Below are positions 1 through 64,000 of a stretch of 64,000 nucleotides of DNA, one piece after another. The notes beneath the pieces were generated by a model. That model worked only from the letters and a program-made list of their open reading frames with translations, was not told the DNA's origin and searched no databases. Within the stretch, counting starts at the first letter, position 1, and every line of letters begins with the position of its first letter. The position numbers were made by a program, and so were the translations under genes. The stretch comes from Geobacillus stearothermophilus ATCC 12980 (GTDB taxonomy: Bacteria; Bacillota; Bacilli; Bacillales; Anoxybacillaceae), in assembly GCF_030369615.1 (NCBI RefSeq), contig NZ_CP128494.1, forward strand, positions 2,251,501-2,315,500. The letters run 5' to 3'.

Positions 1-728
1 ATTCCCCGCTGTTCGTATGAGATGATGAGCTCCATCACTTGTTTCGCTTCCTTCGTCTCCATTTGGCTCACCTCGTTTCGCAGTTGGATTTCCTCCGCTT
101 CGGACAACCACAAATATGTTTCAAAAAACCCAAACAACAGCCGCTGCTTCGCCTCATCGAGCTCGAGGCGGACTAGCATGCGCAAAAACTCCTTTTTCAC
201 TTCCACCTTCTCGCTTTCATTATACCCCATTTTGCTTAACAAGGCGGCGGCAACCGGATTGTCACGGCGGATGTACTCGCGCCACGGCAGTTTGTGCAGT
301 TCCACCGTCAGAAAGCGGAAGTCAAGAACCATCAAAAATGGAAATTGAATCATCAATGAGGAAGGTTCGTCGTGGCGTTCGTCGTAGCTGAAGATGGCAA
401 TCGGGAGGATGCGGCGGCGGTGTTTTTGAAACAAGCGGCTGAAGTAGAGGAACATTCGCTCGGGGAACGTCCGCTGTTTATAGCTTTGATGTTCGACGTG
501 AACGATGACGAGCCCGTCTTCCCCTTTTACCTTTGTTTCGACCAACAAGTCGACGCGGTGCTTCTCCCCGGCTGTCACGTCGGTGAACAGCTCTTCGGAG
601 AGGAAAGAGAGATGGTGAACGTCGATGTGCTCGTACACGTCAGGAAAGAAAAGAAGCAAAAAGTCTTCGAAAAACGTCGACAGCAGCTCCTTGAACAACC
701 GGTCGTGATCGATTCGCTGTTTGGCCAC
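1..728 (-). CDS. Rpn-family PD-(D/E)XK nuclease / putative transposase (partial, runs off left edge)
   Basis: An open frame of 242 codons begins at GTG 728, preceded by AGGAGG at suitable spacing, and reaches base 1 without a stop, so the C-terminus is outside the window. The segment VDLLVETKVKGEDGLVIVHV (about residues 64-83), followed by EHQS, looks like the nuclease core of the Rpn/YhgA-like family (recombination-promoting nucleases, often annotated as transposases); the opening HDRLFKELL is also typical. Many paralogues occur in Geobacillus genomes. Function in the cell is not established; a DNA endonuclease role is known for E. coli RpnA and inferred here. Confidence 0.8.
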   Translation of the reverse strand, partial: MAKQRIDHDRLFKELLSTFFEDFLLLFFPDVYEHIDVHHLSFLSEELFTDVTAGEKHRVDLLVETKVKGEDGLVIVHVEHQSYKQRTFPERMFLYFSRLFQKHRRRILPIAIFSYDERHDEPSSLMIQFPFLMVLDFRFLTVELHKLPWREYIRRDNPVAAALLSKMGYNESEKVEVKKEFLRMLVRLELDEAKQRLLFGFFETYLWLSEAEEIQLRNEVSQMETKEAKQVMELIISYEQRG

Positions 729-875
729 GTTTTCCCTCCTTGCGATATCAAATACATTGCATCCTATTCGCTTTCTTCCGGCCCAACTCCTGCTTTTCCC
801 CGAACTTTTTCATCCGTTTCGCTGTTACGGCCGGAATCGGGGCAAGCGGCCTAGTTTTCCCTCGCTTCCAAAACA

Positions 876-908
876 GGGAGCGCAAACCGTTCTTCCGTTT
901 GCGCTCCC
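876..908 (-). terminator. Hairpin terminator downstream of the DUF2584 gene
   Basis: A perfect 12-bp inverted repeat (876-887 with 897-908, 9-nt loop) lies between two minus-strand genes. On the minus strand it is followed by a short T-containing stretch, so it most likely ends the transcript of the gene at 962-1204. Confidence 0.6.
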
Positions 909-961
909 ATTCCCCGCTTAGTCGGCCGCCCCATTCGGTGCGGCTCCGCGGTCTCCCGCAT

Positions 962-1204
962 TCAATTCGTCGAATACAGGCTGACGAGCTCGTACGTCAC
1001 CGTCGTCCGGTTGTCTTCCCACTCGAGCTTTTTCACGACCGCGATGCCGCTCGCTTCGCTTTGTACGGTCCGGCGCACTTCAAGCGGCACGTCGAGCGGA
1101 TACAAACGGTATCCGTCTTTTTCCAGCACAAACACATTTCCTTGGACGCGCTGTTCCTTCCCTTTGGTCACAATGACCGTCTGCACTTCCATCGGCATGC
1201 CCAT
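962..1204 (-). CDS. DUF2584 family protein
   Basis: An 80-residue protein beginning MGMPMEVQTVIVTKGKEQ. Length and sequence match, from memory, the DUF2584 family of small Bacillaceae proteins of unknown function. It has no signal peptide or membrane segment and is probably a small beta-rich cytoplasmic protein. It lies 68 bp downstream of the YitV-like hydrolase gene on the same strand, so the two may be co-transcribed, and a strong hairpin follows it at 876-908. No biochemical role is known to me. Confidence 0.75.
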   Translation of the reverse strand: MGMPMEVQTVIVTKGKEQRVQGNVFVLEKDGYRLYPLDVPLEVRRTVQSEASGIAVVKKLEWEDNRTTVTYELVSLYSTN

Positions 1205-1272
1205 ATGATTTCAACCTCCTTGGCTGCCCATCGATTCGTTGGCGGCCGCGCCGCCTTTCTACTCGTATCGTA

Positions 1273-2061
1273 TCACACCGTCGGCTGTTGTTTCATCCAT
1301 TGTGTAAGCCTTTGCACCGTCTTGCGGTTGGCTGGCGGCGGAAAATAGTGGGTGAACGTGGGGAAGTACCATGCGGTCACCGGTTTTCCGAGCTGCTTCA
1401 ACCGCCGTTCCAGCCGCCAAGCGTGCTCAATCGATACGTTCTCATCACGTCCGCCGTGGATGATGAGCACCGGGGCCTTGAGCCGCTCCAAATGGTAGAG
1501 CGGCGTGCGGTGCCGATAGCGCTCTGGGCATTTGTTCGGCGTCCCGCCGATGACGCGCTTCATCATCCGCCGCAAGTCTGGCCTCTCTTGATACGTAAGC
1601 GCCATATCGGTCACCCCTCCCCAAACTGCGACTGAACAGACGTTTTCCGCCATAAGGGCGGCATGAAGCGCCATCGCCCCGCCGCGCGAGAAGCCGAACA
1701 GATGGACGCGCCCCGGGTGGACGAGCGGGTGGCGGCGAAGAAGCTCAAACCCGGCAAATGCGTCATAGCGATCGTCGCCGGCGAAATCTTCGTTCCCTTC
1801 CCCGCCTCCGTTGCCGCGGTAAAGCGGGGCGAAGACGGCAAATCCGCGCGACGCGAACTCGATGAGGCGCGGCACTCGCACCTGCCCGACGTTTTTGATC
1901 CCGCCACGCAAATATAAAAACCCGTCGTACACGCCGTTTCCTTTCGGCGCCGCGAAAAACCCTTTCACCTTCAGCCCTTGGGACATATAGGTGACAACGA
2001 ACACCTCGATGCCCGGGTGCGGCGACGGAAACATGTATTGGTCGATGATGTCCCCGTCCAT
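1273..2061 (-). CDS. Alpha/beta hydrolase, S9-peptidase-like (YitV-like)
   Basis: A 262-residue cytoplasmic alpha/beta hydrolase. The nucleophile elbow GFSRGG (serine near residue 122) is followed by a candidate acid in HGGRDENV and a histidine in FTHYF near the C-terminus, giving a plausible Ser-Asp-His triad. The overall pattern resembles the prolyl-oligopeptidase/dienelactone hydrolase group, such as B. subtilis YitV; the substrate is unknown. ATG 2061 has a strong GGAAGGAGG ribosome site. The downstream DUF2584 gene probably shares the transcript. Confidence 0.8.
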   Translation of the reverse strand: MDGDIIDQYMFPSPHPGIEVFVVTYMSQGLKVKGFFAAPKGNGVYDGFLYLRGGIKNVGQVRVPRLIEFASRGFAVFAPLYRGNGGGEGNEDFAGDDRYDAFAGFELLRRHPLVHPGRVHLFGFSRGGAMALHAALMAENVCSVAVWGGVTDMALTYQERPDLRRMMKRVIGGTPNKCPERYRHRTPLYHLERLKAPVLIIHGGRDENVSIEHAWRLERRLKQLGKPVTAWYFPTFTHYFPPPANRKTVQRLTQWMKQQPTV

Positions 2062-2332
2062 ACGCCCGCCTCCTTCCTACGCGAAACTAGATGATGCGAA
2101 CCACCCGTCATCATCCCCCAATGCCTTCTTTCATTAGGGCAAGTGGAGATGTCCGACTGCCTCGCCGCTCTTGCATGCCGCCCCTTGGAAGAGCATCAAC
2201 TTGAAAAAGCCCTCGAGCGCGAGGAACGGCCCGACCGCCTATTTTTTCTAGGCCTTCACACATTTTTCCCTCCTGCATACGATAAGGTGAAACCAATGTT
2301 CACCGCACGTGGACGAAAAGGGGGTAAGCCGC

Positions 2333-3337
2333 ATGAAAAAATGGATCGCATGGTTGTGTTCGCTTCTTCTCCTTTTGCCGCTCGCTGCCTGCAACAACGG
2401 CGCCGACGAAGGAAAAAAACCACTTAAAACCGTGCGCCTCGCCGAAGTGACGCGTTCGATTTTTTACGCGCCGCAGTACGTCGCCTTGGCGAAAGGGTTC
2501 TTCAAGGAAGAGGGGCTCGATGTCGAGCTGACAACGACATGGGGCGGCGACAAAACGATGACGACGCTTCTTTCCGGGGGCGCGGACATCGCGTTGGTCG
2601 GTTCGGAAACATCCATTTATGTGTATGCACAAGGGACGGACGATCCGGTCATCAATTTCGCGCAGCTCACGCAAACCGACGGGACGTTTCTTGTTTCCCG
2701 CGAGAAAATCGACCACTTTACATGGGAGATGCTGAAAGGAAGCACGTTCCTCGGCCAACGGAAAGGCGGCATGCCGCAGATGGTCGGCGAGTTTGTGCTG
2801 AAAAAACACGGCATTGACCCGCATCAAGATTTGAAGCTGATCCAAAACGTCGATTTCGCCAACATCGCCAACGCCTTTGCGAGCGGGACGGGCGATTTCG
2901 TCCAGCTGTTTGAGCCGACGGCGAGCCTTTTCGAACAAGAAGGAAAAGGCTATATCGTCGCTTCGTTCGGCATGGAGTCCGGACGCGTCCCGTACACGTC
3001 GTATATGGCAAAACGAAGCTACATGAACGAAAACAAAGACGTGATTGAAAAATTTACGCGCGCGATCTACAAAGCGCAGCAATGGGTCGAATCACACAGC
3101 GCAGCTGAAATTGCCAAAGCCATTCAACCGTACTTTAAGGACACGGACTCGGCCATCATCGAAAAAGTGGTTGAGCGCTACAAAAGCCAAGGGACCTACG
3201 CGACCGATCCGATTTTGGATGAAGAAGAATGGAACAACTTGCAAACCATTATGGCCGAAGCCGGCGAGCTGCCGAAGCGCATCGACCTGAACACGCTTGT
3301 TGATTCGTCGTTTGCCAAAAACGCGATGAACAAGTGA
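2333..3337 (+). CDS. ytlA: ABC transporter substrate-binding lipoprotein (YtlA-like, NMT1/THI5 fold)
   Basis: A 334-residue lipoprotein. The start at ATG 2333 (AGGGGGT upstream) gives a lipoprotein signal ending LPLAAC with Cys20 as the lipidated residue; a GTG at 2309 is in frame but would spoil the signal. The body (FYAPQYVALAKGFFKEEGL near residues 45-63) is the NMT1/THI5/SsuA-like fold that binds small ligands outside the membrane. It is followed at once by an ATPase and a permease, and then by ytkD, which is the order I recall around B. subtilis ytlA. Relatives import pyrimidine thiamine precursors or sulfonates; the ligand here is not determined, and no thiamine riboswitch is visible upstream. 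Confidence 0.82.
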   Translation: MKKWIAWLCSLLLLLPLAACNNGADEGKKPLKTVRLAEVTRSIFYAPQYVALAKGFFKEEGLDVELTTTWGGDKTMTTLLSGGADIALVGSETSIYVYAQGTDDPVINFAQLTQTDGTFLVSREKIDHFTWEMLKGSTFLGQRKGGMPQMVGEFVLKKHGIDPHQDLKLIQNVDFANIANAFASGTGDFVQLFEPTASLFEQEGKGYIVASFGMESGRVPYTSYMAKRSYMNENKDVIEKFTRAIYKAQQWVESHSAAEIAKAIQPYFKDTDSAIIEKVVERYKSQGTYATDPILDEEEWNNLQTIMAEAGELPKRIDLNTLVDSSFAKNAMNK

Positions 3338-3355
3338 CGAAAGCAGGTGAACGAA

Positions 3356-4147
3356 ATGTTTCTTGCCATCGACCGCCTTTCGCACACGTATTTGACGAAA
3401 ACGAACGCCGTCACTGCACTCGATGATGTGTCGCTGTCCGTCGAGAAAGGAGAATTTGTCTCCTTTCTCGGCCCAAGTGGCTGCGGCAAAACGACGCTTT
3501 TGTCCATCATCGCTGGGCTGATTGAACCGACGGAAGGGGCGGTCCACATCGAAGGCCAACCGATTTGGCCGAGCGGAATGGCCGCGCCGACGGCGCGGCG
3601 CGCGGTCGGCTACATGCTTCAGCAAGACTACCTATTCCCATGGAAAACAATCGAAGAAAACATCCTTCTCGGCTTAAAAATGACTAGAACGCTAACTGCT
3701 CAAACCAAAGAACGGGCGCTCGCTCTGCTGGCGGAGATCGGCCTTGGCGGCGTCGAGTCGTATTACCCGAGCCAGCTGTCCGGCGGCATGCGCCAGCGTG
3801 CGGCGCTCGTGCGCACGTTGGCGACCGACCCGAAGCTGCTTTTGCTTGATGAACCGTTTTCCGCCCTCGATCAACAAACAAAGCTGAAACTGGAAGAACT
3901 CGTTTGGAAGACGTTAAAACAATACGAAAAAACAGCGGTGCTCGTCACCCATGACATCGAAGAAGCCATCGCCATGAGCGATCGCATTTTCTTGTTTTCG
4001 CCGCGCCCTGGGCGCCTTGTGCGGACGTTTGTCATCCCGGATGAACTGCGCGGCCGCCCGCCGCTTGCCGCCCGCCAGCATCCGGCGTTTTCGCCATTGT
4101 TCCAATCCATTTGGAAGGAGATGGAGGCTCTTGAATCAAGCTCCTGA
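3356..4147 (+). CDS. ytlC: ABC transporter ATP-binding protein (YtlC-like)
   Basis: A 263-residue ATPase of the nitrate/sulfonate/taurine importer class. Walker [10 protein letters not shown] is at residues 39-47, the Q-loop in LQQDYLFPW, the signature LSGGM at 141-145, Walker B LLLLDEP at 161-167 and the switch histidine in VTHD. ATG 3356 is preferred over GTG 3347 because the GTG falls inside the AGGTGA ribosome site. The gene follows the binding-protein stop by 18 bp and overlaps the permease start, so the three are one operon energising uptake across the membrane. Confidence 0.85.
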
Positions 4148-4940
4148 CCGCATCCAGTCGCTGCACCGTGAATACCTCGCCGCATTGCGCAAAGAGCGGC
4201 GAGTGATCCGCCTTTGGCAGACGGCGCTACTTGTCGCCTTTTTCGCCGTCTGGGAAGCGGCGAGCCGCTTTCATTGGGTCGATCCGCTCCTATTCAGTTC
4301 GCCCTCCGCCATCGCCAAGCTGTTTGGCGAAAAACTCGGCGATCATTCGCTGTTTGTCCACACGTGGGCGACATTGTTTGAAACGTTGCTCGGCTTTCTG
4401 ATCGGCACCGCCGGCGGGGCGCTCATCGGCGCGGTCCTCTGGTGGTTTCCGCGCCTGGCGAAAACGCTCGATCCATATTTGGTCGTCTTCAACGCCATGC
4501 CGAAAGTCGCCCTCGGGCCGATTTTGATCGTCGCACTTGGGCCGGGATTTACGTCGATTATCGCCATGGGCGTCGTCATTTCGGTCATCATCACAACGAT
4601 TGTCGTCTATTCGGCGTTCCAAGAAGTTGATCCGAACTATTTGAAAGTGCTGCGGACGTTCGGCGCCACCCGCTACCAATGCTTTAAAGAGGCGGTGCTT
4701 CCGGCGTCGTTCCCGGCGATCATTTCGACGTTGAAAGTGAACGTCGGCCTCGCTTGGGTCGGCGTCATCACCGGCGAGTTTCTCATCTCCAAGCAAGGGC
4801 TTGGGTATTTAATCATTTACGGCTTCCAAGTGTTCAACTTCACCCTTGTGTTGATGAGCCTGCTCATTGTCGCCTTGCTGTCGACCGTTATGTATCAGCT
4901 TGTCGCCTTGATCGAAAAAAAATGGGGAAACCGCCGCTAG
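4131..4940 (+). CDS. ytlD: ABC transporter permease (YtlD-like)
   Basis: A 269-residue inner-membrane permease with about six hydrophobic segments and an EAA-type cytoplasmic loop ([14 protein letters not shown]), the surface that contacts the ATPase. TTG 4131 is chosen because it follows AAGGAG and GGAGG motifs and gives a protein of the usual length; the frame remains open upstream to about 4017 inside the ATPase gene, which is unlikely to be translated. It overlaps the ATPase gene by 17 bp. It belongs to the BPD_transp_1 family used by SsuC- and ThiX-type importers. Confidence 0.82.
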
Positions 4941-4973
4941 CGGGACGCTCGCCGAATGTTGACGGGCGTCTCG
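4941..4973 (+). terminator. Terminator of the ytl operon
   Basis: An 8-bp stem containing one G-U pair (4941-4948 with 4966-4973), followed by TTTCATT, directly after the permease stop codon. Confidence 0.5.
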
Positions 4974-5055
4974 TTTCATTCCTGTCCTCCCAATGAGCCG
5001 GCATCCGCCGCTTTTGGGAAGCCCATCTTCGGGAACCTCCGATCGGCGCCCCTTT

Positions 5056-5523
5056 TCAATCGATCAGCCCGCGCTGTTTCAACTTGGCAAGCGCCAGTGA
5101 AAGCACGTCATCTTTCATGAAATAGCTGAAACGCTGATCGGCGCGGATGTCATCCGGCAGCGCCTCAAGCAGCACCGGACCGTTCGTTTCCAAATACGAC
5201 CCCCGCTCGACGAGCGCAGCGATGTCGGCAAAATAAATGTTTTTCACGATATCCGGCTCCACTTTATATTGGCCGATGTATTCGAGCCGGCCGACAATTC
5301 CCCCCGTTTCTTCCATCACTTCGCGGGCCGCGGCTTCCGCCGCTGTTTCCCCTTCTTCCACCTTGCCGCCGGGAAACTCAAGGCCGCGGCGCGGATGATC
5401 CGTCAACAGCCATCGCCCGCCATAGCGGCACATGACCCATACATGCCCGGGGGAGGGGGAAAACGGATGATCCGCAAAGGCCAGCCGAACGCGATGTCCG
5501 TAATAATCGCGAAATTCATGCAT
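5056..5523 (-). CDS. ytkD: Nudix hydrolase YtkD
   Basis: A 155-residue Nudix hydrolase. The Nudix box fits GX5EX7REUXEEXGU, running from Gly53 (GGKVEEGETAAEAAAREV) to Gly74-75, so divalent-metal-dependent cleavage of a nucleoside diphosphate derivative is expected. B. subtilis YtkD (158 aa) is reported to act on oxidised nucleotides and on RNA 5' ends; the match in length and in neighbourhood beside the ytl operon supports that assignment. It is convergent with the ytl operon. AAAGGGGAGAG precedes the ATG at 5523. Confidence 0.85.
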   Translation of the reverse strand: MHEFRDYYGHRVRLAFADHPFSPSPGHVWVMCRYGGRWLLTDHPRRGLEFPGGKVEEGETAAEAAAREVMEETGGIVGRLEYIGQYKVEPDIVKNIYFADIAALVERGSYLETNGPVLLEALPDDIRADQRFSYFMKDDVLSLALAKLKQRGLID

Positions 5524-5559
5524 CGGACTCTCCCCTTTCCTCTCCCCATTATACAGAAA

Positions 5560-5582
5560 AACACCGCTCGACTCGCGGCGTT
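5560..5582 (-). terminator. Terminator after the 110-aa gene
   Basis: An 8-bp stem (5560-5567 with 5575-5582, one G-U pair) read on the minus strand is followed by TTTC. It overlaps the stop codon of the gene at 5582-5914. Confidence 0.5.
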
Positions 5583-5914
5583 TACTCTTCTTTTTCGTCC
5601 GGAAGAATGCCTATCGAGCGGATGTGTGCTTTCGCTTCGTCGTTGCCGAGCTCATAAATCATTTTGTAAATGTCGACCATCGTCCGGTCGTACGCATCGT
5701 TTTCCCGGTCGTAATGGTATTGAATATACGGCACGTGGGCGCGCCAAAACGCCTGCCAGTCGGTCGAGTAGTTCTGGTCGAAATACTCGCGCAGGCGGGC
5801 GATTTCCTCATCAGTCGCCTCGATTTGAAAGTCCCACGGCGACGCGGTTTTCAATTGGGAAATTTCCCCGGTTGCCATCGACACGTAATACGTCTTTTTC
5901 CGTTCGTCTGCCAC
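5582..5914 (-). CDS. Conserved hypothetical protein, 110 aa
   Basis: A soluble, acidic 110-residue protein rich in Tyr and Asp (EYFDQNYSTDWQAFWRAHVP near residues 43-62). GTG 5914 follows GAAGGAGTGAACGAAG. I do not recognise a named domain; it sits between ytkD and dps, where Bacillaceae carry small uncharacterised proteins. Its own hairpin terminator at 5560-5582 suggests a monocistronic unit. It has no signal peptide, membrane segment or metal-binding cysteines. Confidence 0.65.
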   Translation of the reverse strand: MADERKKTYYVSMATGEISQLKTASPWDFQIEATDEEIARLREYFDQNYSTDWQAFWRAHVPYIQYHYDRENDAYDRTMVDIYKMIYELGNDEAKAHIRSIGILPDEKEE

Positions 5915-6020
5915 CTTCGTTCACTCCTTCTGCTCTTTTTGCTTAGTGTGGGGCAATCGGGGAAAACTATGCTCATTTTATTTCATCTTTCAACAGCTCG
6001 ATCGCCTTGGACGAAGCAAA

Positions 6021-6047
6021 AGGCCGTCCCCCGGCCTGAGGACAGCC
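6021..6047 (-). terminator. Terminator of dps
   Basis: A GC-rich stem (6021-6029 with 6040-6047, one G-U pair) read on the minus strand is followed by TTTTGC, just past the dps stop codon at 6057. Confidence 0.55.
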
Positions 6048-6056
6048 TCCTTATTC

Positions 6057-6497
6057 TTATCGTCCTAAGAACGATTTCAACATCCAGACGTGTTTTTCCA
6101 AGCTGCGATGAATGCCAAGCAGCATATCCCCCGTCGTTTCATCGTTCACTTCATCCGCCAGCTGCATGCCTTCTTTCAATTCGCCGATCATCGTTTCAAA
6201 GTCGCCGACAATCGAAGCGACCATTTGCTCCGCCGTTTCCGTCCCGGCTGCTTCTTTGACGGACGCCTGCTTGAGGCAGTCTTTCATCGTCGCCACAGGC
6301 TTGCCACCCAAGGCCAACAGCCGCTCGGCCAGTGCGTCAATGTGGATCGCGGCTTCGTTGTACAGCTCTTCGAATTTTTCATGCAGCGTGAAAAACTGCG
6401 GCCCGGTGACATACCAATGATAGTTGTGCAATTTCACGTACAACACAGTCCAGTTGGCGATTTGCTTGTTGACAAGATCGATCAGTCGAGTTGTCAT
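6057..6497 (-). CDS. dps: Dps-family ferritin-like DNA-protection protein
   Basis: A 146-residue Dps/mini-ferritin that oxidises and stores iron as a dodecamer and protects DNA against peroxide. The intersubunit ferroxidase ligands are visible as His27, His39, Asp54 and Glu58, with the spacing (12, 15, 4) known for Gram-positive Dps proteins; [10 protein letters not shown] and [10 protein letters not shown] are family hallmarks. AAGGAGGAG lies before ATG 6497. A sigma-B-like promoter lies directly upstream at 6523-6548, as known for B. subtilis dps, so general-stress control is likely. The gene sits between ytkD and luxS. Confidence 0.92.
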
Positions 6498-6522
6498 CCT
6501 CTCACTCCTCCTTATGGTTCTT

Positions 6523-6548
6523 GTACCCAGCTGGCTTGTTGATGAAAC
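6523..6548 (-). promoter_or_regulatory. Sigma-B-like promoter of dps
   Basis: On the minus strand GTTTCA (6548-6543), a 14-bp spacer and GGGTAC (6528-6523) match the general-stress sigma-B pattern GTTT-N12-15-GGGTA. The GGGTAC lies about 26 bp upstream of the dps start codon. Confidence 0.6.
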
Positions 6549-6621
6549 ATGGAAAACGTGTCGATGGATAGCTTGCCCGATTTCACCGGAAATATGAACG
6601 CCAGCTCTGCCAGATATGGTA

Positions 6622-6628
6622 TAATAAA
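6622..6628. repeat. Target-site duplication TAATAAA, left copy
   Basis: TAATAAA here and at 6966-6972 exactly flank the 337-bp element at 6629-6965, as expected for a 7-bp target duplication. The left copy also overlaps AT-rich, promoter-like sequence. Confidence 0.8.
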
Positions 6629-6965
6629 CTGTAGATGAGCAAAATCACTAACATAAATTTACATCGAAACAAAAAAGGAGACATGAACCCGATTCCTTGG
6701 TTAGAATAGATGTGCTACCAAACCATTTACAAGGAGGTTCATATCTAATGAATAGATTAGCACATCATCAAGGAATTCACAAGTTTTTCACGATGTTGGG
6801 GTTGGCCCTTTATTTTTCAAAACCTGTTATGAAGCATCTCGTTCATATCGTGGATGCGATGATCACGAAGGGCTTTTCGGGAAAACAGCTCCATGTGGCA
6901 TAAGGGGTACCCTGTTTGTTTCTTTTTACATGGTAATTATTGTTATGAAAATTGCTCATCTACAG
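6629..6965 (+). mobile_element. Internally deleted insertion sequence (MITE-like derivative, 337 bp)
   Basis: The ends are inverted repeats CTGTAGATGAGCAA (6629-6642 and the complement at 6952-6965), flanked by perfect 7-bp direct repeats TAATAAA. Inside, the ribosome site and the first 45 codons of a transposase are joined in frame to what look like its last six codons. The element therefore lacks almost all of the transposase and could only move if supplied with enzyme by a full copy elsewhere. It lies between dps and ytzI. Confidence 0.8.
6748..6903 (+). pseudogene. Transposase remnant, N-terminus fused to C-terminal tail (51 aa)
   Basis: ATG 6748 follows AAGGAGG and encodes 51 residues starting MNRLAHHQGIHKFFTMLGLA and ending KGFSGKQLHVA. 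From memory, the N-terminal part matches DDE transposases of Geobacillus IS4-superfamily elements, which are several hundred residues long; I recall the C-terminal tail less surely. All catalytic residues are absent. The translation signals are still intact, so a small peptide could be made, but there is no reason to expect activity. Confidence 0.7.
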
Positions 6966-6972
6966 TAATAAA
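6966..6972. repeat. Target-site duplication TAATAAA, right copy
   Basis: Exact partner of 6622-6628 at the right end of the deleted insertion sequence. Confidence 0.8.
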
Positions 6973-6991
6973 AAGAAAAAAGGCGGGCGTC

Positions 6992-7153
6992 ATGATGTAC
7001 TGGACCTTGATCGTTTGCCTCATCATCGCCGCTGTCGTTCTTGCGCTGGCGGTCGTCACGACTTCCAAAGCGTATGCCTACAAGCATACGGTCGATCCGC
7101 TCCCGAATGAACGCGGCGGCGAACAACAAGCCGGCCCGAAGCAGCCGCAGTAG
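6992..7153 (+). CDS. ytzI: YtzI-like small membrane protein
   Basis: A 53-residue protein (MMYWTLIVCLIIAAVVLALA at the start) with one N-terminal membrane segment and a short polar tail containing YKHTVDPLP. This pattern and the position next to luxS match, from memory, B. subtilis YtzI, a small protein of unknown function. AAAGGCGGG precedes ATG 6992; ATG 6995 is an alternative start. The stop codon lies inside a long inverted repeat shared with the convergent luxS gene. Confidence 0.65.
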   Translation: MMYWTLIVCLIIAAVVLALAVVTTSKAYAYKHTVDPLPNERGGEQQAGPKQPQ

Positions 7154-7173
7154 CGGCGCGGGGCCGGCTTGTT
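7125..7173. terminator. Shared hairpin between ytzI and luxS
   Basis: A perfect 13-bp inverted repeat (7125-7137 with 7161-7173) spans the convergent ends of ytzI and luxS. Neither side has a long T tract, so terminator function for either gene is likely but not certain. Confidence 0.45.
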
Positions 7174-7175
7174 CA

Positions 7176-7652
7176 TCAGCCAAACACCTTTTTCAACTCT
7201 TCTTTCTCTTGCGAAAGCCAAAAGCGCATCAGCTGTTTGGCCGCCTCTAGATCATGCAGCTTCGCTTGGCCGCATTGCCGCTCGGTCGCGGCTGGCACTT
7301 CCGTCGCGGCGAGCGCGTCCTTCATGGCTTCTTCCAACAAATCAATGATCTCGTCCACGGTTGGCGAGCCGCTCACGACAAGATAAAACCCGGTTTGGCA
7401 GCCCATCGGCGAGATGTCGATAATATCGAAATGATCATATTTGGCCGCATGTCGGCGCAGCGTATACGCAAGCAGGTGCTCGAGCGTATGAATCGCGGCC
7501 GGATCCATCGCCTCTTTGTTCGGTTGGCAAAAACGGATGTCAAACTTATTGACGACGCCGTCGCTGCCGACTTTGTGAACGCCGCAATGCCGAACGTACG
7601 GCGCTTTGACCGCGCAATGATCCAATTCAAAGCTTTCCACCGGTGAAGGCAT
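7176..7652 (-). CDS. luxS: S-ribosylhomocysteine lyase LuxS
   Basis: A 158-residue enzyme cleaving S-ribosylhomocysteine to homocysteine and the autoinducer-2 precursor in the activated methyl cycle. The metal ligands His55 and His59 (HTLEH) and Cys127 (ERQCGQA) and the catalytic Cys85 ([10 protein letters not shown]) are all present. ATG 7652 is chosen because AGGAG lies 8 bp upstream; a GTG nine bases further out falls within that ribosome site. Full length for the family. Convergent with ytzI and divergent from yidD. Confidence 0.95.
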
Positions 7653-7804
7653 GTCAATCACTCCTAGTTATTTATTCTCTTTTTTATCATAACCAAGACG
7701 AGGAACGTTCCGCATCTTTTTTGCCTCTCGTTCGGCTTGGCGTCTATGCCCAAAAAGCAAGGCTGAGTCGGCGCTCCCTTCCGAGCGAACGACAGTTGTT
7801 TTTC

Positions 7805-7833
7805 TTGAACAAAAGAACGGTTTGTTCTATTGT
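7805..7833 (+). promoter_or_regulatory. Sigma-A-like promoter of yidD
   Basis: TTGAAC (7805-7810), a 17-bp spacer and TATTGT (7828-7833) stand about 30 bp upstream of the yidD start codon. Confidence 0.5.
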
Positions 7834-7865
7834 AATCATGATGATCACAGAAAGGAGAACTGTAC

Positions 7866-8111
7866 ATGGGCCAATGGCTGATTTGGTGCATCCGCTTTTA
7901 TCAACGCTTTCTTTCTCCGCTCAAGCCGCCGACATGCCGCTTTTATCCGACCTGCTCGAACTATGGCATCGAAGCGATCCGGCGCTTTGGCGCCATAAAA
8001 GGGGGATGGCTGACGGCGAAGCGCATTTTGAAATGCCATCCGTTCCATCCGGGCGGTTTTGATCCTGTTCCTGAATCATCAGAACATGTGAAAAGAAACA
8101 AAATCACTTAA
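7866..8111 (+). CDS. yidD: Membrane protein insertion efficiency factor YidD
   Basis: An 81-residue YidD protein: [20 protein letters not shown] followed by [15 protein letters not shown] and [12 protein letters not shown] are the family hallmarks. YidD is a small amphipathic inner-membrane-associated protein thought to assist YidC/SpoIIIJ-mediated membrane insertion. AAAGGAGAACTGTAC leads into ATG 7866. This copy corresponds to B. subtilis YtjA near luxS. It is separated from the downstream zinc transporter gene by its own regulatory region. Confidence 0.9.
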
Positions 8112-8154
8112 TGGCCTTGCCATTTGCTTGATTTTTTTATATGATTAATCCTGT

Positions 8155-8175
8155 AAATCGTAATGATTACGATAT
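8155..8175 (+). promoter_or_regulatory. Zur box upstream of the zinc-binding lipoprotein gene
   Basis: The palindrome containing AATCGTAATGATTACGATA at 8155-8175 matches the B. subtilis Zur operator pattern over nearly its whole length. It overlaps a TATAAT (8173-8178), so zinc-loaded Zur would block the promoter. Confidence 0.85.
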
Positions 8176-8214
8176 AATAAATGCGGACATCTTGAGCCCA
8201 GAAAGGAGTTCAAT

Positions 8215-9201
8215 ATGAGACTACCATCCATTCTTTTGTCTTTCCTTTTGGCGGCAAGCGCCTGGCTATACGGCTGCCAAGCAAAACCGGAGGCACATAA
8301 GGCCCAAACATCGAACGACCCATTGACGATTTATACAACCGTCTATCCGCTTGAAGACTTTACGAAAAAAATCGGCGGCGACGCCGTGAACGTCAAAAGC
8401 GTTTACCCGCCGGGAGTAGAAGCCCATACGTTCGAACCGACACCCAAAACCGTGCAGCAGATTGCCGATGCGGACGCCTTCATTTACATTGGCCACGGGA
8501 TGGAACCGTTCGCCGAAAAACTGCAGGAAACATTACAAAATGAGCACGTCCGATTTCTCGTTGCCACAAACGGCATCGAATTGCTTGAATCGAACCATGA
8601 ACAGGAGCATGCGCATGGCGAAGGGCACAAAGATGAACACGGAGAGGGACATGAGGAAGAACATGGCCATGAACACGGAGACAAAGATCCTCACGTATGG
8701 CTTGACCCCATCCGATCCATTTCGATCTCCGAGAACATCCGCGATTTGCTGATGGAACTGAAACCTGAAAAAAAAGACCTGTTTATGCAAAACTTTGAAA
8801 CGTTAAAGATGAAACTCGAGCGCCTTGACGGGCAATTCCGTTCAACAGTGGAGAAAGCTCCCAGAAAAGAGATACTCGTTTCCCATCAAGCTTACGGATA
8901 TTGGGAAGATCGCTACGGAATCAAACAGCTGAGCGTTTCCGGGCTTTCTCCGAGCAACGAACCATCGCAAAAAGAGCTGACTCAGCTCATCCAGACAGCC
9001 AAACAGCATCACATCCGCTATGTCATTTTCGAACAAAATGTTCATCCCAAAACGGCGGAAGTGATTCAGAACGAAATCGGCGCCAAGCCGCTCCGTCTGC
9101 ATAACTTGGAATCGCTGACCGATGAAGATCGAAAAGCCCACAAAGATTACTTTGCTCTTATGGCCGAGAATCTCCGCGTGCTGCAAAAAGCTCTTTATTG
9201 A
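8215..9201 (+). CDS. znuA: Zinc ABC transporter substrate-binding lipoprotein (ZnuA/AdcA)
   Basis: A 328-residue cluster A-I metal-binding lipoprotein. The signal ends LYGC with Cys21 as lipid site. Family motifs include TTVYPLEDFTKKIGGD, VEAHTFEPTP and DPHVWLDP, with a His/Glu/Asp-rich loop at about residues 125-158 (HGEGHKDEHGEGHEEEHGHE) typical of zinc rather than manganese binders. AGAAAGGAG precedes ATG 8215. The Zur box at 8155-8175 indicates induction in zinc limitation. No permease or ATPase gene follows, so it must work with components encoded elsewhere. Confidence 0.92.
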   Translation: MRLPSILLSFLLAASAWLYGCQAKPEAHKAQTSNDPLTIYTTVYPLEDFTKKIGGDAVNVKSVYPPGVEAHTFEPTPKTVQQIADADAFIYIGHGMEPFAEKLQETLQNEHVRFLVATNGIELLESNHEQEHAHGEGHKDEHGEGHEEEHGHEHGDKDPHVWLDPIRSISISENIRDLLMELKPEKKDLFMQNFETLKMKLERLDGQFRSTVEKAPRKEILVSHQAYGYWEDRYGIKQLSVSGLSPSNEPSQKELTQLIQTAKQHHIRYVIFEQNVHPKTAEVIQNEIGAKPLRLHNLESLTDEDRKAHKDYFALMAENLRVLQKALY

Positions 9202-9297
9202 AATACAACCGCCTGCCTCTTTCGATTCGTGGGCTTTCTCATTCTGGCGTTTGTTTATGCACGATAAGCGCTATGTACGGCCAAAACAACAAGGAAA

Positions 9298-9327
9298 AAG
9301 GTGTCCCCAACACGCGTGGGACACCTT
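9298..9327. terminator. Terminator between znuA and the cytochrome-like gene
   Basis: A 10-bp perfect stem (9298-9307 with 9318-9327). Read on the minus strand it is followed by TTTTTCC, so it ends the minus-strand gene at 9395; on the plus strand the tail is CCTTTA and it may also serve znuA. Confidence 0.65.
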
Positions 9328-9394
9328 CCTTTATGACGTGCGATCTTCTGCCCTGCAGAAAGAAAAGCACCCTTTTCCTCACCCATCACTCTCA

Positions 9395-11353
9395 CTATTG
9401 CAGCGAGCGGACATAGGCCGCAATGGCCGCAATTTCTCCCGGCGTCAATGTTTGCATTTCTTTCGTCCGATGGCGCCGGATTGCTTCCTCGATCGTTTTC
9501 GCGCTGCCGTCATGCAAATACGGGGCTGTCGCCCATACGCCGCGCAGCGTCGGCGTATCCCACTGTTTGGGCGTCCGCGGGTTTGTGAACCGGGCGCGGG
9601 CGTCGCCTTTGGAGGCGCGGTCCTTCGGATTGGCCGTGCCGATATCGTGCAAGTAGGCGGTATTGGCAGTCGTCAATTTCCCGTCCGGCCCGACCGCCTT
9701 GACGCTGTCAGTGAAATACTCGCCCCCATGGCAGCTTAAGCAATTCCCTTTCCCGTTAAACAGGCGCTCCCCTTCCTTCGCTTCCGCCGTCAAGCTGCCG
9801 TCCGCCTTTCGATACGGGCTTTTCGGCACGGGGAACGAACGCGGGTCGTTCAAGTAGGCGAGAATGGCGTCAAACATATGCTGGACGTTCGGCGGCAGCG
9901 GCTTGGACGGGTCGATCGCCGTCATGCCGCCCATCTCGCCTTGCACCGTATGAATGTAGTCGGTAAAATCGTCGCGCGAACCATCCCACATAAACAGCCC
10001 GGTTTTCGTCGTCAAAATATTGCTCGGCACGTTGCGCGGCCCTTTCGCCGTCATGAGCGTCAAGCCGTTGATGTCGCCGTCGCTATGGCACGAAGCGCAG
10101 CTCATCCAATTGTTTCCTGTAATGTTGATGGCAAACTCGTCGCTGTTGGCGCTGTAAAAGATCGTTTTTCCTTCACGCACGAGCGGGGAGAGCGAATCTT
10201 TCGCAATGAGGCGGATCGTGCCGCTCTCCTGCTTCGCTTTCGCATATGGGCTTTTTCCTCCGGTTTTGATCACGGCCAAATCATGGCTCATGGCGTTGTG
10301 GACGTAAAGCGTCTTCCCATCCGGCGAAATCGCGATCCCGCGCGGATTGTTGCCTTGGATGCGTCGCAAAATTTGCGTCGCCTTGCCGCCGCGGCGCAAG
10401 TCAAAGACGACGAGATCCTCGCTTCCAGACATGACCGCGTACGCTTTGCCGCCGTCCGGGGAAAACGCCACATCGTACGGATTGGAGACGATGATCGTCT
10501 CGTTATGAACATCAGTGACATTGATCGCGGCAAACAGCTCTTTCCGCTCGTCCGGCAACTCAACGTCGTTCGTCACATCAATGACCGAGATGGCCGGAAA
10601 CACCGTTTCCTCAAATTGGATCGGCGTATCGATGTTCGTCAATAAGTGCGGAATATACGCTTTTTTGCCGTCCGGGGCGATGACGATTTGCTCAAGCGTG
10701 TTCGGAATGCCTTGGCTCTTTTTTCGATCGGCTTTATCCGGCGACGGGGCGAGGGCGATTTCCTTGACCGCCCGCCGTTTCTTTGTGTCAATCACGGTGA
10801 CTTTAGCCGCCAAATATTGCGTCACGTACAGCTTCCTTCCGTCCGCTGTCAGCGCCAGCGCCCGCGGCCGATCGCCCACTTGGATGTCTTTGATCCGCTT
10901 CCCACTCTCAGCGTCAAACACCGAGACCGTGCCCGAGCGGTAGTTGGCGACATATACTTCCTCCCCATCTGGACTGGTGACGATGCCGAACGGCTCGATC
11001 CCCGTTTTCCAACGGTCAACGACTGTCCGCTTGTCAAGCGATACGACGTCCACTTCATCATCGTACATGCAGGAAACATACAGCGTCCGTCCATCCGGGC
11101 TGAGCGCCAGCTGGCGCGGTTCGCGGCCGACGGGAATTTCCGCTTCCTTCGTTTTGGTTTTCGCGTTGATGATTGTCACTGTATCCACATCGATGTTGGC
11201 GGTGTAGACATAGCGCCCGTCGCTGCTTACGGCGATGTTGTCGCCGTGCGCCGGGGCGTGTCTGACCACTTTCGGCTGCTCATGCCATGCCTTTTCGTCC
11301 TGACAGCCGGCCAACAGCGCGGCGATCGCCGCGGCGAACCACCATTTTCGCAT
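9395..11353 (-). CDS. Beta-propeller / di-CXXCH cytochrome lipoprotein, probably iron regulated
   Basis: A 652-residue lipoprotein; ATG 11353 gives the signal MRKWWFAAAIAALLAGC with Cys17 as lipid site. Residues about 35-380 hold repeated SPDG.. and YVANY..GTVSVFD motifs of YVTN-type beta-propellers. The C-terminal third carries two haem-binding motifs, CASCH (about residue 418) and CLSCH (about residue 537), plus PLRGVWATAPYLHDGS-like sequence typical of the MauG/di-haem peroxidase group. It would sit on the outer face of the membrane with covalently bound haem. A Fur-like box lies at 11378-11396. The substrate or electron partner is unknown. Confidence 0.75.
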   Translation of the reverse strand: MRKWWFAAAIAALLAGCQDEKAWHEQPKVVRHAPAHGDNIAVSSDGRYVYTANIDVDTVTIINAKTKTKEAEIPVGREPRQLALSPDGRTLYVSCMYDDEVDVVSLDKRTVVDRWKTGIEPFGIVTSPDGEEVYVANYRSGTVSVFDAESGKRIKDIQVGDRPRALALTADGRKLYVTQYLAAKVTVIDTKKRRAVKEIALAPSPDKADRKKSQGIPNTLEQIVIAPDGKKAYIPHLLTNIDTPIQFEETVFPAISVIDVTNDVELPDERKELFAAINVTDVHNETIIVSNPYDVAFSPDGGKAYAVMSGSEDLVVFDLRRGGKATQILRRIQGNNPRGIAISPDGKTLYVHNAMSHDLAVIKTGGKSPYAKAKQESGTIRLIAKDSLSPLVREGKTIFYSANSDEFAINITGNNWMSCASCHSDGDINGLTLMTAKGPRNVPSNILTTKTGLFMWDGSRDDFTDYIHTVQGEMGGMTAIDPSKPLPPNVQHMFDAILAYLNDPRSFPVPKSPYRKADGSLTAEAKEGERLFNGKGNCLSCHGGEYFTDSVKAVGPDGKLTTANTAYLHDIGTANPKDRASKGDARARFTNPRTPKQWDTPTLRGVWATAPYLHDGSAKTIEEAIRRHRTKEMQTLTPGEIAAIAAYVRSLQ

Positions 11354-11377
11354 TTCAATATTCCCCCGTTTTTTCAC

Positions 11378-11396
11378 GAAAATGATAACCATCCTC
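11378..11396 (-). promoter_or_regulatory. Fur-box-like sequence upstream of the cytochrome lipoprotein gene
   Basis: GAAAATGATAACCATCCTC matches the 19-bp Fur consensus GATAATGATAATCATTATC at 15 positions. It ends 24 bp before the chosen start codon, in the short gap after the preceding gene's terminator. Confidence 0.6.
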
Positions 11397-11410
11397 AATT
11401 TTACAAAGAA

Positions 11411-11441
11411 AAGCAGCGAATCTCAGTCGTATTCGCCGCTT
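11411..11441 (-). terminator. Terminator after the 692-aa lipoprotein gene
   Basis: An 11-bp stem (11411-11421 with 11431-11441, one G-U pair) lies just past the stop codon at 11450 and is followed on the minus strand by TTTTC. It separates this gene from the cytochrome gene, which has its own Fur-like box. Confidence 0.6.
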
Positions 11442-11449
11442 TCTTTCTG

Positions 11450-13528
11450 TTATTTGTTGCCGGATCCAACATTGACCTTGACCGTCCGCAACACCGGCGC
11501 CACGCCGTATGGGCCGCCGGCCGCCTGCACTTGCGGCACATGGTCGCGGTCAGTGTTGCCCAATTTTTTCCCTTTGATGTAGACATCTCCCGTATCCCAA
11601 AACTCACTTGCCTGCATCCCTTCCTGAAGCGTCGGGCCATCGACGATTCGGTCGTAAAAGTCGACGTAGCGGGAGATGATCGTTTCGCGGTCAAGGGATT
11701 TCGCCGTCTCATCCGCTTGGTCGTTGTTCAAGTTTTGCAGCGCCACGCGGAACACCCCCGACAACGCGCCGGCGAGCCACGGGGTGTACTTATCCTCTGT
11801 TTCTCCCGTATGGTACACGTGCCATTTTTGATCCCAAAAATGGCGGTCCATCGCCTCATAAACAAGGCGCGCCGCATCGCGGTACGCTTCGTCTTTCGTC
11901 GCCAAAAACGCCGCCGTCAGCCCGCGGATCGCACCAAGCTGGGCAAGAAGCGTCGGCTCGTCTTGATCCGGCCCTTGGCCGATCGTATAGCCGTTTTCGA
12001 CAAGCCCGTCTTTTCGCATCAAGTTGTGCATGATAAAATCCGCTTGCCGACGGATGAGCTCAAGCGCCCGCTTTCCTTCCGGCGTGCCAAGCCCTTTGGC
12101 GCTCTCTCCGCTCGCATAGCCGACCGGCATCCCGTCAATCGCCCGTTCGAAGATGCGGAGCGCTTCCATTGTATAGCCGGCTTGGAACGTATCGACCCGA
12201 TTTCCTTGCGTTCGCCCGTCATGTTCGGTCACAAACGCGCCCGCTTTTTCATTGAAATGCATGGCATCGATGTTGCGAAACACTTGCAGCAGCACGTCGC
12301 GGTTGACGGAATACGGGTCGTCGGCCACGCGGTCGTTGGCTGGATCGGCATCCACATTTTCTTTTGCCGCTTTCGGGAACGGTTTTCCGTCAAACACGGC
12401 CAAAAACGCGGGGTTTTGGTTTTTGTTTTCCGGCCGCTGGTCGGTCATGCCGAAAAACTCCGCCGCCGGCCATAGCATGAGCCATTGATCCTCAAGCAAG
12501 CTGCGGGGATCTTTGACGACCAACTTCGCCGCATCCGGCGCCAGCTCGCTTCCCCCTTCAGCCACTTCCACCGCGTGCGGCAAATAGACGAATCCCCCGC
12601 TTGGGTTGTAGCGACTACCGGCTGCCTTCGTCAACGCCTGTTGCTTCGCATCATAAAATAAATGGTCACGGATAAAAGCCAGCTTGTTCCATATTTGTTC
12701 CGTCAAAATCATCCCTTGCATCCCGTCGGCGGAACTGACGCCAAGAGCGACGTTCCCGCTTTGATCGTCGTTTGGCGTTTTCGCCTCCACCTCTTCATCG
12801 CTGTCTTTTTGATGAAAATTCCCCAAAAAGTCGCCGGCCCAAAGCGCTTGCTTCAAAAAGACACCGCCGTAAGCCGATGGCGTGAGCACTTTGTCCATTT
12901 TTCCGCGATCCCAGCGAAGCGATTGGAAATCGACTTGATAGACGGGAACGTATGTACCGTCGTCATTTTCCGCGTACACGTCCGTGTCAACCTTTTGCGC
13001 ATAATGCGGATCGCCGCCGGCGTACTCGATGAAGGTCGGGAACATGTTGCGGAAAATTTCCTCGCGCGGATAGCCGACGCTGTCCGCAAGCTCATAAAAA
13101 CGGTCGGCGAGTGCTTCATCGGCTGGCTTATGCTGCTGTTCGGCCCGTTGCTTGGCGATCGGGCCGTTGATGAGATGGAGCCCGAGCCCTGACTTTTCCG
13201 TCACCTCATACATGGCTTCCTCGGAATACTCGTATGACTCGATGCCGGCCGTATAGTCAAATTTCGTCGGCTCATCCGGCTTTCTCGCGTCAAGGGTGTC
13301 CAAATCAAGCCCGAGCCCTTCAGCGAGCGGTTCGCCCGAAAGTTCAAATTCCGAGTAGGCAAACATATTGCCGGCCGTATCAAAATGATCGTCCGCCACC
13401 GGCACGTGCAGGCGCGGCGCTTCCGCTGAACGGCCGTTCTCTTTCTCCCCGACGGCGGAACAGCCGGACGCCAAAAGCAGCGAGGCCGCCGCCGACGTGG
13501 CCATGACTTTCCAAGGCATGCGTTTCAT
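11450..13528 (-). CDS. Large lipoprotein of unknown function, probably iron regulated (692 aa)
   Basis: A 692-residue protein whose signal ends LLLASGC (Cys23 lipid site); ATG 13528 is chosen because GGGGGAG lies just upstream. I do not recognise a named family. The C-terminal half has repeated helix-pair patterns with aromatic and acidic residues (TFQAGYTMEALRIFERAIDG, YTPWLAGALSGVFRVALQ), suggestive of an alpha/alpha toroid as in six-hairpin glycosidases; that is inference only. A TTGAAT-N17-TATAAT promoter and a Fur-like box are directly upstream. It forms a block with the haem lipoprotein downstream and the DUF2325 unit upstream. Confidence 0.7.
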   Translation of the reverse strand: MKRMPWKVMATSAAASLLLASGCSAVGEKENGRSAEAPRLHVPVADDHFDTAGNMFAYSEFELSGEPLAEGLGLDLDTLDARKPDEPTKFDYTAGIESYEYSEEAMYEVTEKSGLGLHLINGPIAKQRAEQQHKPADEALADRFYELADSVGYPREEIFRNMFPTFIEYAGGDPHYAQKVDTDVYAENDDGTYVPVYQVDFQSLRWDRGKMDKVLTPSAYGGVFLKQALWAGDFLGNFHQKDSDEEVEAKTPNDDQSGNVALGVSSADGMQGMILTEQIWNKLAFIRDHLFYDAKQQALTKAAGSRYNPSGGFVYLPHAVEVAEGGSELAPDAAKLVVKDPRSLLEDQWLMLWPAAEFFGMTDQRPENKNQNPAFLAVFDGKPFPKAAKENVDADPANDRVADDPYSVNRDVLLQVFRNIDAMHFNEKAGAFVTEHDGRTQGNRVDTFQAGYTMEALRIFERAIDGMPVGYASGESAKGLGTPEGKRALELIRRQADFIMHNLMRKDGLVENGYTIGQGPDQDEPTLLAQLGAIRGLTAAFLATKDEAYRDAARLVYEAMDRHFWDQKWHVYHTGETEDKYTPWLAGALSGVFRVALQNLNNDQADETAKSLDRETIISRYVDFYDRIVDGPTLQEGMQASEFWDTGDVYIKGKKLGNTDRDHVPQVQAAGGPYGVAPVLRTVKVNVGSGNK

Positions 13529-13553
13529 AACTTGCTCCCCCATTTTATTTAAA

Positions 13554-13572
13554 AATAACGATTTTCATTTTC
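13554..13572 (-). promoter_or_regulatory. Fur-box-like sequence upstream of the 692-aa lipoprotein gene
   Basis: On the minus strand GAAAATGAAAATCGTTATT matches the 19-bp Fur consensus at 15 positions. It starts about 11 bp downstream of the -10 element at 13583-13588, where repressor binding would block initiation. Confidence 0.6.
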
Positions 13573-13575
13573 AAT

Positions 13576-13659
13576 CTATTTCATTATACGCCGGCGATTC
13601 CCTTCATTCAAAGCCGGAATCCGTTCCATCACATTCCGCCCGAGAAAGACGCTTTTCAT
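13576..13659 (-). CDS. Possible 27-aa peptide (MKSVFLGRNV...)
   Basis: ATG 13659 is preceded by GAAGGAGAAGAGGC, an unusually good ribosome site, and opens a 27-codon frame ending at 13576. The promoter of the large lipoprotein gene lies inside it, so the frame would be read only from upstream transcription. There is no recognisable family; it may be chance. Confidence 0.25.
   Translation of the reverse strand: MKSVFLGRNVMERIPALNEGNRRRIMK
13583..13611 (-). promoter_or_regulatory. Sigma-A-like promoter of the 692-aa lipoprotein gene
   Basis: On the minus strand TTGAAT (13611-13606), a 17-bp spacer and TATAAT (13588-13583) form a close sigma-A match, directly followed by the Fur-like box. Confidence 0.65.
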
Positions 13660-13675
13660 GCCTCTTCTCCTTCCC

Positions 13676-14164
13676 TTAAGCCGGAATCCACTCAATGCGG
13701 CGTCCGCCCGTCCATAAAAAGCAGCATTCCAGTTCGTTCGGACAACGTCCGATTGTTTTGCGGCATAAGGACGACGCCGTTTCTTTGCATCGCCGAATGG
13801 CTTCCTCTTCCTCACACCACAGCAGCACACGAACCCGGTCGCGGTAAACGATGTACAACTCCCGATCCGCTTCTTCGCCCAATCCGCCGTCCGCCAGCAG
13901 CAGCGGCTTGCATGCCGCCTCTTCCATCGAACCGAAAAACTGCAGCAAATGATCCGTCACCTTGGCCAACACAAGTCCGTAATGCAACGGCGTCGGAAAC
14001 ATCGACAAAGGAAGGAGCGAACGGTGCTGATCAATCAACCGGAGCAAGCAAAGCGGCGACCGCAGCGAAGGGGCGGTGTCGCAATACGCTTGAATGACGC
14101 GGCGAAGAAACCGGCGCAACGCATACGGCCAGACATCCAACGTCTCGTGATGGATAGACACCAT
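13676..14164 (-). CDS. Hypothetical protein, 162 aa, in operon with the DUF2325 gene
   Basis: A 162-residue soluble protein beginning MVSIHHETLDVWPYALRRFL, with eight cysteines spread along it (for example IQAYCDTAPS, SSLCRKTIGRC, ELECCFLW). I recognise no family. ATG 14164 follows CAGGAGGCGAGCC, and the gene starts 18 bp after the DUF2325 stop codon, so both are expected on the Fur-controlled transcript. Cysteine content and context hint at a metal- or redox-related role, but this is inference. Confidence 0.65.
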   Translation of the reverse strand: MVSIHHETLDVWPYALRRFLRRVIQAYCDTAPSLRSPLCLLRLIDQHRSLLPLSMFPTPLHYGLVLAKVTDHLLQFFGSMEEAACKPLLLADGGLGEEADRELYIVYRDRVRVLLWCEEEEAIRRCKETASSLCRKTIGRCPNELECCFLWTGGRRIEWIPA

Positions 14165-14182
14165 GGCTCGCCTCCTGTTTGT

Positions 14183-14473
14183 TCATGCATGTTTTCCCAG
14201 CTGCTCCAACACGGCGTTTATCGAGCTCCATGACCGTTTCGCAAAATAAATAGGCTTGTCTTTGCTTTTCGCCTTCTCTTTCACTTTCTTCGCCAAATTA
14301 TGGTTCACGTAATCGATCATGACCAATATGGCGTCGACATGCTCCGGAATGTCGCGTTTCACCATATTCACTTTTCGTCCATTGAGATGAATGATTTCCC
14401 GGAATCCGGAACGCTCCAATTTATCGGTAATATGGCCTAAATGATCGGCTCCGACAACAAGCAGTGATGCCAT
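14183..14473 (-). CDS. DUF2325 domain protein, Fur-box controlled
   Basis: A 96-residue protein (MASLLVVGADHLGHITDKLE at the start) matching DUF2325, a small Rossmann-like domain of unknown function that ends with a conserved lysine/arginine-rich segment such as KPIYFAKRSW. ATG 14473 is 8 bp from AAAGGAGG; a GTG one codon earlier is possible. The promoter at 14509-14538 holds a Fur-like box between its -35 and -10 elements, so induction under iron limitation is the simplest expectation. It begins a two-gene unit with the 162-aa protein. Confidence 0.78.
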   Translation of the reverse strand: MASLLVVGADHLGHITDKLERSGFREIIHLNGRKVNMVKRDIPEHVDAILVMIDYVNHNLAKKVKEKAKSKDKPIYFAKRSWSSINAVLEQLGKHA

Positions 14474-14508
14474 CACGAAAACCTCCTTTGCTCGCTTCTT
14501 TCTTTTTT

Positions 14509-14538
14509 ATTTTAATTGAGAATGATTTTCTATGTCAA
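14509..14538 (-). promoter_or_regulatory. Promoter of the DUF2325 unit with embedded Fur-like box
   Basis: On the minus strand TTGACA (14538-14533), an 18-bp spacer and TAAAAT (14514-14509). The spacer contains a box read on the plus strand as TGAGAATGATTTTCT (14517-14531), 12 of 15 matches to the Fur 7-1-7 core TGATAATNATTATCA. Confidence 0.65.
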
Positions 14539-14539
14539 T

Positions 14540-14799
14540 TATAACAAGAGATATTTTCATCATTTTTTTGGACGATGAGCCCCCGCTTCAACGATGGTAA
14601 AGAAGGAAACGCCATTTCTGCACGAAATCCTTCTTTTATATTTGGGGAGGCGTGGGAGAACAACCATGATGGAAGCTGTCGATTGCCCCTGCTTCCGTTG
14701 ATCCCAAGCGGGAGTCTTCTCGATTAGAGATGGATAAAATGCCTGCAAATGCGTCAAACTATAGACGCGGGCGATTTCATCACGACAAGGGGGATGACC
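14540..14799. other. Intergenic region with no recognised gene
   Basis: Apart from the divergent regulatory region of the DUF2325 unit at its left end, nothing beyond the ribosome site of the DUF1540 gene is recognised here. Confidence 0.5.
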
Positions 14800-14961
14800 A
14801 TGGCGAAAGATGTTCTTTGCGAAGTGCGCAACTGCCATTATTGGGCGGAAGGGAACCGTTGCAGCGCGGAGTCCATTTATGTGGTCAGCCATGCCGGAAA
14901 CATGGCGTCTGATTCGTCGGAAACGGACTGCAAAACGTTTACTCCTTCCAATGAAGCGTAA
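14800..14961 (+). CDS. DUF1540 domain protein, 53 aa
   Basis: A 53-residue protein beginning MAKDVLCEVRNCHYWAEGNR. The four cysteines (VLCEVRNC, NRCSAE, ETDCKTF) fit the DUF1540 pattern, a small cysteine domain presumed to bind metal, common in spore-forming Firmicutes. ATG 14800 is selected because AAGGGGGATGACC precedes it and the cysteine domain begins immediately; the frame is open further upstream without a ribosome site. Function is unknown. A GC-rich hairpin follows at 14976-15005. Confidence 0.75.
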   Translation: MAKDVLCEVRNCHYWAEGNRCSAESIYVVSHAGNMASDSSETDCKTFTPSNEA

Positions 14962-14975
14962 CGATTCAGCAAATA

Positions 14976-15005
14976 AAGCGCTGCCCGGTGTTGCGGGCGG
15001 CGCTT
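14976..15005 (+). terminator. Possible terminator after the DUF1540 gene
   Basis: A 12-bp stem with one T-G pair (14976-14987 with 14994-15005). No T run follows, so terminator function is uncertain. Confidence 0.35.
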
Positions 15006-15027
15006 GCATCGTTAGAGGGGGATGACG

Positions 15028-15228
15028 GTGGACAAGCGCGCCAGTCTCATTCAAGCGTTCCAAAAGGAAATGAAGCGGACTCGCCCGATGGCGTCCCCAC
15101 GTTGCATCGACTCGTTCGCCAATTTGTGGGAGTACGAATTCGGTTCGTTCGAGACGCTGCCGCCGGATTTGAAACGGCTTGTCGCTTATCGAGCGGCTGA
15201 GATCGGATGGACGGATGATGACGTGTAA
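15028..15228 (+). CDS. Hypothetical protein, 66 aa
   Basis: A soluble 66-residue protein starting with GTG 15028 (VDKRASLIQAFQKEMKRT). AGAGGGGG sits at the right distance for this GTG; the ATG at 15022 directly abuts the ribosome site and is less likely. It contains an amphipathic helical N-terminus and an acidic end (GWTDDDV). I recognise no family. It converges on menE, with a shared imperfect hairpin at 15245-15280. Confidence 0.55.
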   Translation: MDKRASLIQAFQKEMKRTRPMASPRCIDSFANLWEYEFGSFETLPPDLKRLVAYRAAEIGWTDDDV

Positions 15229-15244
15229 GGCGGGCAAACAGACG

Positions 15245-15280
15245 AAGCAAGCGCCCTGCTTAAAGACGGGACGCTCGCTT
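15245..15280. terminator. Possible bidirectional terminator between the 66-aa gene and menE
   Basis: An imperfect stem of about 13 pairs with two mismatches, overlapping the menE stop codon and followed by TTTT on the plus strand. Confidence 0.4.
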
Positions 15281-16741
15281 TTCTGCTTCCGGAATCAACG
15301 TTTTCAATTCGCGGCGCAATAGTTTTTGCGCCGCATTGCGCGGCAGCGCGTCGACGAAATAAATGCGCGCCGGCACTTTGTATTTGGCGAGCCGCTCGCG
15401 GCAAAACTGCTTCAGCCCATGCTCATCAGCCGCAGCGCCTTTTTTCAGCACTACAAAGGCACACGGCACTTGCCCCCATGTGTCATCGTCGATGCCGGTC
15501 ACGCCGGCTTCTTCGACATCGGGGTGCGACAGCAGCACCGCTTCGATTTCGGCCGGATAGACGTTTTCCCCGCCGGAAATAATGAGATCGGAGCGGCGGT
15601 CGAGCACGTACAAAAACCCGTCTTCGTCGACATAGCCGATATCCCCGGTGTAAAACCAGCCGCCGCGGATCGCCCGTTCCGTCTCCTCGGGGCGGTGCAA
15701 GTATCCTTTCGTCACGTTCGGTCCTTTGACGACAATTTCCCCAGCTTCATACGGCGCAGCTTGTTTTCCGTCTTGCATAATGCATAGCTCGGCCGGAAAG
15801 AGCGGCTTGCCGGCGGAGCCGAGTTTCGTCAGGCTGTATTCGGGCGCCAGCGTCACAATTTGCGATGACGTCTCCGTCATCCCGTACGTCTGGTACACCG
15901 GAATGCCTTTTTCCTTGCACGTCTCAAGCAGTGGGCGCGGCGCCGGCCCGCCGCCAAGCAGCATGCAGCGAAACGTATCAGGATAGCGCGCTTCCCCAAG
16001 CTCCGCCACCATCCGTTGCAGCATGGCGGCTACCACCGACATGATCGTCACCGTTCCGTTCATAATCAAGGCGTTCGCTTCCTTTGGGTCAAATGACGGC
16101 TGAATGTACATCGGCATGCCGTAAATGACACTGCGCATGGCGATCGACAGGCCGCTGATGTGAAACAGCGGCACGGCCGCAAGCCAGCAGTCGCCTTCGT
16201 GCAACCCGAGATTGAGCGCCGAGCCGACCGCGCTCCACCAGTGGTTGCCGTACGTTTGCAGCACGCCTTTCGGGGTGCCGGTCGTTCCGGATGTGTACAT
16301 AATCGTCGCCGTCTCGTCCAACTCGAGCGTTTCCTTGAGCAGAACGTCCACTTCCGAAAGCGCGGCGAGCGCGCTCGTCGTCATCACCCGCCCGTCGCCG
16401 CCAAGGCGCCCGGCCAGTTCCTCATCGGCAATGACAAGGCGCGCGCCGCTGTCATCGAGCTGCCAGCCGAGCTCATAAGACGTGAGACGCACGTTTTGCA
16501 GCAAGGCGCGCGCGCCGAGCAAAAACAAGGCGTGGACGATCTCGATCATTTCAATGCGGTTTTTCATCAAAATGGCGACGATGTCGCCTTCCCGAACGCC
16601 CGCTGCAGCGAGGCGGCGCGCCCATGACGCCGACGCTTCGTACAGTTCGGCAAACGTTTTCGCCCGCTCTCGATCACGAACAGCCGTCCGCTCCGGGGTT
16701 AAAAACGCCCGCTGCTTCAGCCAGTTTGGCATTGTGGTCAT
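15260..16741 (-). CDS. menE: o-Succinylbenzoate-CoA ligase MenE
   Basis: A 493-residue adenylate-forming ligase that activates o-succinylbenzoate with ATP and CoA in menaquinone synthesis. The P-loop MYTSGTTGTPKGV, the TYGMTETSSQ motif, the hinge aspartate in FYTGDIGYVDEDG and the C-terminal catalytic lysine in NAAQKLLRREL are visible. ATG 16741 has AAGGAGGAG five bases upstream and gives the usual length. Although last in the men gene order, it is separated from menB by a strong terminator at 16893-16921, so it may be expressed at a different level. Confidence 0.93.
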   Translation of the reverse strand: MTTMPNWLKQRAFLTPERTAVRDRERAKTFAELYEASASWARRLAAAGVREGDIVAILMKNRIEMIEIVHALFLLGARALLQNVRLTSYELGWQLDDSGARLVIADEELAGRLGGDGRVMTTSALAALSEVDVLLKETLELDETATIMYTSGTTGTPKGVLQTYGNHWWSAVGSALNLGLHEGDCWLAAVPLFHISGLSIAMRSVIYGMPMYIQPSFDPKEANALIMNGTVTIMSVVAAMLQRMVAELGEARYPDTFRCMLLGGGPAPRPLLETCKEKGIPVYQTYGMTETSSQIVTLAPEYSLTKLGSAGKPLFPAELCIMQDGKQAAPYEAGEIVVKGPNVTKGYLHRPEETERAIRGGWFYTGDIGYVDEDGFLYVLDRRSDLIISGGENVYPAEIEAVLLSHPDVEEAGVTGIDDDTWGQVPCAFVVLKKGAAADEHGLKQFCRERLAKYKVPARIYFVDALPRNAAQKLLRRELKTLIPEAEKRASRL

Positions 16742-16892
16742 GCGTTCTCCTCCTTTCGGCCGTTTGGCGTGCCGGCCCATCGCACAAGGCGCCGCCGCTC
16801 CCGCCAAAAAACACCCGCCGCTGTGGAAACGTCCTGTTCCGGGGGCGAGGTTGTTCCTTCCTTATGTGCCCCGCTGGCAGCGAGATGCGAAA

Positions 16893-16921
16893 AAGCAGCT
16901 TGATGCGGCATCAAGCTGCTT
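16893..16921 (-). terminator. Strong rho-independent terminator between menB and menE
   Basis: A perfect 13-bp stem with a 3-nt loop (16893-16905 with 16909-16921). Read on the minus strand it is followed by TTTTTCG (TTTTT at 16892-16888, overlapping the stem end). It lies 10 bp past the menB stop codon. Confidence 0.8.
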
Positions 16922-16930
16922 GGTCCGTTC

Positions 16931-17749
16931 TCACGGGAAACGCGGGAACTGGCCGAAGTCCGGCTTCCGTTTTTCCTTGAACGCCCGCATTCCTTCTTTC
17001 GCCTCTTCCGTCGTATAGAATAGAAGCGTCGCATCGCCCGCAAGCTGCTGAATGCCGGCCAGGCCGTCGGAATCGGCGTTGAACGCCGCTTTTAAGAAGC
17101 GAATGGCGGTCGGGCTTTTCTCCAAAATTTCTTGCGCCCATTTGACCGTTTCTTCTTCCAGCTGCTCGAGCGGCACGACTTTGTTCACAAGCCCCATCTC
17201 GAGCGCTTCTTGGGCGTTGTACTGGCGGCACAAATACCAAATTTCCCGCGCTTTTTTATGGCCGACGATGCGCGCCAAATAGCCGGCCCCATAACCGCCG
17301 TCAAAACTGCCGACCTTTGGCCCCGTTTGGCCGAAAATCGCGTTGTCGGCCGCAATCGTCAAGTCGCAGACGACGTGGAGCACATGGCCTCCGCCGATGG
17401 CATAGCCGGCGACCATCGCGATGACCGGTTTCGGAATGACGCGAATGAGCCGTTGCAAATCGAGCACATTGAGGCGCGGAATTTCGTCCTCGCCGACATA
17501 TCCTCCATGGCCGCGCACTTTTTGGTCGCCGCCCGAGCAGAATGCTTTTCCGCCCGCGCCGGTCAAAATGATGACGCCGATATTCGAATCGTCGCGCGCT
17601 TTTGTGAACGCGTCGATCATCTCATTCACCGTTTTCGGCCGAAACGCGTTATGTACTTCCGGACGGTTGATCGTAATTTTGGCGATGCCGTTGTACGTTT
17701 CGTAAATAATGTCCTCATAGTCGTACTGCTTCACCCATTCAAACGGCAT
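16931..17749 (-). CDS. menB: 1,4-Dihydroxy-2-naphthoyl-CoA synthase MenB
   Basis: A 272-residue crotonase-fold enzyme that closes the second ring of the naphthoquinone by Dieckmann-type condensation. Family features include [15 protein letters not shown] (about residues 84-98), the oxyanion segment [17 protein letters not shown] and [20 protein letters not shown]. Length matches B. subtilis MenB. It follows menH closely and is followed by a strong terminator, making it the last gene of the main menFDHB transcript. Confidence 0.95.
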
Positions 17750-18556
17750 TTACACTTCCCCCTTTGTCATGAATTCACTTACTATTGTAGCAAAAACACC
17801 GGGCTGTTCCACGTGAATTGCATGTCCGGCTCCCGGAACACAGACGAACCTGCTGTCGGGCAGCCGCTCATGCATGCGGGCGGCGATGCGGCAAAACTTT
17901 TCATCACGCTCCCCGCAAACAAGAAGCACGGGCATGTCAAGTTCCCTAAGCCGCTCCCACCAAGACGGCTGCACGCCGGTTCCCATCCCGCGCAAGCTGT
18001 TGGCAAGCCCTTCAGCCGTATGGCGAAGCCGCTCACGGCGGACCGCCGCCCTTACAGACGCCGGAAGCGCCTGTTGCGTGAAAAAAAGCGGAAGACGCTC
18101 CCAATGGTCGACGAACGCACGCACCCCTTCCTGCTCGATCCGCTGCGCAAGCGCCTCATCCGCCTCTCGCCGGGCGCGCCGCTCCGCATCCGTCTGCAGC
18201 CCCGGCGAACTGCTCTCCAGCACAAGGCGGCGGACGCGGTGCGGATGCAACATGGCGAAAGTCAACGCCAGCCGCCCGCCCATCGAGTAGCCGACCACGT
18301 TCGCTTTCTCGACGCCAAGCTTATCAAGCAACGCCGCCAAGTCGTCGGCGGCGCGTTCGATCCGATACCGCCGGGCGTCCTTTGGCGCTTCCGTCCGCCC
18401 ATGCCCAAGCAAGTCCGCCGCAATCAGGCGGAACCTCCGCCAAAACGGGTGGAGCGGCCGCCATGTGTCCGCGCTGCCGGTAAACCCGTGCAACAATAAA
18501 AGCGGCTCCCCTTCGCCATATTGTTCCACATGGTAACGAACCCCATTCAGCTCCAC
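17750..18556 (-). CDS. menH: SHCHC synthase MenH
   Basis: A 268-residue alpha/beta hydrolase-fold lyase that eliminates pyruvate from SEPHCHC. GTG 18556 is chosen: AAAGGA lies upstream within the menD end and the protein then begins VELNGVRYHVEQYGEGEP, the usual start for the family; the frame is open further upstream through menD. The nucleophile elbow GYSMGG has Ser91, HGFTGS forms the oxyanion region and the late GAGHAIHVEQP supplies the histidine. It starts 1 bp after the menD stop codon, so coupling is likely. Confidence 0.9.
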   Translation of the reverse strand: MELNGVRYHVEQYGEGEPLLLLHGFTGSADTWRPLHPFWRRFRLIAADLLGHGRTEAPKDARRYRIERAADDLAALLDKLGVEKANVVGYSMGGRLALTFAMLHPHRVRRLVLESSSPGLQTDAERRARREADEALAQRIEQEGVRAFVDHWERLPLFFTQQALPASVRAAVRRERLRHTAEGLANSLRGMGTGVQPSWWERLRELDMPVLLVCGERDEKFCRIAARMHERLPDSRFVCVPGAGHAIHVEQPGVFATIVSEFMTKGEV

Positions 18557-18557
18557 A

Positions 18558-20306
18558 TCAAACCATTCCTTTATGTTCGAGAAATTTCGCGATTTCCTGG
18601 GAAACACGTTCCCACAAAAAACGATGCATTTGGACATTTTCCGCGCGCGACGTGCGCACTTCGACAACATGAAGCCCGCCTGCTTCAAACGATTCCGCCA
18701 CTTGACGGCGAAATTCGTCCCACGTACGCGGCGTTGCGTGCCGTCCGCCGTACATCCCAACGGCATCGGAAAACGACAAACCGGTCGGCGTGCCAAACAG
18801 CGTTTCAAACGGCCCTTCATGACGCGCCTGCGGCAAAAAGGAGAAAATGCCGCCGCCGTTGTTGTTCAACAGCACAATCGTCGCCTGCAATCCGTGCATT
18901 TTCGCTGCCAGCAGCCCGTTCAAATCGTGGTAAAACGACAAATCGCCGATCACGAGCGCAAGCGGCCCCGCGGCGGCGCCGGCCCCCAAGGCGCTCGAGA
19001 CGACGCCGTCAATGCCGTTGGCGCCGCGGTTGGCAAGCACGCGGAGCGGCTTGTCCGTCGACCAGAAAAACGTATCGGCGTCGCGGATTGGCATGCTGTT
19101 GCCGATATACAGCAACGCGTCCGGCGGCAACAATTCGGCAAGCTCGACGAACACCTTCCCTTCAAACCATTCGGTTTCTGGCAAGTGCTGCCGCAACACG
19201 GTGCGGGCGATGTCGTTCATTTCCCGCCATGCCGCCGACCAGGGGCTTGAGGCCGCTTTCGGTTCGGCCACACGCAACAGCTGCCGGCACAACGCTGTTT
19301 CGTCGCTTTGCACCATGCAGGCGGCCGACAGCGTCGGGTCGCGCCAGCCGCCGTCATCGACGACGATTTGGCGGATCGAGCGATGCCGCTTCAGCCATAA
19401 CAACAGCGGCTTGGACACCGGCATGGCGCCGAAGCGGAGCACGACATCGGGCACAAGCTTGGACGCGATTGCCTCGTCTTTTAAAATCGCGTCATAGCTG
19501 TCAATGACATACGTTTTGTCGTGCGCGCCGGCGCGCAACTGCGACAGCGGATCGGCGAGAATCGGAACATCGAGCGCCCGCGCGAGCGCGGTGACCGCCT
19601 CGGCGAAACCGGGCCGGTCGAGCGGCCCGCAGATGATCAGCCCGCGTTGAGCCGCGGCGAGCTCTTTATACAGGCCGGCCGCGCTTTCATCAGAAACCGT
19701 CGGCTGGCCGTTCACCACACGCGGCACCCCTTTAAGCGCCTGCACGCGCTCCCAGACGCCATCGTCAATTTCCGGAACAAGCGGCTCGCGGAACGGCAAA
19801 TTGACATGCACCGGACCGGCCGGCGCAGCAGCGGCCGCTCCAACAGCCCTTGCCGCCATCGCCTGCGCATAGCGAAGCATCCCTTCCGCTTCTTCCGGCA
19901 GCGCCAAATCGACAAACCATTTTGCATAGCGGCCGTATAAATGAAGCTGATCGATCGCCTGCGGCGCGCCGACATCGCGCAGTTCATGCGGCCGGTCCGC
20001 CGTCAGCACGACGAGCGGCACGCGCGAATAGTGGGCTTCGACGAGCGCCGGCAAGTAATTGGCCGCCGCCGTGCCCGAGGTGCACACCAATGCGACCGGC
20101 CGCCGCTTCGCTTTCGCCATGCCAAGGGCGAAAAAGGCGGCTGACCGCTCGTCAATGTGCATCGAAAAGCGGAGGGCGGGGTTCCCGGCGATCGCCATCG
20201 CCAGCGGCGTTGAGCGCGATCCGGGGCTGATGACCGCCTCCGCCACCCCGGCTTGCACAAGCCCATCGACGAAAGCGGCTACATACAACGACAACGCCTC
20301 AGTCAT
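18558..20306 (-). CDS. menD: SEPHCHC synthase MenD
   Basis: A 582-residue thiamine-diphosphate enzyme joining isochorismate and 2-oxoglutarate. The N-terminal ISPGSRSTPLA and HIDERSAAFFALGMAKAKRR segments form the cofactor and substrate site, and the C-terminal GDLSFYHDLNGLL to NNNGGGIFSFLPQ is the ThDP/metal-binding motif. Length is normal. ATG 20306 overlaps the menF stop by 8 bp, and menH begins immediately after its own stop codon, which indicates a tight operon. Confidence 0.95.
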   Translation of the reverse strand: MTEALSLYVAAFVDGLVQAGVAEAVISPGSRSTPLAMAIAGNPALRFSMHIDERSAAFFALGMAKAKRRPVALVCTSGTAAANYLPALVEAHYSRVPLVVLTADRPHELRDVGAPQAIDQLHLYGRYAKWFVDLALPEEAEGMLRYAQAMAARAVGAAAAAPAGPVHVNLPFREPLVPEIDDGVWERVQALKGVPRVVNGQPTVSDESAAGLYKELAAAQRGLIICGPLDRPGFAEAVTALARALDVPILADPLSQLRAGAHDKTYVIDSYDAILKDEAIASKLVPDVVLRFGAMPVSKPLLLWLKRHRSIRQIVVDDGGWRDPTLSAACMVQSDETALCRQLLRVAEPKAASSPWSAAWREMNDIARTVLRQHLPETEWFEGKVFVELAELLPPDALLYIGNSMPIRDADTFFWSTDKPLRVLANRGANGIDGVVSSALGAGAAAGPLALVIGDLSFYHDLNGLLAAKMHGLQATIVLLNNNGGGIFSFLPQARHEGPFETLFGTPTGLSFSDAVGMYGGRHATPRTWDEFRRQVAESFEAGGLHVVEVRTSRAENVQMHRFLWERVSQEIAKFLEHKGMV

Positions 20307-21672
20307 GGTGCATCACTCCTAACGCCGATAACATCGGCGCCATTTTCACGTTCGTCTCCTCGTACTCGCTTTGCGGATCGGAGTCGGCGACGATGCCGCA
20401 GCCAGCAAACAAGAACGCTTGACTGCCAGCAAGCAAAGCCGACCGAATGGCGACCGCCCATTCCCCGTCACCATAAGCGTCCACCCAGCCGATCGGAGCG
20501 GCGTACCACCCGCGCTCGAGCGGCTCGAGGGCGCGAATCGTTTCCATCGCTCGTTCGCGCGGCGTCCCGCCGAGCGCCGGCGTCGGATGCATCCGTTCCA
20601 CCAGACGCAACACGGACGGCTCCCGGCAGCCGCGGCCGACAACCGGCGTGCATAAGTGCTGAATATGAGGAAGCTTGAGAAGCTGCGGCCCGTCCGGCAT
20701 CTCGACCGCCTCGCACACCTCGGCGAACAAGCGGCTGATCATGCGCACCACAAATTGATGTTCTTGGCGGTTTTTCCGGTCGGAAAGCAGCCAGGCGCCG
20801 AGCCGTTCGTCTTCTTCGACCGTCGCCCCGCGGCGCGCCGATCCCGCCAGGCAAATCGAACGGCACGTCTCCCCCTCTTTTTGGACGAGCTGCTCCGGCG
20901 ATGCCCCGATTAAACAGCGGCCGTCTTGTTCAAAGGCAAACAAGTAGGCAAACGGCTGCTGCTCGCGAAGCCGGGCCAATACGGAGCCAGCATCGATCGT
21001 TCCGGCAAATGTCAACTGCCGGGCGCGGGCGAGCACGACTTTGTCAAGCGCCCCGGCGCGAATCGAAGCGATCGCCTGTCGGACCGCCTCCATCCACCGT
21101 CCGCTGTCTGCTTCCCGAGCCGCGACGAGCGCGGGAAGGGGGGCCGGAAGCGGCGGTGCAGCGATTCGCCCAAGCAGCCGGCCGACCTGCTCGATTTCCC
21201 GCCCCCCACCGCCGGCAGGCAGCGTGACGGTCAGCTTCGCCTGCCCGTTCCGCATCGAAAGAAGCACAGCCGGCGCGATCAGTTTTCCGGCTGAAAACCC
21301 GCGCCATACGTCCGTCGGCGTCCGGTGCGGATCAAAGGAAAACCCGCCGAACAGCAGCGGCGGCGCATCCGTGTCGCCATGCCGCTCGATTTGGCTGGCC
21401 CACTGCCGGCGGCGCGCATCGACCTCGCGAAACCGCCCGTCCTTTTCCCCCGTCTCAATTGCATGCACCGAGCCGAGGCCGACCAAGATGGTGCCGTCGC
21501 TTCGGTCCGACCAAAAAAACCGTTCGCGGAATCCGCAAGACGGCCCTTGCATAAAAAAAGAAACCGGATCGACGCCTTCCAACGATTCCGTCCAGCTGAC
21601 AAACGGCCGCGCCGCCCGCACCACCAATTCGTGCAGTTGTTGTTGGAGTGTATGTTGAAATCCAATCGCCAC
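20299..21672 (-). CDS. menF: Isochorismate synthase MenF
   Basis: A roughly 457-residue chorismate-binding enzyme that makes isochorismate, the first committed step of menaquinone synthesis. Conserved segments: ALDKVVLARARQLTF, LAGSARRGATVEEDE, SDRKNRQEHQFVV, HPTPALGGTPRE, GWYAAPIGWVDAYGDGEWAVAIRSAL and the C-terminal FAGCGIVADSDPQSEYEETNVKM. The start is uncertain: GTG 21672 (after GAGG) gives the usual N-terminal length, GTG 21681 and an upstream ATG 21723 are also in frame. First gene of menFDHB and divergent from menA. Confidence 0.92.
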   Translation of the reverse strand: MAIGFQHTLQQQLHELVVRAARPFVSWTESLEGVDPVSFFMQGPSCGFRERFFWSDRSDGTILVGLGSVHAIETGEKDGRFREVDARRRQWASQIERHGDTDAPPLLFGGFSFDPHRTPTDVWRGFSAGKLIAPAVLLSMRNGQAKLTVTLPAGGGGREIEQVGRLLGRIAAPPLPAPLPALVAAREADSGRWMEAVRQAIASIRAGALDKVVLARARQLTFAGTIDAGSVLARLREQQPFAYLFAFEQDGRCLIGASPEQLVQKEGETCRSICLAGSARRGATVEEDERLGAWLLSDRKNRQEHQFVVRMISRLFAEVCEAVEMPDGPQLLKLPHIQHLCTPVVGRGCREPSVLRLVERMHPTPALGGTPRERAMETIRALEPLERGWYAAPIGWVDAYGDGEWAVAIRSALLAGSQAFLFAGCGIVADSDPQSEYEETNVKMAPMLSALGVMHHD

Positions 21673-21767
21673 GATCCTCACGCTTTCTTTCGTAAAATTC
21701 CCTCTCCATCCCCTACTTCCCATTATCCATTATATATAATAGGAAATCATTTATCTATCAGAAAGGG

Positions 21768-21796
21768 TTGACACGCCTAAAACCTTTTCCTACACT
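21768..21796 (+). promoter_or_regulatory. Sigma-A-like promoter of menA
   Basis: TTGACA (21768-21773), exactly 17 bp, then TACACT (21791-21796), about 45 bp upstream of the menA start codon. The AT-rich stretch at 21731-21740 probably serves menF in the other direction. Confidence 0.65.
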
Positions 21797-21841
21797 TATT
21801 TTGCGCGGAAACCGATCATATTTTCAAGGAATATAAGGGGA

Positions 21842-22777
21842 ATGGATATGCAACCAGTCACACATATCGGCCACCGACCGCCGGCTCGCCGCGACTGGCG
21901 CGTCTTTTGGCGGCTGACGCGTCCGCATACGCTGACAGCGGCGTTTGTGCCAGTCTGCGTCGGCACGGTGCTGGCGATGGGAGAAACGTCTGTCAATTGG
22001 CTGTTGTTTGTCGCCATGATGGCCGCCTCGTTGTTGATTCAGGCGGCGACGAATATGTTTAACGAATATTACGATTACAAGCGCGGCCTTGACTCGCCGG
22101 AATCGGTCGGCATCGGCGGCGCCATCGTCCGTGACGGCCTGAAGCCGAAAACGGTGCTGGCGTTGGCGTTTGCCTGCTTTGGGGCAGCGATGCTCATCGG
22201 CGTCTACATTTGCGCGCAAAGCAGTTGGTGGCTCGCGCTTGTCGGAACGGTCTGCATGGCGGCCGGCTACTTTTACACCGGCGGTCCTGTTCCGATCGCC
22301 TATACACCGTTTGGCGAACTCGCCGCCGGATTTTTCATGGGCTTTATGATCATTTTAATTTCCTTTTTCATCCAAACAGGCGGCGTGAGCAAAGAAGCGG
22401 TGCTCGTGGCGATCCCGGTCGCCATTTTCATCGGCGCCATTTTGCTGGCCAACAACATTCGCGACTTGGACGGCGACCGCGAAAAAGGACGAAAAACGCT
22501 CGCCATTTTAATCGGCCGCGACTGGGCGATCCGCGTGCTTGCCATGATGTTTGCCGCCGCGTTTCTTTGGACGGTGGCGCTTGTGCTGTTGGGCATCGTG
22601 CCGTTTTGGGCGATGCTCGTCTTGCTGAGCGCGCCAAAAGCAGCGGCCGCGGCGCGCGGATTCATCGGTAAAACGAAACCGGCGGAGATGATGCCGGCGA
22701 TGAAGGCCACAGCGCAAACGAATACACAATTTGGCTTTTTGCTCGCCATCGGCTTGCTTGTCGGCCAATGGCTGTAA
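21842..22777 (+). CDS. menA: 1,4-Dihydroxy-2-naphthoate prenyltransferase MenA
   Basis: A 311-residue integral membrane prenyltransferase of the UbiA family that attaches the polyprenyl chain to dihydroxynaphthoate. Both Asp-rich motifs are present: NMFNEYYDYKRGLD (about residues 71-84) and NNIRDLDGDREKGRKTL (about 203-219), with roughly eight hydrophobic segments. Divergently transcribed from menF. It has its own promoter at 21768-21796 and a strong terminator at 22776-22808. Confidence 0.94.
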   Translation: MDMQPVTHIGHRPPARRDWRVFWRLTRPHTLTAAFVPVCVGTVLAMGETSVNWLLFVAMMAASLLIQAATNMFNEYYDYKRGLDSPESVGIGGAIVRDGLKPKTVLALAFACFGAAMLIGVYICAQSSWWLALVGTVCMAAGYFYTGGPVPIAYTPFGELAAGFFMGFMIILISFFIQTGGVSKEAVLVAIPVAIFIGAILLANNIRDLDGDREKGRKTLAILIGRDWAIRVLAMMFAAAFLWTVALVLLGIVPFWAMLVLLSAPKAAAAARGFIGKTKPAEMMPAMKATAQTNTQFGFLLAIGLLVGQWL

Positions 22778-22808
22778 ACACGGTCGAAACGGCCGTGTTT
22801 TTTTTTTT
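22776..22808 (+). terminator. Terminator of menA
   Basis: An 8-bp stem (22776-22783 with 22793-22800) followed by a run of T ending at 22808. Confidence 0.85.
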
Positions 22809-22964
22809 GATTTTCGCCCATACTACACCATATAGATAGGCTCCCGCGGCGAAACCATTCGCCGCCAACGGAAGGATGAAACGATCCCTGTGTTTGAAAG
22901 GCTCCAGACATTTTCAAGTTTGAATCCATGCAAGACAGACGCTGCAAGGAAGGGGTTGCAACCG

Positions 22965-23774
22965 ATGTTGACGAACGAACAACTCGCCGCCTTCCGCTCC
23001 ACATTGCTTGAGATGAAGCGGGACATTGAAGACCGGCTGAATCAAAACGACCATTTCGGCATGACGCGCAGCCACGCCCACGATGCGGTCGGCGAGCTGG
23101 CAAGCTACGACAACCATCCCGCCGATGAGGCGACTGAACTGTATGAGCGGGAAAAAGATTTGGCGTTGGACGACCATACAGAGCGCGAATTCCGCGAGAT
23201 CGAGCGGGCGCTGAAAGCCATCGATGACGGCACGTACGGGATTTGCCGCACATGCGGCCAGCCGATTCCGTACGAGCGGCTTGAGGCGTTGCCGACAACG
23301 CTTTATTGCCGGGAGCACAGCCCGGACCAAATCGTCTCGCAAAAGCGGCCACTCGAAGAAGGGGTACTCATGCCGCCGTTTGGCAAATTCGATTTTGACG
23401 ACCGCGACGAATCGGTCGCCTATGACGCCGAAGACGCTTGGCAGGAAGTCGCCCGCTACGGTTCATCGGACACGCCGTCCGACCTTGGCAAAAATGTTGA
23501 TTATTACGGAGAAGTATACGCCGAATCGGAGGAGCACGTCGGCTATGTCGAGGATTTGGAAAATTTCGCTGCTGTCGATTTGTACGGGCGAAATGTCAAA
23601 GTGTATCCGACGCGGGAGCACGAATGGCTCGAAAACATATTGGATGACGAAGGCATCATGTCAAACATCGGCGACTTGCCGGCGTATGAAAAAGACCCGT
23701 ATACGGTGAACGAAAGCTATCGCCGCTACGATGAGCGCCCGACCCAGCAAAACTTCGGGGAACCCAATCCGTAG
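22965..23774 (+). CDS. yteA: DksA/TraR-type zinc-finger protein YteA
   Basis: A 269-residue YteA/YocK-type protein with an N-terminal coiled coil (about residues 1-88) and a zinc finger formed by Cys94, Cys97, Cys115 and His118 (GICRTCGQPIPYERLEALP). The DksA/TraR family can act at the RNA polymerase secondary channel; in Bacillus YteA is associated with sporulation, but its target is not defined. ATG 22965 follows AAGGGG; the frame is open upstream to 22890. The acidic C-terminal extension with repeated Tyr-Asp motifs is typical of the family. Confidence 0.85.
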   Translation: MLTNEQLAAFRSTLLEMKRDIEDRLNQNDHFGMTRSHAHDAVGELASYDNHPADEATELYEREKDLALDDHTEREFREIERALKAIDDGTYGICRTCGQPIPYERLEALPTTLYCREHSPDQIVSQKRPLEEGVLMPPFGKFDFDDRDESVAYDAEDAWQEVARYGSSDTPSDLGKNVDYYGEVYAESEEHVGYVEDLENFAAVDLYGRNVKVYPTREHEWLENILDDEGIMSNIGDLPAYEKDPYTVNESYRRYDERPTQQNFGEPNP

Positions 23775-24087
23775 ACAAAGGGCCTCCGTGCGATGACCTC
23801 TTGAAGTGGGGAATGCGGCCAGGCGGCCGGTTCAGTTTGACGCGCTCCAAAGGCCGACTTCCAACGTGGGACGCACGCCTTGCCATGGTCCGCTGACAAC
23901 AAGCGCCTCATGTTCCAATGGCGGGAAACTCGCCAACGGGCCAGTCTGTTTTCAAACGAGCACGGGTTCTCGCGCCGCCTTCCAAACGATGGGCACATGG
24001 TTGCCCGTGCTTGTTTGAAACGGAGGAGGGGCGGATTCCGTAGTACATAACGGAATGTTGCAAAAACCTTTGGATGGAGGAGAAACG
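23775..24087. other. Intergenic region with a long inverted repeat
   Basis: No gene is seen. A 17-bp inverted repeat with one mismatch (23950-23966 with 24004-24020, spacer 37 nt) lies about 70 bp upstream of the next gene. It lacks a T run and could be an untranslated-region structure or a remnant. Confidence 0.5.
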
Positions 24088-24882
24088 ATGAATGCCCATG
24101 AGATCGATTACCGGCTGTACGGCGATGACATGCAGTTTGTCGAGATCGAACTCGATCCACGCGAAAGCGTCATTGCGGAAGCGGGCGCCATGATGATGAT
24201 GGAAGACGACATCGCGATGGAAACGGTCTTTGGCGACGGCTCCTCAGCCGGAAAAGGACTGCTCGGCCGCCTCGTCGGCGCCGGGAAACGGCTGCTCACC
24301 GGGGAAAGTCTGTTCATGACCGTGTTTACAAATCAAGGCAGCGGCAAGCGCCGCGTCGCCTTTGCCGCTCCGTATCCGGGAAAAATCATTCCGGTCGACT
24401 TGAGCGAACTGGGCGAGAAACTCATCTGCCAAAAAGACTCGTTTTTATGCGCCGCCAAAGGGGTTTCCGTCGGCATTGAGTTTCAACGCAAGCTCGGGGC
24501 CGGCTTTTTCGGCGGGGAAGGGTTTATTATGCAAAAGCTGGAAGGAGACGGCCTCGCCTTTTTGCACGCGGGCGGGACGATCCAACGCCGCGAACTGCAA
24601 CCGGGGGAAAAGCTGCGCATTGACACCGGTTGCCTTGTCGCCATGACGAAGGACGTCGACTACGATATTGAATACGTCGGCAACATCAAAACCGCCTTTT
24701 TCGGCGGGGAAGGGTTGTTTTTGGCGACCGTCACCGGCCCCGGGGCGGTGTGGGTGCAGTCGCTCCCGTTCAGCCGGCTCGCTGACCGCGTGCTTGCCGC
24801 CGCTCCGAGCGCCGGCGGACGGTCGGTCGGCGAAGGCAGCATCCTTGGCAGCATCGGCGATTGGCTAGACGGCGACGATTGA
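24088..24882 (+). CDS. AIM24 / TIGR00266 family protein
   Basis: A 264-residue protein with the internal Gly-rich repeats of the AIM24 family (TIGR00266): [37 protein letters not shown] and [18 protein letters not shown]. The fold is a double-stranded beta-helix of unknown function; members are found widely in bacteria, and the yeast namesake is a mitochondrial inner-membrane protein. ATG 24088 has GGATGGAGGAG upstream. No signal peptide. It stands alone between yteA and the glg ruins. Confidence 0.82.
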
Positions 24883-25241
24883 AACAAAATCAGGCGTTCA
24901 AACCGAACGCCGGCCGGTTCCGCCAACGCGAAACGGGGCGTTCCAACAGGGCGGCCCCGTTCCGTTTATGCCGTTGCCGCCGCAGTCCGGCAACAGCCAT
25001 ACATCCGACCTCTTTCCGCTGCAAGCCGTCGCTCCTTGGCCGCTGTTTTGCCTCCGCACAGGAAACCGTCCCAAGCCCGGCGTTTGGAAACGGCGGAATC
25101 GATCGTTCAGACCGGCTCAGACGGAAAAGGTTCATCATGCCAAAGACAAGTTCGTGATGGCGAGCGGCTGGTCGTTTGCGCCTCTGAGATGATTCGAAGC
25201 GGCCGCGCTCGTCTTTAGGGGCGCCTGTTTCCCGCCGGGCT
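24883..25241. other. Intergenic region downstream of the AIM24 gene
   Basis: No gene recognised. It contains two GC-rich hairpins without T runs: GGCGTTC-AAACC-GAACGCC near 24893-24911 and an 8-bp stem 24932-24939/24954-24961, possible terminators for the AIM24 gene. Confidence 0.45.
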
Positions 25242-25689
25242 TTACATCGACGGCGAAATGCCCCAAATCTCAGCCGCGTATTCCGCGACGGTCCGATCGC
25301 TGGCAAAGTAGCCGGAGTGGGCGATGTTGACGGCGCTCATCCGCCCCAGCCCGCCGTTGCCAAGCCCGGCGTCCGCCTTACATTCCTCGACATCTTCGAG
25401 GCGAATGCCGAGCTCGCGCAATCCTTCCTCGACGACCGAACGGACGCCGAGGTTTAACAAATTGTTGCCGAGCAGGCGACCCAACAAAAACTCAATCGAC
25501 AAATAATACACTTGTTTCCACCGTTGCGCCCGGTAGCGTTCATTCGTCGTGATCCAATGGCGGCTGATATGTTCGCGCACCATCTGGCCGAGAACGTGAT
25601 AATGATCGCGCGCCGTCGATTCGGCAAACGGTTTGCCGCACAGCGCCTCGACCCGCACCACAAACGCCCGTTTGAACGTTTCTTTAGGT
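25242..25689 (-). pseudogene. glgP: Glycogen phosphorylase remnant (5' codon loss plus large internal deletion)
   Basis: On the minus strand KETFKRAFVVRVEALCGKPF to DAGLGNGGLGR is the N-terminal part of GlgP, then from about 25340 the frame jumps in phase to MSAVNIAHSGYFASDRTVAE, the extreme C-terminus. Intact GlgP is around 800 residues, so some 600 or more residues including the pyridoxal-phosphate lysine are gone. The upstream side is fused directly to the 3' part of glgC at about 25685, so glgD, glgA and the glgP start signals are missing. It cannot be a functional phosphorylase. Confidence 0.88.
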
Positions 25690-26449
25690 TGATCAGCCGC
25701 TCCTTTCAACACCACGCCCGGTTCGACCTTGGCGTCTTTATCGATAATGACGCCATCGAGGACGCAGCCGTCGCCGATTTGGCACTTTTGCATATAATGC
25801 TGTTTTTCACGACCGCTCCTTTGCCGATACGGACGCCTTGAAACAGCAATGAACGCTTGACCGTCCCTTCGACGACGCACCCTTCATTGACGAGTGAGTT
25901 CGCCACTTCCGCCTCCTGGGAAATGTATTGCGGCGGCTGATTCGGATTGACGGAATAAATGCGCCATGAGCGGTCGAACAAGTCGAGCTCGTTGTCCTCA
26001 TCCAACAAGTCCATGTTCGCTTCCCACAAGCTTTTCACCGTGCCAACATCTTTCCAGTAGCCTTGGAACGGGTAGGCAAACAACCGCTTGCGTTCGCGAA
26101 ACAAAAGCGGGATGATGTCTTTGCCGAAATCGTGCGACGAATGCGGGTCATCGTTGTCGATTTTCAAGTATTCTTTCAACAGCGGCCAATTGAAAATGTA
26201 AATGCCCATCGACGCCAAATTGCTCTTTGGCTCCGCCGGTTTTTCGGCAAACTCGACAATTTGCATCTCGTCATTCGTATTCATAATGCCAAACCGGCTC
26301 GCTTCTTCCCATGGCACTTCAATAACGGAAATCGTCACATGGCCTGTTTGGTGATATGGTAGTCGAGCATCTGCCGATAGTCCATTTTGTAAATGTGGTC
26401 GCCGGACAGCACGAGCACGTAGTCCGGGTCGTACTGTTCAATATAATTC
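25690..26449 (-). pseudogene. glgC: Glucose-1-phosphate adenylyltransferase remnant (5' truncated, two frameshifts)
   Basis: Reading from the IS982 end (26449), [20 protein letters not shown] is GlgC from roughly residue 100. A missing base near 26340 (GCCATGTGA where GCC GAT GTG is expected) shifts the frame; the next stretch [19 protein letters not shown] runs to about 25797, where another missing base (CATTATATGC) breaks it, and [20 protein letters not shown] continues in a third register before the fusion to glgP. The catalytic N-terminal nucleotide-binding part is lost with the IS insertion. Confidence 0.88.
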
Positions 26450-27445
26450 ACCCGTGGTGCTAGATAAACTCAAACAAGCATAAAAATAGCCCTTGCATGA
26501 GGATCCCCTTAAAATGAAAGTGCAACCAACCATTAAAAAGGAGGATCCCTATGCAAGAGCACTTTCATTTTACTACAGATCGAGCCAAGATTCAAAAGCA
26601 ATATGCCGCCATTTTCGTTTTTGTTTCTGCTCAACTTTCATGCATTCAGGTGCATCTTCATCGTCGAAATCGCCATTTGGTCAAGCAAGAGGACGCTGTC
26701 ATCATCGCCATTCATCTTTTAGGAAAGCTGCTCGGTTTTACTTCACGGGCATGGCATCGTTTTGTCACGGGAAATTTGTTCACAAACGTCTCGTTTCTCG
26801 AACGTTCCCGGTATAACCGCCGCTGCCGGGCGCTTGGCTTCGCTATCAAATGGATTGCCGTCGTGAGCAAAACGCGGCCAACATCATGCCTATGCCGTCG
26901 TGGACAGCTTGCCGCTCCCGTTGTGCCATACGGCAAGAATGCATCGCGTCAAACGGTTTCAAGAGATCGCCGACATCGGGTATTGCGCTTCCAAAAAGCA
27001 ATGGTACTACGGGTTGAAGCTGCACCTTCAAGTGACCGATCAAGGGCTGCCAATGGGGTATGTGGTGACGGAAGCATCTTGCCACGATCGAATCGCAGCC
27101 GAAAGCGTGATGACCCAAATTCCCCACCCGTATAACTTTGGGGACAAAGGATTCATTAGCCGTGACTTGCAAAAAAGGCTGTACGAAGAATACCAAATGG
27201 CGCTTTGGACTCCGTCTCGAAAAAACCAGAAACATCGTGCGTCCGAGGCATGGGAGAAATGGATCCAACAAAAACGCAAAGTGATCGAGACGGTGTTCTC
27301 GGTTCTGGTTGACCACTATCGCATCACGGGGATCCGAGCCAATTCGATTATCGGATTTGAAGTGGCACTAGACGGTATATTGTTAGCTTATTCCCTGGTT
27401 ACACTTGGGCTAGTTGAGCGCTAAAGCTCAACTAGCACCACGGGT
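26450..27445 (+). mobile_element. IS982-family element, degenerate copy inside the glg operon
   Basis: Ends ACCCGTGGTGCTAG (26450-26463) and its complement ending at 27445 are identical to those of the intact copy at 42309-43312. The flanking bases do not form a direct repeat, and the left flank is mid-glgC while the right flank is mid-glgB, so an adjacent deletion removed the sequence between. The transposase is frameshifted. Confidence 0.85.
26551..27424 (+). pseudogene. IS982-family transposase, frameshifted
   Basis: Starts MQEHFHFTTDRAKIQKQYAA and follows the intact copy closely until about 26860, where the frame is lost after FAIKWI; it resumes in another frame at about 26890 (VDSLPLPLCHTARMHR) and continues to the normal end. 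There is also an in-frame codon loss near residue 66. The DDE residues are split between frames, so the protein is inactive unless corrected. Confidence 0.85.
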
Positions 27446-28701
27446 GGCAAAATGAAATTTTCTGAATACACATAAAGGAGGGAAAAGGTGACTTGATTGT
27501 GTGCATGCTTCCGCTCATGCGGCGGCGTTTCCATATACTTCAGCATGTCGTTCATCCAGCCCATGTTCCACTTGTAGTTAAAGCCAAGCCCGCCGTCATA
27601 CGTCGGCGCCGTCATCCGCGGCCAATCGGTCGAATCTTCAGCGATCATCAAGACGTTGGGGTCATAGGCAAACACCGCTTCGTTTAACTTGCGCAAAAAC
27701 TCGACCGCATACGGGTTTTCATAGAGCTGGTCGTTGTTCGGCCAATACAGCATGTTCGCGACCGCATCGACGCGGAATCCGTCGACGTGGTAATACTCGA
27801 GCCAAAACAAGGCGTTGGAGATGAGAAAACTGCGCACTTCCGGTTTGCCTAAGTCAAAATTCGCCGTCCCCCAGACGTAATTTTCTCGGTCTTTTTCGTT
27901 CGCATATTCGTACGTCGGGGCGCCGTCAAACATATATAACCCGTGGGCGTCCTTGCAAAAATGCCCCGGCACCCAATCGAGAATGACCCCGATTCCTGCC
28001 TGATGGCAGCGGTCGACGAAATACATGAAATCATGCGGCGCACCGTAGCGGCTTGTCACCGCATAATAGCCGGTCCCTTGATACCCCCACGAACGGTCGA
28101 GCGGATGCTCGACAAGCGGAAGCAGCTCAATGTGCGTAAATCCACGCTCTAGCACGTACGGGATAAGTTCGTCGGCCATCTCACGGTACGTCAAAAAACG
28201 ATCTTCCTTTTTCTTCCATGAACCAAAATGGAGCTCATAAATGACCATCGGCTGCTCGTAAATCCGCTTTCGCCGCTTCTTCCGCTGCCAAGACTGATCG
28301 TTCCACTGGTATCCTTTCAGATCGTAGACAATCGAGGCGGTGTGGGGGCGCAATTCGGAGCAAAACGCGTACGGGTCCGCTTTCAGCAGCACTCGCCCAT
28401 CCGGCGTGACGATCTCATACTTATACAAATGCCCTTCCAAGTTTTCCGGGACAACGATCGTCCATACTCCTTCATCGTTCACTTTGGTGAGGCGGAACTT
28501 CGCCCCGTCCCAGCCGTTAAAGCTGCCGACCAGGCGCACGTCGCGCGCATGCGGAGCCCAGACGCAAAAGCGGGTGGCGGCCCTTCCGCCCTCATCGATC
28601 ACGTGGGCGCCAAACAGCTCGTAGCTTTTATGCAAGCTGCCTTCATGAAACAAATACACTTCCAAATCCGTCGGATTCGCCGCAATCAAGCTCGATCGCA
28701 T
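27446..28701 (-). pseudogene. glgB: Glycogen branching enzyme, truncated by IS982
   Basis: About 418 residues of GlgB (starting [20 protein letters not shown]): the CBM48 domain, then the GH13 barrel with the nucleophile region [20 protein letters not shown] and the acid/base region [10 protein letters not shown]. The reading frame enters the IS at [14 protein letters not shown], immediately before the place where family members have SHDEVVYGK with the third catalytic acid. Roughly the last third of the enzyme is missing, so it is presumed dead. ATG 28701 has AGAAAGG directly upstream; a GTG at 28731 is an alternative. Confidence 0.85.
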
Positions 28702-28795
28702 CCTTTCTGAAGCTAGATGATGGCCATACACAATATTGACTCCTATTCGCCAGCAGCAGGATTCATTCCTTGAATTGTTCGTCTATATTTTTATA

Positions 28796-29940
28796 TATAT
28801 AAATTGAAATAAAGGTTTTCTCCCGTTTCACGGCGAATAAATACAAAGAGAAAATAGGGGAACGGAGAGAAAATATGATGCCAAATCACAAAGACGAGAT
28901 CGAAAAGTTGTCCACTGCCATGAAAGAAGCAAAAAGTAAACGAGCATATGAACGCTACCAAGCGATTTATCTTCATTTGCAGGGATATACCAAAGGAGAA
29001 ATCGCAACGATTATTGGTCGATCCAAGAAAACTATTTATAACTATATTCATGCCTACGCCCAGCGCGGTCTTGATGGACTGGAGATGAAATACTCACCTG
29101 GCGCCCCACGTCGATTGACCCCTGAGCAGGAAAAAGAGCTGGCTTTGATCATTGAACATCAGCTCCCCGTAGATGTGGGATTCGAAGCAAAATATAATTG
29201 GACGCTTGCGATAATCGCTGAACTCATTCAACAAAAGTGGGGGCCAACATACACGCTTCGCGGAACAAGTGACATTCTGCATCGGTTAGGGCTAAGCTAT
29301 ACGAAACCGACCTATACACTAGCCAATGCCGATGAAGAGAAACAAAAAGAATTCGTCGAAATCACCTTCCCTGAAGTAAAAAAAACTGGTAGATGGGAAC
29401 ATCGCCCATGTCCTCTTTCAAGATGAGTCGATGATTCGTGATTACCAAGCGATTCAAAAAACATGGTTTGTCAAAGGAAAACAACGAATCATTCCGACGT
29501 TTGGAAAACATCAAGGGCTGAAGCTGATTGGCACGTTGAACTACGAAACAGGGGAAGTGTTTTGCATCGAAGAAGAACGCTATGACGCGGAAACATTTCT
29601 TCGATTTCTTCAACTTGTGTTAGAACGCTATCCCACAGGCAAAATAGTGATGATTTTAGATAACGCTCGAATTCACCATGCCAAACTCATTCAGCCATTT
29701 TTAAAAGAACACGAAGATCGGTTAGAGCTCGTCTTTTTGCCACCATACAGTCCGCAATTGAACTTGATTGAAGGGCTATGGAAATGGCTGAAATCAGACG
29801 TGATTTACAACGTGTTCTATTCGAGTGTGCAAGAAATTAGAAAGAATGTCCAAGCCTTTATTCAGCGAATCAACCAGAAACCAGAACAAACGATCGATCG
29901 TTTGTGTGTTCAGTTGTAAATCTTTAATTCAACTTATATA
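28796..29940 (+). mobile_element. IS630-family element with inverted repeats
   Basis: The left end TATATAAATTGAAATAAAG (28796-28814) and the right end complement (TATATAAGTTGAATTAAAG, ending at 29940) are imperfect inverted repeats of about 25 bp with four mismatches, and lie at TA-rich target sequence as expected for IS630/Tc1-mariner elements. It sits upstream of glgB, and its right end shares the hexamer TATATA with the adjacent structured repeat. Confidence 0.75.
28875..29919 (+). CDS. IS630-family transposase in two overlapping frames (slippage at an A8 run)
   Basis: The first frame (28875-29426) encodes the helix-turn-helix part (KGEIATIIGRSKKTIYNYIH) and the second frame, open to 29919, the DDE catalytic part with LFQDESM, MILDNARIHH and NLIEGLWKWLK. 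The switch needed at GTAAAAAAAACTG (eight A, 29378-29385) is +1 (or loss of one A). Apart from this the coding sequence is undamaged, so either a recent frameshift mutation or programmed slippage is possible. Confidence 0.75.
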
Positions 29941-30164
29941 GATGCAACGAAGAAGTTTAACATATCCTTGACGGAAAAGCGGTTTGTCCATTTTCGACTG
30001 TCGAAGGCAAGCCATAGGCTTGCCCCGTCACGCCAAGGCGTGACGTAAGACCGAACAACCACCTGCTTCACAGACCCATATATGGGTCTGTGAAGCGGCG
30101 TTGTTCGGTCGCCTGACAGTCGATAAAAGCTGCAAATGGTAAATCTTCAAATTGCATCTATATA
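29935..30164. repeat. MITE-like element with nested multi-branched hairpins (230 bp)
   Basis: Ends are inverted repeats TATATAGATGCAA (29935-29947 and the complement at 30152-30164). Inside, an outer stem 29991-30002/30115-30128 encloses three hairpins: 30006-30013/30017-30024, 30026-30034/30037-30045, and 30049-30059/30100-30110, the last containing a perfect 32-bp palindrome at 30065-30096. No coding frame is evident. The end sequence resembles that of the truncated IS630 at 41259 (TATATAAATGCACC), suggesting mobilisation by an IS630 enzyme. Confidence 0.65.
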
Positions 30165-30207
30165 GACAAATTCCAACAACCGCTCTTTCTCGCTGTCGAA
30201 ATTTCAT

Positions 30208-30262
30208 TTGCACACAAGCGGATTTTTATATTATAATATATATAAGTTGATAATTATTATAA
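30208..30262 (+). promoter_or_regulatory. Promoter and Fur/PerR-like operator of the cation efflux gene
   Basis: TTGCAC (30208-30213), 18 bp, TATAAT (30232-30237), then TGATAATTATTATAA at 30248-30262, which matches the Fur core TGATAATNATTATCA at 14 of 15 positions and the PerR box TTATAATNATTATAA at 14 of 15. It lies at the expected transcription start and 17 bp before the start codon. Confidence 0.65.
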
Positions 30263-30278
30263 ATAACGGAGGTGCATT

Positions 30279-31229
30279 ATGGCTCCAACACTGTACGATT
30301 TTCACCATCTCCCGCACGTCAAAACGCAACATGAATCAAAAAAAGCGCTCTGGGTGACGCTTTTGTTGACCATGTTTTTCACCGCCGTTGAAATCATTGG
30401 CGGACTGATTTCCAACTCGCTCGCCCTCTTGTCCGATTCGGCCCATATGGCATCCGATGTATTGGCGCTTGGATTGAGCATGGTCGCCCTCTACATGGCA
30501 ACGCGCCCGCCGAACCGCCGCTTTACGTTCGGTTTTTTGCGATTTGAAATCATCACATCGTTTTTGAACGGGCTGACGTTGGCCGTCATTGCGCTGTGGA
30601 TTTTATGGGAAGGCATTCAGCGTTTTCTTCATCCTGAACCGATCAACTTTCGTCTTATGCTCGGAATCGCGGCGATCGGCCTCATCGTTAACTTGACGTT
30701 GACCATCGTCTTAAGCCGGAGCACGAAAGAAGAAGACAACTTGAACGTTCAGAGCGCCCTTTGGCATTTCATCGGCGACTTAATCAGCTCGATCGGCGTC
30801 ATCGTGTCCGCGCTGCTCATTTACTTCACTGGCTGGACGATTTTCGATCCGATCATCAGCCTCGTGATCGCCGCCATCATTTTCACAGGCGGGGCGAAAA
30901 TTATGCGTGAATCGTATCTCATCTTAATGGAAGCCGTACCTGATGGGTTCGATCTCGAACAAATCCGCGCCGACATTCGACAGATCGAAGGGGTCGAAGA
31001 CGTGCACGACATGCATTTATGGGCCATCTCCACCGACCATTACTCGCTGTCGGCCCATGTGTTTGTCAGCGAGCACATCCAGCCGCTTTGTGTCATTTTG
31101 GCGGTGAATGAAATGCTGAAGGAAAAATACGGCATTGAGCATGCCACGATCCAAGTCGAGCACGCCATGCTCCACGACCACGGAACCTATGGGAAGGCGT
31201 TTTTGGAGAAAAAGAAGCAGCCGCAATGA
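30279..31229 (+). CDS. Cation diffusion facilitator (CzcD/ZitB-like)
   Basis: A 316-residue CDF efflux protein with six membrane segments and a cytoplasmic C-terminal domain. The metal-site motifs LLSDSAHMASD (transmembrane helix 2) and WHFIGDLISS (helix 5) have the His/Asp arrangement HxxxD/HxxxD known for zinc (and cadmium or cobalt) exporters. AACGGAGG precedes ATG 30279. The operator upstream is Fur/PerR-like rather than a recognisable CzrA site, so iron or peroxide control, or iron/zinc export, should be considered. The MITE-like element lies immediately upstream. Confidence 0.88.
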   Translation: MAPTLYDFHHLPHVKTQHESKKALWVTLLLTMFFTAVEIIGGLISNSLALLSDSAHMASDVLALGLSMVALYMATRPPNRRFTFGFLRFEIITSFLNGLTLAVIALWILWEGIQRFLHPEPINFRLMLGIAAIGLIVNLTLTIVLSRSTKEEDNLNVQSALWHFIGDLISSIGVIVSALLIYFTGWTIFDPIISLVIAAIIFTGGAKIMRESYLILMEAVPDGFDLEQIRADIRQIEGVEDVHDMHLWAISTDHYSLSAHVFVSEHIQPLCVILAVNEMLKEKYGIEHATIQVEHAMLHDHGTYGKAFLEKKKQPQ

Positions 31230-31231
31230 TA

Positions 31232-31265
31232 AAGACCGCCCATGCCGAATCGGCAAGGCGGTCTT
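31232..31265. terminator. Terminator between the CDF gene and the subtilase
   Basis: A 9-bp stem (31232-31240 with 31257-31265) followed by T on the plus strand; it may serve both convergent genes. Confidence 0.65.
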
Positions 31266-31271
31266 TTATGA

Positions 31272-34200
31272 TCAGTTCACGGATCGTTTTAACCCGTTTT
31301 TGGCTCCGTTTTCTTTTTGCAGGCGGTACGAAGCTGCATATCCCGTTTCTTCCGTTTCGTCCACGCCGTAGACGTAAACATTACCGAGACGGTCTTTGTA
31401 TGCAAGCAAGTAATAGTAGTCACTGTATTTGTCTTTTTTCGCATACACGATGTTGGTTTCCACATTGGCCTTCAGCGAATAGGTCTTCTCATCAATGTAC
31501 GCATCGCCGTACGGGTCATAGACGAATAACGTAGCCGTCACGGCTTCCGTGACGCGAATCGATAAGTTCAAGGCCGTCCGGTTGCCATAGCTGTCATAGG
31601 TGAAAGAGTAAAGGGAAGAAACGAGCCATGGAGGATCAGCGCTGTTATCGATTTTCCCTTCCGTCGTTTCGATCACCCCATTCGCAAACCGGGCGGCAAT
31701 GCGGAACGTATAGACGCTGTCATCGTAAAACACGGTTTCGCCATTGTCGTTCAATCCATCCCATGTCAGCACTTGATCGCCGGCGTTAAGCGGATGTTCC
31801 GTCCAGATCGTCCGCACTTTTTCCCCTGCCTCATTGAAAATTTCCGCCGTCACCGTCGCTGGCGTGGACAGCCGGAAATGGACTTCGCTTCCCATTTCTT
31901 CATAAAACCAGACGACTTGCGGCGCGGCCACGTTGGCCAAGTCGACGTGCAGGAGGCTCGTGAAGGAAGCCTGCTGCCCGCGGGCGTCCACCACTTTCAT
32001 GCGCACCTCATATTGCCCGTCAGCGACATACTGGCCGCTTCCGTCTTTCCCATCCCACGCCGCCTTTTTGCTTCCCGGGCCTTGCTGCGATCCAGAGAGA
32101 ACGGTGCGCACGAGGGACGAACCTTGGTAAATTTCCACCGTGACGCTGCCCGCCTTCGACAGCGTATACGGGATGTCAAATGGCCCTTGCTGGACATAAT
32201 ACAAATCGTCCGGTGCCTGAATGGTTGGCTTGCGCCAATCTTCCACCTTAAATTTCGCCGTATGGACCACAAGCTTGTTGCCGCACAAGTCGGCAATTTC
32301 AACAGTATAATAGTAGTTTCCTTCACTGACAAAGGCGTTTTTGTTGTCTTTTCCGTCCCAGCTGATCGTATAAGAACCGCTGTTGTATTTTTTATTGCGC
32401 AAAAGCTGTTTGCTGATGGCTCCTTTTTCTGTTTTCACGTAGGCAGAAACGACGAGAGGCTCTTTCAGATTCATCCGGAAGCTTGCTTTCGCCACCCCGT
32501 CCATTTTAAACAGTGTTTGGCCAAGCGACACGCCGCTAAAGGCGACTTTTGTATCGATCACGACCGAGAGGCTGCGCGCGGCTTCCTTGCGTTTTTTGTC
32601 GTCCACTGCGGACAGTTTCAACCGGTACGTTCCGTCAGGCAGCAGCTTTCCGCTCGCATTTTTCCCGTCCCAAACAAGCGTCTGTTTTCCGCCGGAAAGC
32701 CATTTGTTGCTCCAAATCGTTTTCACGAGCTTGTTTTTCGAATCGTACACTTGCGCCGTGACGCTTGCCTTTTTGTTGAGCGCAAACGGAATGGACACCT
32801 TCCCTTTTGCCTTCGGCGAGAACGATACAGTGGAAGATGACAGCTGAATAGACGGAACCACGCTGTCTACAACCTTGATTTGCTTCGTTTTCGCCACCGT
32901 TTCGCGCCCGTTCGACACTTGAACGACCATCGTATACGCGCCGCTTCCGACAAATGCGCCGTTATCTTGTTTGCCGTCCCACGACAAGGAAATGCGGTTG
33001 CTGTTCCAAAGCTTGTTTTTGGCGATCGTCCGGACGGCGTACCCCCTGCTGTTTTTTACGTACGCCGTCACTTTCAGCCCTTTTCTATAGGCGGACAGCG
33101 AAAACCCAACCTTGTTATTTCCCTTCATTGTAAACGTTCCTGCCGCCGAAATCGAAGACAGCGGCGAAGGCGTGTTCCGCACCGCCTTATAGGCATCCAC
33201 TCTTCCATACCCATAAAACACGTCCCATCCCTTACCGCCCAGATCGACGGTTGACTTTCGCAAAATGCTCTCGACTTCCCCGCGCGTCAGCAGCGGATTT
33301 TTCGACAACACGAGCGCTGCCGTGCCCGATACGATCGGCGCCGCCATCGATGTCCCAGTCAGGCTGTAATAGGAACTTCCCGGAAACGTGGAATAAATGT
33401 TGACTCCGGGGGCGGCGAGGTCAATGTAATCGCCGTAGTTGGAGAAATCGGTGATCCAATCGCTGCTGTCCGTAGCGCTCACGGCGATGACCGGGTCAAA
33501 CGCAGCCGGATACACCGGGAAGTCTATATCGTCATTTCCCGCCGCCGCGACAAGCACAACTCCTTTGGACACCGCGTATTGCACCGCTTCTGCTTCGTAC
33601 ACTGTCGCGGAGTACAACCCGAGGCTGAGGTTAATCACATTCGCTCCGTGGTCTACCGCATACACGATTCCGTACGCCACGTCGTAACTCGTCGCCCCAT
33701 CGCCTTCGAACACGTTCACCGGCATAATTTTCACATTCGGCGCCACGCCCACGACCCCTTTTTTATTGATCGACGCGGCAATGATGCCGGCTACATGCGT
33801 GCCATGCTCCCCAGCTGGGACCGACTTCGCCCCTGTCAGCACATTGTAGGGGGATACAATTTTTCCCGCCAAATCGGGATGGTTCATCTGCACCCCGTCA
33901 TCGACGACCGCCACGGTAATTTGCCCCGATCCTTTTGTCGTATCCCACGCCTTCGGGGCGTTGATTTTTTTCAAATGCCACTGTTTGCTGTACCCTGGAT
34001 CGCTCGGCGTATAAGTCCGTTCAATCACGTAGTTCGGTTCCACCGATTCAATTTCCGGAAGTTGGACGAGTTTGGCCGCCAATCCTTTCAAATCCGTGCC
34101 TTTCGGCGCTTTGACCAGGGAAAAGTTCCCGATGTCCATGAACGAAAGCTCGGCAGCCCGAAACAGCCGCAGCAGCGCTTCCCGCCGTTGTTCGCTGATT

Positions 34201-34379
34201 CCTTCTTTAAACTTCACAACCAACTCGTTTGCCGCTATTTCTTTTGGCTCGGAAAACTTTACAACGACATCCTTCACCGAAGACGGCGGCTTGACGGAAT
34301 CCACTGTTTCCGCTGAGACAGCGGAATGATAGACTCCGAGCAGCAGCAGCGACAGGCCGATGGCCCTCAACCATTTCAC
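31272..34379 (-). CDS. Secreted subtilisin-like serine protease with FlgD-like Ig repeats (1035 aa)
   Basis: Signal peptide to about Ala23, an inhibitor-like prodomain (about 45-120), then an S8 catalytic domain: Asp160 (AVVDDGVQ), His192 (EHGTHVAG), oxyanion Asn282 (AAAGND) and Ser344 (GTSMAAP). Beyond about residue 425 there are five or more repeats with a WDGK..NG....G.Y core like the FlgD Ig domain, which probably bind the wall or substrate. No sortase motif or membrane anchor is seen at the C-terminus, so the enzyme is likely released or non-covalently attached. It is monocistronic. Confidence 0.9.
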   Translation of the reverse strand: MKWLRAIGLSLLLLGVYHSAVSAETVDSVKPPSSVKDVVVKFSEPKEIAANELVVKFKEGISEQRREALLRLFRAAELSFMDIGNFSLVKAPKGTDLKGLAAKLVQLPEIESVEPNYVIERTYTPSDPGYSKQWHLKKINAPKAWDTTKGSGQITVAVVDDGVQMNHPDLAGKIVSPYNVLTGAKSVPAGEHGTHVAGIIAASINKKGVVGVAPNVKIMPVNVFEGDGATSYDVAYGIVYAVDHGANVINLSLGLYSATVYEAEAVQYAVSKGVVLVAAAGNDDIDFPVYPAAFDPVIAVSATDSSDWITDFSNYGDYIDLAAPGVNIYSTFPGSSYYSLTGTSMAAPIVSGTAALVLSKNPLLTRGEVESILRKSTVDLGGKGWDVFYGYGRVDAYKAVRNTPSPLSSISAAGTFTMKGNNKVGFSLSAYRKGLKVTAYVKNSRGYAVRTIAKNKLWNSNRISLSWDGKQDNGAFVGSGAYTMVVQVSNGRETVAKTKQIKVVDSVVPSIQLSSSTVSFSPKAKGKVSIPFALNKKASVTAQVYDSKNKLVKTIWSNKWLSGGKQTLVWDGKNASGKLLPDGTYRLKLSAVDDKKRKEAARSLSVVIDTKVAFSGVSLGQTLFKMDGVAKASFRMNLKEPLVVSAYVKTEKGAISKQLLRNKKYNSGSYTISWDGKDNKNAFVSEGNYYYTVEIADLCGNKLVVHTAKFKVEDWRKPTIQAPDDLYYVQQGPFDIPYTLSKAGSVTVEIYQGSSLVRTVLSGSQQGPGSKKAAWDGKDGSGQYVADGQYEVRMKVVDARGQQASFTSLLHVDLANVAAPQVVWFYEEMGSEVHFRLSTPATVTAEIFNEAGEKVRTIWTEHPLNAGDQVLTWDGLNDNGETVFYDDSVYTFRIAARFANGVIETTEGKIDNSADPPWLVSSLYSFTYDSYGNRTALNLSIRVTEAVTATLFVYDPYGDAYIDEKTYSLKANVETNIVYAKKDKYSDYYYLLAYKDRLGNVYVYGVDETEETGYAASYRLQKENGAKNGLKRSVN

Positions 34380-34817
34380 GTGTTTGCTCCCCCTTCTTTT
34401 CGCTTCCCTTTCATTACGGCCGCCATGCCATCTTTCACTCGAACCGGCTACCCCCTTTCCTTTGTTGCTATATAGGAAAATATAACAATATTATACAATT
34501 GGAAACTGCCGTATATCTACCACTATTTAACTCAATCTTTGTAAAGAAATCCCTCGCTTCAACGCGAAGGGAAAGAGGGGGTGAATGTCGGTCGGCATCA
34601 GCCGAACCGCCTGGATACAGTTGTTTGTAAACTGGATGCAGGGGCTGCACGGGGAAAATCCAATGCGAAAACGAAACGAATCTTTCCACGAGAATCTACC
34701 GGTTTTCGCTTTGATCACTACTGTTCAGGAAGGAACCGCCCCCTCTTTCGCGAATCCATATACATAACCGCCTTTCACGGCCGCCCCGCCAAAACCGATC
34801 GAAAAGGAGGATTTCCG
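34380..34817. other. Region between the subtilase and lysE genes
   Basis: Divergent upstream region, with AT-rich promoter-like sequence near 34470-34500 for the subtilase. No convincing gene is seen. Confidence 0.4.
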
Positions 34818-35444
34818 ATGGAAATGGAGGTCATCTTGTCGTTTTTCAGCGTCGCCATATTGCTTACATTGGCGCCGGGCCCGGACATTTTATTCGTCAT
34901 CGCCCAAAGCGTGTCGCAAGGCAAACAGGCGGGCATCGCCACCGCGCTCGGGCTGTGCACCGGCCTGCTTGTCCATATCAGCGCGGCGGTGCTCGGCGTC
35001 TCGGCTGTCATTTACCAATCCGCCTTAGCGTTTGCCATCGTCAAGTACGCCGGCGCCGCGTATTTGCTGTACTTGGCATGGCAGGCGTTCCGCGAAAAAG
35101 ACAGCAGTCTCGCCTTTGGGCGGCAGAAGCCAATGGCATACGCCTCGCTGTACAAAAAAGGCATTGTCATGAACGTGCTCAATCCGAAAGTGTCGCTCTT
35201 CTTTTTGGCGCTCCTGCCGCAGTTCGTTGATCCGTCAGCGGGCCAGATCCCGCAGCAAATGCTCGTATTAGGCGTCATCTTTCTCGTTCAAGCTCTCGCT
35301 GTCTTCACCTTAGTGAGCATCGGTGCGGAAAAACTGCGCCAATGGCTCTCGGCCCACACCGCCATCACTAGGCGAATCCATTGGCTCAAAGGCGCCATCT
35401 TCGCGCTGATCGGCATCCAAATCGCCGTCAGCGAGCGGTCGTAG
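34818..35444 (+). CDS. LysE/RhtB-family amino acid exporter
   Basis: A 208-residue membrane exporter with about six hydrophobic segments. The family motif LTLAPGPDILFVIAQSVSQG (residues 16-35) and NVLNPKVSLFFLALLPQF (about 122-139) are present. AAAGGAGG lies upstream of ATG 34818; the frame is open for 79 more codons upstream but without a ribosome site. The substrate (lysine, homoserine, threonine or other) cannot be told. A hairpin terminator follows. A frameshifted paralogue lies about 350 bp further on the opposite strand. Confidence 0.88.
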   Translation: MEMEVILSFFSVAILLTLAPGPDILFVIAQSVSQGKQAGIATALGLCTGLLVHISAAVLGVSAVIYQSALAFAIVKYAGAAYLLYLAWQAFREKDSSLAFGRQKPMAYASLYKKGIVMNVLNPKVSLFFLALLPQFVDPSAGQIPQQMLVLGVIFLVQALAVFTLVSIGAEKLRQWLSAHTAITRRIHWLKGAIFALIGIQIAVSERS

Positions 35445-35452
35445 CGGAAGAA

Positions 35453-35476
35453 AAAAGAGGGCGGCTGCCCTCTTTT
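35453..35476 (+). terminator. Terminator of the lysE-type gene
   Basis: A 10-bp stem with a 4-nt loop (35453-35462 with 35467-35476), with A and T runs on both sides; probably bidirectional with the gene at 35481. Confidence 0.75.
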
Positions 35477-35480
35477 CTGC

Positions 35481-35708
35481 TCATCTCCACAACAGTGCCG
35501 CGCCTCCCAATATGAGGAGCAGGGAGAGAAATAGCACCCATGTTGACCAAAGATCGATCATTTCAAAAAACAAGACTATTCTCCGCTCACGCCCCTCCTT
35601 CTTCTTGTATTCTTCCCACTGTTGCTTAATGATCACGATCCCAAACGGAAACACCCCGATTCCCGCCACAAGGAGAATCACCGCTATTCCTTTGTCATCC
35701 GTCCCCAT
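35481..35708 (-). CDS. Small membrane protein of unknown function
   Basis: About 75 residues with two hydrophobic segments (KGIAVILLVAGIGVFPFGIV and WVLFLSLLLILGGAALLW) separated by a charged loop (KQQWEEYKKKEGRERR). ATG 35708 is chosen tentatively with GGAGG 12 bp upstream; the frame also has a GTG at 35729. No family is recognised. It shares a bidirectional terminator with the convergent LysE gene. Confidence 0.5.
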   Translation of the reverse strand: MGTDDKGIAVILLVAGIGVFPFGIVIIKQQWEEYKKKEGRERRIVLFFEMIDLWSTWVLFLSLLLILGGAALLWR

Positions 35709-35792
35709 TCCTCTAGCCAACCTCCGCACCGAATCACCGCCCGCGCTTTCAGGCAGGTGAGGATCATGCTTTCTGACGCCGTTCGCCCTCGC

Positions 35793-36427
35793 TCACGACG
35801 CTTTCGTTTGCAGCAGCTTCACACCAAGCCCGATAAACACGATCCCTGTCAATCGATTGACAAGAAGCGCCATTTTCGCGTTTTGACGCATCCGTTTCGT
35901 CGCTAGCGCGGCGACATAGACGACGCCAAGCCCCCACAGCGTGCTCGTCACCACGAACGAAACGCCGAGCAGCAGAAACGGAAGCGGGCCGTATGGCTGG
36001 GCCGTTTCGATGAATTGCGGCAAAAACGAAAGGAAAAACAACGCCACTTTCGGATTCAACACATTCGTCGTCACGCCGTGCCAATAAATCTTGTTCAGCT
36101 TCATCGGCGCCAACTCCCCCGACTCCAACGCGGGCGGCGCCGGCTGCCGCATCATTTTGATGCCAAGATACACCAAATACGCCGCGCCAGCGATTTTCAC
36201 AGCCGTAAATAAGACAACCGACTGCTGCAAAATCACCGCCAAACCAAACGCAGCGAGCAACGTATGAATGAACACACTCCCATCGAAATGCCCAACACCG
36301 AATACACGCCCGCTTTTCTCCCTTGCGCCACACTGCGCCCCATAATATACATCGTATCCACTCCCGGAGTGGCATGCATCAAAATCGACGCCAGCAAATA
36401 CATCCCGTAACTTGTAATGCCTAACAC
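35793..36427 (-). pseudogene. Second LysE-family exporter, single-base frameshift
   Basis: GTG 36427 follows AGGAGGGAGACAT and opens with VLGITSYGMYLLASILMHAT and the family motif PGVDTMYIMGRSVAQGRKAG; near 36276 one base is missing (GGAGTGTGTTC), after which HTLLAAFGLAVILQQSVV to the end NRLTGIVFIGLGVKLLQ is in another frame. Otherwise it would give an exporter of about 210 residues. It may be a true pseudogene or a sequencing error. Confidence 0.75.
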
Positions 36428-36712
36428 ATGTCTCCCTCCTGACCAAGCTAGCAAACAATCATCCATGGACAGTGGCACTGCTTTCGGGCAATGTTACAAA
36501 AGGTGGGGGGCTTCACCACCGATACAGTGACAAAATCGTTCCGTTTTCCAAAACGAATGATCCCAAGAACCTCGATGTCCACCGGCCTTCGAAAAAGCAG
36601 ATGATGGGTAGCGCCCGGTCGGACAAGCAGCGCTTCCCCAATCGAACATCTTTTTTCCTTCCATGACCGCCCGCTCAACGAAAGCGGCTGTTTTTCACTG
36701 TCCTTGTTAGAA

Positions 36713-36936
36713 GTGAACTGCCCACCACCTACGCTTCGCTTAGAGGCAGGGGCTTCAAGCGACTTGTGCGTGTTCACTGAACGGTAAGCCACAAACAAGA
36801 ACCCTTTACGCTTCCCTTCGTTCCAAAGGTGTCGGTTTGAACCATAGACGATCATATTCATCGGCGATGGCCAACCGAAATTCATCTCCCACCTACTCAT
36901 TGATCGATCGCTCTTCACATTCCTTGAGGTGGGAGA
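36713..36936 (-). mobile_element. Possible IS200/IS605-type right-end remnant without tnpB
   Basis: On the minus strand a perfect 10-bp inverted repeat (36936-36927 with 36894-36885) is followed by sequence ending in a GC-rich imperfect stem (GCCCCTGCCTCTAAGCGAAG then GTAGGTGGTGGGC) and GCAGTTCAC at 36721-36713. A structured 3' end closing with AGTTCAC is what I recall for IS605-group right ends, the region that also forms the guide RNA of TnpB. No TnpB or TnpA frame remains. Confidence 0.4.
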
Positions 36937-36939
36937 CTT

Positions 36940-37227
36940 CTTTCGGAAATGACGTTAACGTAAAAGATCTTCTTCTCATCGTCAGTCAAAAAGGCGATAT
37001 TTTCGAAATGGAAAAAATGGCAGTAGCGCCAGAAATACTTTTAGTCACATTTTCGTGTCACCTAAAAGGCCGGTAAAAAACGGCTGTCACGAGCAAATCA
37101 GCGGCATTTCGCCGAAAAAGAAGATTGATTCCGCAAGGTTGTTCTAATTAAGAAACAGCTGGAACTAGCAGTATTTTATACGAAATCACCTGCCTCCTAA
37201 ATCACCTGCTATTTTTCCAACCTCTTC
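36940..37227. other. Non-coding stretch between the IS605-like remnant and the cpdB remnant
   Basis: No gene or convincing signal is seen. Confidence 0.4.
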
Positions 37228-38489
37228 TTAACGTCCAGATTTTTCTAGCTCTTTCGAATGGTTTGTTTTCGTTTCTTTCCAAGACAACAGCGTAAGTTCG
37301 TATTGGGCAAACCCGTTGGACAATGTCGCCACATAGCGGATGCGGCTGTCTGGCGGCAAATATTTTTGTGCTTCCAGTGACGATTCAAAGGAAACGGTCA
37401 CCGATGCTTTCCCTTTCACTGGCGCAAAGGTCCAGTTGCCGTCCACGGACGGGTTGATCGTTCCGTTTTCGCGAATATAATCGATGATCACTTGCCGGTT
37501 TTCATCCGGCGCGGCCAAAATCGTGTTTTTCCCGCCCGGATTGATGATCCGGTTCGTCGTCGCCCGATAGTTGTTCGTCGCAACGATAAATTCCATCTTC
37601 GCCGTCACCGGTTTGCCTTGGAATCGCAAGTTTTTAATGCGGTTTGCTTTCGGATTGATCACATTTTGGTTTTTGTCGTATTTCGCCGGCTCGGTCACAT
37701 CGATCTCGTACGTCACGCCATCAATAATGTCGAAGTTGTACGTCGGGAAGTCGTTGTTGACAAGCGGCTGAATGCCTGTCTTGTTCGGGTCGATTTGGTT
37801 GAATTGTCCCGCCGACCACTCAAGCCATTCTTTCAACTCGGCTCCCGTAATTTTCAGCGCATACACCGTGTTTGGATACAAGTACAAATCGGCGACGTTT
37901 TTAATGGCGATTTCCCCTGCCGGAATATCCGTGTAATAGCTCGGTCCACCGCGCCCGCCGGCCTTGAACGGAGCGCCGGCTGACAGCACCGGAAGGCCTT
38001 CATACTGCGTCCCTTTTAACATTTTTTCCACATACCACTTTTGGGCGTTCGTGACGATTTGCACGGACGGATCATCTTGAACGAGTGCAAAATAGCTGTT
38101 GATCGGGCTCGTAGTTTTTCCAACCGGGCTGCGGACGTACTGGATCGTCGCTTCGTGCTCCGCCTGAATGGCCTGCTCGACGGCCGAATCGCTGTCAACC
38201 AACGGCGTTTTCGTCGCCTTGTCATACACTGGACGGAGTTGGGCTTTCGCTTGCGTCACTTTCCATTTTCCGTCGACTTGCTCGACCGTCAAGTCGATCA
38301 CGCCGAGCGTATCGCCCCATGAACCCGGCATCGTCACCGGAACGCCACTAAAATGCGCAGCTTGACGACGTCCCGCTCCTCCGCGCCTACCGCCGTCGGC
38401 CCAAACGAAGGAGCCAGCAGCCCCAACGCCAACACCACGCTCGCCGCCGCGTATTTCTTCCGTTTTTTCAATGTCCATCTCCCACTCAT
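37228..38489 (-). pseudogene. cpdB: 2',3'-cyclic-nucleotide phosphodiesterase/5'-nucleotidase remnant (catalytic half deleted)
   Basis: The C-terminal 5'-nucleotidase domain (GGPSYYTDIPAGEIAIKNVA, LYPNTVYALKITGAELKEWL, FIVATNNYRATTNRIINPGG) is well preserved to 37228. Upstream, near 38350, it is joined out of frame to a signal-peptide segment (KKRKKYAAASVVLALGLLAP to VGAEERDVVKLRI) that would normally lead into the metallophosphatase domain. Several hundred residues including all metal ligands are therefore missing. The start of the signal segment may be ATG 38489 or a TTG after GGGAGATGG. Confidence 0.8.
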
Positions 38490-39153
38490 CAAATCATTGT
38501 CATCTTTCTGCGCCCGCATAGCGCGCTCGAAGACCGGGTGCCGGTCGTCATCCCGGAGCTCGCCGAGCTATCGCATATGTCGGCCCAGTGAACGAAGCTG
38601 ATCACCATGGCACAAGCGTTTCTCCAACAAGAGACAACCTGACCTTTTTGTCCTCCTGAGCCCGTCGAAGAGAAAACCTGCCGGATTCGGCGAAGCGAAC
38701 CCTTGACCAACCGAACACCGCCAAAGGTAACATTCGATAAAGGCAAGGGCGGCTTTTCGATTGCCTCCCTCTAGAAATGTTGATTTATCAAGGCTTTTCG
38801 GCCTCTCAGGGGTGTCCAAAAAATATTTTTCGACAAAATCCCTTACATCCTTTTTCAGTTTTGTGGATATCTTACAGACCTAGGGTGCGCTTCGCGGCCA
38901 CGGCTGGGGATATTTTCCTGCCGTGGGGGGGGAAGCATATTCGATGCACCCTTTGGATCTCCGCGTCGCTGATGAGGACGAACCCTCCCATGTCTCCGGG
39001 CGTCTTCGCGCCAACATTCCCTCGTTCGGTCTCGTCATCAGGCGGAGGCCGGCCAAGCTCCTTTAGGGACTCAAGGTCGAATGGATGAAATCACGCCAGC
39101 TTCTCCGGTGTCATCTCGTTGTCCAACGATTCTTCCGTTCGCAGGGGGAGGCC
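38490..39153. other. Non-coding or decayed region between cpdB remnant and IS110
   Basis: No intact gene. A short plus-strand frame at about 38517-38590 ending ELAELSHMSAQ might be the tail of a lost gene. The right part is presumably the 3' non-coding end of the IS110 element. Confidence 0.4.
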
Positions 39154-40434
39154 TTAGGCCGCCCGTTGCACCTGGGACAAGACGTCCTGTTTCATTCGCT
39201 CCGCGTCAAACGCTTGTTTCTTCGTACAAATCGCAAACAGCACATTCAACAGCTTCCGGCACAAGGCGACGATGGACTGCTTTCCGGTCAGCGGATTGAC
39301 GGATCGGGTCGTATAATACTCATGCAGCTCGCGAAACGCCTCGTTATGCCGAATCAGCGGAATCATCGCCCGAAACAGCACCGAGCGCAACCGTTTCCGT
39401 CCCCGTTTGGAGATGTGCTTTTGCCCTTTGCGCTGGCCGGAGGAGTTCTCCTTGAGCGTCAGGCCCGCCAACTTCACCAATTGGCGCGGGTCCCGATAAT
39501 GGGCGAAGCTGCCGATCTCCGCCAGCAGATCGATGATCGTGGCGTCTCCCAACCCGTCGACCGTTTTCAACCATTGGTACTCCATCGTCGTTTGAACCAA
39601 TGCCTTCAACTCGGCGTCCAGTGCAGCGATCTCCGCCTCCAATTGGCGGTATCGGCGGACGAGCGCGGCGATCTCAAACCGGGCCATCGCTGTCCCTTCC
39701 GTCACCCCAATCGAGTCCTTCGCGGTGTTGATCAACGCCTGAATTTTGGCCTTCTGCGGGCATTTCATCCCTTTGCTTTGCCGGTACACCTCGATGAGCT
39801 CCTCGGCGGTCCGACCGGCCATATCAGCCGGAAGCGGCGTCCACTCCAACACCGAAAGCGCCGTTTTCCCCAAGTCACGAAACACGGTCCAAAACTCTGG
39901 AAAATACCGATCCGTCCAGCGGACGATCGCGTTTTTCACCGCCGTCTGTTCCTTGCGGAGCTTCTCTTTGAGCGTGCTTCCCACGCGCAAATCGGCTTCG
40001 ATCTCGTGCAGCAGCCGGGGAACGAGGAATCGTCCGTCTTTTGCCAGTCTGGCAATGACCAGGGCGTCTTTGGCGTCGTGTTTCGTCGGCAGGTTGTCAT
40101 CGAGTTCTTTCGACCGGCACACATGCGCCGGGTTGACCATGACCAACGGGATCCCGTGCTCCTCGAGGAAGTAGGCCAGGTTCAACCAGTAGTGCCCGGT
40201 CGGCTCCACCGCGACGATCACCTCTGACTTCCCAAACGCTTGCATCGCCTCCTGAATCGCTTTATACAGCTGCTGAAACCCCTCTTTCGACTGGAAGATC
40301 GGGAACGACTTGCGAAGCACGCGCCCCCGGTCATCCACGAAGCAGGCGTAGTGGGTTCGTTTCGCGATATCGATGCCCACGACAAGCGTTTGTTCCGTAA
40401 CTTGATCAATTTTATAGTTTTGTGTACAATTCAT
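39154..40434 (-). CDS. IS110-family transposase (DEDD recombinase)
   Basis: A 426-residue protein with the N-terminal RuvC-like DEDD domain (VVGIDIAKRTHYACFVDD, then VAVEPTGHYW and KHDAKDALVIARLA) and the C-terminal transposase_20 domain (TVDGLGDATIIDLLAEIG, KLAGLTLKENSSGQRKGQ), including the serine region of the family. ATG 40434 follows AAGGAGGACTTCAG. Elements of this group insert without ordinary inverted repeats and use a structured bridge RNA from the non-coding end. The frame is intact, so the element may be active. Its exact ends cannot be set here. Confidence 0.92.
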   Translation of the reverse strand: MNCTQNYKIDQVTEQTLVVGIDIAKRTHYACFVDDRGRVLRKSFPIFQSKEGFQQLYKAIQEAMQAFGKSEVIVAVEPTGHYWLNLAYFLEEHGIPLVMVNPAHVCRSKELDDNLPTKHDAKDALVIARLAKDGRFLVPRLLHEIEADLRVGSTLKEKLRKEQTAVKNAIVRWTDRYFPEFWTVFRDLGKTALSVLEWTPLPADMAGRTAEELIEVYRQSKGMKCPQKAKIQALINTAKDSIGVTEGTAMARFEIAALVRRYRQLEAEIAALDAELKALVQTTMEYQWLKTVDGLGDATIIDLLAEIGSFAHYRDPRQLVKLAGLTLKENSSGQRKGQKHISKRGRKRLRSVLFRAMIPLIRHNEAFRELHEYYTTRSVNPLTGKQSIVALCRKLLNVLFAICTKKQAFDAERMKQDVLSQVQRAA

Positions 40435-40445
40435 CTGAAGTCCTC

Positions 40446-40501
40446 CTTGGTATGGTGAGTGATGTGGTTGACACCCCTGCATCATACCAAGAGGGCTTTT
40501 T
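40446..40501 (-). ncRNA. Structured IS110 leader, possible part of a bridge RNA
   Basis: On the minus strand, just before the transposase ribosome site, CTTGGTATG (40501-40493) pairs with CATACCAAG (40454-40446), enclosing further complementarity. IS110-group bridge RNAs come from this side of the transposase gene. The short length and lack of defined element ends make this a suggestion only. Confidence 0.3.
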
Positions 40502-40643
40502 TGATCAAGTCCCCGGAAAAGCTTCTAACGGGAATGCTCCGTTATTCCCCCATTCTTTGTTGTCCCTTGACAATAATATTTTATTTTAAATATTAAGGAA
40601 ATAAAATAAAAAATTAGATTCATGATTAACTTCTCAAACTTGC

Positions 40644-40988
40644 TTACTCCATCGCCTTACGAATATGCTCTGGAATCATCACTACTTCTGTCGTGATCAC
40701 AGGTTCGTTATATTCCTCATCAATACACTCATACCAGAACGCCAAATGTTTTTTATCAATTTCGTGTTCGGACTCTTCTACGGAAATCCCGCCTTCTCCC
40801 TGAACAGAGAACCAGTAAAGAAACTCTCCTTCCTCATTTCGCTCGCGGAAGATCGCTTCGACATGCATTTTTTCATCTTTGAGCGTCAACAGCACCTCGT
40901 TCATATGTGTGTTTAATAATTCCATCCATTCATCCACCCGCTTCGATTTTCCTTCCTTTACGCGAAATTTGCTTAATTCTACTTTCAT
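40644..40988 (-). CDS. DUF6176-like protein, 114 aa
   Basis: A 114-residue soluble protein, MKVELSKFRVKEGKSKRVDE at the start, with WFSVQGEGGISVEESEHEID and KHLAFWYECIDEEYNEP further on. From memory this fits DUF6176, an uncharacterised family with a dimeric alpha/beta-barrel-like pattern. ATG 40988 has AAAGGTGGAAG upstream. It is lower in GC than the core genes and surrounded by mobile elements, so it may be part of acquired DNA. Function unknown. Confidence 0.7.
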   Translation of the reverse strand: MKVELSKFRVKEGKSKRVDEWMELLNTHMNEVLLTLKDEKMHVEAIFRERNEEGEFLYWFSVQGEGGISVEESEHEIDKKHLAFWYECIDEEYNEPVITTEVVMIPEHIRKAME

Positions 40989-41022
40989 CTCATGCTTCCA
41001 CCTTTCTATTTATTGATGAGCT

Positions 41023-41169
41023 TCAAAATATAGAAAGAAAGCAGTATATCTTGTATGCCATGCCGAAAACGGTGGAGATAAGCGTCGCATAATAGTCATC
41101 AATGTGACCGTGCGCCACATGCCAGACAACTAACAGAAAAATGATATAGCATACTACATCGAGCAGCAT
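41023..41169 (-). CDS. Possible 48-aa membrane peptide or gene fragment
   Basis: ATG 41169 opens MLLDVVCYIIFLLVVWHVAH then GHIDDYYATLISTVFGMAYK and a hydrophobic end, two membrane segments in 48 residues. The nearest ribosome-like sequence (AAGCAAGGG) abuts the ATG, and the frame is blocked by a stop shortly upstream. It could be a holin-like small protein or the tail of a broken membrane protein; no family is recognised. Confidence 0.35.
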   Translation of the reverse strand: MLLDVVCYIIFLLVVWHVAHGHIDDYYATLISTVFGMAYKIYCFLSIF

Positions 41170-41258
41170 CCCTTGCTTAGACGTTCGTTTTTCACCTTAT
41201 CTTTCTACTCTATTTCGCTTCCTATCTATATAATTCCTTCTATAATTTTACACTTAAC

Positions 41259-41770
41259 TATATAAATGCACCTTGAAAAGTTAACCTTTGCATCACGCTG
41301 CACACCCCAAGCGTCGAAGCACCTCTTCCGGTTGTTGATCTATATATTCCATAAACCGGGCAATGGCTTGGTCAATATCCATTTGATCTTTGTGAAACAC
41401 ATTGGCAATGACCGCATCCTTGAGCCATTTCCACAAGCGTTCGATGGGATTCAGCTGTGGGGAATAAGGAGGTAAAAAGATCAAGTGAAACGATTCCCCT
41501 TCTTGGCGCAAGAAATCTCTCACCATTTTGACATGGTGGATGCGGGCATTGTCGAGCACGAGCACGATCAGCTGGTCTGGATAACGGCTCTTCAAGATCT
41601 TTAAAAAATCCAAAAACGTCGTCGCATTCGCAGCGACTGCTCGATGAAGAACGGTGTCCCCATTGAGCACATTCACCGCCCCAAATACAGAAACGTGGGC
41701 ATGATGGCCGCACGTAGGCACTTTCCATTTCACCTCACCGAACACGATTGTACGCACACGATTTTCTTTT
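41259..41770 (-). mobile_element. Truncated IS630-family element
   Basis: Its transposase-3' end carries TATATAAATGCACCTTG (41259-41275), an IS630-type terminal repeat; the opposite end is missing. It is distinct in sequence from the IS630 at 28796 but similar at the tip to the MITE-like element at 29935. Confidence 0.65.
41293..41770 (-). pseudogene. IS630-family transposase, C-terminal part only
   Basis: From about 41770 downward KENRVRTIVFGEVKWKVPTC, VLVLDNARIHHVKMVRDFLR and PPYSPQLNPIERLWKWLKDA give the second Asp and the Glu of the DDE triad; the N-terminal helix-turn-helix region and the first Asp are gone. Upstream residues (LVFLFTEYDSR) appear to be unrelated sequence joined by the truncation. 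Confidence 0.8.
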
Positions 41771-41978
41771 CTCGAATCGTATTCAGTAAATAAAAAAACA
41801 AGAGATTTCACTTACGTGAAACCCCTTGTCCCTAAAGCCTTCTTCCTATTTTCGATGCCGATGGTGGGAGTAAAACCACCACCCTCCAAACCTTGATTTT
41901 TCAAAGTTTATAGACTTTCAATTTCCTTGGTGTGCAAAATTTGTGCAAAATTATCTCCAGTGCGTAAATCCATGCAAA

Positions 41979-41998
41979 AAGGCGGAGCGATCCGCCTT
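41979..41998 (-). terminator. Terminator of the 71-aa gene
   Basis: An 8-bp stem with a 4-nt loop (41979-41986 with 41991-41998), followed on the minus strand by TTTTTGC. Confidence 0.7.
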
Positions 41999-42022
41999 CT
42001 TTTCGTTGCTCATATTCCTTCT

Positions 42023-42238
42023 TCAATCTTCCGCATCATCGTCTCGATGAAAGAAAGGATACTTCAGAAGCATTTTCTGAAACGATCCCTCATCCCTTAT
42101 GGGAAGACGTCGATGCGGAAACTTGTAGTAGCATTTCTGATGCATGACAGTATTGATGATGTCGAGGAACACTTTCTCGTCTGGCTGAACCGGTTCAGAA
42201 CAAATGGGGCAACGCAGGCGGCCGATGATTTGGAACAT
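42023..42238 (-). CDS. Small CXXC protein of unknown function (71 aa)
   Basis: MFQIIGRLRCPICSEPVQPD, then a cysteine/histidine pair in NTVMHQKCYYKF: C-P-I-C with a later H..K.C suggests a small zinc-binding domain. ATG 42238 is chosen for GGAGGG 11 bp upstream; ATG 42268 is also in frame. The gene ends in an acidic tail (HRDDDAED) and is followed by a clear terminator, supporting real expression. No named family is recognised. IS982 inserted just upstream, 40-70 bp away, and may have removed its promoter. Confidence 0.55.
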   Translation of the reverse strand: MFQIIGRLRCPICSEPVQPDEKVFLDIINTVMHQKCYYKFPHRRLPIRDEGSFQKMLLKYPFFHRDDDAED

Positions 42239-42300
42239 ATTCTTTTTTCCCTCCAAGTTAATACTCATTGGATAAATACCTCATTAAATTATGCTCATTG

Positions 42301-42308
42301 TCTCTTTT
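42301..42308. repeat. Target-site duplication TCTCTTTT, left copy
   Basis: Identical to 43313-43320, flanking the intact IS982 copy. Confidence 0.9.
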
Positions 42309-43312
42309 ACCCGTGGTGCTAGATAAACTTGATCAAGCATAAAAATAGCCCTTGCTGGCGGATCTCCAGTAGAATGAAAGTGTCACCCAACATTCGAAAG
42401 GAGAGATCCCCCATGCAAGAGCACTTTCATTTTACTACAGATCCAGCCAAACTTCAAAAACAATATGCCGCTATTTTCTGTTTTGTTTCTGCCCAACTGT
42501 CGTTGATTCAAATGTATCTTCATCGCCGCAACCGTCACTTGGTCAAGCAAGAAGACGAAGTGGTCATGGCGGTTCACCTTTTGGGGAAGCTGCTGGGCTT
42601 TTCTTCCGAACGAGCCTGGCATCGTTTTGTCACGGGAAATTTGTTCACAAACGGCTCGTTTCTTGAACGCTCCCGATACAACCGCCGCTGCCGGGCGCTT
42701 GGTTTCGCCATCAAATGGATCCGTCATGAGCTGGCGAAACGTGGCCAACACCATGCTTATGCGGTCGTCGACAGCTTGCCTCTTCCGTTGTGCCATCCCG
42801 CAAGAATGCAGCGCGTCAAGCGATTTCGAGGGATCGCGGATATGGGGTATTGTGCTTCCAAAAAGCAATGGTACTACGGTTTCAAGCTGCATCTTCAAGT
42901 GACCAATCAAGGGCTGGCCATGGGCTATGTCGTGACGGAAGCGTCCTGCCACGACGTCAAAGCCGCTGAAACGGTGATGACTCAAATCCCTCATCCCTAC
43001 AACTTTGGGGACAAAGGGTACATCAGCCACGCTCTTCGAGAAAAGCTGTACGAAGAACACCAAGCCGCGTTCTGGACACCGTCTCGACACAATCAAAAGC
43101 ACGGCCCATCCAAGGCATGGGAAGAATGGATCAGGAAAAAACGCAAAGTCATCGAGACGGTGTTTTCGATTCTCGTAGACCAATACCGGATCACCGACAT
43201 TCGAGCGAATTCCATTACCGGGTTTGAAGTGGCACTCGATGGCATCTTGTTGGCGTATTCCCTGGTCACACTAGGGCTAGTTGAGCGCTGACGCTCAACT
43301 AGCACCACGGGT
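42309..43312 (+). mobile_element. IS982-family element, complete copy
   Basis: Inverted repeats ACCCGTGGTGCTAG at both tips (42309-42322 and complement ending 43312), an 8-bp target duplication and an undamaged transposase gene show a recent insertion. A short palindrome (TTGAGCGC..GCGCTCAA-like) adjoins the right end. Confidence 0.93.
42413..43291 (+). CDS. IS982-family transposase
   Basis: A 292-residue DDE transposase beginning MQEHFHFTTDPAKLQKQYAA. AAAGGAGAGATCCCCC precedes ATG 42413. Candidate catalytic residues are the Asp in AVVDSLPLPLC, the Asp in FGDKGYI and the Glu in RKVIETVFS, in the order and spacing of the family. Length is typical. It is the intact counterpart of the broken copy in the glg operon. 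Confidence 0.93.
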   Translation: MQEHFHFTTDPAKLQKQYAAIFCFVSAQLSLIQMYLHRRNRHLVKQEDEVVMAVHLLGKLLGFSSERAWHRFVTGNLFTNGSFLERSRYNRRCRALGFAIKWIRHELAKRGQHHAYAVVDSLPLPLCHPARMQRVKRFRGIADMGYCASKKQWYYGFKLHLQVTNQGLAMGYVVTEASCHDVKAAETVMTQIPHPYNFGDKGYISHALREKLYEEHQAAFWTPSRHNQKHGPSKAWEEWIRKKRKVIETVFSILVDQYRITDIRANSITGFEVALDGILLAYSLVTLGLVER

Positions 43313-43320
43313 TCTCTTTT
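43313..43320. repeat. Target-site duplication TCTCTTTT, right copy
   Basis: Exact partner of 42301-42308. Confidence 0.9.
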
Positions 43321-43457
43321 ATATCAATGATTGAGAGGAATTTTGTTTGCCTATCGACTGTCGAACTTGGGTTCAAAGTATGTTATTTAAAAATTTAAAT
43401 AACCACCTAGTAAGGTGGCTCTTAAGTCATAAATTCTTTCTTGGCGACTCGGTCTTG

Positions 43458-44741
43458 TTAATACATATTTGGCAAATCCAAAATCCACTCAACCCATTTG
43501 CTGACTGTGTGCGCTCTTCTTTCATATGTAGAGTCTGAATTGACATTATAAAGTTTACATCTTCTCATTATTTCAACTACTCTCCCCTTTTCTGGAGGAG
43601 CACCATTTTGAATATACTCAAGAAGAACTTGTTTAAATGGTTCATGAGCTAAAATGCAACCTGCTAAGCTCAAATATTTTTGCTTAAAGCTCTTTCTCAT
43701 TATTTCTCTACCTTTATTTGATAATGTAAACATAACTTTCCTTGTCTCTCTATCAGTGTACCTTTCAATTAATCCTAGATACATTCCAGCTGTTGTATAA
43801 TAGTATGTTTGTCTCTCATCAAAGTCATAATTTAAAGTAATAGTGTCTCTGTCTAAATCACTCTCGACCAGTAACCCTAGAAGGTCAACTATCCGAGGAA
43901 ATAAGTCAGCTTGAGGAAAAGCTATTTGTGGCTCCGGTTGAACTTTTGTTGTGTTTACCACCTCAATAATGTCCTCCAATTCTATCTCCTCATGAGCAAT
44001 AACATAATCTTTTTGCTCAACCAATTTCAAAGAGTTGTACCTCATTGGGTCGGTAAATTCAAATATAAAAAAGCTAAAAATATCGTTTGAGTACGTAAAA
44101 AATACTGGTCTAACTTCTTTATATGTTTTCCCTTGCCACAAGCGGTACGGATAATAAAGTTGACGAATAAGAAAATCCTCAACCATTTCATTTTTCGCTT
44201 CAACAATCATAAATTGATGAGCACTCTCATATCCGCCATCAATTTCTACTTGTGAGTTAGTAACATTAATTTTGAGGTCATTTCCCTTTTTAGTTCTAAT
44301 ATTAAAGTCAAACTTGTTAGAGGACATCTTCCCAGAGACAGTCTGGAAGGCTTCCTCTCCTAGAACGTCCTCAATCATTCCAGTTATAGCAGCACAATGA
44401 AGAGCTGAGCTTTCTGAATAAAGGTTCGTCGGATCAATAGTTGTAATGTCACTTGGAAAGCTCACTTGAGTCGGTTTTATTTTTTGATTATAGGTTACTT
44501 TTTGATAAACATCAAATTGACCTATAACATATTTTGAGCGTGAAATTGGCAAAATAGATAAACCGTTTTTTTTAAATAGCTTTGGCAAGTTGCTACTATG
44601 GTCAAACTTTGCCATTAACCTTGGCTCTCGTTCTTCTTTTATTGTCTTGGCCTCAATTTCATAAAAACCTTTTTTCTGAATTTCTTGGAGAATGTTATAA
44701 CGTTCAAATAACCTCTCCCAAGCTTTATCTGTCAGGTTCAT
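43458..44741 (-). CDS. Putative type II restriction endonuclease partner (PD-(D/E)XK, 427 aa)
   Basis: A 427-residue protein overlapping the preceding methyltransferase gene by 17 bp. A candidate nuclease core is Asp168...Glu181-x-Lys183 (VEIDGGYESAHQFMIVEAKN), with FDFNIRTKKGNDL before it; the C-terminal part (YTDRETRKVMFTLSNKGREI) looks like a winged-helix DNA-binding unit. I do not recognise the exact family. Very AT-rich compared with the host, as is the methyltransferase, so the pair was probably acquired together. A GATC-cutting enzyme is a guess from the partner. Confidence 0.6.
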   Translation of the reverse strand: MNLTDKAWERLFERYNILQEIQKKGFYEIEAKTIKEEREPRLMAKFDHSSNLPKLFKKNGLSILPISRSKYVIGQFDVYQKVTYNQKIKPTQVSFPSDITTIDPTNLYSESSALHCAAITGMIEDVLGEEAFQTVSGKMSSNKFDFNIRTKKGNDLKINVTNSQVEIDGGYESAHQFMIVEAKNEMVEDFLIRQLYYPYRLWQGKTYKEVRPVFFTYSNDIFSFFIFEFTDPMRYNSLKLVEQKDYVIAHEEIELEDIIEVVNTTKVQPEPQIAFPQADLFPRIVDLLGLLVESDLDRDTITLNYDFDERQTYYYTTAGMYLGLIERYTDRETRKVMFTLSNKGREIMRKSFKQKYLSLAGCILAHEPFKQVLLEYIQNGAPPEKGRVVEIMRRCKLYNVNSDSTYERRAHTVSKWVEWILDLPNMY

Positions 44742-45567
44742 AATTCATCACCAATACTTCGTCAATTTTTCCTCTCCTCGAAGCATTTGCATTGATGTTT
44801 CTATTCGCTGAAACAACCTCAATGTGAAAATCTTTGTATAAGTCCTTTATAAAATCAGTCGCCGAGTTACTTAATAACACCTTGCACCCTCGTTTATCTA
44901 GTTCAACGAACAAATCTCTCAACCTAATCTGGTCATCTTTATCAAATCCGTATAAACTGTAACCAGTAAAAGAAGAAGTATCTGAAACAGGGTCATAAGG
45001 AGGGTCAAAATAAATGAAATCTCCTTTTTTGGCGTTCTCTACAGCTTTTTCAAAATCAACATTTAGTATAGTTATATCATTAGAATTTAGATAGTTATGA
45101 ACAGCTCTTAAAACAATTTCATTCACTATTTGAGGGTTTTTATATTTGCCAAAAGGAACATTAAAGTGGCCTTGGCTGTTTACACGAAATAAACCATTAA
45201 AACACGTTTTATTTAAGTAAATAATTCGTGATGCCTTCTCAACCAAGGAAAGCTCCTTAAATTCTTCTTTACGATCTAAATCACGAATTGCATAAAAATA
45301 TTCTTTTTCATTTTTGTGTTTTTTTAAATCATTTATAAGCTCGTCAACGTGGTCTCTTATAGCAATATAGGTATTGATAAGTTCAGTATTAACGTCATTA
45401 ATTACAGCCTTCTTAGGTTGAATATCAAATAATACTGCTCCAGCACCCAGAAATGGTTCGTAATAAGTGTTTATCTTTTTAGGAATATATTTACGTATTT
45501 CCGGAAGTAACTGACGTTTACCTCCTGCCCACTTTAAAAAAGGTTGTGCTAGCTTATTTTTTGCCAC
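44725..45567 (-). CDS. DNA adenine N6-methyltransferase, DpnM/Dam-like (D12 class)
   Basis: A 280-residue alpha-class N6-adenine methyltransferase. The AdoMet motif PFLKWAGGKRQLLPEI (residues 9-24), EPFLGAGAVLF (37-47) and the catalytic DPPY (188-191) are in the order expected. Sequence such as KTCFNGLFRVNSQGHFNVPF recalls DpnM, which modifies GATC; that specificity is inferred. GTG 45567 follows AAGGGAGAG. The gene is AT-rich and leads into the putative endonuclease gene, as in a type II restriction-modification operon. Confidence 0.88.
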   Translation of the reverse strand: MAKNKLAQPFLKWAGGKRQLLPEIRKYIPKKINTYYEPFLGAGAVLFDIQPKKAVINDVNTELINTYIAIRDHVDELINDLKKHKNEKEYFYAIRDLDRKEEFKELSLVEKASRIIYLNKTCFNGLFRVNSQGHFNVPFGKYKNPQIVNEIVLRAVHNYLNSNDITILNVDFEKAVENAKKGDFIYFDPPYDPVSDTSSFTGYSLYGFDKDDQIRLRDLFVELDKRGCKVLLSNSATDFIKDLYKDFHIEVVSANRNINANASRRGKIDEVLVMNYEPDR

Positions 45568-45701
45568 TGCAACTTCTCTCCCTTAATTTACCACAAATCC
45601 TAAATTAAGCTATCCCTGAACAAGGATTCTACATTCTATCATATCATTAATCCCAAAACAAATAAATCGCCGTTTTTTAATAGAAACAAGTAAATAGTAC
45701 T

Positions 45702-45709
45702 AATTCTTT
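45702..45709. repeat. Target-site duplication AATTCTTT, left copy
   Basis: Identical to 47323-47330, flanking the IS66 element. Confidence 0.9.
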
Positions 45710-47322
45710 GTAACTATTCACCCCAGTGCTAGTGTATAAAAAAGCCCAGCACAAATAGGGCATTTCGGTCATAGAAAATGCCCTAGGTAGCGGAAAGAAC
45801 TCGATCGATCGTTTCGCCTGCCAACAGAAGACATAACGAATCCCACACGTTTTTTTCGTGTTTCGTCAGTGTGGAAACGATGCTTCTTGCGATGCAAAAC
45901 GACTGCGCGAATGTTTCTTCGCGAAACGTACCCGAAATGTTCTCTTTGACTTTGACCATGCGAAGATCGCGTTCGGCTTGGTTGTTATCAAAGGGAACAT
46001 GTACTTCACGTAAGAAACGCAGCGCTTCTTCCTTTCGTTTTTGAAGGCGTCGAACAAAAGCGAGTGCTTTTTTCGGAAGAGGCGTCATCGTTTCTAATCG
46101 GTGTTGTGCTCTTTCTAGGATGCGATCATACACTCGTTCCCACCGTCTCGCTTCTTCTTCGGAAAGTGCACCGTGATGGGCTTCGACGGCTTGCTTGGCG
46201 GCTAACAGAAACGTGGTCATGCGCATCGCCCACGTATGCCCCTGTTCGATGAATCCTTTTAACTCACGCAAATGGTGGGCATGACAAAGGGCATGGGTGG
46301 CATGTGTGTATTTCGGATACGTACCGAACGCATCGTGCATCATCGTCCCTTCATATCGGGGAAGAATCCCGATCTCATCGGTCGCTTTTTTTCCACGAGA
46401 AGCGTGAGGAGCCAAGTATGTATATCTCGATGTACACGCGACATGCACCCATGCGAGTTTCCCCTTGATGCGCAAACTCGTTTCATCGACATGCAGGATG
46501 TTGGATTCAAGTAAGGCGTCTTCGATGATGTCCATATTTGATTCCAACGCTTCGCGTCCTCGTTTCACCATATTGGCAAGAGTTCCCGTACTAATCGAGT
46601 GTTGATATAACGCTTCGATTGTATCACTTAAACGCTTGTACGGGATCAATTGGATATGATGTAAATAAACAACGAGCGCCGTGAGCCGTGGACCGTATTG
46701 CACATGATTCGTGACATGGGATGGGAATTCGGCTTGTTGCACGCATCGACAATGTGGACACGATTTCACTTCACGTTCATGTTGTGTCACCTCGATCGCC
46801 ACAGGAGGGACATCAAACACTTGACGGATATCGACTTTGAACGGTTTGACTTCACGCAAAGAAGCTCCACATCCTTGACACGTATGCACACGGTGGACGA
46901 CACGATGATGTGGATGTTCCACTTGACGGAGCGTCTTCCCCTCATGTCCCTCTTGCCCACCAGGCTTTTTGCCAGACGGCTCGCGGGAGGAACGCTTTTT
47001 CTCAAAACGGTCAGAAGATGGGGGCCAATGGCTATTGGAGCTGTTTTTTTTCGTGCGTGCTTCCAGCTCTTGAACACGGTACTTCAGTTGTTCATTTTCT
47101 TTGCGTAGTTGTTTGTTTTCGTGACGCAAATGTTCATTTTCTTGAATGAGTTGATGAATGAGCTGTTTTTGTTGTTGAACTTTGCCGATTAAGCTCTCAA
47201 CTGTAAATACAGCTTGTTGTACCGTCAACATGCGATTCACCTCCTTGTCTATCAATATTCACATCATAGACAAGGAAAGAAGAAAATATTCAGCTCACTT
47301 TATGATGTGGCTGAATAGTTAC
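45710..47322 (-). mobile_element. IS66-family element of the ISBst12 type
   Basis: Ends GTAACTATTCA (45710-45720) and complement ending at 47322, with an exact 8-bp target duplication. Only one gene (tnpC-like) is present, as in the ISBst12 subgroup, and the 1613-bp length fits that group from memory. The element interrupts sequence just downstream of a small prophage-side frame at 47410. Confidence 0.92.
45783..47231 (-). CDS. IS66-family transposase (TnpC)
   Basis: A 482-residue transposase. An N-terminal coiled coil (QQKQLIHQLIQENEHLRHEN, about residues 20-60) is followed by a zinc-ribbon-like segment (HTCQGCGASL ... CPHCRCVQ) and the IS66 DDE domain with HVDETSLRI, the ALCHAHHLREL region and the Glu in NNQAERDLRMVKVKENISG. 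ATG 47231 follows AAGGAGGTGAATCGC. The frame is intact, so the element may be mobile. Confidence 0.93.
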   Translation of the reverse strand: MLTVQQAVFTVESLIGKVQQQKQLIHQLIQENEHLRHENKQLRKENEQLKYRVQELEARTKKNSSNSHWPPSSDRFEKKRSSREPSGKKPGGQEGHEGKTLRQVEHPHHRVVHRVHTCQGCGASLREVKPFKVDIRQVFDVPPVAIEVTQHEREVKSCPHCRCVQQAEFPSHVTNHVQYGPRLTALVVYLHHIQLIPYKRLSDTIEALYQHSISTGTLANMVKRGREALESNMDIIEDALLESNILHVDETSLRIKGKLAWVHVACTSRYTYLAPHASRGKKATDEIGILPRYEGTMMHDAFGTYPKYTHATHALCHAHHLRELKGFIEQGHTWAMRMTTFLLAAKQAVEAHHGALSEEEARRWERVYDRILERAQHRLETMTPLPKKALAFVRRLQKRKEEALRFLREVHVPFDNNQAERDLRMVKVKENISGTFREETFAQSFCIARSIVSTLTKHEKNVWDSLCLLLAGETIDRVLSAT

Positions 47323-47410
47323 AATTCTTTCTTCGCCTATATAGACAGGATGATAGACTGGTAATGTTTAATTTGTAAAACCCGCCATATTTGGCATTTA
47401 CATTTATCAT
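47300..47410 (-). CDS. Small frame with strong ribosome site, 3' end altered by IS66
   Basis: ATG 47410 follows AAAGGAGGTGATTT and opens MINVNAKYGGFYKLNITSLS; before the IS66 insertion it would have ended after about 29 residues (RRKN stop), and now it reads a few codons into the element. It is the last frame of the prophage late region after the amidase. It may be a real small peptide or chance; no family recognised. Confidence 0.3.
   Translation of the reverse strand: MINVNAKYGGFYKLNITSLSSCLYRRRKNCNYSATS
47323..47330. repeat. Target-site duplication AATTCTTT, right copy
   Basis: Exact partner of 45702-45709. Confidence 0.9.
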
Positions 47411-47438
47411 AAATCACCTCCTTTCCGTTTGAAAGTAG

Positions 47439-48161
47439 TTAGGCTCTGTATACATCAATAAAAGAATCAAGCCCTTTTTCTTTCAACTCCCTTACTCGTT
47501 TTTCAGCATTTTCTCGATCCGCGAAACTGCCTGCCACCACTCGGTAGAATACCTTCCCACCGTCCGACGGCTTCGGTACAGGCTTTGCCTCTAACGTGGG
47601 CTTCGCTTTCGCTTTCCACCCATGCGCTTTGGCCAGCCCGTGTGCATGTGCAAGTGCGATCTTCCGTAGACTGTCATCCGACTTCAGAAAATCAGCATCA
47701 TTTTTATTGTCAATAAACCCATTCTCGGTCAGAACGGCCGGCATCCTCGTCTCGCGGAGAACGGCAAGGTTCGCCTCTTTCTTCCCGCGATTAACAAATT
47801 TCGTTTCGGCAACAATGGTATCGTGTAAAACGTTTCTCAATGCCTGCGTTTTCGGCTTGCTCGGGTACGAACCATTATAAATGTACGACTCGAATCCCGT
47901 GCCGCCGCCAGCGTTGATGTGAATGCTACAAAAGTGATCCGCGTTGAGTCGGTTGGCAAAAGCCGCGCGCTCGCTTAGGCTAAGGAATACGTCTTTTTCG
48001 CGCGTGAGGTATACCTTGACATTTTCATATAGTTCATTAATGTATTCGCGCGTATAGAGCGCAATTTTTAACGTCAAATCTTTCTCGCGCAAGCCGTTTC
48101 TGACAGCGCCAGGATCGTAACCACCGTGACCAGGATCGAGGACTTGAATGAATTCATCCAT
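47439..48161 (-). CDS. N-acetylmuramoyl-L-alanine amidase endolysin with SPOR domain
   Basis: A 240-residue phage lysin. The Amidase_3 domain (about residues 5-175) shows the zinc ligands in DPGHGGYDPG, the Glu in LSERAAFAN, SIHINAG and the catalytic Glu in VLTENGFIDN. A linker rich in Lys/Pro leads to a SPOR-like peptidoglycan-binding domain (VFYRVVAGSFADRENAEKRV, about 203-238). ATG 48161 follows AAAGGAGG. It cleaves the lactyl-amide bond of the host wall at the end of infection, after holin release. Confidence 0.93.
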   Translation of the reverse strand: MDEFIQVLDPGHGGYDPGAVRNGLREKDLTLKIALYTREYINELYENVKVYLTREKDVFLSLSERAAFANRLNADHFCSIHINAGGGTGFESYIYNGSYPSKPKTQALRNVLHDTIVAETKFVNRGKKEANLAVLRETRMPAVLTENGFIDNKNDADFLKSDDSLRKIALAHAHGLAKAHGWKAKAKPTLEAKPVPKPSDGGKVFYRVVAGSFADRENAEKRVRELKEKGLDSFIDVYRA

Positions 48162-48195
48162 GTCAATTCCTCCTTTATATTTTTGATGCAAATAA

Positions 48196-48219
48196 AAAAG
48201 ACGCCCTGTCAGGCGTCTT
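48196..48219 (-). terminator. Terminator after the 170-aa prophage gene
   Basis: A 9-bp stem with a 6-nt loop (48196-48204 with 48211-48219), flanked on the minus strand by a T run (TTTTTTAT). Confidence 0.7.
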
Positions 48220-48230
48220 TCTTTTTTGGG

Positions 48231-48743
48231 TTAATTGTCGGCTTTCTCGGTTAACTTCTCATCGGCAAAATGAGTTTTGTTGAAATATAGGTCTAAGTCG
48301 TGAAGAACTTGGTGAATCTCGTTATAAATTTCATCACCTTTTTTCGCATCGTTCTGAATCGCTTGATTCACCAAATCCTTTGCTTTTTCTAGCTCATCCT
48401 TTTTCTCTTCTCCGTTATATTTAATTCTGTCTAAATTTCCCTTTAGTTCTTTCAGAATTCCTCTATAATCTTCGTTCGTTAAACTCGTTCCCCCATTATT
48501 CACGCTTGCTTTGTCCACGAAAATGGCCGAATTAAGATGCGCGAAGTAGAGTTCATTGTTTGATTTATAATCAGGGTTATTGTTCGGATCAGCTCCGACA
48601 GTCAGCCATTCTTTTTGTTCCTGCTCTGATTGTTGCTGTGCCTTTACAGGTTTAGTTTGGGCGTCTTTTTCATTCACTACGAAAAACAAACCGCCACCCA
48701 ATAACACAACAGCGACTAATAATCCAAAAATCCATTTGCCCAA
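48231..48743 (-). CDS. Membrane-anchored prophage protein of unknown function (170 aa)
   Basis: TTG 48743, 4-6 bp after a GGGGGGAGG site, starts a protein with an N-terminal membrane segment (GKWIFGLLVAVVLLGGGLFF) and a polar, helical extracytoplasmic domain rich in Lys, Glu and Asn. No family recognised. Its place in the lysis module and its single clear terminator suggest a separately expressed gene, perhaps a superinfection or lysogenic-conversion protein; this is inference. Confidence 0.6.
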   Translation of the reverse strand: MGKWIFGLLVAVVLLGGGLFFVVNEKDAQTKPVKAQQQSEQEQKEWLTVGADPNNNPDYKSNNELYFAHLNSAIFVDKASVNNGGTSLTNEDYRGILKELKGNLDRIKYNGEEKKDELEKAKDLVNQAIQNDAKKGDEIYNEIHQVLHDLDLYFNKTHFADEKLTEKADN

Positions 48744-48848
48744 CTTGAATCCTCCCCCCTTGCCTTATTGGTCGTTACCATTTTAACCAATTTTTTAATT
48801 CCTTTCAAATGAAGGAGCGCCAATTCGGGCGCCCCTGCACCTTAATAA

Positions 48849-49208
48849 TCATCGATACACCATGAAAGAATATGTTGTTACCACTCCCGTATATTCTTCA
48901 TTTTCTCTGGCTTGATAGTACATACGGACTCTGTATCGTCCCTGTTTCTTTCCGGCCAAATAAAATTTTTTGACCGGCGTTTGATGCCTATAGTATCCCG
49001 TTTGCAATTCGACAGCCTTCCAATATCCGTCATAGATTTCTAGTGCCATCACATAATCCCAAGTCGGCGCAATGAAACCATCACCATTCGGGTCTGCGAT
49101 CCCTCCGCCTTGGTAATGGGCGGTCACATCAATGGAAGTGGCATTTTTGGTATAATAGCTGGCGTCTGTGCAGACAACATGCGGCATCATGAGTTCACTG
49201 CAAGGCAT
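48849..49208 (-). CDS. Hypothetical prophage protein (119 aa)
   Basis: MPCSELMMPHVVCTDASYYT at the start; beta-strand-rich, with many Tyr residues (YYRHQTPVKKFYLAGKKQGR, RVRMYYQARENEEYTGV). AAAGGATGGTTGAAAT precedes ATG 49208. It has no signal or membrane segment. It resembles small structural or host-surface proteins encoded near phage lysis genes, but no family is recognised. Confidence 0.6.
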   Translation of the reverse strand: MPCSELMMPHVVCTDASYYTKNATSIDVTAHYQGGGIADPNGDGFIAPTWDYVMALEIYDGYWKAVELQTGYYRHQTPVKKFYLAGKKQGRYRVRMYYQARENEEYTGVVTTYSFMVYR

Positions 49209-49228
49209 ATTTCAACCATCCTTTCCCA

Positions 49229-49423
49229 TTATTTTTCGTCGTTTTCGTCACTTTTGTTATTGTTCTTGTAGACCCCAATTGCCGCTAACAAACCAAAAAC
49301 GCCGGAAACGATGATCTCCAGCGCTCCCTCGATTTGTGATGGGTCATCGACTTTCGCGATATTCGCAATGACAAGGGCGGCGATCGGGATGAAATACCCG
49401 ATGATTTTTTTCCAATCCTTCAT
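49229..49423 (-). CDS. Phage holin-like protein (64 aa)
   Basis: A short protein with a first hydrophobic segment (IIGYFIPIAALVIANIAKV) and a second (LEIIVSGVFGLLAAIGVYK), ending in a charged tail NNNKSDENDEK, the usual shape of class II holins of Gram-positive phages. AGGAGGTGAGTT leads to ATG 49423 (GTG one codon earlier possible), overlapping the stop of the XhlA-like gene. It would open the membrane for the amidase. Confidence 0.75.
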   Translation of the reverse strand: MKDWKKIIGYFIPIAALVIANIAKVDDPSQIEGALEIIVSGVFGLLAAIGVYKNNNKSDENDEK

Positions 49424-49773
49424 CACAACTCACCTCCTTTATGGACAAGATAAATAAGGGCGAATAAAAAACCTAACAGCCAAGGAGTGATGGCTGTTAG
49501 GATCGCGCTAAACCACATTTTCTTGAATTCTTTTTTCTCGGCCTCTTTTTCTTGGATCAGAACAAGCGCTTCGCTTGCCTTTTGAAACGCTTCTTCCGCC
49601 TTTTTCAAGGCGTTCCGGCTTCTCTCATCAGCTTCACTGGCCATGGACGTTTTTTCCTCCAAACGAATGATTCGTTGTTCCAGTCTGTCCAATGACGACG
49701 ACACTCCATTTAGCGAGTCATAAATCTCTCGCAGTGTAATTGTCACCCCGTTTCCGTCATGTGAAATGCCCAT
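49423..49773 (-). CDS. XhlA-like phage haemolysin protein (116 aa)
   Basis: A coiled-coil region (SLDRLEQRIIRLEEKTSMAS then an Ala/Glu-rich helix) followed by a C-terminal membrane segment (WFSAILTAITPWLLGFLFAL), as in the XhlA family that cooperates with holin in phage lysis. ATG 49773 follows AAAGGGGGTGAAGCC. The gene lies just before the holin gene, as xhlA precedes xhlB in PBSX. Confidence 0.72.
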   Translation of the reverse strand: MGISHDGNGVTITLREIYDSLNGVSSSLDRLEQRIIRLEEKTSMASEADERSRNALKKAEEAFQKASEALVLIQEKEAEKKEFKKMWFSAILTAITPWLLGFLFALIYLVHKGGEL

Positions 49774-49787
49774 GGCTTCACCCCCTT

Positions 49788-52679
49788 TCATGGGATATAA
49801 GTGAATATCCGCGGGTCTTCTTGCCCGATTGTCCACATCGCCACACCTTTACAGCCGTATCGCATGGTGTATTCGGCGGCTTTGATGAAACTTTCAAGGT
49901 CGCCGTTCCACGCAATCGAATAGCCTTCCGAATCGCCGACATAGAAATTGCGCAGCCATACACCGGCATCGACCATACGAATACGGATGGTTTTCTCTCC
50001 TTGCCAAGAAGGCACGGTCACAATCGGGAGATTTTCGTAGTCATTGGAAATCTTAATGCCTAACCCTTCATCGGGGTCAAAGCCCGAATATACAAGATAG
50101 CCTAGCTCGTCATAGCTGTACGGCCGCGTTTCTTCAAGTGCAACATGTTCCACGCCGTCGATGATCGCCGCTACCTTCTCCATGGGCTCATAACGATCGT
50201 TGGTGGCGATTTGCAGGCGATAGCACTTCACGCGACAACCACTCGCATATACACCGTGCGCTCCCTTGTTTGGCGGCGCCGGAAACGTTTGTGTACTCGG
50301 ATAGTCGATGACTTCCGTGTTCCCGACCATGCACTTGATATGATTGCCGTACACTCGAACCTTGAATGTGTAGCGTTGTCCGAGCGTCAACGTGAGTGGA
50401 GCAGACGCTAACACTTGGCTGTTTCCGCCACTTTCATATTTGAGATAAAATCGTCCGGCTCGATGATCGGCAACAAAGGCGTACCCTCGCCCGATTTGTC
50501 CGGCTTGATCGGCGCAAAAGCGAATGCCGTACACAGCGTTTCTATCGTTCACGTCAGCGCGCAAATCCGCTTCGATATGAGCGTTCATCTCGTATTGGCG
50601 GTTGACGATCAATTGCATAGACTGTGTCCTTGTATCGGCGAATACGTGCGCTTCCTCGGTGCTTGTCGCCGCATAGGGGCGCCATGATCCAAATGAGTAT
50701 CCCCTGCTCACTGGAGCGCCGACGCATCGTTGCAAGTTCGGATCGGGGTTAGAACCCGGCGGAATGTAATTTGAATCAACGTGCAGGTAGTATCTCGTCT
50801 GTGCCAAGTCCGCAATGCCGCTTCGGACATGTGGCCCGAACAGGTCTTCCCAAATGATTGCCGGACGTGGAGGGCGGCGCAATAGTTCGCCTGTGATCGT
50901 CATGTTCGCCGGAAAGGAGGCCTGCACTTTTGAAACGATCCCGTTTGTCACTTCTCCCCGTTTCCACGTCGGCTGCAAATTGACGCGATACTCGACTTCC
51001 CCGCCCGACATGCCATGCTCAAACGCCTCGCAAACGATAAACCCTAGAATTTGCGCATCGTCTTCGCATATGCCAACCTCAATCGTGTTTGAAGTGCCAA
51101 ACGAAAAAACACCGCAGTCGTAGAAATGCCTGTCGGGATTGACGTAGAACGGATACCATTCGGGCTGATTTCCTTTTTCTCCGATGACAAAGCCCTGTCC
51201 GTTCACGCTGATGGGAATTCGCGGGTTTAGATACGGGAAATAGACAGCGGCGATCAGCCGATAGCTTCCCGCTTCTGGCAGGGTGAATGAGTAGTACAAG
51301 CGCCCGTCCTTCCCTTCGTTGCCTTCTGCCGGTTCGCATGTGTTCAGGTCTTTGTTGTAGTTGTACACTGCTGAATGCGCCGAATAGCCGTAAAATGTGT
51401 AGCCGGACAGTGTATCACGCGGCATCCAAGTCGTGCCTGTTCGCGTGTTCCCCATCCGGCTCGTCACATCGTTCAATATTTTCTTGATGCCCGTGAACTT
51501 CGCTCTTTGGTGCTTCGAATAGCTTGTGATGTAGTCCTGTCCGTTGTACGTATCACGGAAAATCACGGTTTGATCGTTAAACGTCTTTAACGTTGCGAAC
51601 TGCACCGCAAATCGGTCATACACATGCAAATACGTCTTTTCGTAGGATGATTCTTCATCATGGAATCCGGCATATGGAATGAACGATTGATTATACCAAA
51701 CAAATTCGTCATTCTCGTTTCTACTGCCAGCGTTATGCTTGAACAATCCGTTTTGCCATTGTATAATTTGCCAATATCTGACGATTGTCCCTGTCCGCTT
51801 CTCATTCAACTGCCAACGGCGTCCATATGCGGCTGTTCCGACATACACCTTCTCTGGTTGCAGTACATTTTGGACATGATCTAACACCTGTTCGAGCCAC
51901 CATAATGGGGTAGATGCTCCAGGCGCAGTATTGCCCGACGAGAAATCATAGGACATGATTTGAAACTCGTCGATAGCCTGATTTCCGTTCAAATCCCTTC
52001 CGCTAGCAACGGTTCGATAGTCTGTCCATTGATACCAATACGGCTCAAAATCGCCCGTCATCGCATGAAGGTTCACGCGCAATTCCAGCCCTAACGGAAT
52101 ACAAACCTCGTTTTTCACCCTTACAAGCAAATCGCGATACTTTTCCGCTTCTTGATATGAGCGACTTCGAGACGAACTTTTCTCAAAGTCCATTTCAATT
52201 CCTTTGATCCGGTTTGGAAAACGCCCCATATACAGTTCGGCAATTTTCCGCAATTGTCGGATGAACGTGTCTTGTGCATTGTTCACATTATCCAACACAG
52301 GTTCGACACGGCTCTCGCCGAAACAAACCATTTGGAGCGACCATTTGATGTTCGGGTAATTGTCTACCAAAAAACGTAACGAGTCCCTCATCCAATATCG
52401 GATAGCCGACTCGTCCGATGTAAGCACCGGATATGACTCTCCGGCCTTGTAATGATAAATGGAGCCGTCGGCCAACACGCCGAAATCGTGAAGTCCAAAA
52501 GCGTAGATTTTGTCGTGATGCTCTAAAAACGCATACCAAAAGTTCCTTTGATCGCCGCCCCATCGTTTCCATGCTTTGGGATCAATAATCTCCCATACGC
52601 CTGTCGAGACTTCTCGCGCATATTGCTCAAATTCAGCGTTTGACGGCTCATTTAGCGACCAAGATAACAGCTTTATCAT
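49788..52679 (-). CDS. Prophage tail protein with GH18/chitinase-like fold (963 aa)
   Basis: A long tail-tip or fibre protein. Residues about 1-370 resemble the GH18 barrel: GIEMDFE (about 160-166) matches the end of the chitinase catalytic pattern DxxDxDxE, followed by FQIMSYDFSSG and QPEKVYVGTAAYGRRW. Middle and C-terminal parts are beta-rich with carbohydrate-binding character, closing with MRYGCKGVAMWTIGQEDPRI, again like a barrel strand. It may hydrolyse or bind wall polysaccharide during adsorption. ATG 52679 follows AGGAAGGGAAG. Confidence 0.75.
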   Translation of the reverse strand: MIKLLSWSLNEPSNAEFEQYAREVSTGVWEIIDPKAWKRWGGDQRNFWYAFLEHHDKIYAFGLHDFGVLADGSIYHYKAGESYPVLTSDESAIRYWMRDSLRFLVDNYPNIKWSLQMVCFGESRVEPVLDNVNNAQDTFIRQLRKIAELYMGRFPNRIKGIEMDFEKSSSRSRSYQEAEKYRDLLVRVKNEVCIPLGLELRVNLHAMTGDFEPYWYQWTDYRTVASGRDLNGNQAIDEFQIMSYDFSSGNTAPGASTPLWWLEQVLDHVQNVLQPEKVYVGTAAYGRRWQLNEKRTGTIVRYWQIIQWQNGLFKHNAGSRNENDEFVWYNQSFIPYAGFHDEESSYEKTYLHVYDRFAVQFATLKTFNDQTVIFRDTYNGQDYITSYSKHQRAKFTGIKKILNDVTSRMGNTRTGTTWMPRDTLSGYTFYGYSAHSAVYNYNKDLNTCEPAEGNEGKDGRLYYSFTLPEAGSYRLIAAVYFPYLNPRIPISVNGQGFVIGEKGNQPEWYPFYVNPDRHFYDCGVFSFGTSNTIEVGICEDDAQILGFIVCEAFEHGMSGGEVEYRVNLQPTWKRGEVTNGIVSKVQASFPANMTITGELLRRPPRPAIIWEDLFGPHVRSGIADLAQTRYYLHVDSNYIPPGSNPDPNLQRCVGAPVSRGYSFGSWRPYAATSTEEAHVFADTRTQSMQLIVNRQYEMNAHIEADLRADVNDRNAVYGIRFCADQAGQIGRGYAFVADHRAGRFYLKYESGGNSQVLASAPLTLTLGQRYTFKVRVYGNHIKCMVGNTEVIDYPSTQTFPAPPNKGAHGVYASGCRVKCYRLQIATNDRYEPMEKVAAIIDGVEHVALEETRPYSYDELGYLVYSGFDPDEGLGIKISNDYENLPIVTVPSWQGEKTIRIRMVDAGVWLRNFYVGDSEGYSIAWNGDLESFIKAAEYTMRYGCKGVAMWTIGQEDPRIFTYIP

Positions 52680-53467
52680 GGCTTGGACTTCCCTTCCTGC
52701 CATTGAATGAGCTCAACAATTCCCCAAAAGCCAATGCCTGTATCTCGCATTTTTCCGTTGACAAGTTTGTAAAATTCAATGCGAATGCGGTTCGAGCCAT
52801 AGGGCAAGCCCATGAATAGTTGCCGTTTAATCTTCAGCGTTCCCCCGCCGACATTCAGCGTACGGCTCGCCCGATTGGCCGGAACGCCGTTGATGGACGC
52901 CTCGTTCTTTGATCCCCACAGCCGAATCTCGCTTCCAGCCGCACCGCCTTCAAAGAAAAACTCGCGGCTGTATCTCTTGTTTAAGGGATGTTCCGGCTCG
53001 TCGGGATATATCGTCCACATAGTCTCCATAGTTGGTGGAAATCCGCAACAAATCGAAGTCGTTTTTCGCGTATAGCGTGATGTCCACGACAGTAGTCGTC
53101 AGTTGACGTGAGAAGTCTGTTTCGTACACGTTTGGCACGATAATCGCTTCATGTCCTCGCCCGACGATGTTATAGAACCGGTTTTTCACATTTTCAAACA
53201 CTCTTGGCTGATCTCCTAAATAGACGTCTCTGCCAACGGCTGTCGATGTTTCGTCCAATGTTCCGTATGCCGGTTGAAACCATTCGGCCGTGTTCGGGAT
53301 GGCAGCAGTCACCTGCTCGCCTTCTTGCAATTGCAAGTCAGTGATGCGAATTGCCCCACCCCACGCCGCAGGTTTTCGGCGACTAGCTCGAACTCGATAT
53401 AGTCCACTTTTTTGCGCTGAAACTTTGTCAGCGTGGCAAGGAATCGTGTCCAATCCCCTTTATTCAT
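52676..53467 (-). pseudogene. Tail-associated prophage protein interrupted by two frameshifts
   Basis: Three pieces in different registers form one sensible protein of about 260 residues: MNKGDWTRFLATLTKFQRKK to VAENL (start ATG 53467), then AWGGAIRITDLQLQEGEQVT to NYGDYVDDI, then YPDEPEHPLNKRYSREFFFE to WQEGKSKP. The first break (near 53365) needs one inserted base, the second (near 53003) fits loss of two bases in an AT repeat. It lies between two tail genes with short overlaps. Either a decayed gene or sequence errors. Confidence 0.7.
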
Positions 53468-53471
53468 ACCA

Positions 53472-53666
53472 TCACCCGTCTAGCGACCAACGTGTTTCTG
53501 ACGGATGCCCTTTCCACAAAGTCGCAATCGAACCGCTTTGTAGCATGATGTCGGTGACGTTGATTTGCCCCGATTGGCAATTCTCCATAACAAACCCAAT
53601 TTCAATCGCAGAGACGCCTCTATCGGGGTTTTTCACTTCGATAACTTGATTGACAAGCTGAAACAT
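53472..53666 (-). CDS. Small prophage tail protein (64 aa)
   Basis: MFQLVNQVIEVKNPDRGVSA at the start, then INVTDIMLQSGSIATLWKGH. GGTGAGGAGAC precedes ATG 53666; it overlaps the end of the 497-aa tail gene. No family is recognised; its position between tail-tip genes suggests a structural or assembly role. Confidence 0.6.
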   Translation of the reverse strand: MFQLVNQVIEVKNPDRGVSAIEIGFVMENCQSGQINVTDIMLQSGSIATLWKGHPSETRWSLDG

Positions 53667-55159
53667 CATGTCTCCTCACCTCCGGCCAGTGACAGCCAAA
53701 TTGGCTCGTCTTCTGTTCCGTCCGCGTACTTGATGCGAATGTAAACACCGACGCGCCCCCTCCCGACTTGCAAGTTTTCCGCCGCCACTCGCATGCTGAT
53801 GGAATACGAATCGCGATGGGAAGGGTAGACGATTTGCTTGAGCGTCTTGGTTTTTCCCTCTTCGGCTGTCGCCTTGAACGAAGCGTTGCCGCTGTACCCG
53901 TTGACCGGATCGATTTCCCATCCATTGTTCGTCCAATAGTTGAATCCGTCATCAGCACGGGAATTCATGAGGTAGTTAAAGACGCTCAAGTTCAGCAAAT
54001 CTTGTCGGTCTACCGTGTCCTCGGATTCAAGAGCAGGCGCCGACTCTTGAACGCCCGTCAGCAAGTCAGACAGCGTCGGTTGTGGACGTTCAAGCTCCAC
54101 TTCCGATTCCCACGGCTTTTTGATGTTGTACTTCCAACGAACAATGCGCTTCTTCTCGTTGATGCCCAATTCTTTGTCGTACACAAATACGTTGTCGCCA
54201 AGGGCGAACTGTTCATGGCTCAAGCCCGACATTCTCGAAAGGTCAGCGACTTTCATCACGTATGAAGCGGTCGGGCGCGAGAGGATGCTCAAAGCATATA
54301 CGCCGCGCTCGTAAAGATGAAACGGGTTGGTGAAACGCTCGTCTTTCACGATCAGCACTTTCTTTTTGGTCGTATATTGATAGTTTTCAATATAGGGCAA
54401 TCTTTCTGGATGGGCGTCTTCAATCGTCATGTTGTTTTTTCCGTACAAGTACAGCTTCGTTACGAGGTCTTTCGTGCTGTAATTCACTTCGATTTCTTTC
54501 ATGTTTTTGCGATAGACGATAGACGCCCCCGAATCCCTTCCTTCCGGCCGCAAGAAGTCGACCGTGTTATTGCTTGTATTGAACCACAACTCGCCCGTAA
54601 AGACGTTGGGAAGCTCTCTCAAGGCTTTCAGGCGATTCGTCAATCCTTCTTCCAACTGAAGGTTTCGGCGTTCTGTCACTTCCACACGCCCGACTGACCA
54701 TCCCGTTCCATCCAAAATATCCGCCATGATTTGTTCCGGTGTGGCGTCTTGCCAACTCCACACTTTCATCGGCTCGGTATATTGCAGGTCGTACCATGTC
54801 GCTTCGCAATACACAACAAGTTCAAGTCGCCCTCCCGCTCTCACTTTCGAGACATCGCGAATGAAATAACGCTGATTAACGACTTCAACGATGTTTTCAT
54901 TTTGAATGTATTCTCGTTTTGGATCGTTGTATGGAAGGGAAAACGTCAGCGTATCCACACTGCCAATCTCTTGTTCCAAAATCGGGTCATCCGCGTTTTC
55001 CAATACGCCAAGCCGATTCCCGTCTTGGTCATACACGACCAATAAGGCGTTGGACAGTCGATTGTACAAGGGTTGCTGTCGTTGCGGCGGTTGGCTGTTG
55101 TATCGAATTTTCCCGAGTATGTTATACCGTCCGACTCTCAACTGATTGTATTTCAGCAT
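53666..55159 (-). CDS. Prophage tail-tip protein, endopeptidase-tail family (497 aa)
   Basis: Starts MLKYNQLRVGRYNILGKIRY (ATG 55159 after GAGGTGACGGCT). The stretch VVYDQDGNRLGVLENADDPI, then YFIRDVSKVRAGGRLELVVY and WQDATPEQIMADILDGTGWS, is characteristic of the phage minor structural/endopeptidase tail proteins that form the tail-tip hub (PF06605-like). The C-terminal 110 residues look like a carbohydrate-binding module (NYWTNNGWEIDPVNGYSGNA). It follows Dit and the 354-aa protein in the usual tail-tip order. Confidence 0.72.
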   Translation of the reverse strand: MLKYNQLRVGRYNILGKIRYNSQPPQRQQPLYNRLSNALLVVYDQDGNRLGVLENADDPILEQEIGSVDTLTFSLPYNDPKREYIQNENIVEVVNQRYFIRDVSKVRAGGRLELVVYCEATWYDLQYTEPMKVWSWQDATPEQIMADILDGTGWSVGRVEVTERRNLQLEEGLTNRLKALRELPNVFTGELWFNTSNNTVDFLRPEGRDSGASIVYRKNMKEIEVNYSTKDLVTKLYLYGKNNMTIEDAHPERLPYIENYQYTTKKKVLIVKDERFTNPFHLYERGVYALSILSRPTASYVMKVADLSRMSGLSHEQFALGDNVFVYDKELGINEKKRIVRWKYNIKKPWESEVELERPQPTLSDLLTGVQESAPALESEDTVDRQDLLNLSVFNYLMNSRADDGFNYWTNNGWEIDPVNGYSGNASFKATAEEGKTKTLKQIVYPSHRDSYSISMRVAAENLQVGRGRVGVYIRIKYADGTEDEPIWLSLAGGEET

Positions 55160-55169
55160 AGCCGTCACC

Positions 55170-56234
55170 TCACGCCACGACTAGCCAAGGCGAGCAATAG
55201 GAACTTCGTTGAAACAACGCTCCACTTGCCGGAAACGTCGCTGGCATATCGCCAAAAGGAATGTTCGTCGCCCGATAGCCTCCATAGAACGTATGAGGAT
55301 TGGGGCGTGGCGATAAATCTTGCAAGAATGTTTGGGCATCGAATTTCACGATCGGAATGGCGCTGACTTGGTTCAGTCCATCGTAATACGCTGTCGCCCC
55401 ATCATGTCTTGCAATCCAATAAAAGCCTGCTTCTAATTCCAAATCAATGTCGACCATCCCCCAGCCCCCAGCCGCCGGAATGGTAATGACAGGGCTTTGG
55501 AACAGCAATTCGCTCGGTCGCAAGCCGTTGTCGCGATAAATACCAATCCGCAACGATACGTTCGTACTGGCTGAATTCAGTTTCATCGCCGCCTTATTGA
55601 ATCGGGTTTTGGTTGGCAACGGAAACGGGAAAGCGTCAATCGTGTTGCCGTAGACTAGTATCCGAAACGCGGGCACGTGGCTGTTCGTGTTAGCCGTTCC
55701 ATCAGCATTAATTGGATTGTAGTCACGCCGAAAATGGCTGACATACGTGCCCGACAAAGGATAAAACGGTTCTACTCCCGCTGGATTGTTGGCTAGTAGC
55801 AGCGAATGTTGATCCACAGCCTGTTGCAACGAAGGAATGCCCAAAACGCTTTCCTCGATGCTTTGTCTCCACGCTGAAACGTTCGTGATGTACGTAAAAT
55901 CAGCCGCAATCGTATCGTTTAGGTTCTGTTGCTCATGAAAAACGACAACGCCGTGCGCCGGACTAATCTCGTATTCACTTGGGTCAACTTGGACGCCGTT
56001 TCGATAAATAACAGGCGCCGGATTGTCCAGCCAATTGCGAATCGTTCCCTCATAAATGCGATAACGGATAGTCGGATCATCTTGATCCGCCACCGGCGTC
56101 AATACATGCCCCGTCTCTTGCGCCGTCTGCATTTCCAAAACCGCCTGCATTTTGTTGATGTCGTGTTGCAAGCCCGAAATGTGCGCGGATAGAATATCTT
56201 GGCTCGTCAAATCACGATATGGGGTTTGCGCCAT
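55170..56234 (-). CDS. Prophage tail or baseplate structural protein (354 aa)
   Basis: MAQTPYRDLTSQDILSAHIS at the start with an N-terminal helical region (to about residue 40), then beta-rich domains (YEGTIRNWLDNPAPVIYRNG, SLRIGIYRDNGLRPSELL, AGFYWIARHDGATAYYDGLN). The pattern suggests a trimeric fibre or spike part with a receptor-binding jelly-roll end. No named family is recognised. It sits between Dit and the tail-tip hub gene with short spacers. Confidence 0.62.
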   Translation of the reverse strand: MAQTPYRDLTSQDILSAHISGLQHDINKMQAVLEMQTAQETGHVLTPVADQDDPTIRYRIYEGTIRNWLDNPAPVIYRNGVQVDPSEYEISPAHGVVVFHEQQNLNDTIAADFTYITNVSAWRQSIEESVLGIPSLQQAVDQHSLLLANNPAGVEPFYPLSGTYVSHFRRDYNPINADGTANTNSHVPAFRILVYGNTIDAFPFPLPTKTRFNKAAMKLNSASTNVSLRIGIYRDNGLRPSELLFQSPVITIPAAGGWGMVDIDLELEAGFYWIARHDGATAYYDGLNQVSAIPIVKFDAQTFLQDLSPRPNPHTFYGGYRATNIPFGDMPATFPASGALFQRSSYCSPWLVVA

Positions 56235-56249
56235 GGTTTCACCTCTTTT

Positions 56250-56999
56250 CTAAATCCATCGGCTTCGAGCATAGACGGTCGCTTTCTGAATGGTCGCGTT
56301 TCCTTCTGTGAAAAACTCAACCTCGTTTTCCTCTATGTCTAAAAACGGAAAATCCATCGAGTCTAAATGCTGATTCGCTGATCGCTTGTTCCCGTATCCA
56401 TCGACAATGTAGGACGTGACAAGCTGGCTATCCAAGACAAGAGTCTCCCCTTGTTGCAACGTTCCCGAAAAACGTACGGACGTGAACGGCGTTCGCACGC
56501 CAATTGAGCCGCCGCTGTTTGTTCCTTGTATTTCAATCAGCGGTTCTGAATACTCGTTTCCTTTTTGGCGATTCACGACGTACACGCCCGTTCCGCTGAA
56601 CTCGAACACTTCGTCCTCAATCGCGTAGTAGAACGGATCGGGACAAAAGAAGTTCAACGTTCCTTGTCCGGCGCGGATCAAATCGTCAATTTCTGTTTGA
56701 TCCTGAATGATGGCGTTAATGTACTTGTCCGGCTCGTCTTCAAAGATGAGCGGCTTTGGCTCGCTCTTGTTCAGCTTTCCGGCCAAGAAACGTTTCAATT
56801 CAAAATATGACATGTCGAGGTGTTCAAAGATGACCACCTCGACAGGAACGACAATCGACTGATGCCGCTTCTCCAAGAAATACGCGCCATGCCTTCCGGC
56901 GATAGACATGGATGCGATTTCTTGCGGCGGCATTAAGGGGCGACCAATGTCTCGAACGAGTAGATACGGCGAAAGGTCAAACCCGTCATACGTAATCAT
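56250..56999 (-). CDS. Distal tail protein (Dit, Sipho_tail family)
   Basis: A 249-residue Dit protein: MITYDGFDLSPYLLVRDIGR at the start, RHGAYFLEKRHQSIVVPVEV and LKRFLAGKLNKSEPKPLIFE are typical of the Sipho_tail family, which forms the hexameric ring joining the tail tube to the tip. ATG 56999 overlaps the stop of the tape-measure gene by 4 bp, so translation is coupled. Normal size. Confidence 0.85.
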   Translation of the reverse strand: MITYDGFDLSPYLLVRDIGRPLMPPQEIASMSIAGRHGAYFLEKRHQSIVVPVEVVIFEHLDMSYFELKRFLAGKLNKSEPKPLIFEDEPDKYINAIIQDQTEIDDLIRAGQGTLNFFCPDPFYYAIEDEVFEFSGTGVYVVNRQKGNEYSEPLIEIQGTNSGGSIGVRTPFTSVRFSGTLQQGETLVLDSQLVTSYIVDGYGNKRSANQHLDSMDFPFLDIEENEVEFFTEGNATIQKATVYARSRWI

Positions 57000-59632
57000 A
57001 AGATGCCACCCCCTACGCCATTTGCCCTCATTTTCCCGATGCGCCGCTGACCGAGTTCACGGTCGATATAAGGCGTGACCACTCGCATGATTTCCCTGCC
57101 GTCCATGATGACAGGGACGACAATTTCTATTCTCTCTGTGCTTTGTTTTCCGCTGTTTTGCAGTTCTTCACGGATGATGCTTCGCAACATTCGTTGCGGC
57201 GCCACGATCTCGGGGTTTCCTGCTCCCGCGTCACCGACAATGGCTAGCGTCGGCTCGTCAACTACACCGCCTGTTGCCAGACGTGGAATGTTCGGAATGT
57301 TAAACCCAATCGAACCGCCGCCGCGTCCGCCAATCACCGGAACCCAGTCGGGAATCTTCGGAATCGGAATACGGACGCTGTTGATTGAGTTAATCATGCG
57401 GTTAATAAAGTCAATGACTTTGTTTACTGCGCCACGTACTGAGCTAACCACGCTGTCCCATGCTCTCGATGTCGCGCTTTTCACTCCGTTCCATACGCTC
57501 GAAATGATGTTGCGGATGCTATTGAATGCGCTCGAAATTCCCGAACGAATGCCGTTAATAACAGAACTGATTGCGCTTTTGATGCCATTCCATACACTCG
57601 ATGTGACAGAACGGATAGCATTCCATACGGTTGAAATCACGTTCCGAATCGCGTTGAAAACAGAAGAAACCGCAGACTTAATCGCGTTCCATGCAGTAGT
57701 CAAAGCCGAACGAATGGCATTCCAGACCGTTGTCGTCACGGTGCGAATGACGTTCCACACGGTCGAAATCACCGTCTGAATCGCGCTGAACACTATCGAT
57801 ACGGCGCTTTTAATGCCGTTCCACGTTGCCGTCAACGCCGACTTGATCGCGTTCCATACGGTCGAGGTCACGTTTTTGATCGTGTTCCAAATGTTCGAGA
57901 TCGCTGTTTTAATTGCGTCAAAAACGGTAGAAGCGGTCGTTTTGATGGTGTTCCACGCCGTTGACAAGGCTGATTTGATGGCGTTCCAAACCGTGATGGA
58001 CACGCTCTTGATGCCTTCCCATACACTCACAAAGAACGCTCCAAGCGCGCTGAACACGGTTTGCGCCACGCTTTTGATCGCGTTCCATGAATTCGACAGA
58101 AACTTGCTGACAGAATCCCAGTTCTTCCATAGCAAAATGATGATCGCGATGAGTGCTCCTATCACGCCTATTACAATCAACACCGGCGTGGCAATCGCCC
58201 CAAAACTGACGCCAAGCACGCCCATCGCCGTAGCGATGGTAGACACAATCGGGGCGAGCGTCAAAAACAATCCGGTGATAATGCCAATCACGGTGACAAT
58301 CGCCGCGATGGTTGCCGCCAATTTCGGGTTTTCAGAAATCCACTCCGCTACTTTGCTTACCACATCTGCAATCCCTCGATACGCCGGAGCTAGAGCCGTG
58401 TTTAAATCGTTGAACGCATTTTGCATTTGCACCATCGGGTCGGCATTCATTTGTTGCACTGTTTGATTGAACAAGTCTTGATTCTTGCTCGCATCACCCA
58501 AGTGCTTGTTCATGTTCAGGAGTGTTTCCGCGATGTTATCCCCTTGGTCTTCCCACATTGTCCCGAAAATAGCAACCCCTAGTGCGTTTCGCTTCGTTTC
58601 GTCATCTACATTCATTAGAGCTTTGGCAACCTGTTGCATAGCCGTCCGCCCTCGCTCACCGCCCGCGGCGACGGCCTGCCCCCATGCCTGCAACTGCTTT
58701 GCGGAGATGCCTGTTCCTTTCAAGAGTTCGACCGTCGTTTCATTCACGCCTTGTCCGAATTCTGCAAGACGGATGCGGCCTTCTTTCAGTCCGTCAAGCA
58801 GGTTGTCGATGTTCCATGTTCCCGTCTCGACCCCTGCGGCGAAAATTGCTTGAATCTCATTCGCCTCAAATCCGGCGCGGTTCAATTGTTGGCCGTACTC
58901 CGAAATGATGTCGAGCTGTTCAGGCGGAAATCCAATGCGCAACAGCGAATTGACAAGCCCAAGCGCTTGCTGATCCGACATTTCAAGCTCGCTGCCAATT
59001 TCGTTTACCTCTTGAATCAACTCTGTAAAGTCGATTCCCGAATAGGCGGCCGCGATCGCTCCAGCTCCTTCGACGATTTTCCGGTTTACCGCATCACTCG
59101 CATCGGCGTTCAGTGCGAATTGACGGCGCACGCCTTCTAGGGCACTTTCCGCGTCAATGCCATATGCTTTGACCGTATTTGTCGCTTCTTTAACCGTTTG
59201 AATGGACTCTGGAGGAACATCGAAGGATACGCGAATTTTCGTTTCCGTGTTTACGCTCTCTAACGCTTTCCCGACAACCGCTGAAATGCCTGCGCCTGTC
59301 GCCAAGCCGGACAGAACAGGCTCAAAATCAATGTCTTTCAGCGATTTTTGAGTATTCTCCGCTTCGTCTTGTAGTTTCTTGAGTTCGCCCCTTGCTTGAG
59401 ATGTATCCACTTTCGGGGAGGGCATGGAACGGATGGTTTGCGTCAGTTCACGGATCGCCCCTTCAAGCCGGACAATCGAAGACATGTCGGCTTGAATGTC
59501 CAAGTCCGGCATCGACTCGATGGCACTTTCGACCGATTGGAATGCTTTTTCCGCGTTGCGTGTGACACGATTCAAAATGCCGGACACTTCATCCACGCCG
59601 GAAATGGCAATTTGAACAACTTGTTCCGCCAT
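56996..59632 (-). CDS. Tail tape-measure protein (878 aa)
   Basis: Determines tail length. An N-terminal coiled-coil region (about 1-130), a PhageMin_Tail-type domain (about 180-400), a hydrophobic stretch (about 430-500, LAATIAAIVTVIGIITGLFL), then a long run of 11-residue tandem repeats with a WNAIKSA core (about 530-740), then a globular C-terminus with Gly-rich GGRGGGSIGFNIPNIPRLAT. ATG 59632 and the stop overlap neighbours closely. The repeats form a long helical rod inside the tail tube. Confidence 0.93.
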   Translation of the reverse strand: MAEQVVQIAISGVDEVSGILNRVTRNAEKAFQSVESAIESMPDLDIQADMSSIVRLEGAIRELTQTIRSMPSPKVDTSQARGELKKLQDEAENTQKSLKDIDFEPVLSGLATGAGISAVVGKALESVNTETKIRVSFDVPPESIQTVKEATNTVKAYGIDAESALEGVRRQFALNADASDAVNRKIVEGAGAIAAAYSGIDFTELIQEVNEIGSELEMSDQQALGLVNSLLRIGFPPEQLDIISEYGQQLNRAGFEANEIQAIFAAGVETGTWNIDNLLDGLKEGRIRLAEFGQGVNETTVELLKGTGISAKQLQAWGQAVAAGGERGRTAMQQVAKALMNVDDETKRNALGVAIFGTMWEDQGDNIAETLLNMNKHLGDASKNQDLFNQTVQQMNADPMVQMQNAFNDLNTALAPAYRGIADVVSKVAEWISENPKLAATIAAIVTVIGIITGLFLTLAPIVSTIATAMGVLGVSFGAIATPVLIVIGVIGALIAIIILLWKNWDSVSKFLSNSWNAIKSVAQTVFSALGAFFVSVWEGIKSVSITVWNAIKSALSTAWNTIKTTASTVFDAIKTAISNIWNTIKNVTSTVWNAIKSALTATWNGIKSAVSIVFSAIQTVISTVWNVIRTVTTTVWNAIRSALTTAWNAIKSAVSSVFNAIRNVISTVWNAIRSVTSSVWNGIKSAISSVINGIRSGISSAFNSIRNIISSVWNGVKSATSRAWDSVVSSVRGAVNKVIDFINRMINSINSVRIPIPKIPDWVPVIGGRGGGSIGFNIPNIPRLATGGVVDEPTLAIVGDAGAGNPEIVAPQRMLRSIIREELQNSGKQSTERIEIVVPVIMDGREIMRVVTPYIDRELGQRRIGKMRANGVGGGIL
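57430..58060 (-). repeat. Tandem 33-bp coding repeats of the tape-measure gene
   Basis: About eighteen imperfect copies of an 11-codon unit centred on Trp-Asn-x-Ile-Lys/Arg (SAVWNAIKSA-like). Recombination between copies could change tail length. Confidence 0.8.
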
Positions 59633-59635
59633 GCA

Positions 59636-59854
59636 TCATCTCCCCTTTCGTACCAAACGCGCTCGTGAAGGGAGTTTTCTTCGCAGTTTCTCCGCTTCTT
59701 TTTGGCGCTCTTTTTGAATTTTGTTATGGTGCGCAATCAACAACTCCATTTGCAAGGGCGTCATATAAGGGATGTCAAGCGGCGAAATGCCGCACTCTTT
59801 CACAAGAAAATAAAAATTCCTCCCCTCAAGATTGAGGAAAGGAATCTTCATCAT
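59636..59854 (-). CDS. Tail assembly chaperone, downstream frame (gpT-like)
   Basis: A 72-codon frame (MMKIPFLNLEGRNFYFLVKE to the end) directly before the tape-measure gene; the second half is a basic helix (NKIQKERQKEAEKLRRKLPS). It overlaps the end of the upstream chaperone frame by 29 bases in the +1 register, so it is probably made mainly as a C-terminal extension by frameshifting, as for gpG-gpGT of lambda and gp17-gp17.5 of SPP1; an independent start is possible but lacks a ribosome site. Confidence 0.72.
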   Translation of the reverse strand: MMKIPFLNLEGRNFYFLVKECGISPLDIPYMTPLQMELLIAHHNKIQKERQKEAEKLRRKLPSRARLVRKGR

Positions 59855-60254
59855 TCTCTACTGCTTCTTGGATTTGTTGTTTGTTTCCGATGCCTGTCAA
59901 TTCGTAAATCCTAGCGGCGATCTCCTCCACCAATTTCGGTGGAAATTCGTTTTCCACGACCTGCTCTGTAATCATCGGATCAACCGTCCCGTATGCAACG
60001 GCTTTGATTGCCGCCCGTTTCCGGCCACGCAGGTTGGCCTTAGTATCGAACTGGAGCGTCTGTGCTACCTTGCCCTTCAGTGTTGGCGTTCCTTTCACTG
60101 ACACGCCCTCCTGCATGAGTTCCTCGATTTCCAGCGCTTCTTTATTGTTGAGCGGCCGAATATCCACCTCAAATTCTTCTCCGTTCCACGTCACAGTTAA
60201 TGTTTCTTGGTAGGCTGTCCCGTTCAAAACGCCGGCAGTCAATTTTTTCGCCAT
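59826..60254 (-). CDS. Tail assembly chaperone (gpG-like)
   Basis: A 142-residue acidic protein located between the major tail protein and the tape measure, the fixed place of tail chaperones. MAKKLTAGVLNGTAYQETLT then EVDIRPLNNKEALEIEELMQ, and a C-terminus IYELTGIGNKQQIQEAVEN. ATG 60254 follows GAGGGATAAC. The last codons TCT TGA, with GAGGGGAGG next, form a plausible +1 frameshift site into the downstream frame. Confidence 0.78.
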   Translation of the reverse strand: MAKKLTAGVLNGTAYQETLTVTWNGEEFEVDIRPLNNKEALEIEELMQEGVSVKGTPTLKGKVAQTLQFDTKANLRGRKRAAIKAVAYGTVDPMITEQVVENEFPPKLVEEIAARIYELTGIGNKQQIQEAVENDEDSFPQS

Positions 60255-60560
60255 CGTTATCCCTCCATGTTTTCGATTTTCCGCCTAACGGCTTCATACA
60301 GACGTTTTTTGCAAGCCTAATAGTTTCATTCCCACTCGTTTATCGCTTCTGTACTAGGCTGTTAGAGGAATTCTCTCGCGTTTCGGTTTGTTCGAAAGCG
60401 AATTCTACTTCGCTTATCGACACGCATATCATCATCTATATTTGTAGTAGTCTTTGTAGTAATCTCTGTTAATGTTCTTTCGTTTTCGCGATTTTGATTT
60501 TGCGAATTCACAATTTTGATTTCAAAAAAACGAAAAGAGGGATAAGCGTTTTGCCTATCC
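60255..60560. other. Gap between major tail protein and chaperone genes
   Basis: No supported gene. The right end holds the major tail gene's terminator; the AT-rich middle is otherwise featureless, and could contain a promoter for the downstream tail genes. Confidence 0.45.
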
Positions 60561-60565
60561 CTACG
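60537..60565 (-). terminator. Terminator of the major tail protein gene
   Basis: Read on the minus strand AGGGATA pairs with TATCCCT (stem extended by imperfect pairs) and is followed by CTTTTCG and TTTTTTT. It overlaps the last codons of the gene, and could help give higher expression of upstream genes. Confidence 0.55.
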
Positions 60566-61511
60566 CGACTGTATACGACGCTTTGTCATTCGTCAGCGAG
60601 ACTTGGATCGGCCCCGCCGACGTTGCCGGATCAAACAACGCCCGTGCCGTCACCGTCTGCACAATGCCTTCCCGTCCCTCAACAGGTTGGCTCGATGCCG
60701 TATAAATCAGCCGCGGAAAAATGATGTCCAAATTGCTTCCTAGATGCAACGTGTAGCTGAATTCTTGCAACGTTTCAGTGCTTGGGCCGTCCGCGCCGCC
60801 CCAAAAGGCAATCAGCTCTTGATCACTGTCGAACCCAAGTGCAACCTCTAACGTGACGACCATCGAACCCATGAACGCTTTCTTCGGGAAACGCGACCCG
60901 AATCCTTGGGCGCTCTCAATATCCGCGCCGGTTTCTACAGTTAGCGTTAGACTGTTGACCGATGCGCTCATATCCGTACCGTTCTTTTCAAGCGCCGCCA
61001 TTGGCGCAGTGAAGACATTTCCTTCCGTGAATTGAATGTTGGTGGCCAACGGCGCACGTTTGTCCGACGCGCCTAATGTGTTGACCGTTAGCAACGCCCA
61101 TTCGTTTTCAATCTCCAATTCTAGCGACTCAATCACGTTACCAAGGAACACATGCTCCATGATGTCTTTGCCGACTTTCGCTGAAAACGAAGGCATCAGC
61201 GCACTGCGGGCAGGATAGAATGTGTGCGTATAGCCGGTCGTGGCGTCCCCTGTCACTTCATAACCTCCTAACGCCCACTTCCAAAACCAGCCGGTTGCCT
61301 TGTCGTCAAGTGGCAACGTAATCGCGCCGCCTGTCGAGTACACACCAAATTGCGCCACACGATCCAAGCCGGAAATGCCCTCGTAAATCAGCTTGTCATC
61401 TTCGGCCGGTTCGATGGAAACACTTTCGGGGTCGAGCGTTTCCGCATATTGCGCCGCTTCCACACCGAATTCCGTTTCCTCGCCGATCATCAAGTAGCGC
61501 GTAATCGCCAT
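60561..61511 (-). CDS. Major tail (tube) protein
   Basis: A 316-residue protein MAITRYLMIGEETEFGVEAA with repeated beta-strand patterns (STGGAITLPLDDKATGWFWK, LYGAS-like turns, SVNSLTLTVETGADIESAQG, FPKKAFMGSMVVTLEVALGF). Similar proteins polymerise as the tail tube. Its place right after the small connector genes and before the chaperones supports this. GAGGTGATGACAC precedes ATG 61511. Confidence 0.75.
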   Translation of the reverse strand: MAITRYLMIGEETEFGVEAAQYAETLDPESVSIEPAEDDKLIYEGISGLDRVAQFGVYSTGGAITLPLDDKATGWFWKWALGGYEVTGDATTGYTHTFYPARSALMPSFSAKVGKDIMEHVFLGNVIESLELEIENEWALLTVNTLGASDKRAPLATNIQFTEGNVFTAPMAALEKNGTDMSASVNSLTLTVETGADIESAQGFGSRFPKKAFMGSMVVTLEVALGFDSDQELIAFWGGADGPSTETLQEFSYTLHLGSNLDIIFPRLIYTASSQPVEGREGIVQTVTARALFDPATSAGPIQVSLTNDKASYTVA

Positions 61512-61522
61512 GTGTCATCACC

Positions 61523-61735
61523 TCACTCTTTGACGGTCTTGAGCGGAGCAGGCGTTAGGGTGGCGGCATAGTCCGTATCCGCCGTTCCGGCATCCGCGTC
61601 AAGTTTTTGCAACAAGGCGATTTGCTTGTTCCGCAGTTCATTCAAGTCGTCAATCAAATCATAAAAAATCGCCGGCAATTGAGCAATGCCAGCGCCGCCT
61701 TCGCCTTTTCCGATGTGTTTTGGCACTTTCGCCAT
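61523..61735 (-). CDS. Small prophage protein (70 aa)
   Basis: MAKVPKHIGKGEGGAGIAQL then LIDDLNELRNKQIALLQKLD: a Gly/Lys-rich N-terminus and one helix. It lies between the tail-completion and major-tail genes with 1-bp and 11-bp gaps. Unrecognised family; probably a head-tail or tail accessory protein. Confidence 0.6.
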   Translation of the reverse strand: MAKVPKHIGKGEGGAGIAQLPAIFYDLIDDLNELRNKQIALLQKLDADAGTADTDYAATLTPAPLKTVKE

Positions 61736-61736
61736 G

Positions 61737-62180
61737 CTATTCCCTCCGTTTCACTCGAAAGTCAAATTGAACCGCAGACCAACACACCTGCGTGTTATTG
61801 CCCATTTCGTAGGCAGGGTCGATTTGCGTTGGGCGAACATCCGATACAGTGCCGCCTAGCGTTCGGTCTTGCATCAGCACGTCATAGACCGTCAACGCCA
61901 AATCATGCGCTTTCTCCAGCCCTTGTTCAGGGTCGCTGTCTTTGACAAGCACCACAAAATTGAACCGTATGTCATGATCGGCTGTGTGGCCACCAAGCAA
62001 GTTCGGGGCATACGGCTCCGGTACAATCCAAATAGCAGGCGTTTGCAACGTCCCGACTCTTACCTTTTCCCCATACACAATCCGTTTGATTTCTTCTAGC
62101 TCCGGCGCTTGCTCCAATACTTCCCGAATCTTCGCCCGAATCGCCTTGTGAATGTCTTTAAGAGGCTTTCTTTGAATCAT
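61737..62180 (-). CDS. Tail-completion/terminator protein (147 aa)
   Basis: A 147-residue protein MIQRKPLKDIHKAIRAKIRE, with FNFVVLVKDSDPEQGLEKAH and a C-terminal strand pair (CWSAVQFDFRVKRRE). Size, fold pattern and position (after the HK97 gp10-like gene, before the major tail protein) match tail terminator proteins that cap the tail tube. The start overlaps the stop of the gene before by 4 bp. Confidence 0.65.
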   Translation of the reverse strand: MIQRKPLKDIHKAIRAKIREVLEQAPELEEIKRIVYGEKVRVGTLQTPAIWIVPEPYAPNLLGGHTADHDIRFNFVVLVKDSDPEQGLEKAHDLALTVYDVLMQDRTLGGTVSDVRPTQIDPAYEMGNNTQVCWSAVQFDFRVKRRE

Positions 62181-62608
62181 ATCAATTTCACTTCCCTCAA
62201 CGCCTGTTCAATGAAATCGTCAATCCGCCGCTCGGCTGCGGAAATTGATCTCTCGATGAAACGTTTCGGCTTGATTCCCGGGTGATTGACCTTTTTGGCA
62301 AAGACCACTTCCCCGTTCACTTCAAACCGCAACGCTTTCGCCCTACGCGGATAGATTTCGTATGGTCCAGAACCATAGTTTTGCACGAGCGCATATTCCA
62401 CGTTCGTGCCGACTGTATAGAACCGCGCGCTCCGTTTTTGCAATTTCCATGATCCGGCCAAACGTCCATGGTCTTGCGGCGAAAACTCCATTAGGTTGCC
62501 CCATACCTCTAATGCGGTCAACTCTGTCGCACGGTTTAGCGCCGCTCTCATGCGTGGAATCAAGCGCCGTAAATCGTCCATATTGATTTCAGCATCAAAC
62601 ATCTTCAT
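62177..62608 (-). CDS. HK97 gp10-like head-tail connector protein
   Basis: A 143-residue protein, MKMFDAEINMDDLRRLIPRM, containing the HK97 gp10 signature region: GRLAGSWKLQKRSARFYTVG then TNVEYALVQNYGSGPYEIYP. The family acts in head-tail joining or tail completion. ATG 62608 overlaps the stop of the preceding connector gene; ATG 62602 is a possible start. Confidence 0.8.
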   Translation of the reverse strand: MKMFDAEINMDDLRRLIPRMRAALNRATELTALEVWGNLMEFSPQDHGRLAGSWKLQKRSARFYTVGTNVEYALVQNYGSGPYEIYPRRAKALRFEVNGEVVFAKKVNHPGIKPKRFIERSISAAERRIDDFIEQALREVKLI

Positions 62609-63030
62609 CACGCCTCTACAAAGTCATCTGATGAAAGGAAGACGTCAACGCTTCGCCTCATGAACGGTCGTAATTCTGTTCCTAAATCTTTAGTTACTTC
62701 CGACGTATTGAGAATAGAAACAGCGAAATCGTCAATTTGAATGATCGGGCTGGATCGTTGCTGTTGGGCGACCGCTACCACTTTGGCGACCGTCCGTACT
62801 AAAACGTCTTGAATCGCCAAGTAGTCGTCATCCGTTTCAAGAACGGTTCGTTTGAGCCTAGCATGGATATGTGACGCGATCCGCTCAATCCATGTCGACA
62901 ACAAACCATCCAGTGCCGCTTCGGGATCAGTCGCATTCGGGAAACGGAAATACTCCGCAGAAACGCCCGTCAAATCCCGAACGTCCTGCGGAGTCACGAC
63001 TTCCGTCACCGGCCTTTCGAATAATGGCAT
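62608..63030 (-). CDS. Head-tail connector/adaptor protein (140 aa)
   Basis: MPLFERPVTEVVTPQDVRDL at the start, helical throughout (ALDGLLSTWIERIASHIHAR, YLAIQDVLVRTVAKVVAVAQ). This is the appearance of the gp6/gp15-type adaptor that binds below the portal. It overlaps the downstream gp10-like gene and is separated by 6 bp from the gene before. Confidence 0.68.
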   Translation of the reverse strand: MPLFERPVTEVVTPQDVRDLTGVSAEYFRFPNATDPEAALDGLLSTWIERIASHIHARLKRTVLETDDDYLAIQDVLVRTVAKVVAVAQQQRSSPIIQIDDFAVSILNTSEVTKDLGTELRPFMRRSVDVFLSSDDFVEA

Positions 63031-63036
63031 GTGTCA

Positions 63037-63396
63037 TCACGCTTCTTTCAATGATTCGAGCTTGTCGATCAATGTCGAACGTTTTTTGCCTGTTTTCTCT
63101 TGGGACAACGCTTCGTCAACAGAAATCTTGCCCTCCTTGACCGCTTCGAGCACCTCGTCAATGGTCATGCTTTGCACGTCCAATGAAGGTGCGTCGGTCT
63201 TGGCACTTTCATGACGATGTTCTGTTTCGCTTTTGTCGCCTTCATTCACAATCTCCACTTCAAAGTCCCGAACCGCCTTCACGGTTAGATATTCGCGATT
63301 TCCGACTGTGATTTCGACCGGTTGGTTAGGCGGGAACTCGACACCAAGACGGTATCGAGTTTTCCGCCCTTTATTCACGACTCGCAAGGTTTTCAT
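63037..63396 (-). CDS. Hypothetical prophage protein next to capsid gene (119 aa)
   Basis: MKTLRVVNKGRKTRYRLGVE opens a small beta domain (to about residue 50), followed by an acidic/Ser linker and a C-terminal helical segment (TIDEVLEAVKEGKISVDEAL). The two-part shape is common in phage proteins placed right after the capsid gene (possible head fibre or decoration-like). TGAGGATGG precedes ATG 63396. Function not established. Confidence 0.6.
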   Translation of the reverse strand: MKTLRVVNKGRKTRYRLGVEFPPNQPVEITVGNREYLTVKAVRDFEVEIVNEGDKSETEHRHESAKTDAPSLDVQSMTIDEVLEAVKEGKISVDEALSQEKTGKKRSTLIDKLESLKEA

Positions 63397-63410
63397 CCAT
63401 CCTCACCTCA

Positions 63411-64000
63411 TCAGCCCGTATAGCCTTGCCCAACGACAGCAGCGTTTTCGTCTTCAAAATGGCAATCGACGCGCAACGTCGTGACAAAGTCCGTACGCCG
63501 TGCCTTCGGTTGGCGATCCGGTTCAATGCGGATGTCGCGGTAAATGCCGTAAACAAGGTTCGCCGGATTGACAAGGAGTGCCGTTCCGGCAGGCATGTTC
63601 GCCGAATCGACCACCGGAATGCCCTTATAGGCCAATTGCGTAGCAGTCGTTTGCGCCGTATCGCCAAGACCCGTACCACGCGCGCGGAGAACATCGCGGT
63701 AGGCGTCTTCAATGTCCCAGTGCACATAGAAACGCCATTGCGAGCGGTCGCGCAGGTATTTCTTCGGTACCGCATGGATCATGGCGTCAAACATCGCTTC
63801 GACGTTCGTCGGGTCAAAGTCAGTCGTGCCTTGAACAAGGTTGGCCGCCTTCTTGAGCCACCCGTCTGTTTTCGCCAAGAACGGATCGCTGCTCGCTTTG
63901 TCGCCGTTAAGGAACAATTCTTCGAGGTCAACGCCAACACGTTCAGCGATCAATTGAATCAGCGTATCCTCGAATCCTTCGCGTTCGATGTTATCCTCAA
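63411..64000 (-). CDS. Major capsid protein, HK97-like (partial, runs off right edge)
   Basis: The frame is open through base 64000 on the minus strand (EDNIEREGFEDTLIQLIAER at the entry) and ends at 63411 after about 196 residues. Segments such as RVGVDLEELFLNGDKASSDP, YLRDRSQWRFYVHWDIEDAY, YKGIPVVDSANMPAGTALLV and NPANLVYGIYRDIRIEPDRQ are the axial and peripheral domain features of HK97-type and P2-like capsid proteins. The N-terminal part, including any scaffold region, is outside the window. Confidence 0.82.
   Translation of the reverse strand, partial: EDNIEREGFEDTLIQLIAERVGVDLEELFLNGDKASSDPFLAKTDGWLKKAANLVQGTTDFDPTNVEAMFDAMIHAVPKKYLRDRSQWRFYVHWDIEDAYRDVLRARGTGLGDTAQTTATQLAYKGIPVVDSANMPAGTALLVNPANLVYGIYRDIRIEPDRQPKARRTDFVTTLRVDCHFEDENAAVVGQGYTG

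Follow-up and report, generated by a model that had tools for sequence, protein, structure and literature searches.

What do two surface lipoproteins encoded side by side behind Fur-type boxes do, and to which system do they belong? The question is raised by a gene group on the minus strand of a 64,000-nucleotide stretch of Geobacillus stearothermophilus ATCC 12980 (the window, meaning the whole stretch analysed). A first-pass annotation had grouped three iron-responsive units here; every gene, motif and box that it listed was found at its given position. The layout, in window coordinates, is as follows.

9395..11353, minus strand: 652-aa lipoprotein, YVTN beta-propeller plus di-haem bCCP/MauG-like part
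9728..9742, minus strand: haem c motif 2, CLSCH, residues 538-542 of the 652-aa protein
10085..10099, minus strand: haem c motif 1, CASCH, residues 419-423 of the 652-aa protein
11378..11396, minus strand: Fur-type box before the 652 gene, scoring 15/19
11450..13528, minus strand: lipoprotein of 692 aa from an undescribed family; (alpha/alpha)6 toroid by prediction
13554..13572, minus strand: Fur-type box before the 692 gene, scoring 15/19 and conserved across Bacillota
13583..13611, minus strand: promoter-like TTGAAT-17-TATAAT of the 692 gene
13676..14164, minus strand: 162-aa protein containing 9 Cys and matching no family; part of a separate Fur-type unit
14183..14473, minus strand: 96-aa DUF2325 protein, in a Fur-type unit separate from the pair
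14517..14536, minus strand: Fur-type box scoring 14/19 that overlaps the DUF2325 promoter, kept also in genomes without the pair

A ZnuA-like gene (8215-9201) adjoins the group; such a gene, recognised from ORF starts, also stands in the G001-G004 loci, which have no intact pair. The nearby ORF at 6057-6497 is presumably Dps-like, judging from its sequence. A terminator scan between the 692 and 652 genes returned no classic terminator. An inverted repeat is visible in this interval at about 11410-11447.

Linkage and control of the 692/652 pair

The 652 gene was present in all 29 relatives with a 692 gene, and in two further genomes (G001 and G002) the 692 gene is missing and only a remnant of the 652 gene is present. 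Both genes were adjacent in 62/62 Bacillota loci examined. At the thresholds used, a phylum-wide sample of 299 genomes contained either gene only in the window's genome (G000) and in G079, and this sample therefore adds almost nothing on the association. A viral origin of the pair was rejected, as none of the 81 viral-contig stretches matching a pattern encodes a relative.

Candidate operators were scored against the Fur 19-mer consensus GATAATGATAATCATTATC and the 15-mer consensus TGATAATNATTATCA. With the 19-mer, the 692 and 652 boxes each reached 15/19, a score matched by 0/500 shuffles of their own regions, and the DUF2325 box (14518-14536) reached 14/19 (p 0.022). Support from the 15-mer was weaker (692 box 10/14, p 0.1; 652 box 11/14, p 0.018; DUF2325 box 11/14, p 0.022), so that the 692 box in the window rests on the 19-mer. 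Both strands of the whole window held three sites of at least 15/19 (the 692 box, the 652 box and one at 30249), compared with 0-1 sites in eight order-1 shuffles scored on one strand only. A promoter scan found five promoters against a shuffle mean of 3.1. TTGACA-18-TAAAAT (14538-14509) shares positions with the DUF2325 box, TTGAAT-17-TATAAT (13611-13583) immediately precedes the 692 box, and the promoter before the 652 gene is weak (9/12).

Across Bacillota, the 692 gene was preceded by a box of at least 15/19 in 55/62 loci, compared with 6/528 other genes. Among the 18 loci where spacing to the 652 gene exceeds 60 bp (the 44 with shorter spacing were left out of this count), 12 had a separate 652 box at this threshold, all of them in Geobacillus, Parageobacillus or Anoxybacillus. 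The Fur 15-mer outscored those of PerR and Zur in 51/62 Bacillota loci, with nine ties; it scored below in two (L129 and L145), where PerR leads. Zur exceeded Fur only in L145, a locus in which no Fur-type box was found. Control of the pair by Zur or PerR was rejected on these scores. Gene order and operator thus both recur, and the counts bear out the earlier proposal of Fur-type control: the Bacillota pair appears to lie behind a conserved Fur-type operator. Boxes before the proteobacterial relatives of the 692 gene were weak (2/17 at 15/19 and 4/17 at 14/19), and two Aeromonas FTR1 stretches contained no site at 15/19.

The third unit fared differently. Its 96-aa product is a DUF2325 protein (62.9 bits, cut-off 33.6), and its box was conserved in 33/33 rows. 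DUF2325 and the 162-aa gene are retained in Geobacillus genomes that have no pair (G003, G004 and G012), and also in G001 and G002, where only the pair remnant is found. A conserved box of its own, together with this persistence in the absence of the pair, leads us to regard the unit as separate, and its proposed membership of the system was rejected.

Features of the two lipoproteins

The 692-aa protein carries a lipobox (Cys23) and had no Pfam or NCBIfam match at E 1, imelysin included. Its predicted structure is an (alpha/alpha)6 toroid (pLDDT 88.2, pTM 0.90), which in structure comparison resembled sugar epimerases and glycan hydrolases and lyases, not known iron binders. Identity to these enzymes was 8-14%, and the AGE epimerase, GH76 and GH105 sequence profiles were not matched. 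Glu and Tyr are abundant in its best conserved patch (residues 57-107). A lipobox-like site was present in 62/62 Bacillota ORFs, and 5/6 printed N-termini of proteobacterial relatives look like ordinary signal peptides, a pattern that would suit extracytoplasmic binding proteins; the permissive lipobox pattern also flags 8/17 of the proteobacterial relatives.

The 652-aa protein combines a lipobox (Cys17; the permissive pattern misses 5/62 Bacillota 652 ORFs), a propeller at about residues 38-367 and two CXXCH motifs, the latter present in 62/62 Bacillota proteins. CASCH (residues 419-423) is invariant in alignment A2 and occurs in ten aligned proteobacterial six-haem relatives. The closest solved structures were the beta (propeller) and gamma (di-haem part) subunits of hydrazine synthase, with the NCBIfam model hydrazine_BC at 128.7 bits (cut-off 1250). 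The di-haem part is similar to bCCPs and MbnH, although the MbnH model gave 62.5 bits, far below its cut-off of 362.85; DHOR (PF06537) matched the C-terminal part only (23.7 bits, cut-off 22). Because pLDDT in the di-haem part was mostly <60, we make no claim about its fold, and the VIA rows for the 652-aa model cover the propeller. Trp456 is invariant and stands near the position of HzsC His144, which aligns with Arg460 four residues away; HzsC Cys165 lies within an insertion when the two sequences are aligned and has no equivalent in that alignment. None of the ten proteobacterial six-haem relatives has Trp456 or the C-terminal YLHDGS segment of the Bacillota protein, so a peroxidase step is not universal.

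Association with an FTR1 permease

The first-pass annotation had found no transporter. This is true of the gene group, but the genome encodes an FTR1 permease (PF03239, 135.9 bits) about 150 kb away at G000:C1:2109774-2110382, in a locus with its own Fur-type boxes. FTR1 was found in 27/29 pair genomes and, without the pair, in 33/72 others (Fisher p 5e-6, genomes treated as unrelated). Counting by locus, with 42 of 62 Bacillota loci taken (20 close kin left out) and 41 covered, FTR1 was present in 40/41 pair genomes. Two pair genomes had no FTR1: Parageobacillus thermantarcticus (G022/G414), whose 652 gene is interrupted in that assembly, and G038, an assembly of 350 contigs. Among the best 30 of 47 FTR1 matches, 28 loci had one or more sites scoring 15/19 or better within about 3.6 kb, a count without a matched control.

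Proteobacterial genomes with a 692 relative contained FTR1 in 14/17 cases and were without it in 3/17. Relatives of both pair proteins share one gene run with FTR1 in 6/17 of these loci, and a seventh genome (L196) has part of such a run. The Geobacillus FTR1 locus encodes a secreted AYS protein and a TM protein homologous to proteins of this run; AYS253 matched PF09375 weakly (18.2 bits, cut-off 23.5). In Aneurinibacillus, the pair and the FTR1 locus lie 11 kb apart on one strand. Genetic linkage is seen in some Proteobacteria and in Aneurinibacillus, and in the window's own genome the association is only in trans. A small membrane protein accompanies 8/10 loci with a six-haem relative in the same run; it is weakly like DUF4405 in L165 (19.5 bits, cut-off 26.7) and without family in L154. 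Matches of the six-haem tail, mostly below cut-off, were to MtrC/MtrF and c554-type cytochromes.

EfeB (PF04261) was found in 9 of 101 relatives and in none of the 29 pair genomes of that set, G000 included. The resulting comparison (0/29 against 9/72, p 0.056) is only suggestive of mutual exclusion. Five pair genomes of the by-locus count (G417, G421, G440, G443 and G450) have a second, longer FTR1 of the size found beside EfeB.

Proposed role, alternatives and known systems

The earlier suggestion of extracytoplasmic iron handling or electron transfer remains the likeliest theme, with FTR1 usually accompanying the pair. From this co-occurrence and the partly shared gene runs we infer a partnership: at a little better than even odds (roughly 0.55), the pair serves an Ftr1-type iron uptake system as an accessory module repressed by Fur. 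It is probably an undescribed helper of a known iron importer, a surface pair that appears switched on under iron scarcity in many soil and heat-loving bacteria. The 652-aa lipoprotein would change the redox state of iron on the outer side of the membrane, most likely by oxidising Fe2+ to Fe3+ at the propeller/first haem. In Bacillota its bCCP/MauG-like second haem would pass the electrons on to peroxide or oxygen; in Proteobacteria they would travel through the multihaem tail and, in most loci seen, the small membrane protein. The toroid may bind or hand over iron, or shape the ferroxidase site, and the FTR1 permease, encoded about 150 kb off with a small secreted partner, would import the iron. 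The haem protein probably does a job done elsewhere by copper proteins or other haem enzymes. Counting against this reading are the occurrence of FTR1 in genomes that have no pair, the pair genomes and proteobacterial genomes in which FTR1 is missing, the weakness of the proteobacterial boxes, and the likeness of the toroid to glycan enzymes.

The same system could run in the opposite direction, its haem proteins reducing or mobilising surface Fe3+ before uptake in the manner of an assimilatory iron reductase. We consider this unlikely. The small membrane protein of the six-haem loci (8/10) could feed electrons outward, and the MtrC/MtrF- and c554-like tail, though mostly below cut-off, would suit such a route. 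In bCCP and MauG families, however, the second haem part takes electrons from a substrate or donor, and the Bacillota form has a second haem part of this type. PMC8238504 describes P19/FTR1 clusters with flavinylated or thioredoxin-like proteins as possible iron reductases, whereas yeast Ftr1p partners a ferroxidase, according to PMC9174327.

A surface peroxidase or electron-transfer pair induced by iron limitation, guarding against peroxide or replacing a redox enzyme rather than serving import, is quite unlikely. Similarity of the di-haem part to bCCPs and MbnH and the nearby, presumably Dps-like ORF would fit such a role. It sits poorly with the Fur 15-mer beating PerR in 51/62 loci (nine ties, two below), with FTR1 co-occurrence and shared gene runs, and with the absence of Trp456 and the C-terminal segment in Proteobacteria. 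The toroid might instead process or bind a surface glycan, with the FTR1 locus building that glycan or glycosylating the FTR1 partner. This is very unlikely in view of the low identity, the lack of a Pfam family and a single proteobacterial NCBIfam match of 15.4 bits against a cut-off of 800; we know of no patch like the Glu- and Tyr-rich residues 57-107 in epimerases or glycan enzymes. The MbnH-like di-haem match and the adjoining ZnuA-like gene might suggest that the pair acquires a different metal, either copper in the manner of MbnH/MbnP or zinc. This is most improbable given the MbnH score, the lack of an NCBIfam match for the 692-aa protein, the Zur lead in L145 only, and ZnuA-like genes in loci without an intact pair.

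As to the preferred reading of an FTR1 accessory module, no title or abstract opening among the open-licence papers listed describes the pair or the FTR1 gene run. In A. salmonicida, two cytochromes c that are identified only by accession increase under iron limitation (PMC9503180 and PMC4957856); these could not be matched to the pair system.

Several known systems share parts of this arrangement. P19/FetMP and FtrABCD likewise join FTR1 to extracytoplasmic partners, but none of the FTR1-neighbour proteins run against Pfam matched P19. MbnH/MbnP also places a di-haem enzyme beside a secreted partner, but the 652-aa protein falls far below the MbnH cut-off and its partner has no NCBIfam family. 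Fur-regulated imelysin/DUF1111 operons (P. aeruginosa PA4370-PA4373, V. cholerae VC1264 and VC1266; PMC3143127) resemble the pair in coupling a Fur-controlled extracytoplasmic di-haem protein to a partner of unclear role in iron uptake; the pair differs in its toroid in place of imelysin, its propeller fusion and its FTR1 link.

Hydrazine synthase beta-gamma differs from the 652-aa protein, which has a Fur-type box, Trp456 near the His144 position and no Cys165 equivalent. The available text of PMC12758564 calls the origin of beta-gamma elusive and names no role for the Bacillus homologues. Our reading offers homologues of the beta-gamma subunits a testable physiological role and suggests a function for families that the records examined name 'hypothetical protein' and 'beta-propeller fold lactonase'. 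If it is true, relatives of hydrazine synthase in non-anammox bacteria gain a job, and a redox protein of iron acquisition could be the ancestor of the anammox enzyme.

The reading also predicts another haem-based way of feeding an Ftr1 permease, and EfeUOB/EfeM offers the nearest parallel for comparison. In that Ftr1-type uptake system the haem peroxidase is of the DyP type and the binding protein belongs to M75. Both combine an FTR1 permease, an extracytoplasmic haem protein and a (here proposed) iron-holding protein with Fur-type boxes. The pair differs in occurring without EfeB (29/29 genomes tested), in a haem protein that is a c-type propeller/di-haem lipoprotein, in a toroid lipoprotein partner without an M75 match, and in its division between two loci in most Bacillota. 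Tentatively, and at slightly less than even odds, we propose a widespread, undescribed Ftr1-type branch common to Bacillota and Proteobacteria, in which a c-haem propeller protein akin to hydrazine synthase beta-gamma would replace Fet3p/EfeB and the toroid EfeO.

Linkage and probable Fur-type control of the lipoprotein pair

The genes at issue, by window coordinates, are:

6057-6497, presumably a Dps-like protein, identified by reading of the ORF
7176-7661, taken by us, also from the ORF, to be a LuxS (S-ribosylhomocysteinase)-like protein
8215-9201, ZnuA-like binding protein, adjoining the pair and convergent with it
9395-11353 (-), 652-aa propeller/di-haem lipoprotein (652 gene)
11450-13528 (-), 692-aa lipoprotein, a predicted (alpha/alpha)6 toroid (692 gene)
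13676-14164 (-), 162-aa gene of the DUF2325 unit
14183-14473 (-), DUF2325 gene

Co-occurrence of the 692 and 652 genes in other genomes, put forward as a test in the first-pass annotation, was borne out. Among 101 relatives the 692 gene was found in 29 and the 652 gene in the same 29. The locus sample comprised the best 79 of 170 relatives (62 Bacillota, 17 Proteobacteria), and in all 62 Bacillota loci the 652 gene lies directly downstream, split into two pieces in L095. The 692 gene is broken in G027, and the 652 match in G022 lacks the first 64 residues. Two further Geobacillus relatives (G001 and G002; loci L181 and L182) have lost the pair: all that remains of the 652 gene is its final 124-133 residues, and the 692 gene is absent. 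The 162-aa gene was matched in 46 of the 101 relatives, sometimes weakly. Bacillus strain FJAT-14578 carries the pair twice, on different scaffolds (L102, L104). In Anoxybacillus amylolyticus a syntenic block with the pair, a zinc-binding protein and S-ribosylhomocysteine lyase sits on a 258-kb plasmid (L237), adjoined by menaquinone synthesis genes; this location suggests the transfer of a large segment from one replicon to another.

Both strands of the window were scanned with a Fur 19-mer consensus. Three sites scored at least 15/19, two being the boxes of the pair; the remaining 15/19 match is at 30249-30267. The window's 692 box was not significant against a 15-mer Fur consensus (p 0.1). 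Conservation across loci is a stronger test than scores within the window, and here the box recurred: in 55/62 Bacillota loci the 300 bp ahead of the 692 gene contain a site of at least 15/19, compared to 6/528 other genes of the same loci (59 of 62 versus 13 of 528 at 14/19). Three loci fell below 14/19 near the gene; in L094 a 15/19 box lies at a greater upstream distance, and no 19-mer site of at least 14 was found upstream of the 692 gene in L109 or L145. When the 15-mers for Fur, PerR and Zur were compared, Fur scored highest in 51 of the 62 loci, tied in nine and fell below PerR in two. Spacing between the two genes exceeds 60 bp in 18 loci, and in 12 of these the 652 gene has its own box scoring 15/19 or more; the 44 closer-spaced loci presumably form one operon. 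The box of the DUF2325 unit overlaps a TTGACA promoter and was present in 33/33 rows (several being one locus repeated), including genomes without the pair. The proposal of one system under three boxes is supported for the 692/652 pair and not for the DUF2325 unit, which persists without it. Proteobacterial 692 relatives are preceded by a weak box (15/19 in 2/17, 14/19 in 4/17).

Association with an FTR1 iron permease

The pair had been described as having no transporter present, but the same genome (G000) encodes an FTR1 iron permease (PF03239; G000:C1:2109774-2110382). FTR1 was found in 27/29 pair genomes versus 33/72 others, with p values only nominal as the genomes are related. The two pair genomes without it are G022 (its coordinates matching Parageobacillus thermantarcticus, L095) and G038 (350 contigs). 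Counted by locus (42 of the 62 Bacillota loci, less L148; several also among the 101 relatives), FTR1 occurred in 40/41 pair genomes, P. thermantarcticus again being the exception. In five of the 41 (G417, G421, G440, G443 and G450) there is an additional, longer FTR1 (about 490-590 aa), comparable in size to the FTR1 proteins that lie beside the haem peroxidase EfeB in relatives. EfeB was not found in G000 or the other 28 pair genomes among the 101 relatives; all nine relatives with EfeB have FTR1.

Among the best 30 of 47 FTR1 matches, a small secreted partner (AYS) lies within about 1.5 kb in 24 and a membrane protein (TM) in 27, and 28 stretches contain a site of at least 15/19. The Geobacillus locus (L175) has 15-mer boxes of 14/14 before AYS (L175:8206) and 13/14 (L175:13795) before a lipoprotein (L175:12559-13782) that precedes the FTR1 genes and bears a weak resemblance to FEA1-related lipoproteins (22 bits; cut-off 250). 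Also encoded in L175 (G000:C1:2103000-2117000) is a glycan set of sugar genes: an NAD-dependent epimerase, GT2, LPG_synthase_TM, a TM protein of GT-C-like appearance and a phosphodiesterase-like protein.

The proteobacterial 692 relatives (17 loci within the best 79 of 170 relatives) are matches of 42-46% identity. A six-CXXCH propeller protein follows 0.2-5 kb after them in 10/17 loci, 8 of these 10 also having a small membrane protein (weak DUF4405 match for the L165 copy). FTR1, a FAD oxidoreductase, AYS and TM share one run with the 692 relative in 6 of 17 loci; FTR1 occurs in 14/17 genomes, the FAD gene adjoining in 13/14. In the oceanospirillal G407, part of the run (D4405, FTR1 and FAD genes) stands beside a second 692 relative (L196), apart from the L163 copy. 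The six Aeromonas genomes have FTR1 directly after the six-haem gene and the 692 relative elsewhere; two of these FTR1 stretches, viewed at length, contained no 15/19 box. A small direct comparison matched Geobacillus AYS (E 1e-15) and TM (E 6e-18) to their proteobacterial counterparts. The Aneurinibacillus pair has FTR1 upstream on its own strand, some 10.7 kb away from the 692 gene, together with a lipoprotein, AYS, TM, a phosphodiesterase-like protein and a GT. The shared proteobacterial runs, AYS/TM homology, Aneurinibacillus proximity and absence of EfeB together argue that pair and FTR1 probably belong together.

Proposed mechanism and known systems

Haem proteins of both groups share the propeller, Trp416 and the first haem motif. 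Only the Bacillota form has the YLHDGS segment and Trp456, and the proteobacterial protein runs on into a multihaem tail. On this reading the two forms may have an iron-redox head in common and differ in the route by which electrons leave. Iron oxidation would be favoured over reduction as the redox step by analogy, because a ferroxidase supplies Ftr1p in yeast and EfeB is the haem peroxidase associated with EfeU (accessible text of PMC9174327). The 692 toroid is confidently predicted, and the patch in it with the highest conservation (residues 57-107; Glu60, 62, 66 and 70, Tyr99, Glu100, Tyr101, Glu103, Glu104, Tyr107), near invariant across 80 sequences, could be an iron ligand.

No description of the pair or of the FTR1 gene run was found in the open literature. 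The portion of PMC12758564 available mentions fused hydrazine-synthase beta-gamma homologues in Bacillus without a role. The nearest functional parallel to the pair, as far as the accessible part of PMC3143127 describes them, is the Fur-controlled di-haem/imelysin operons.
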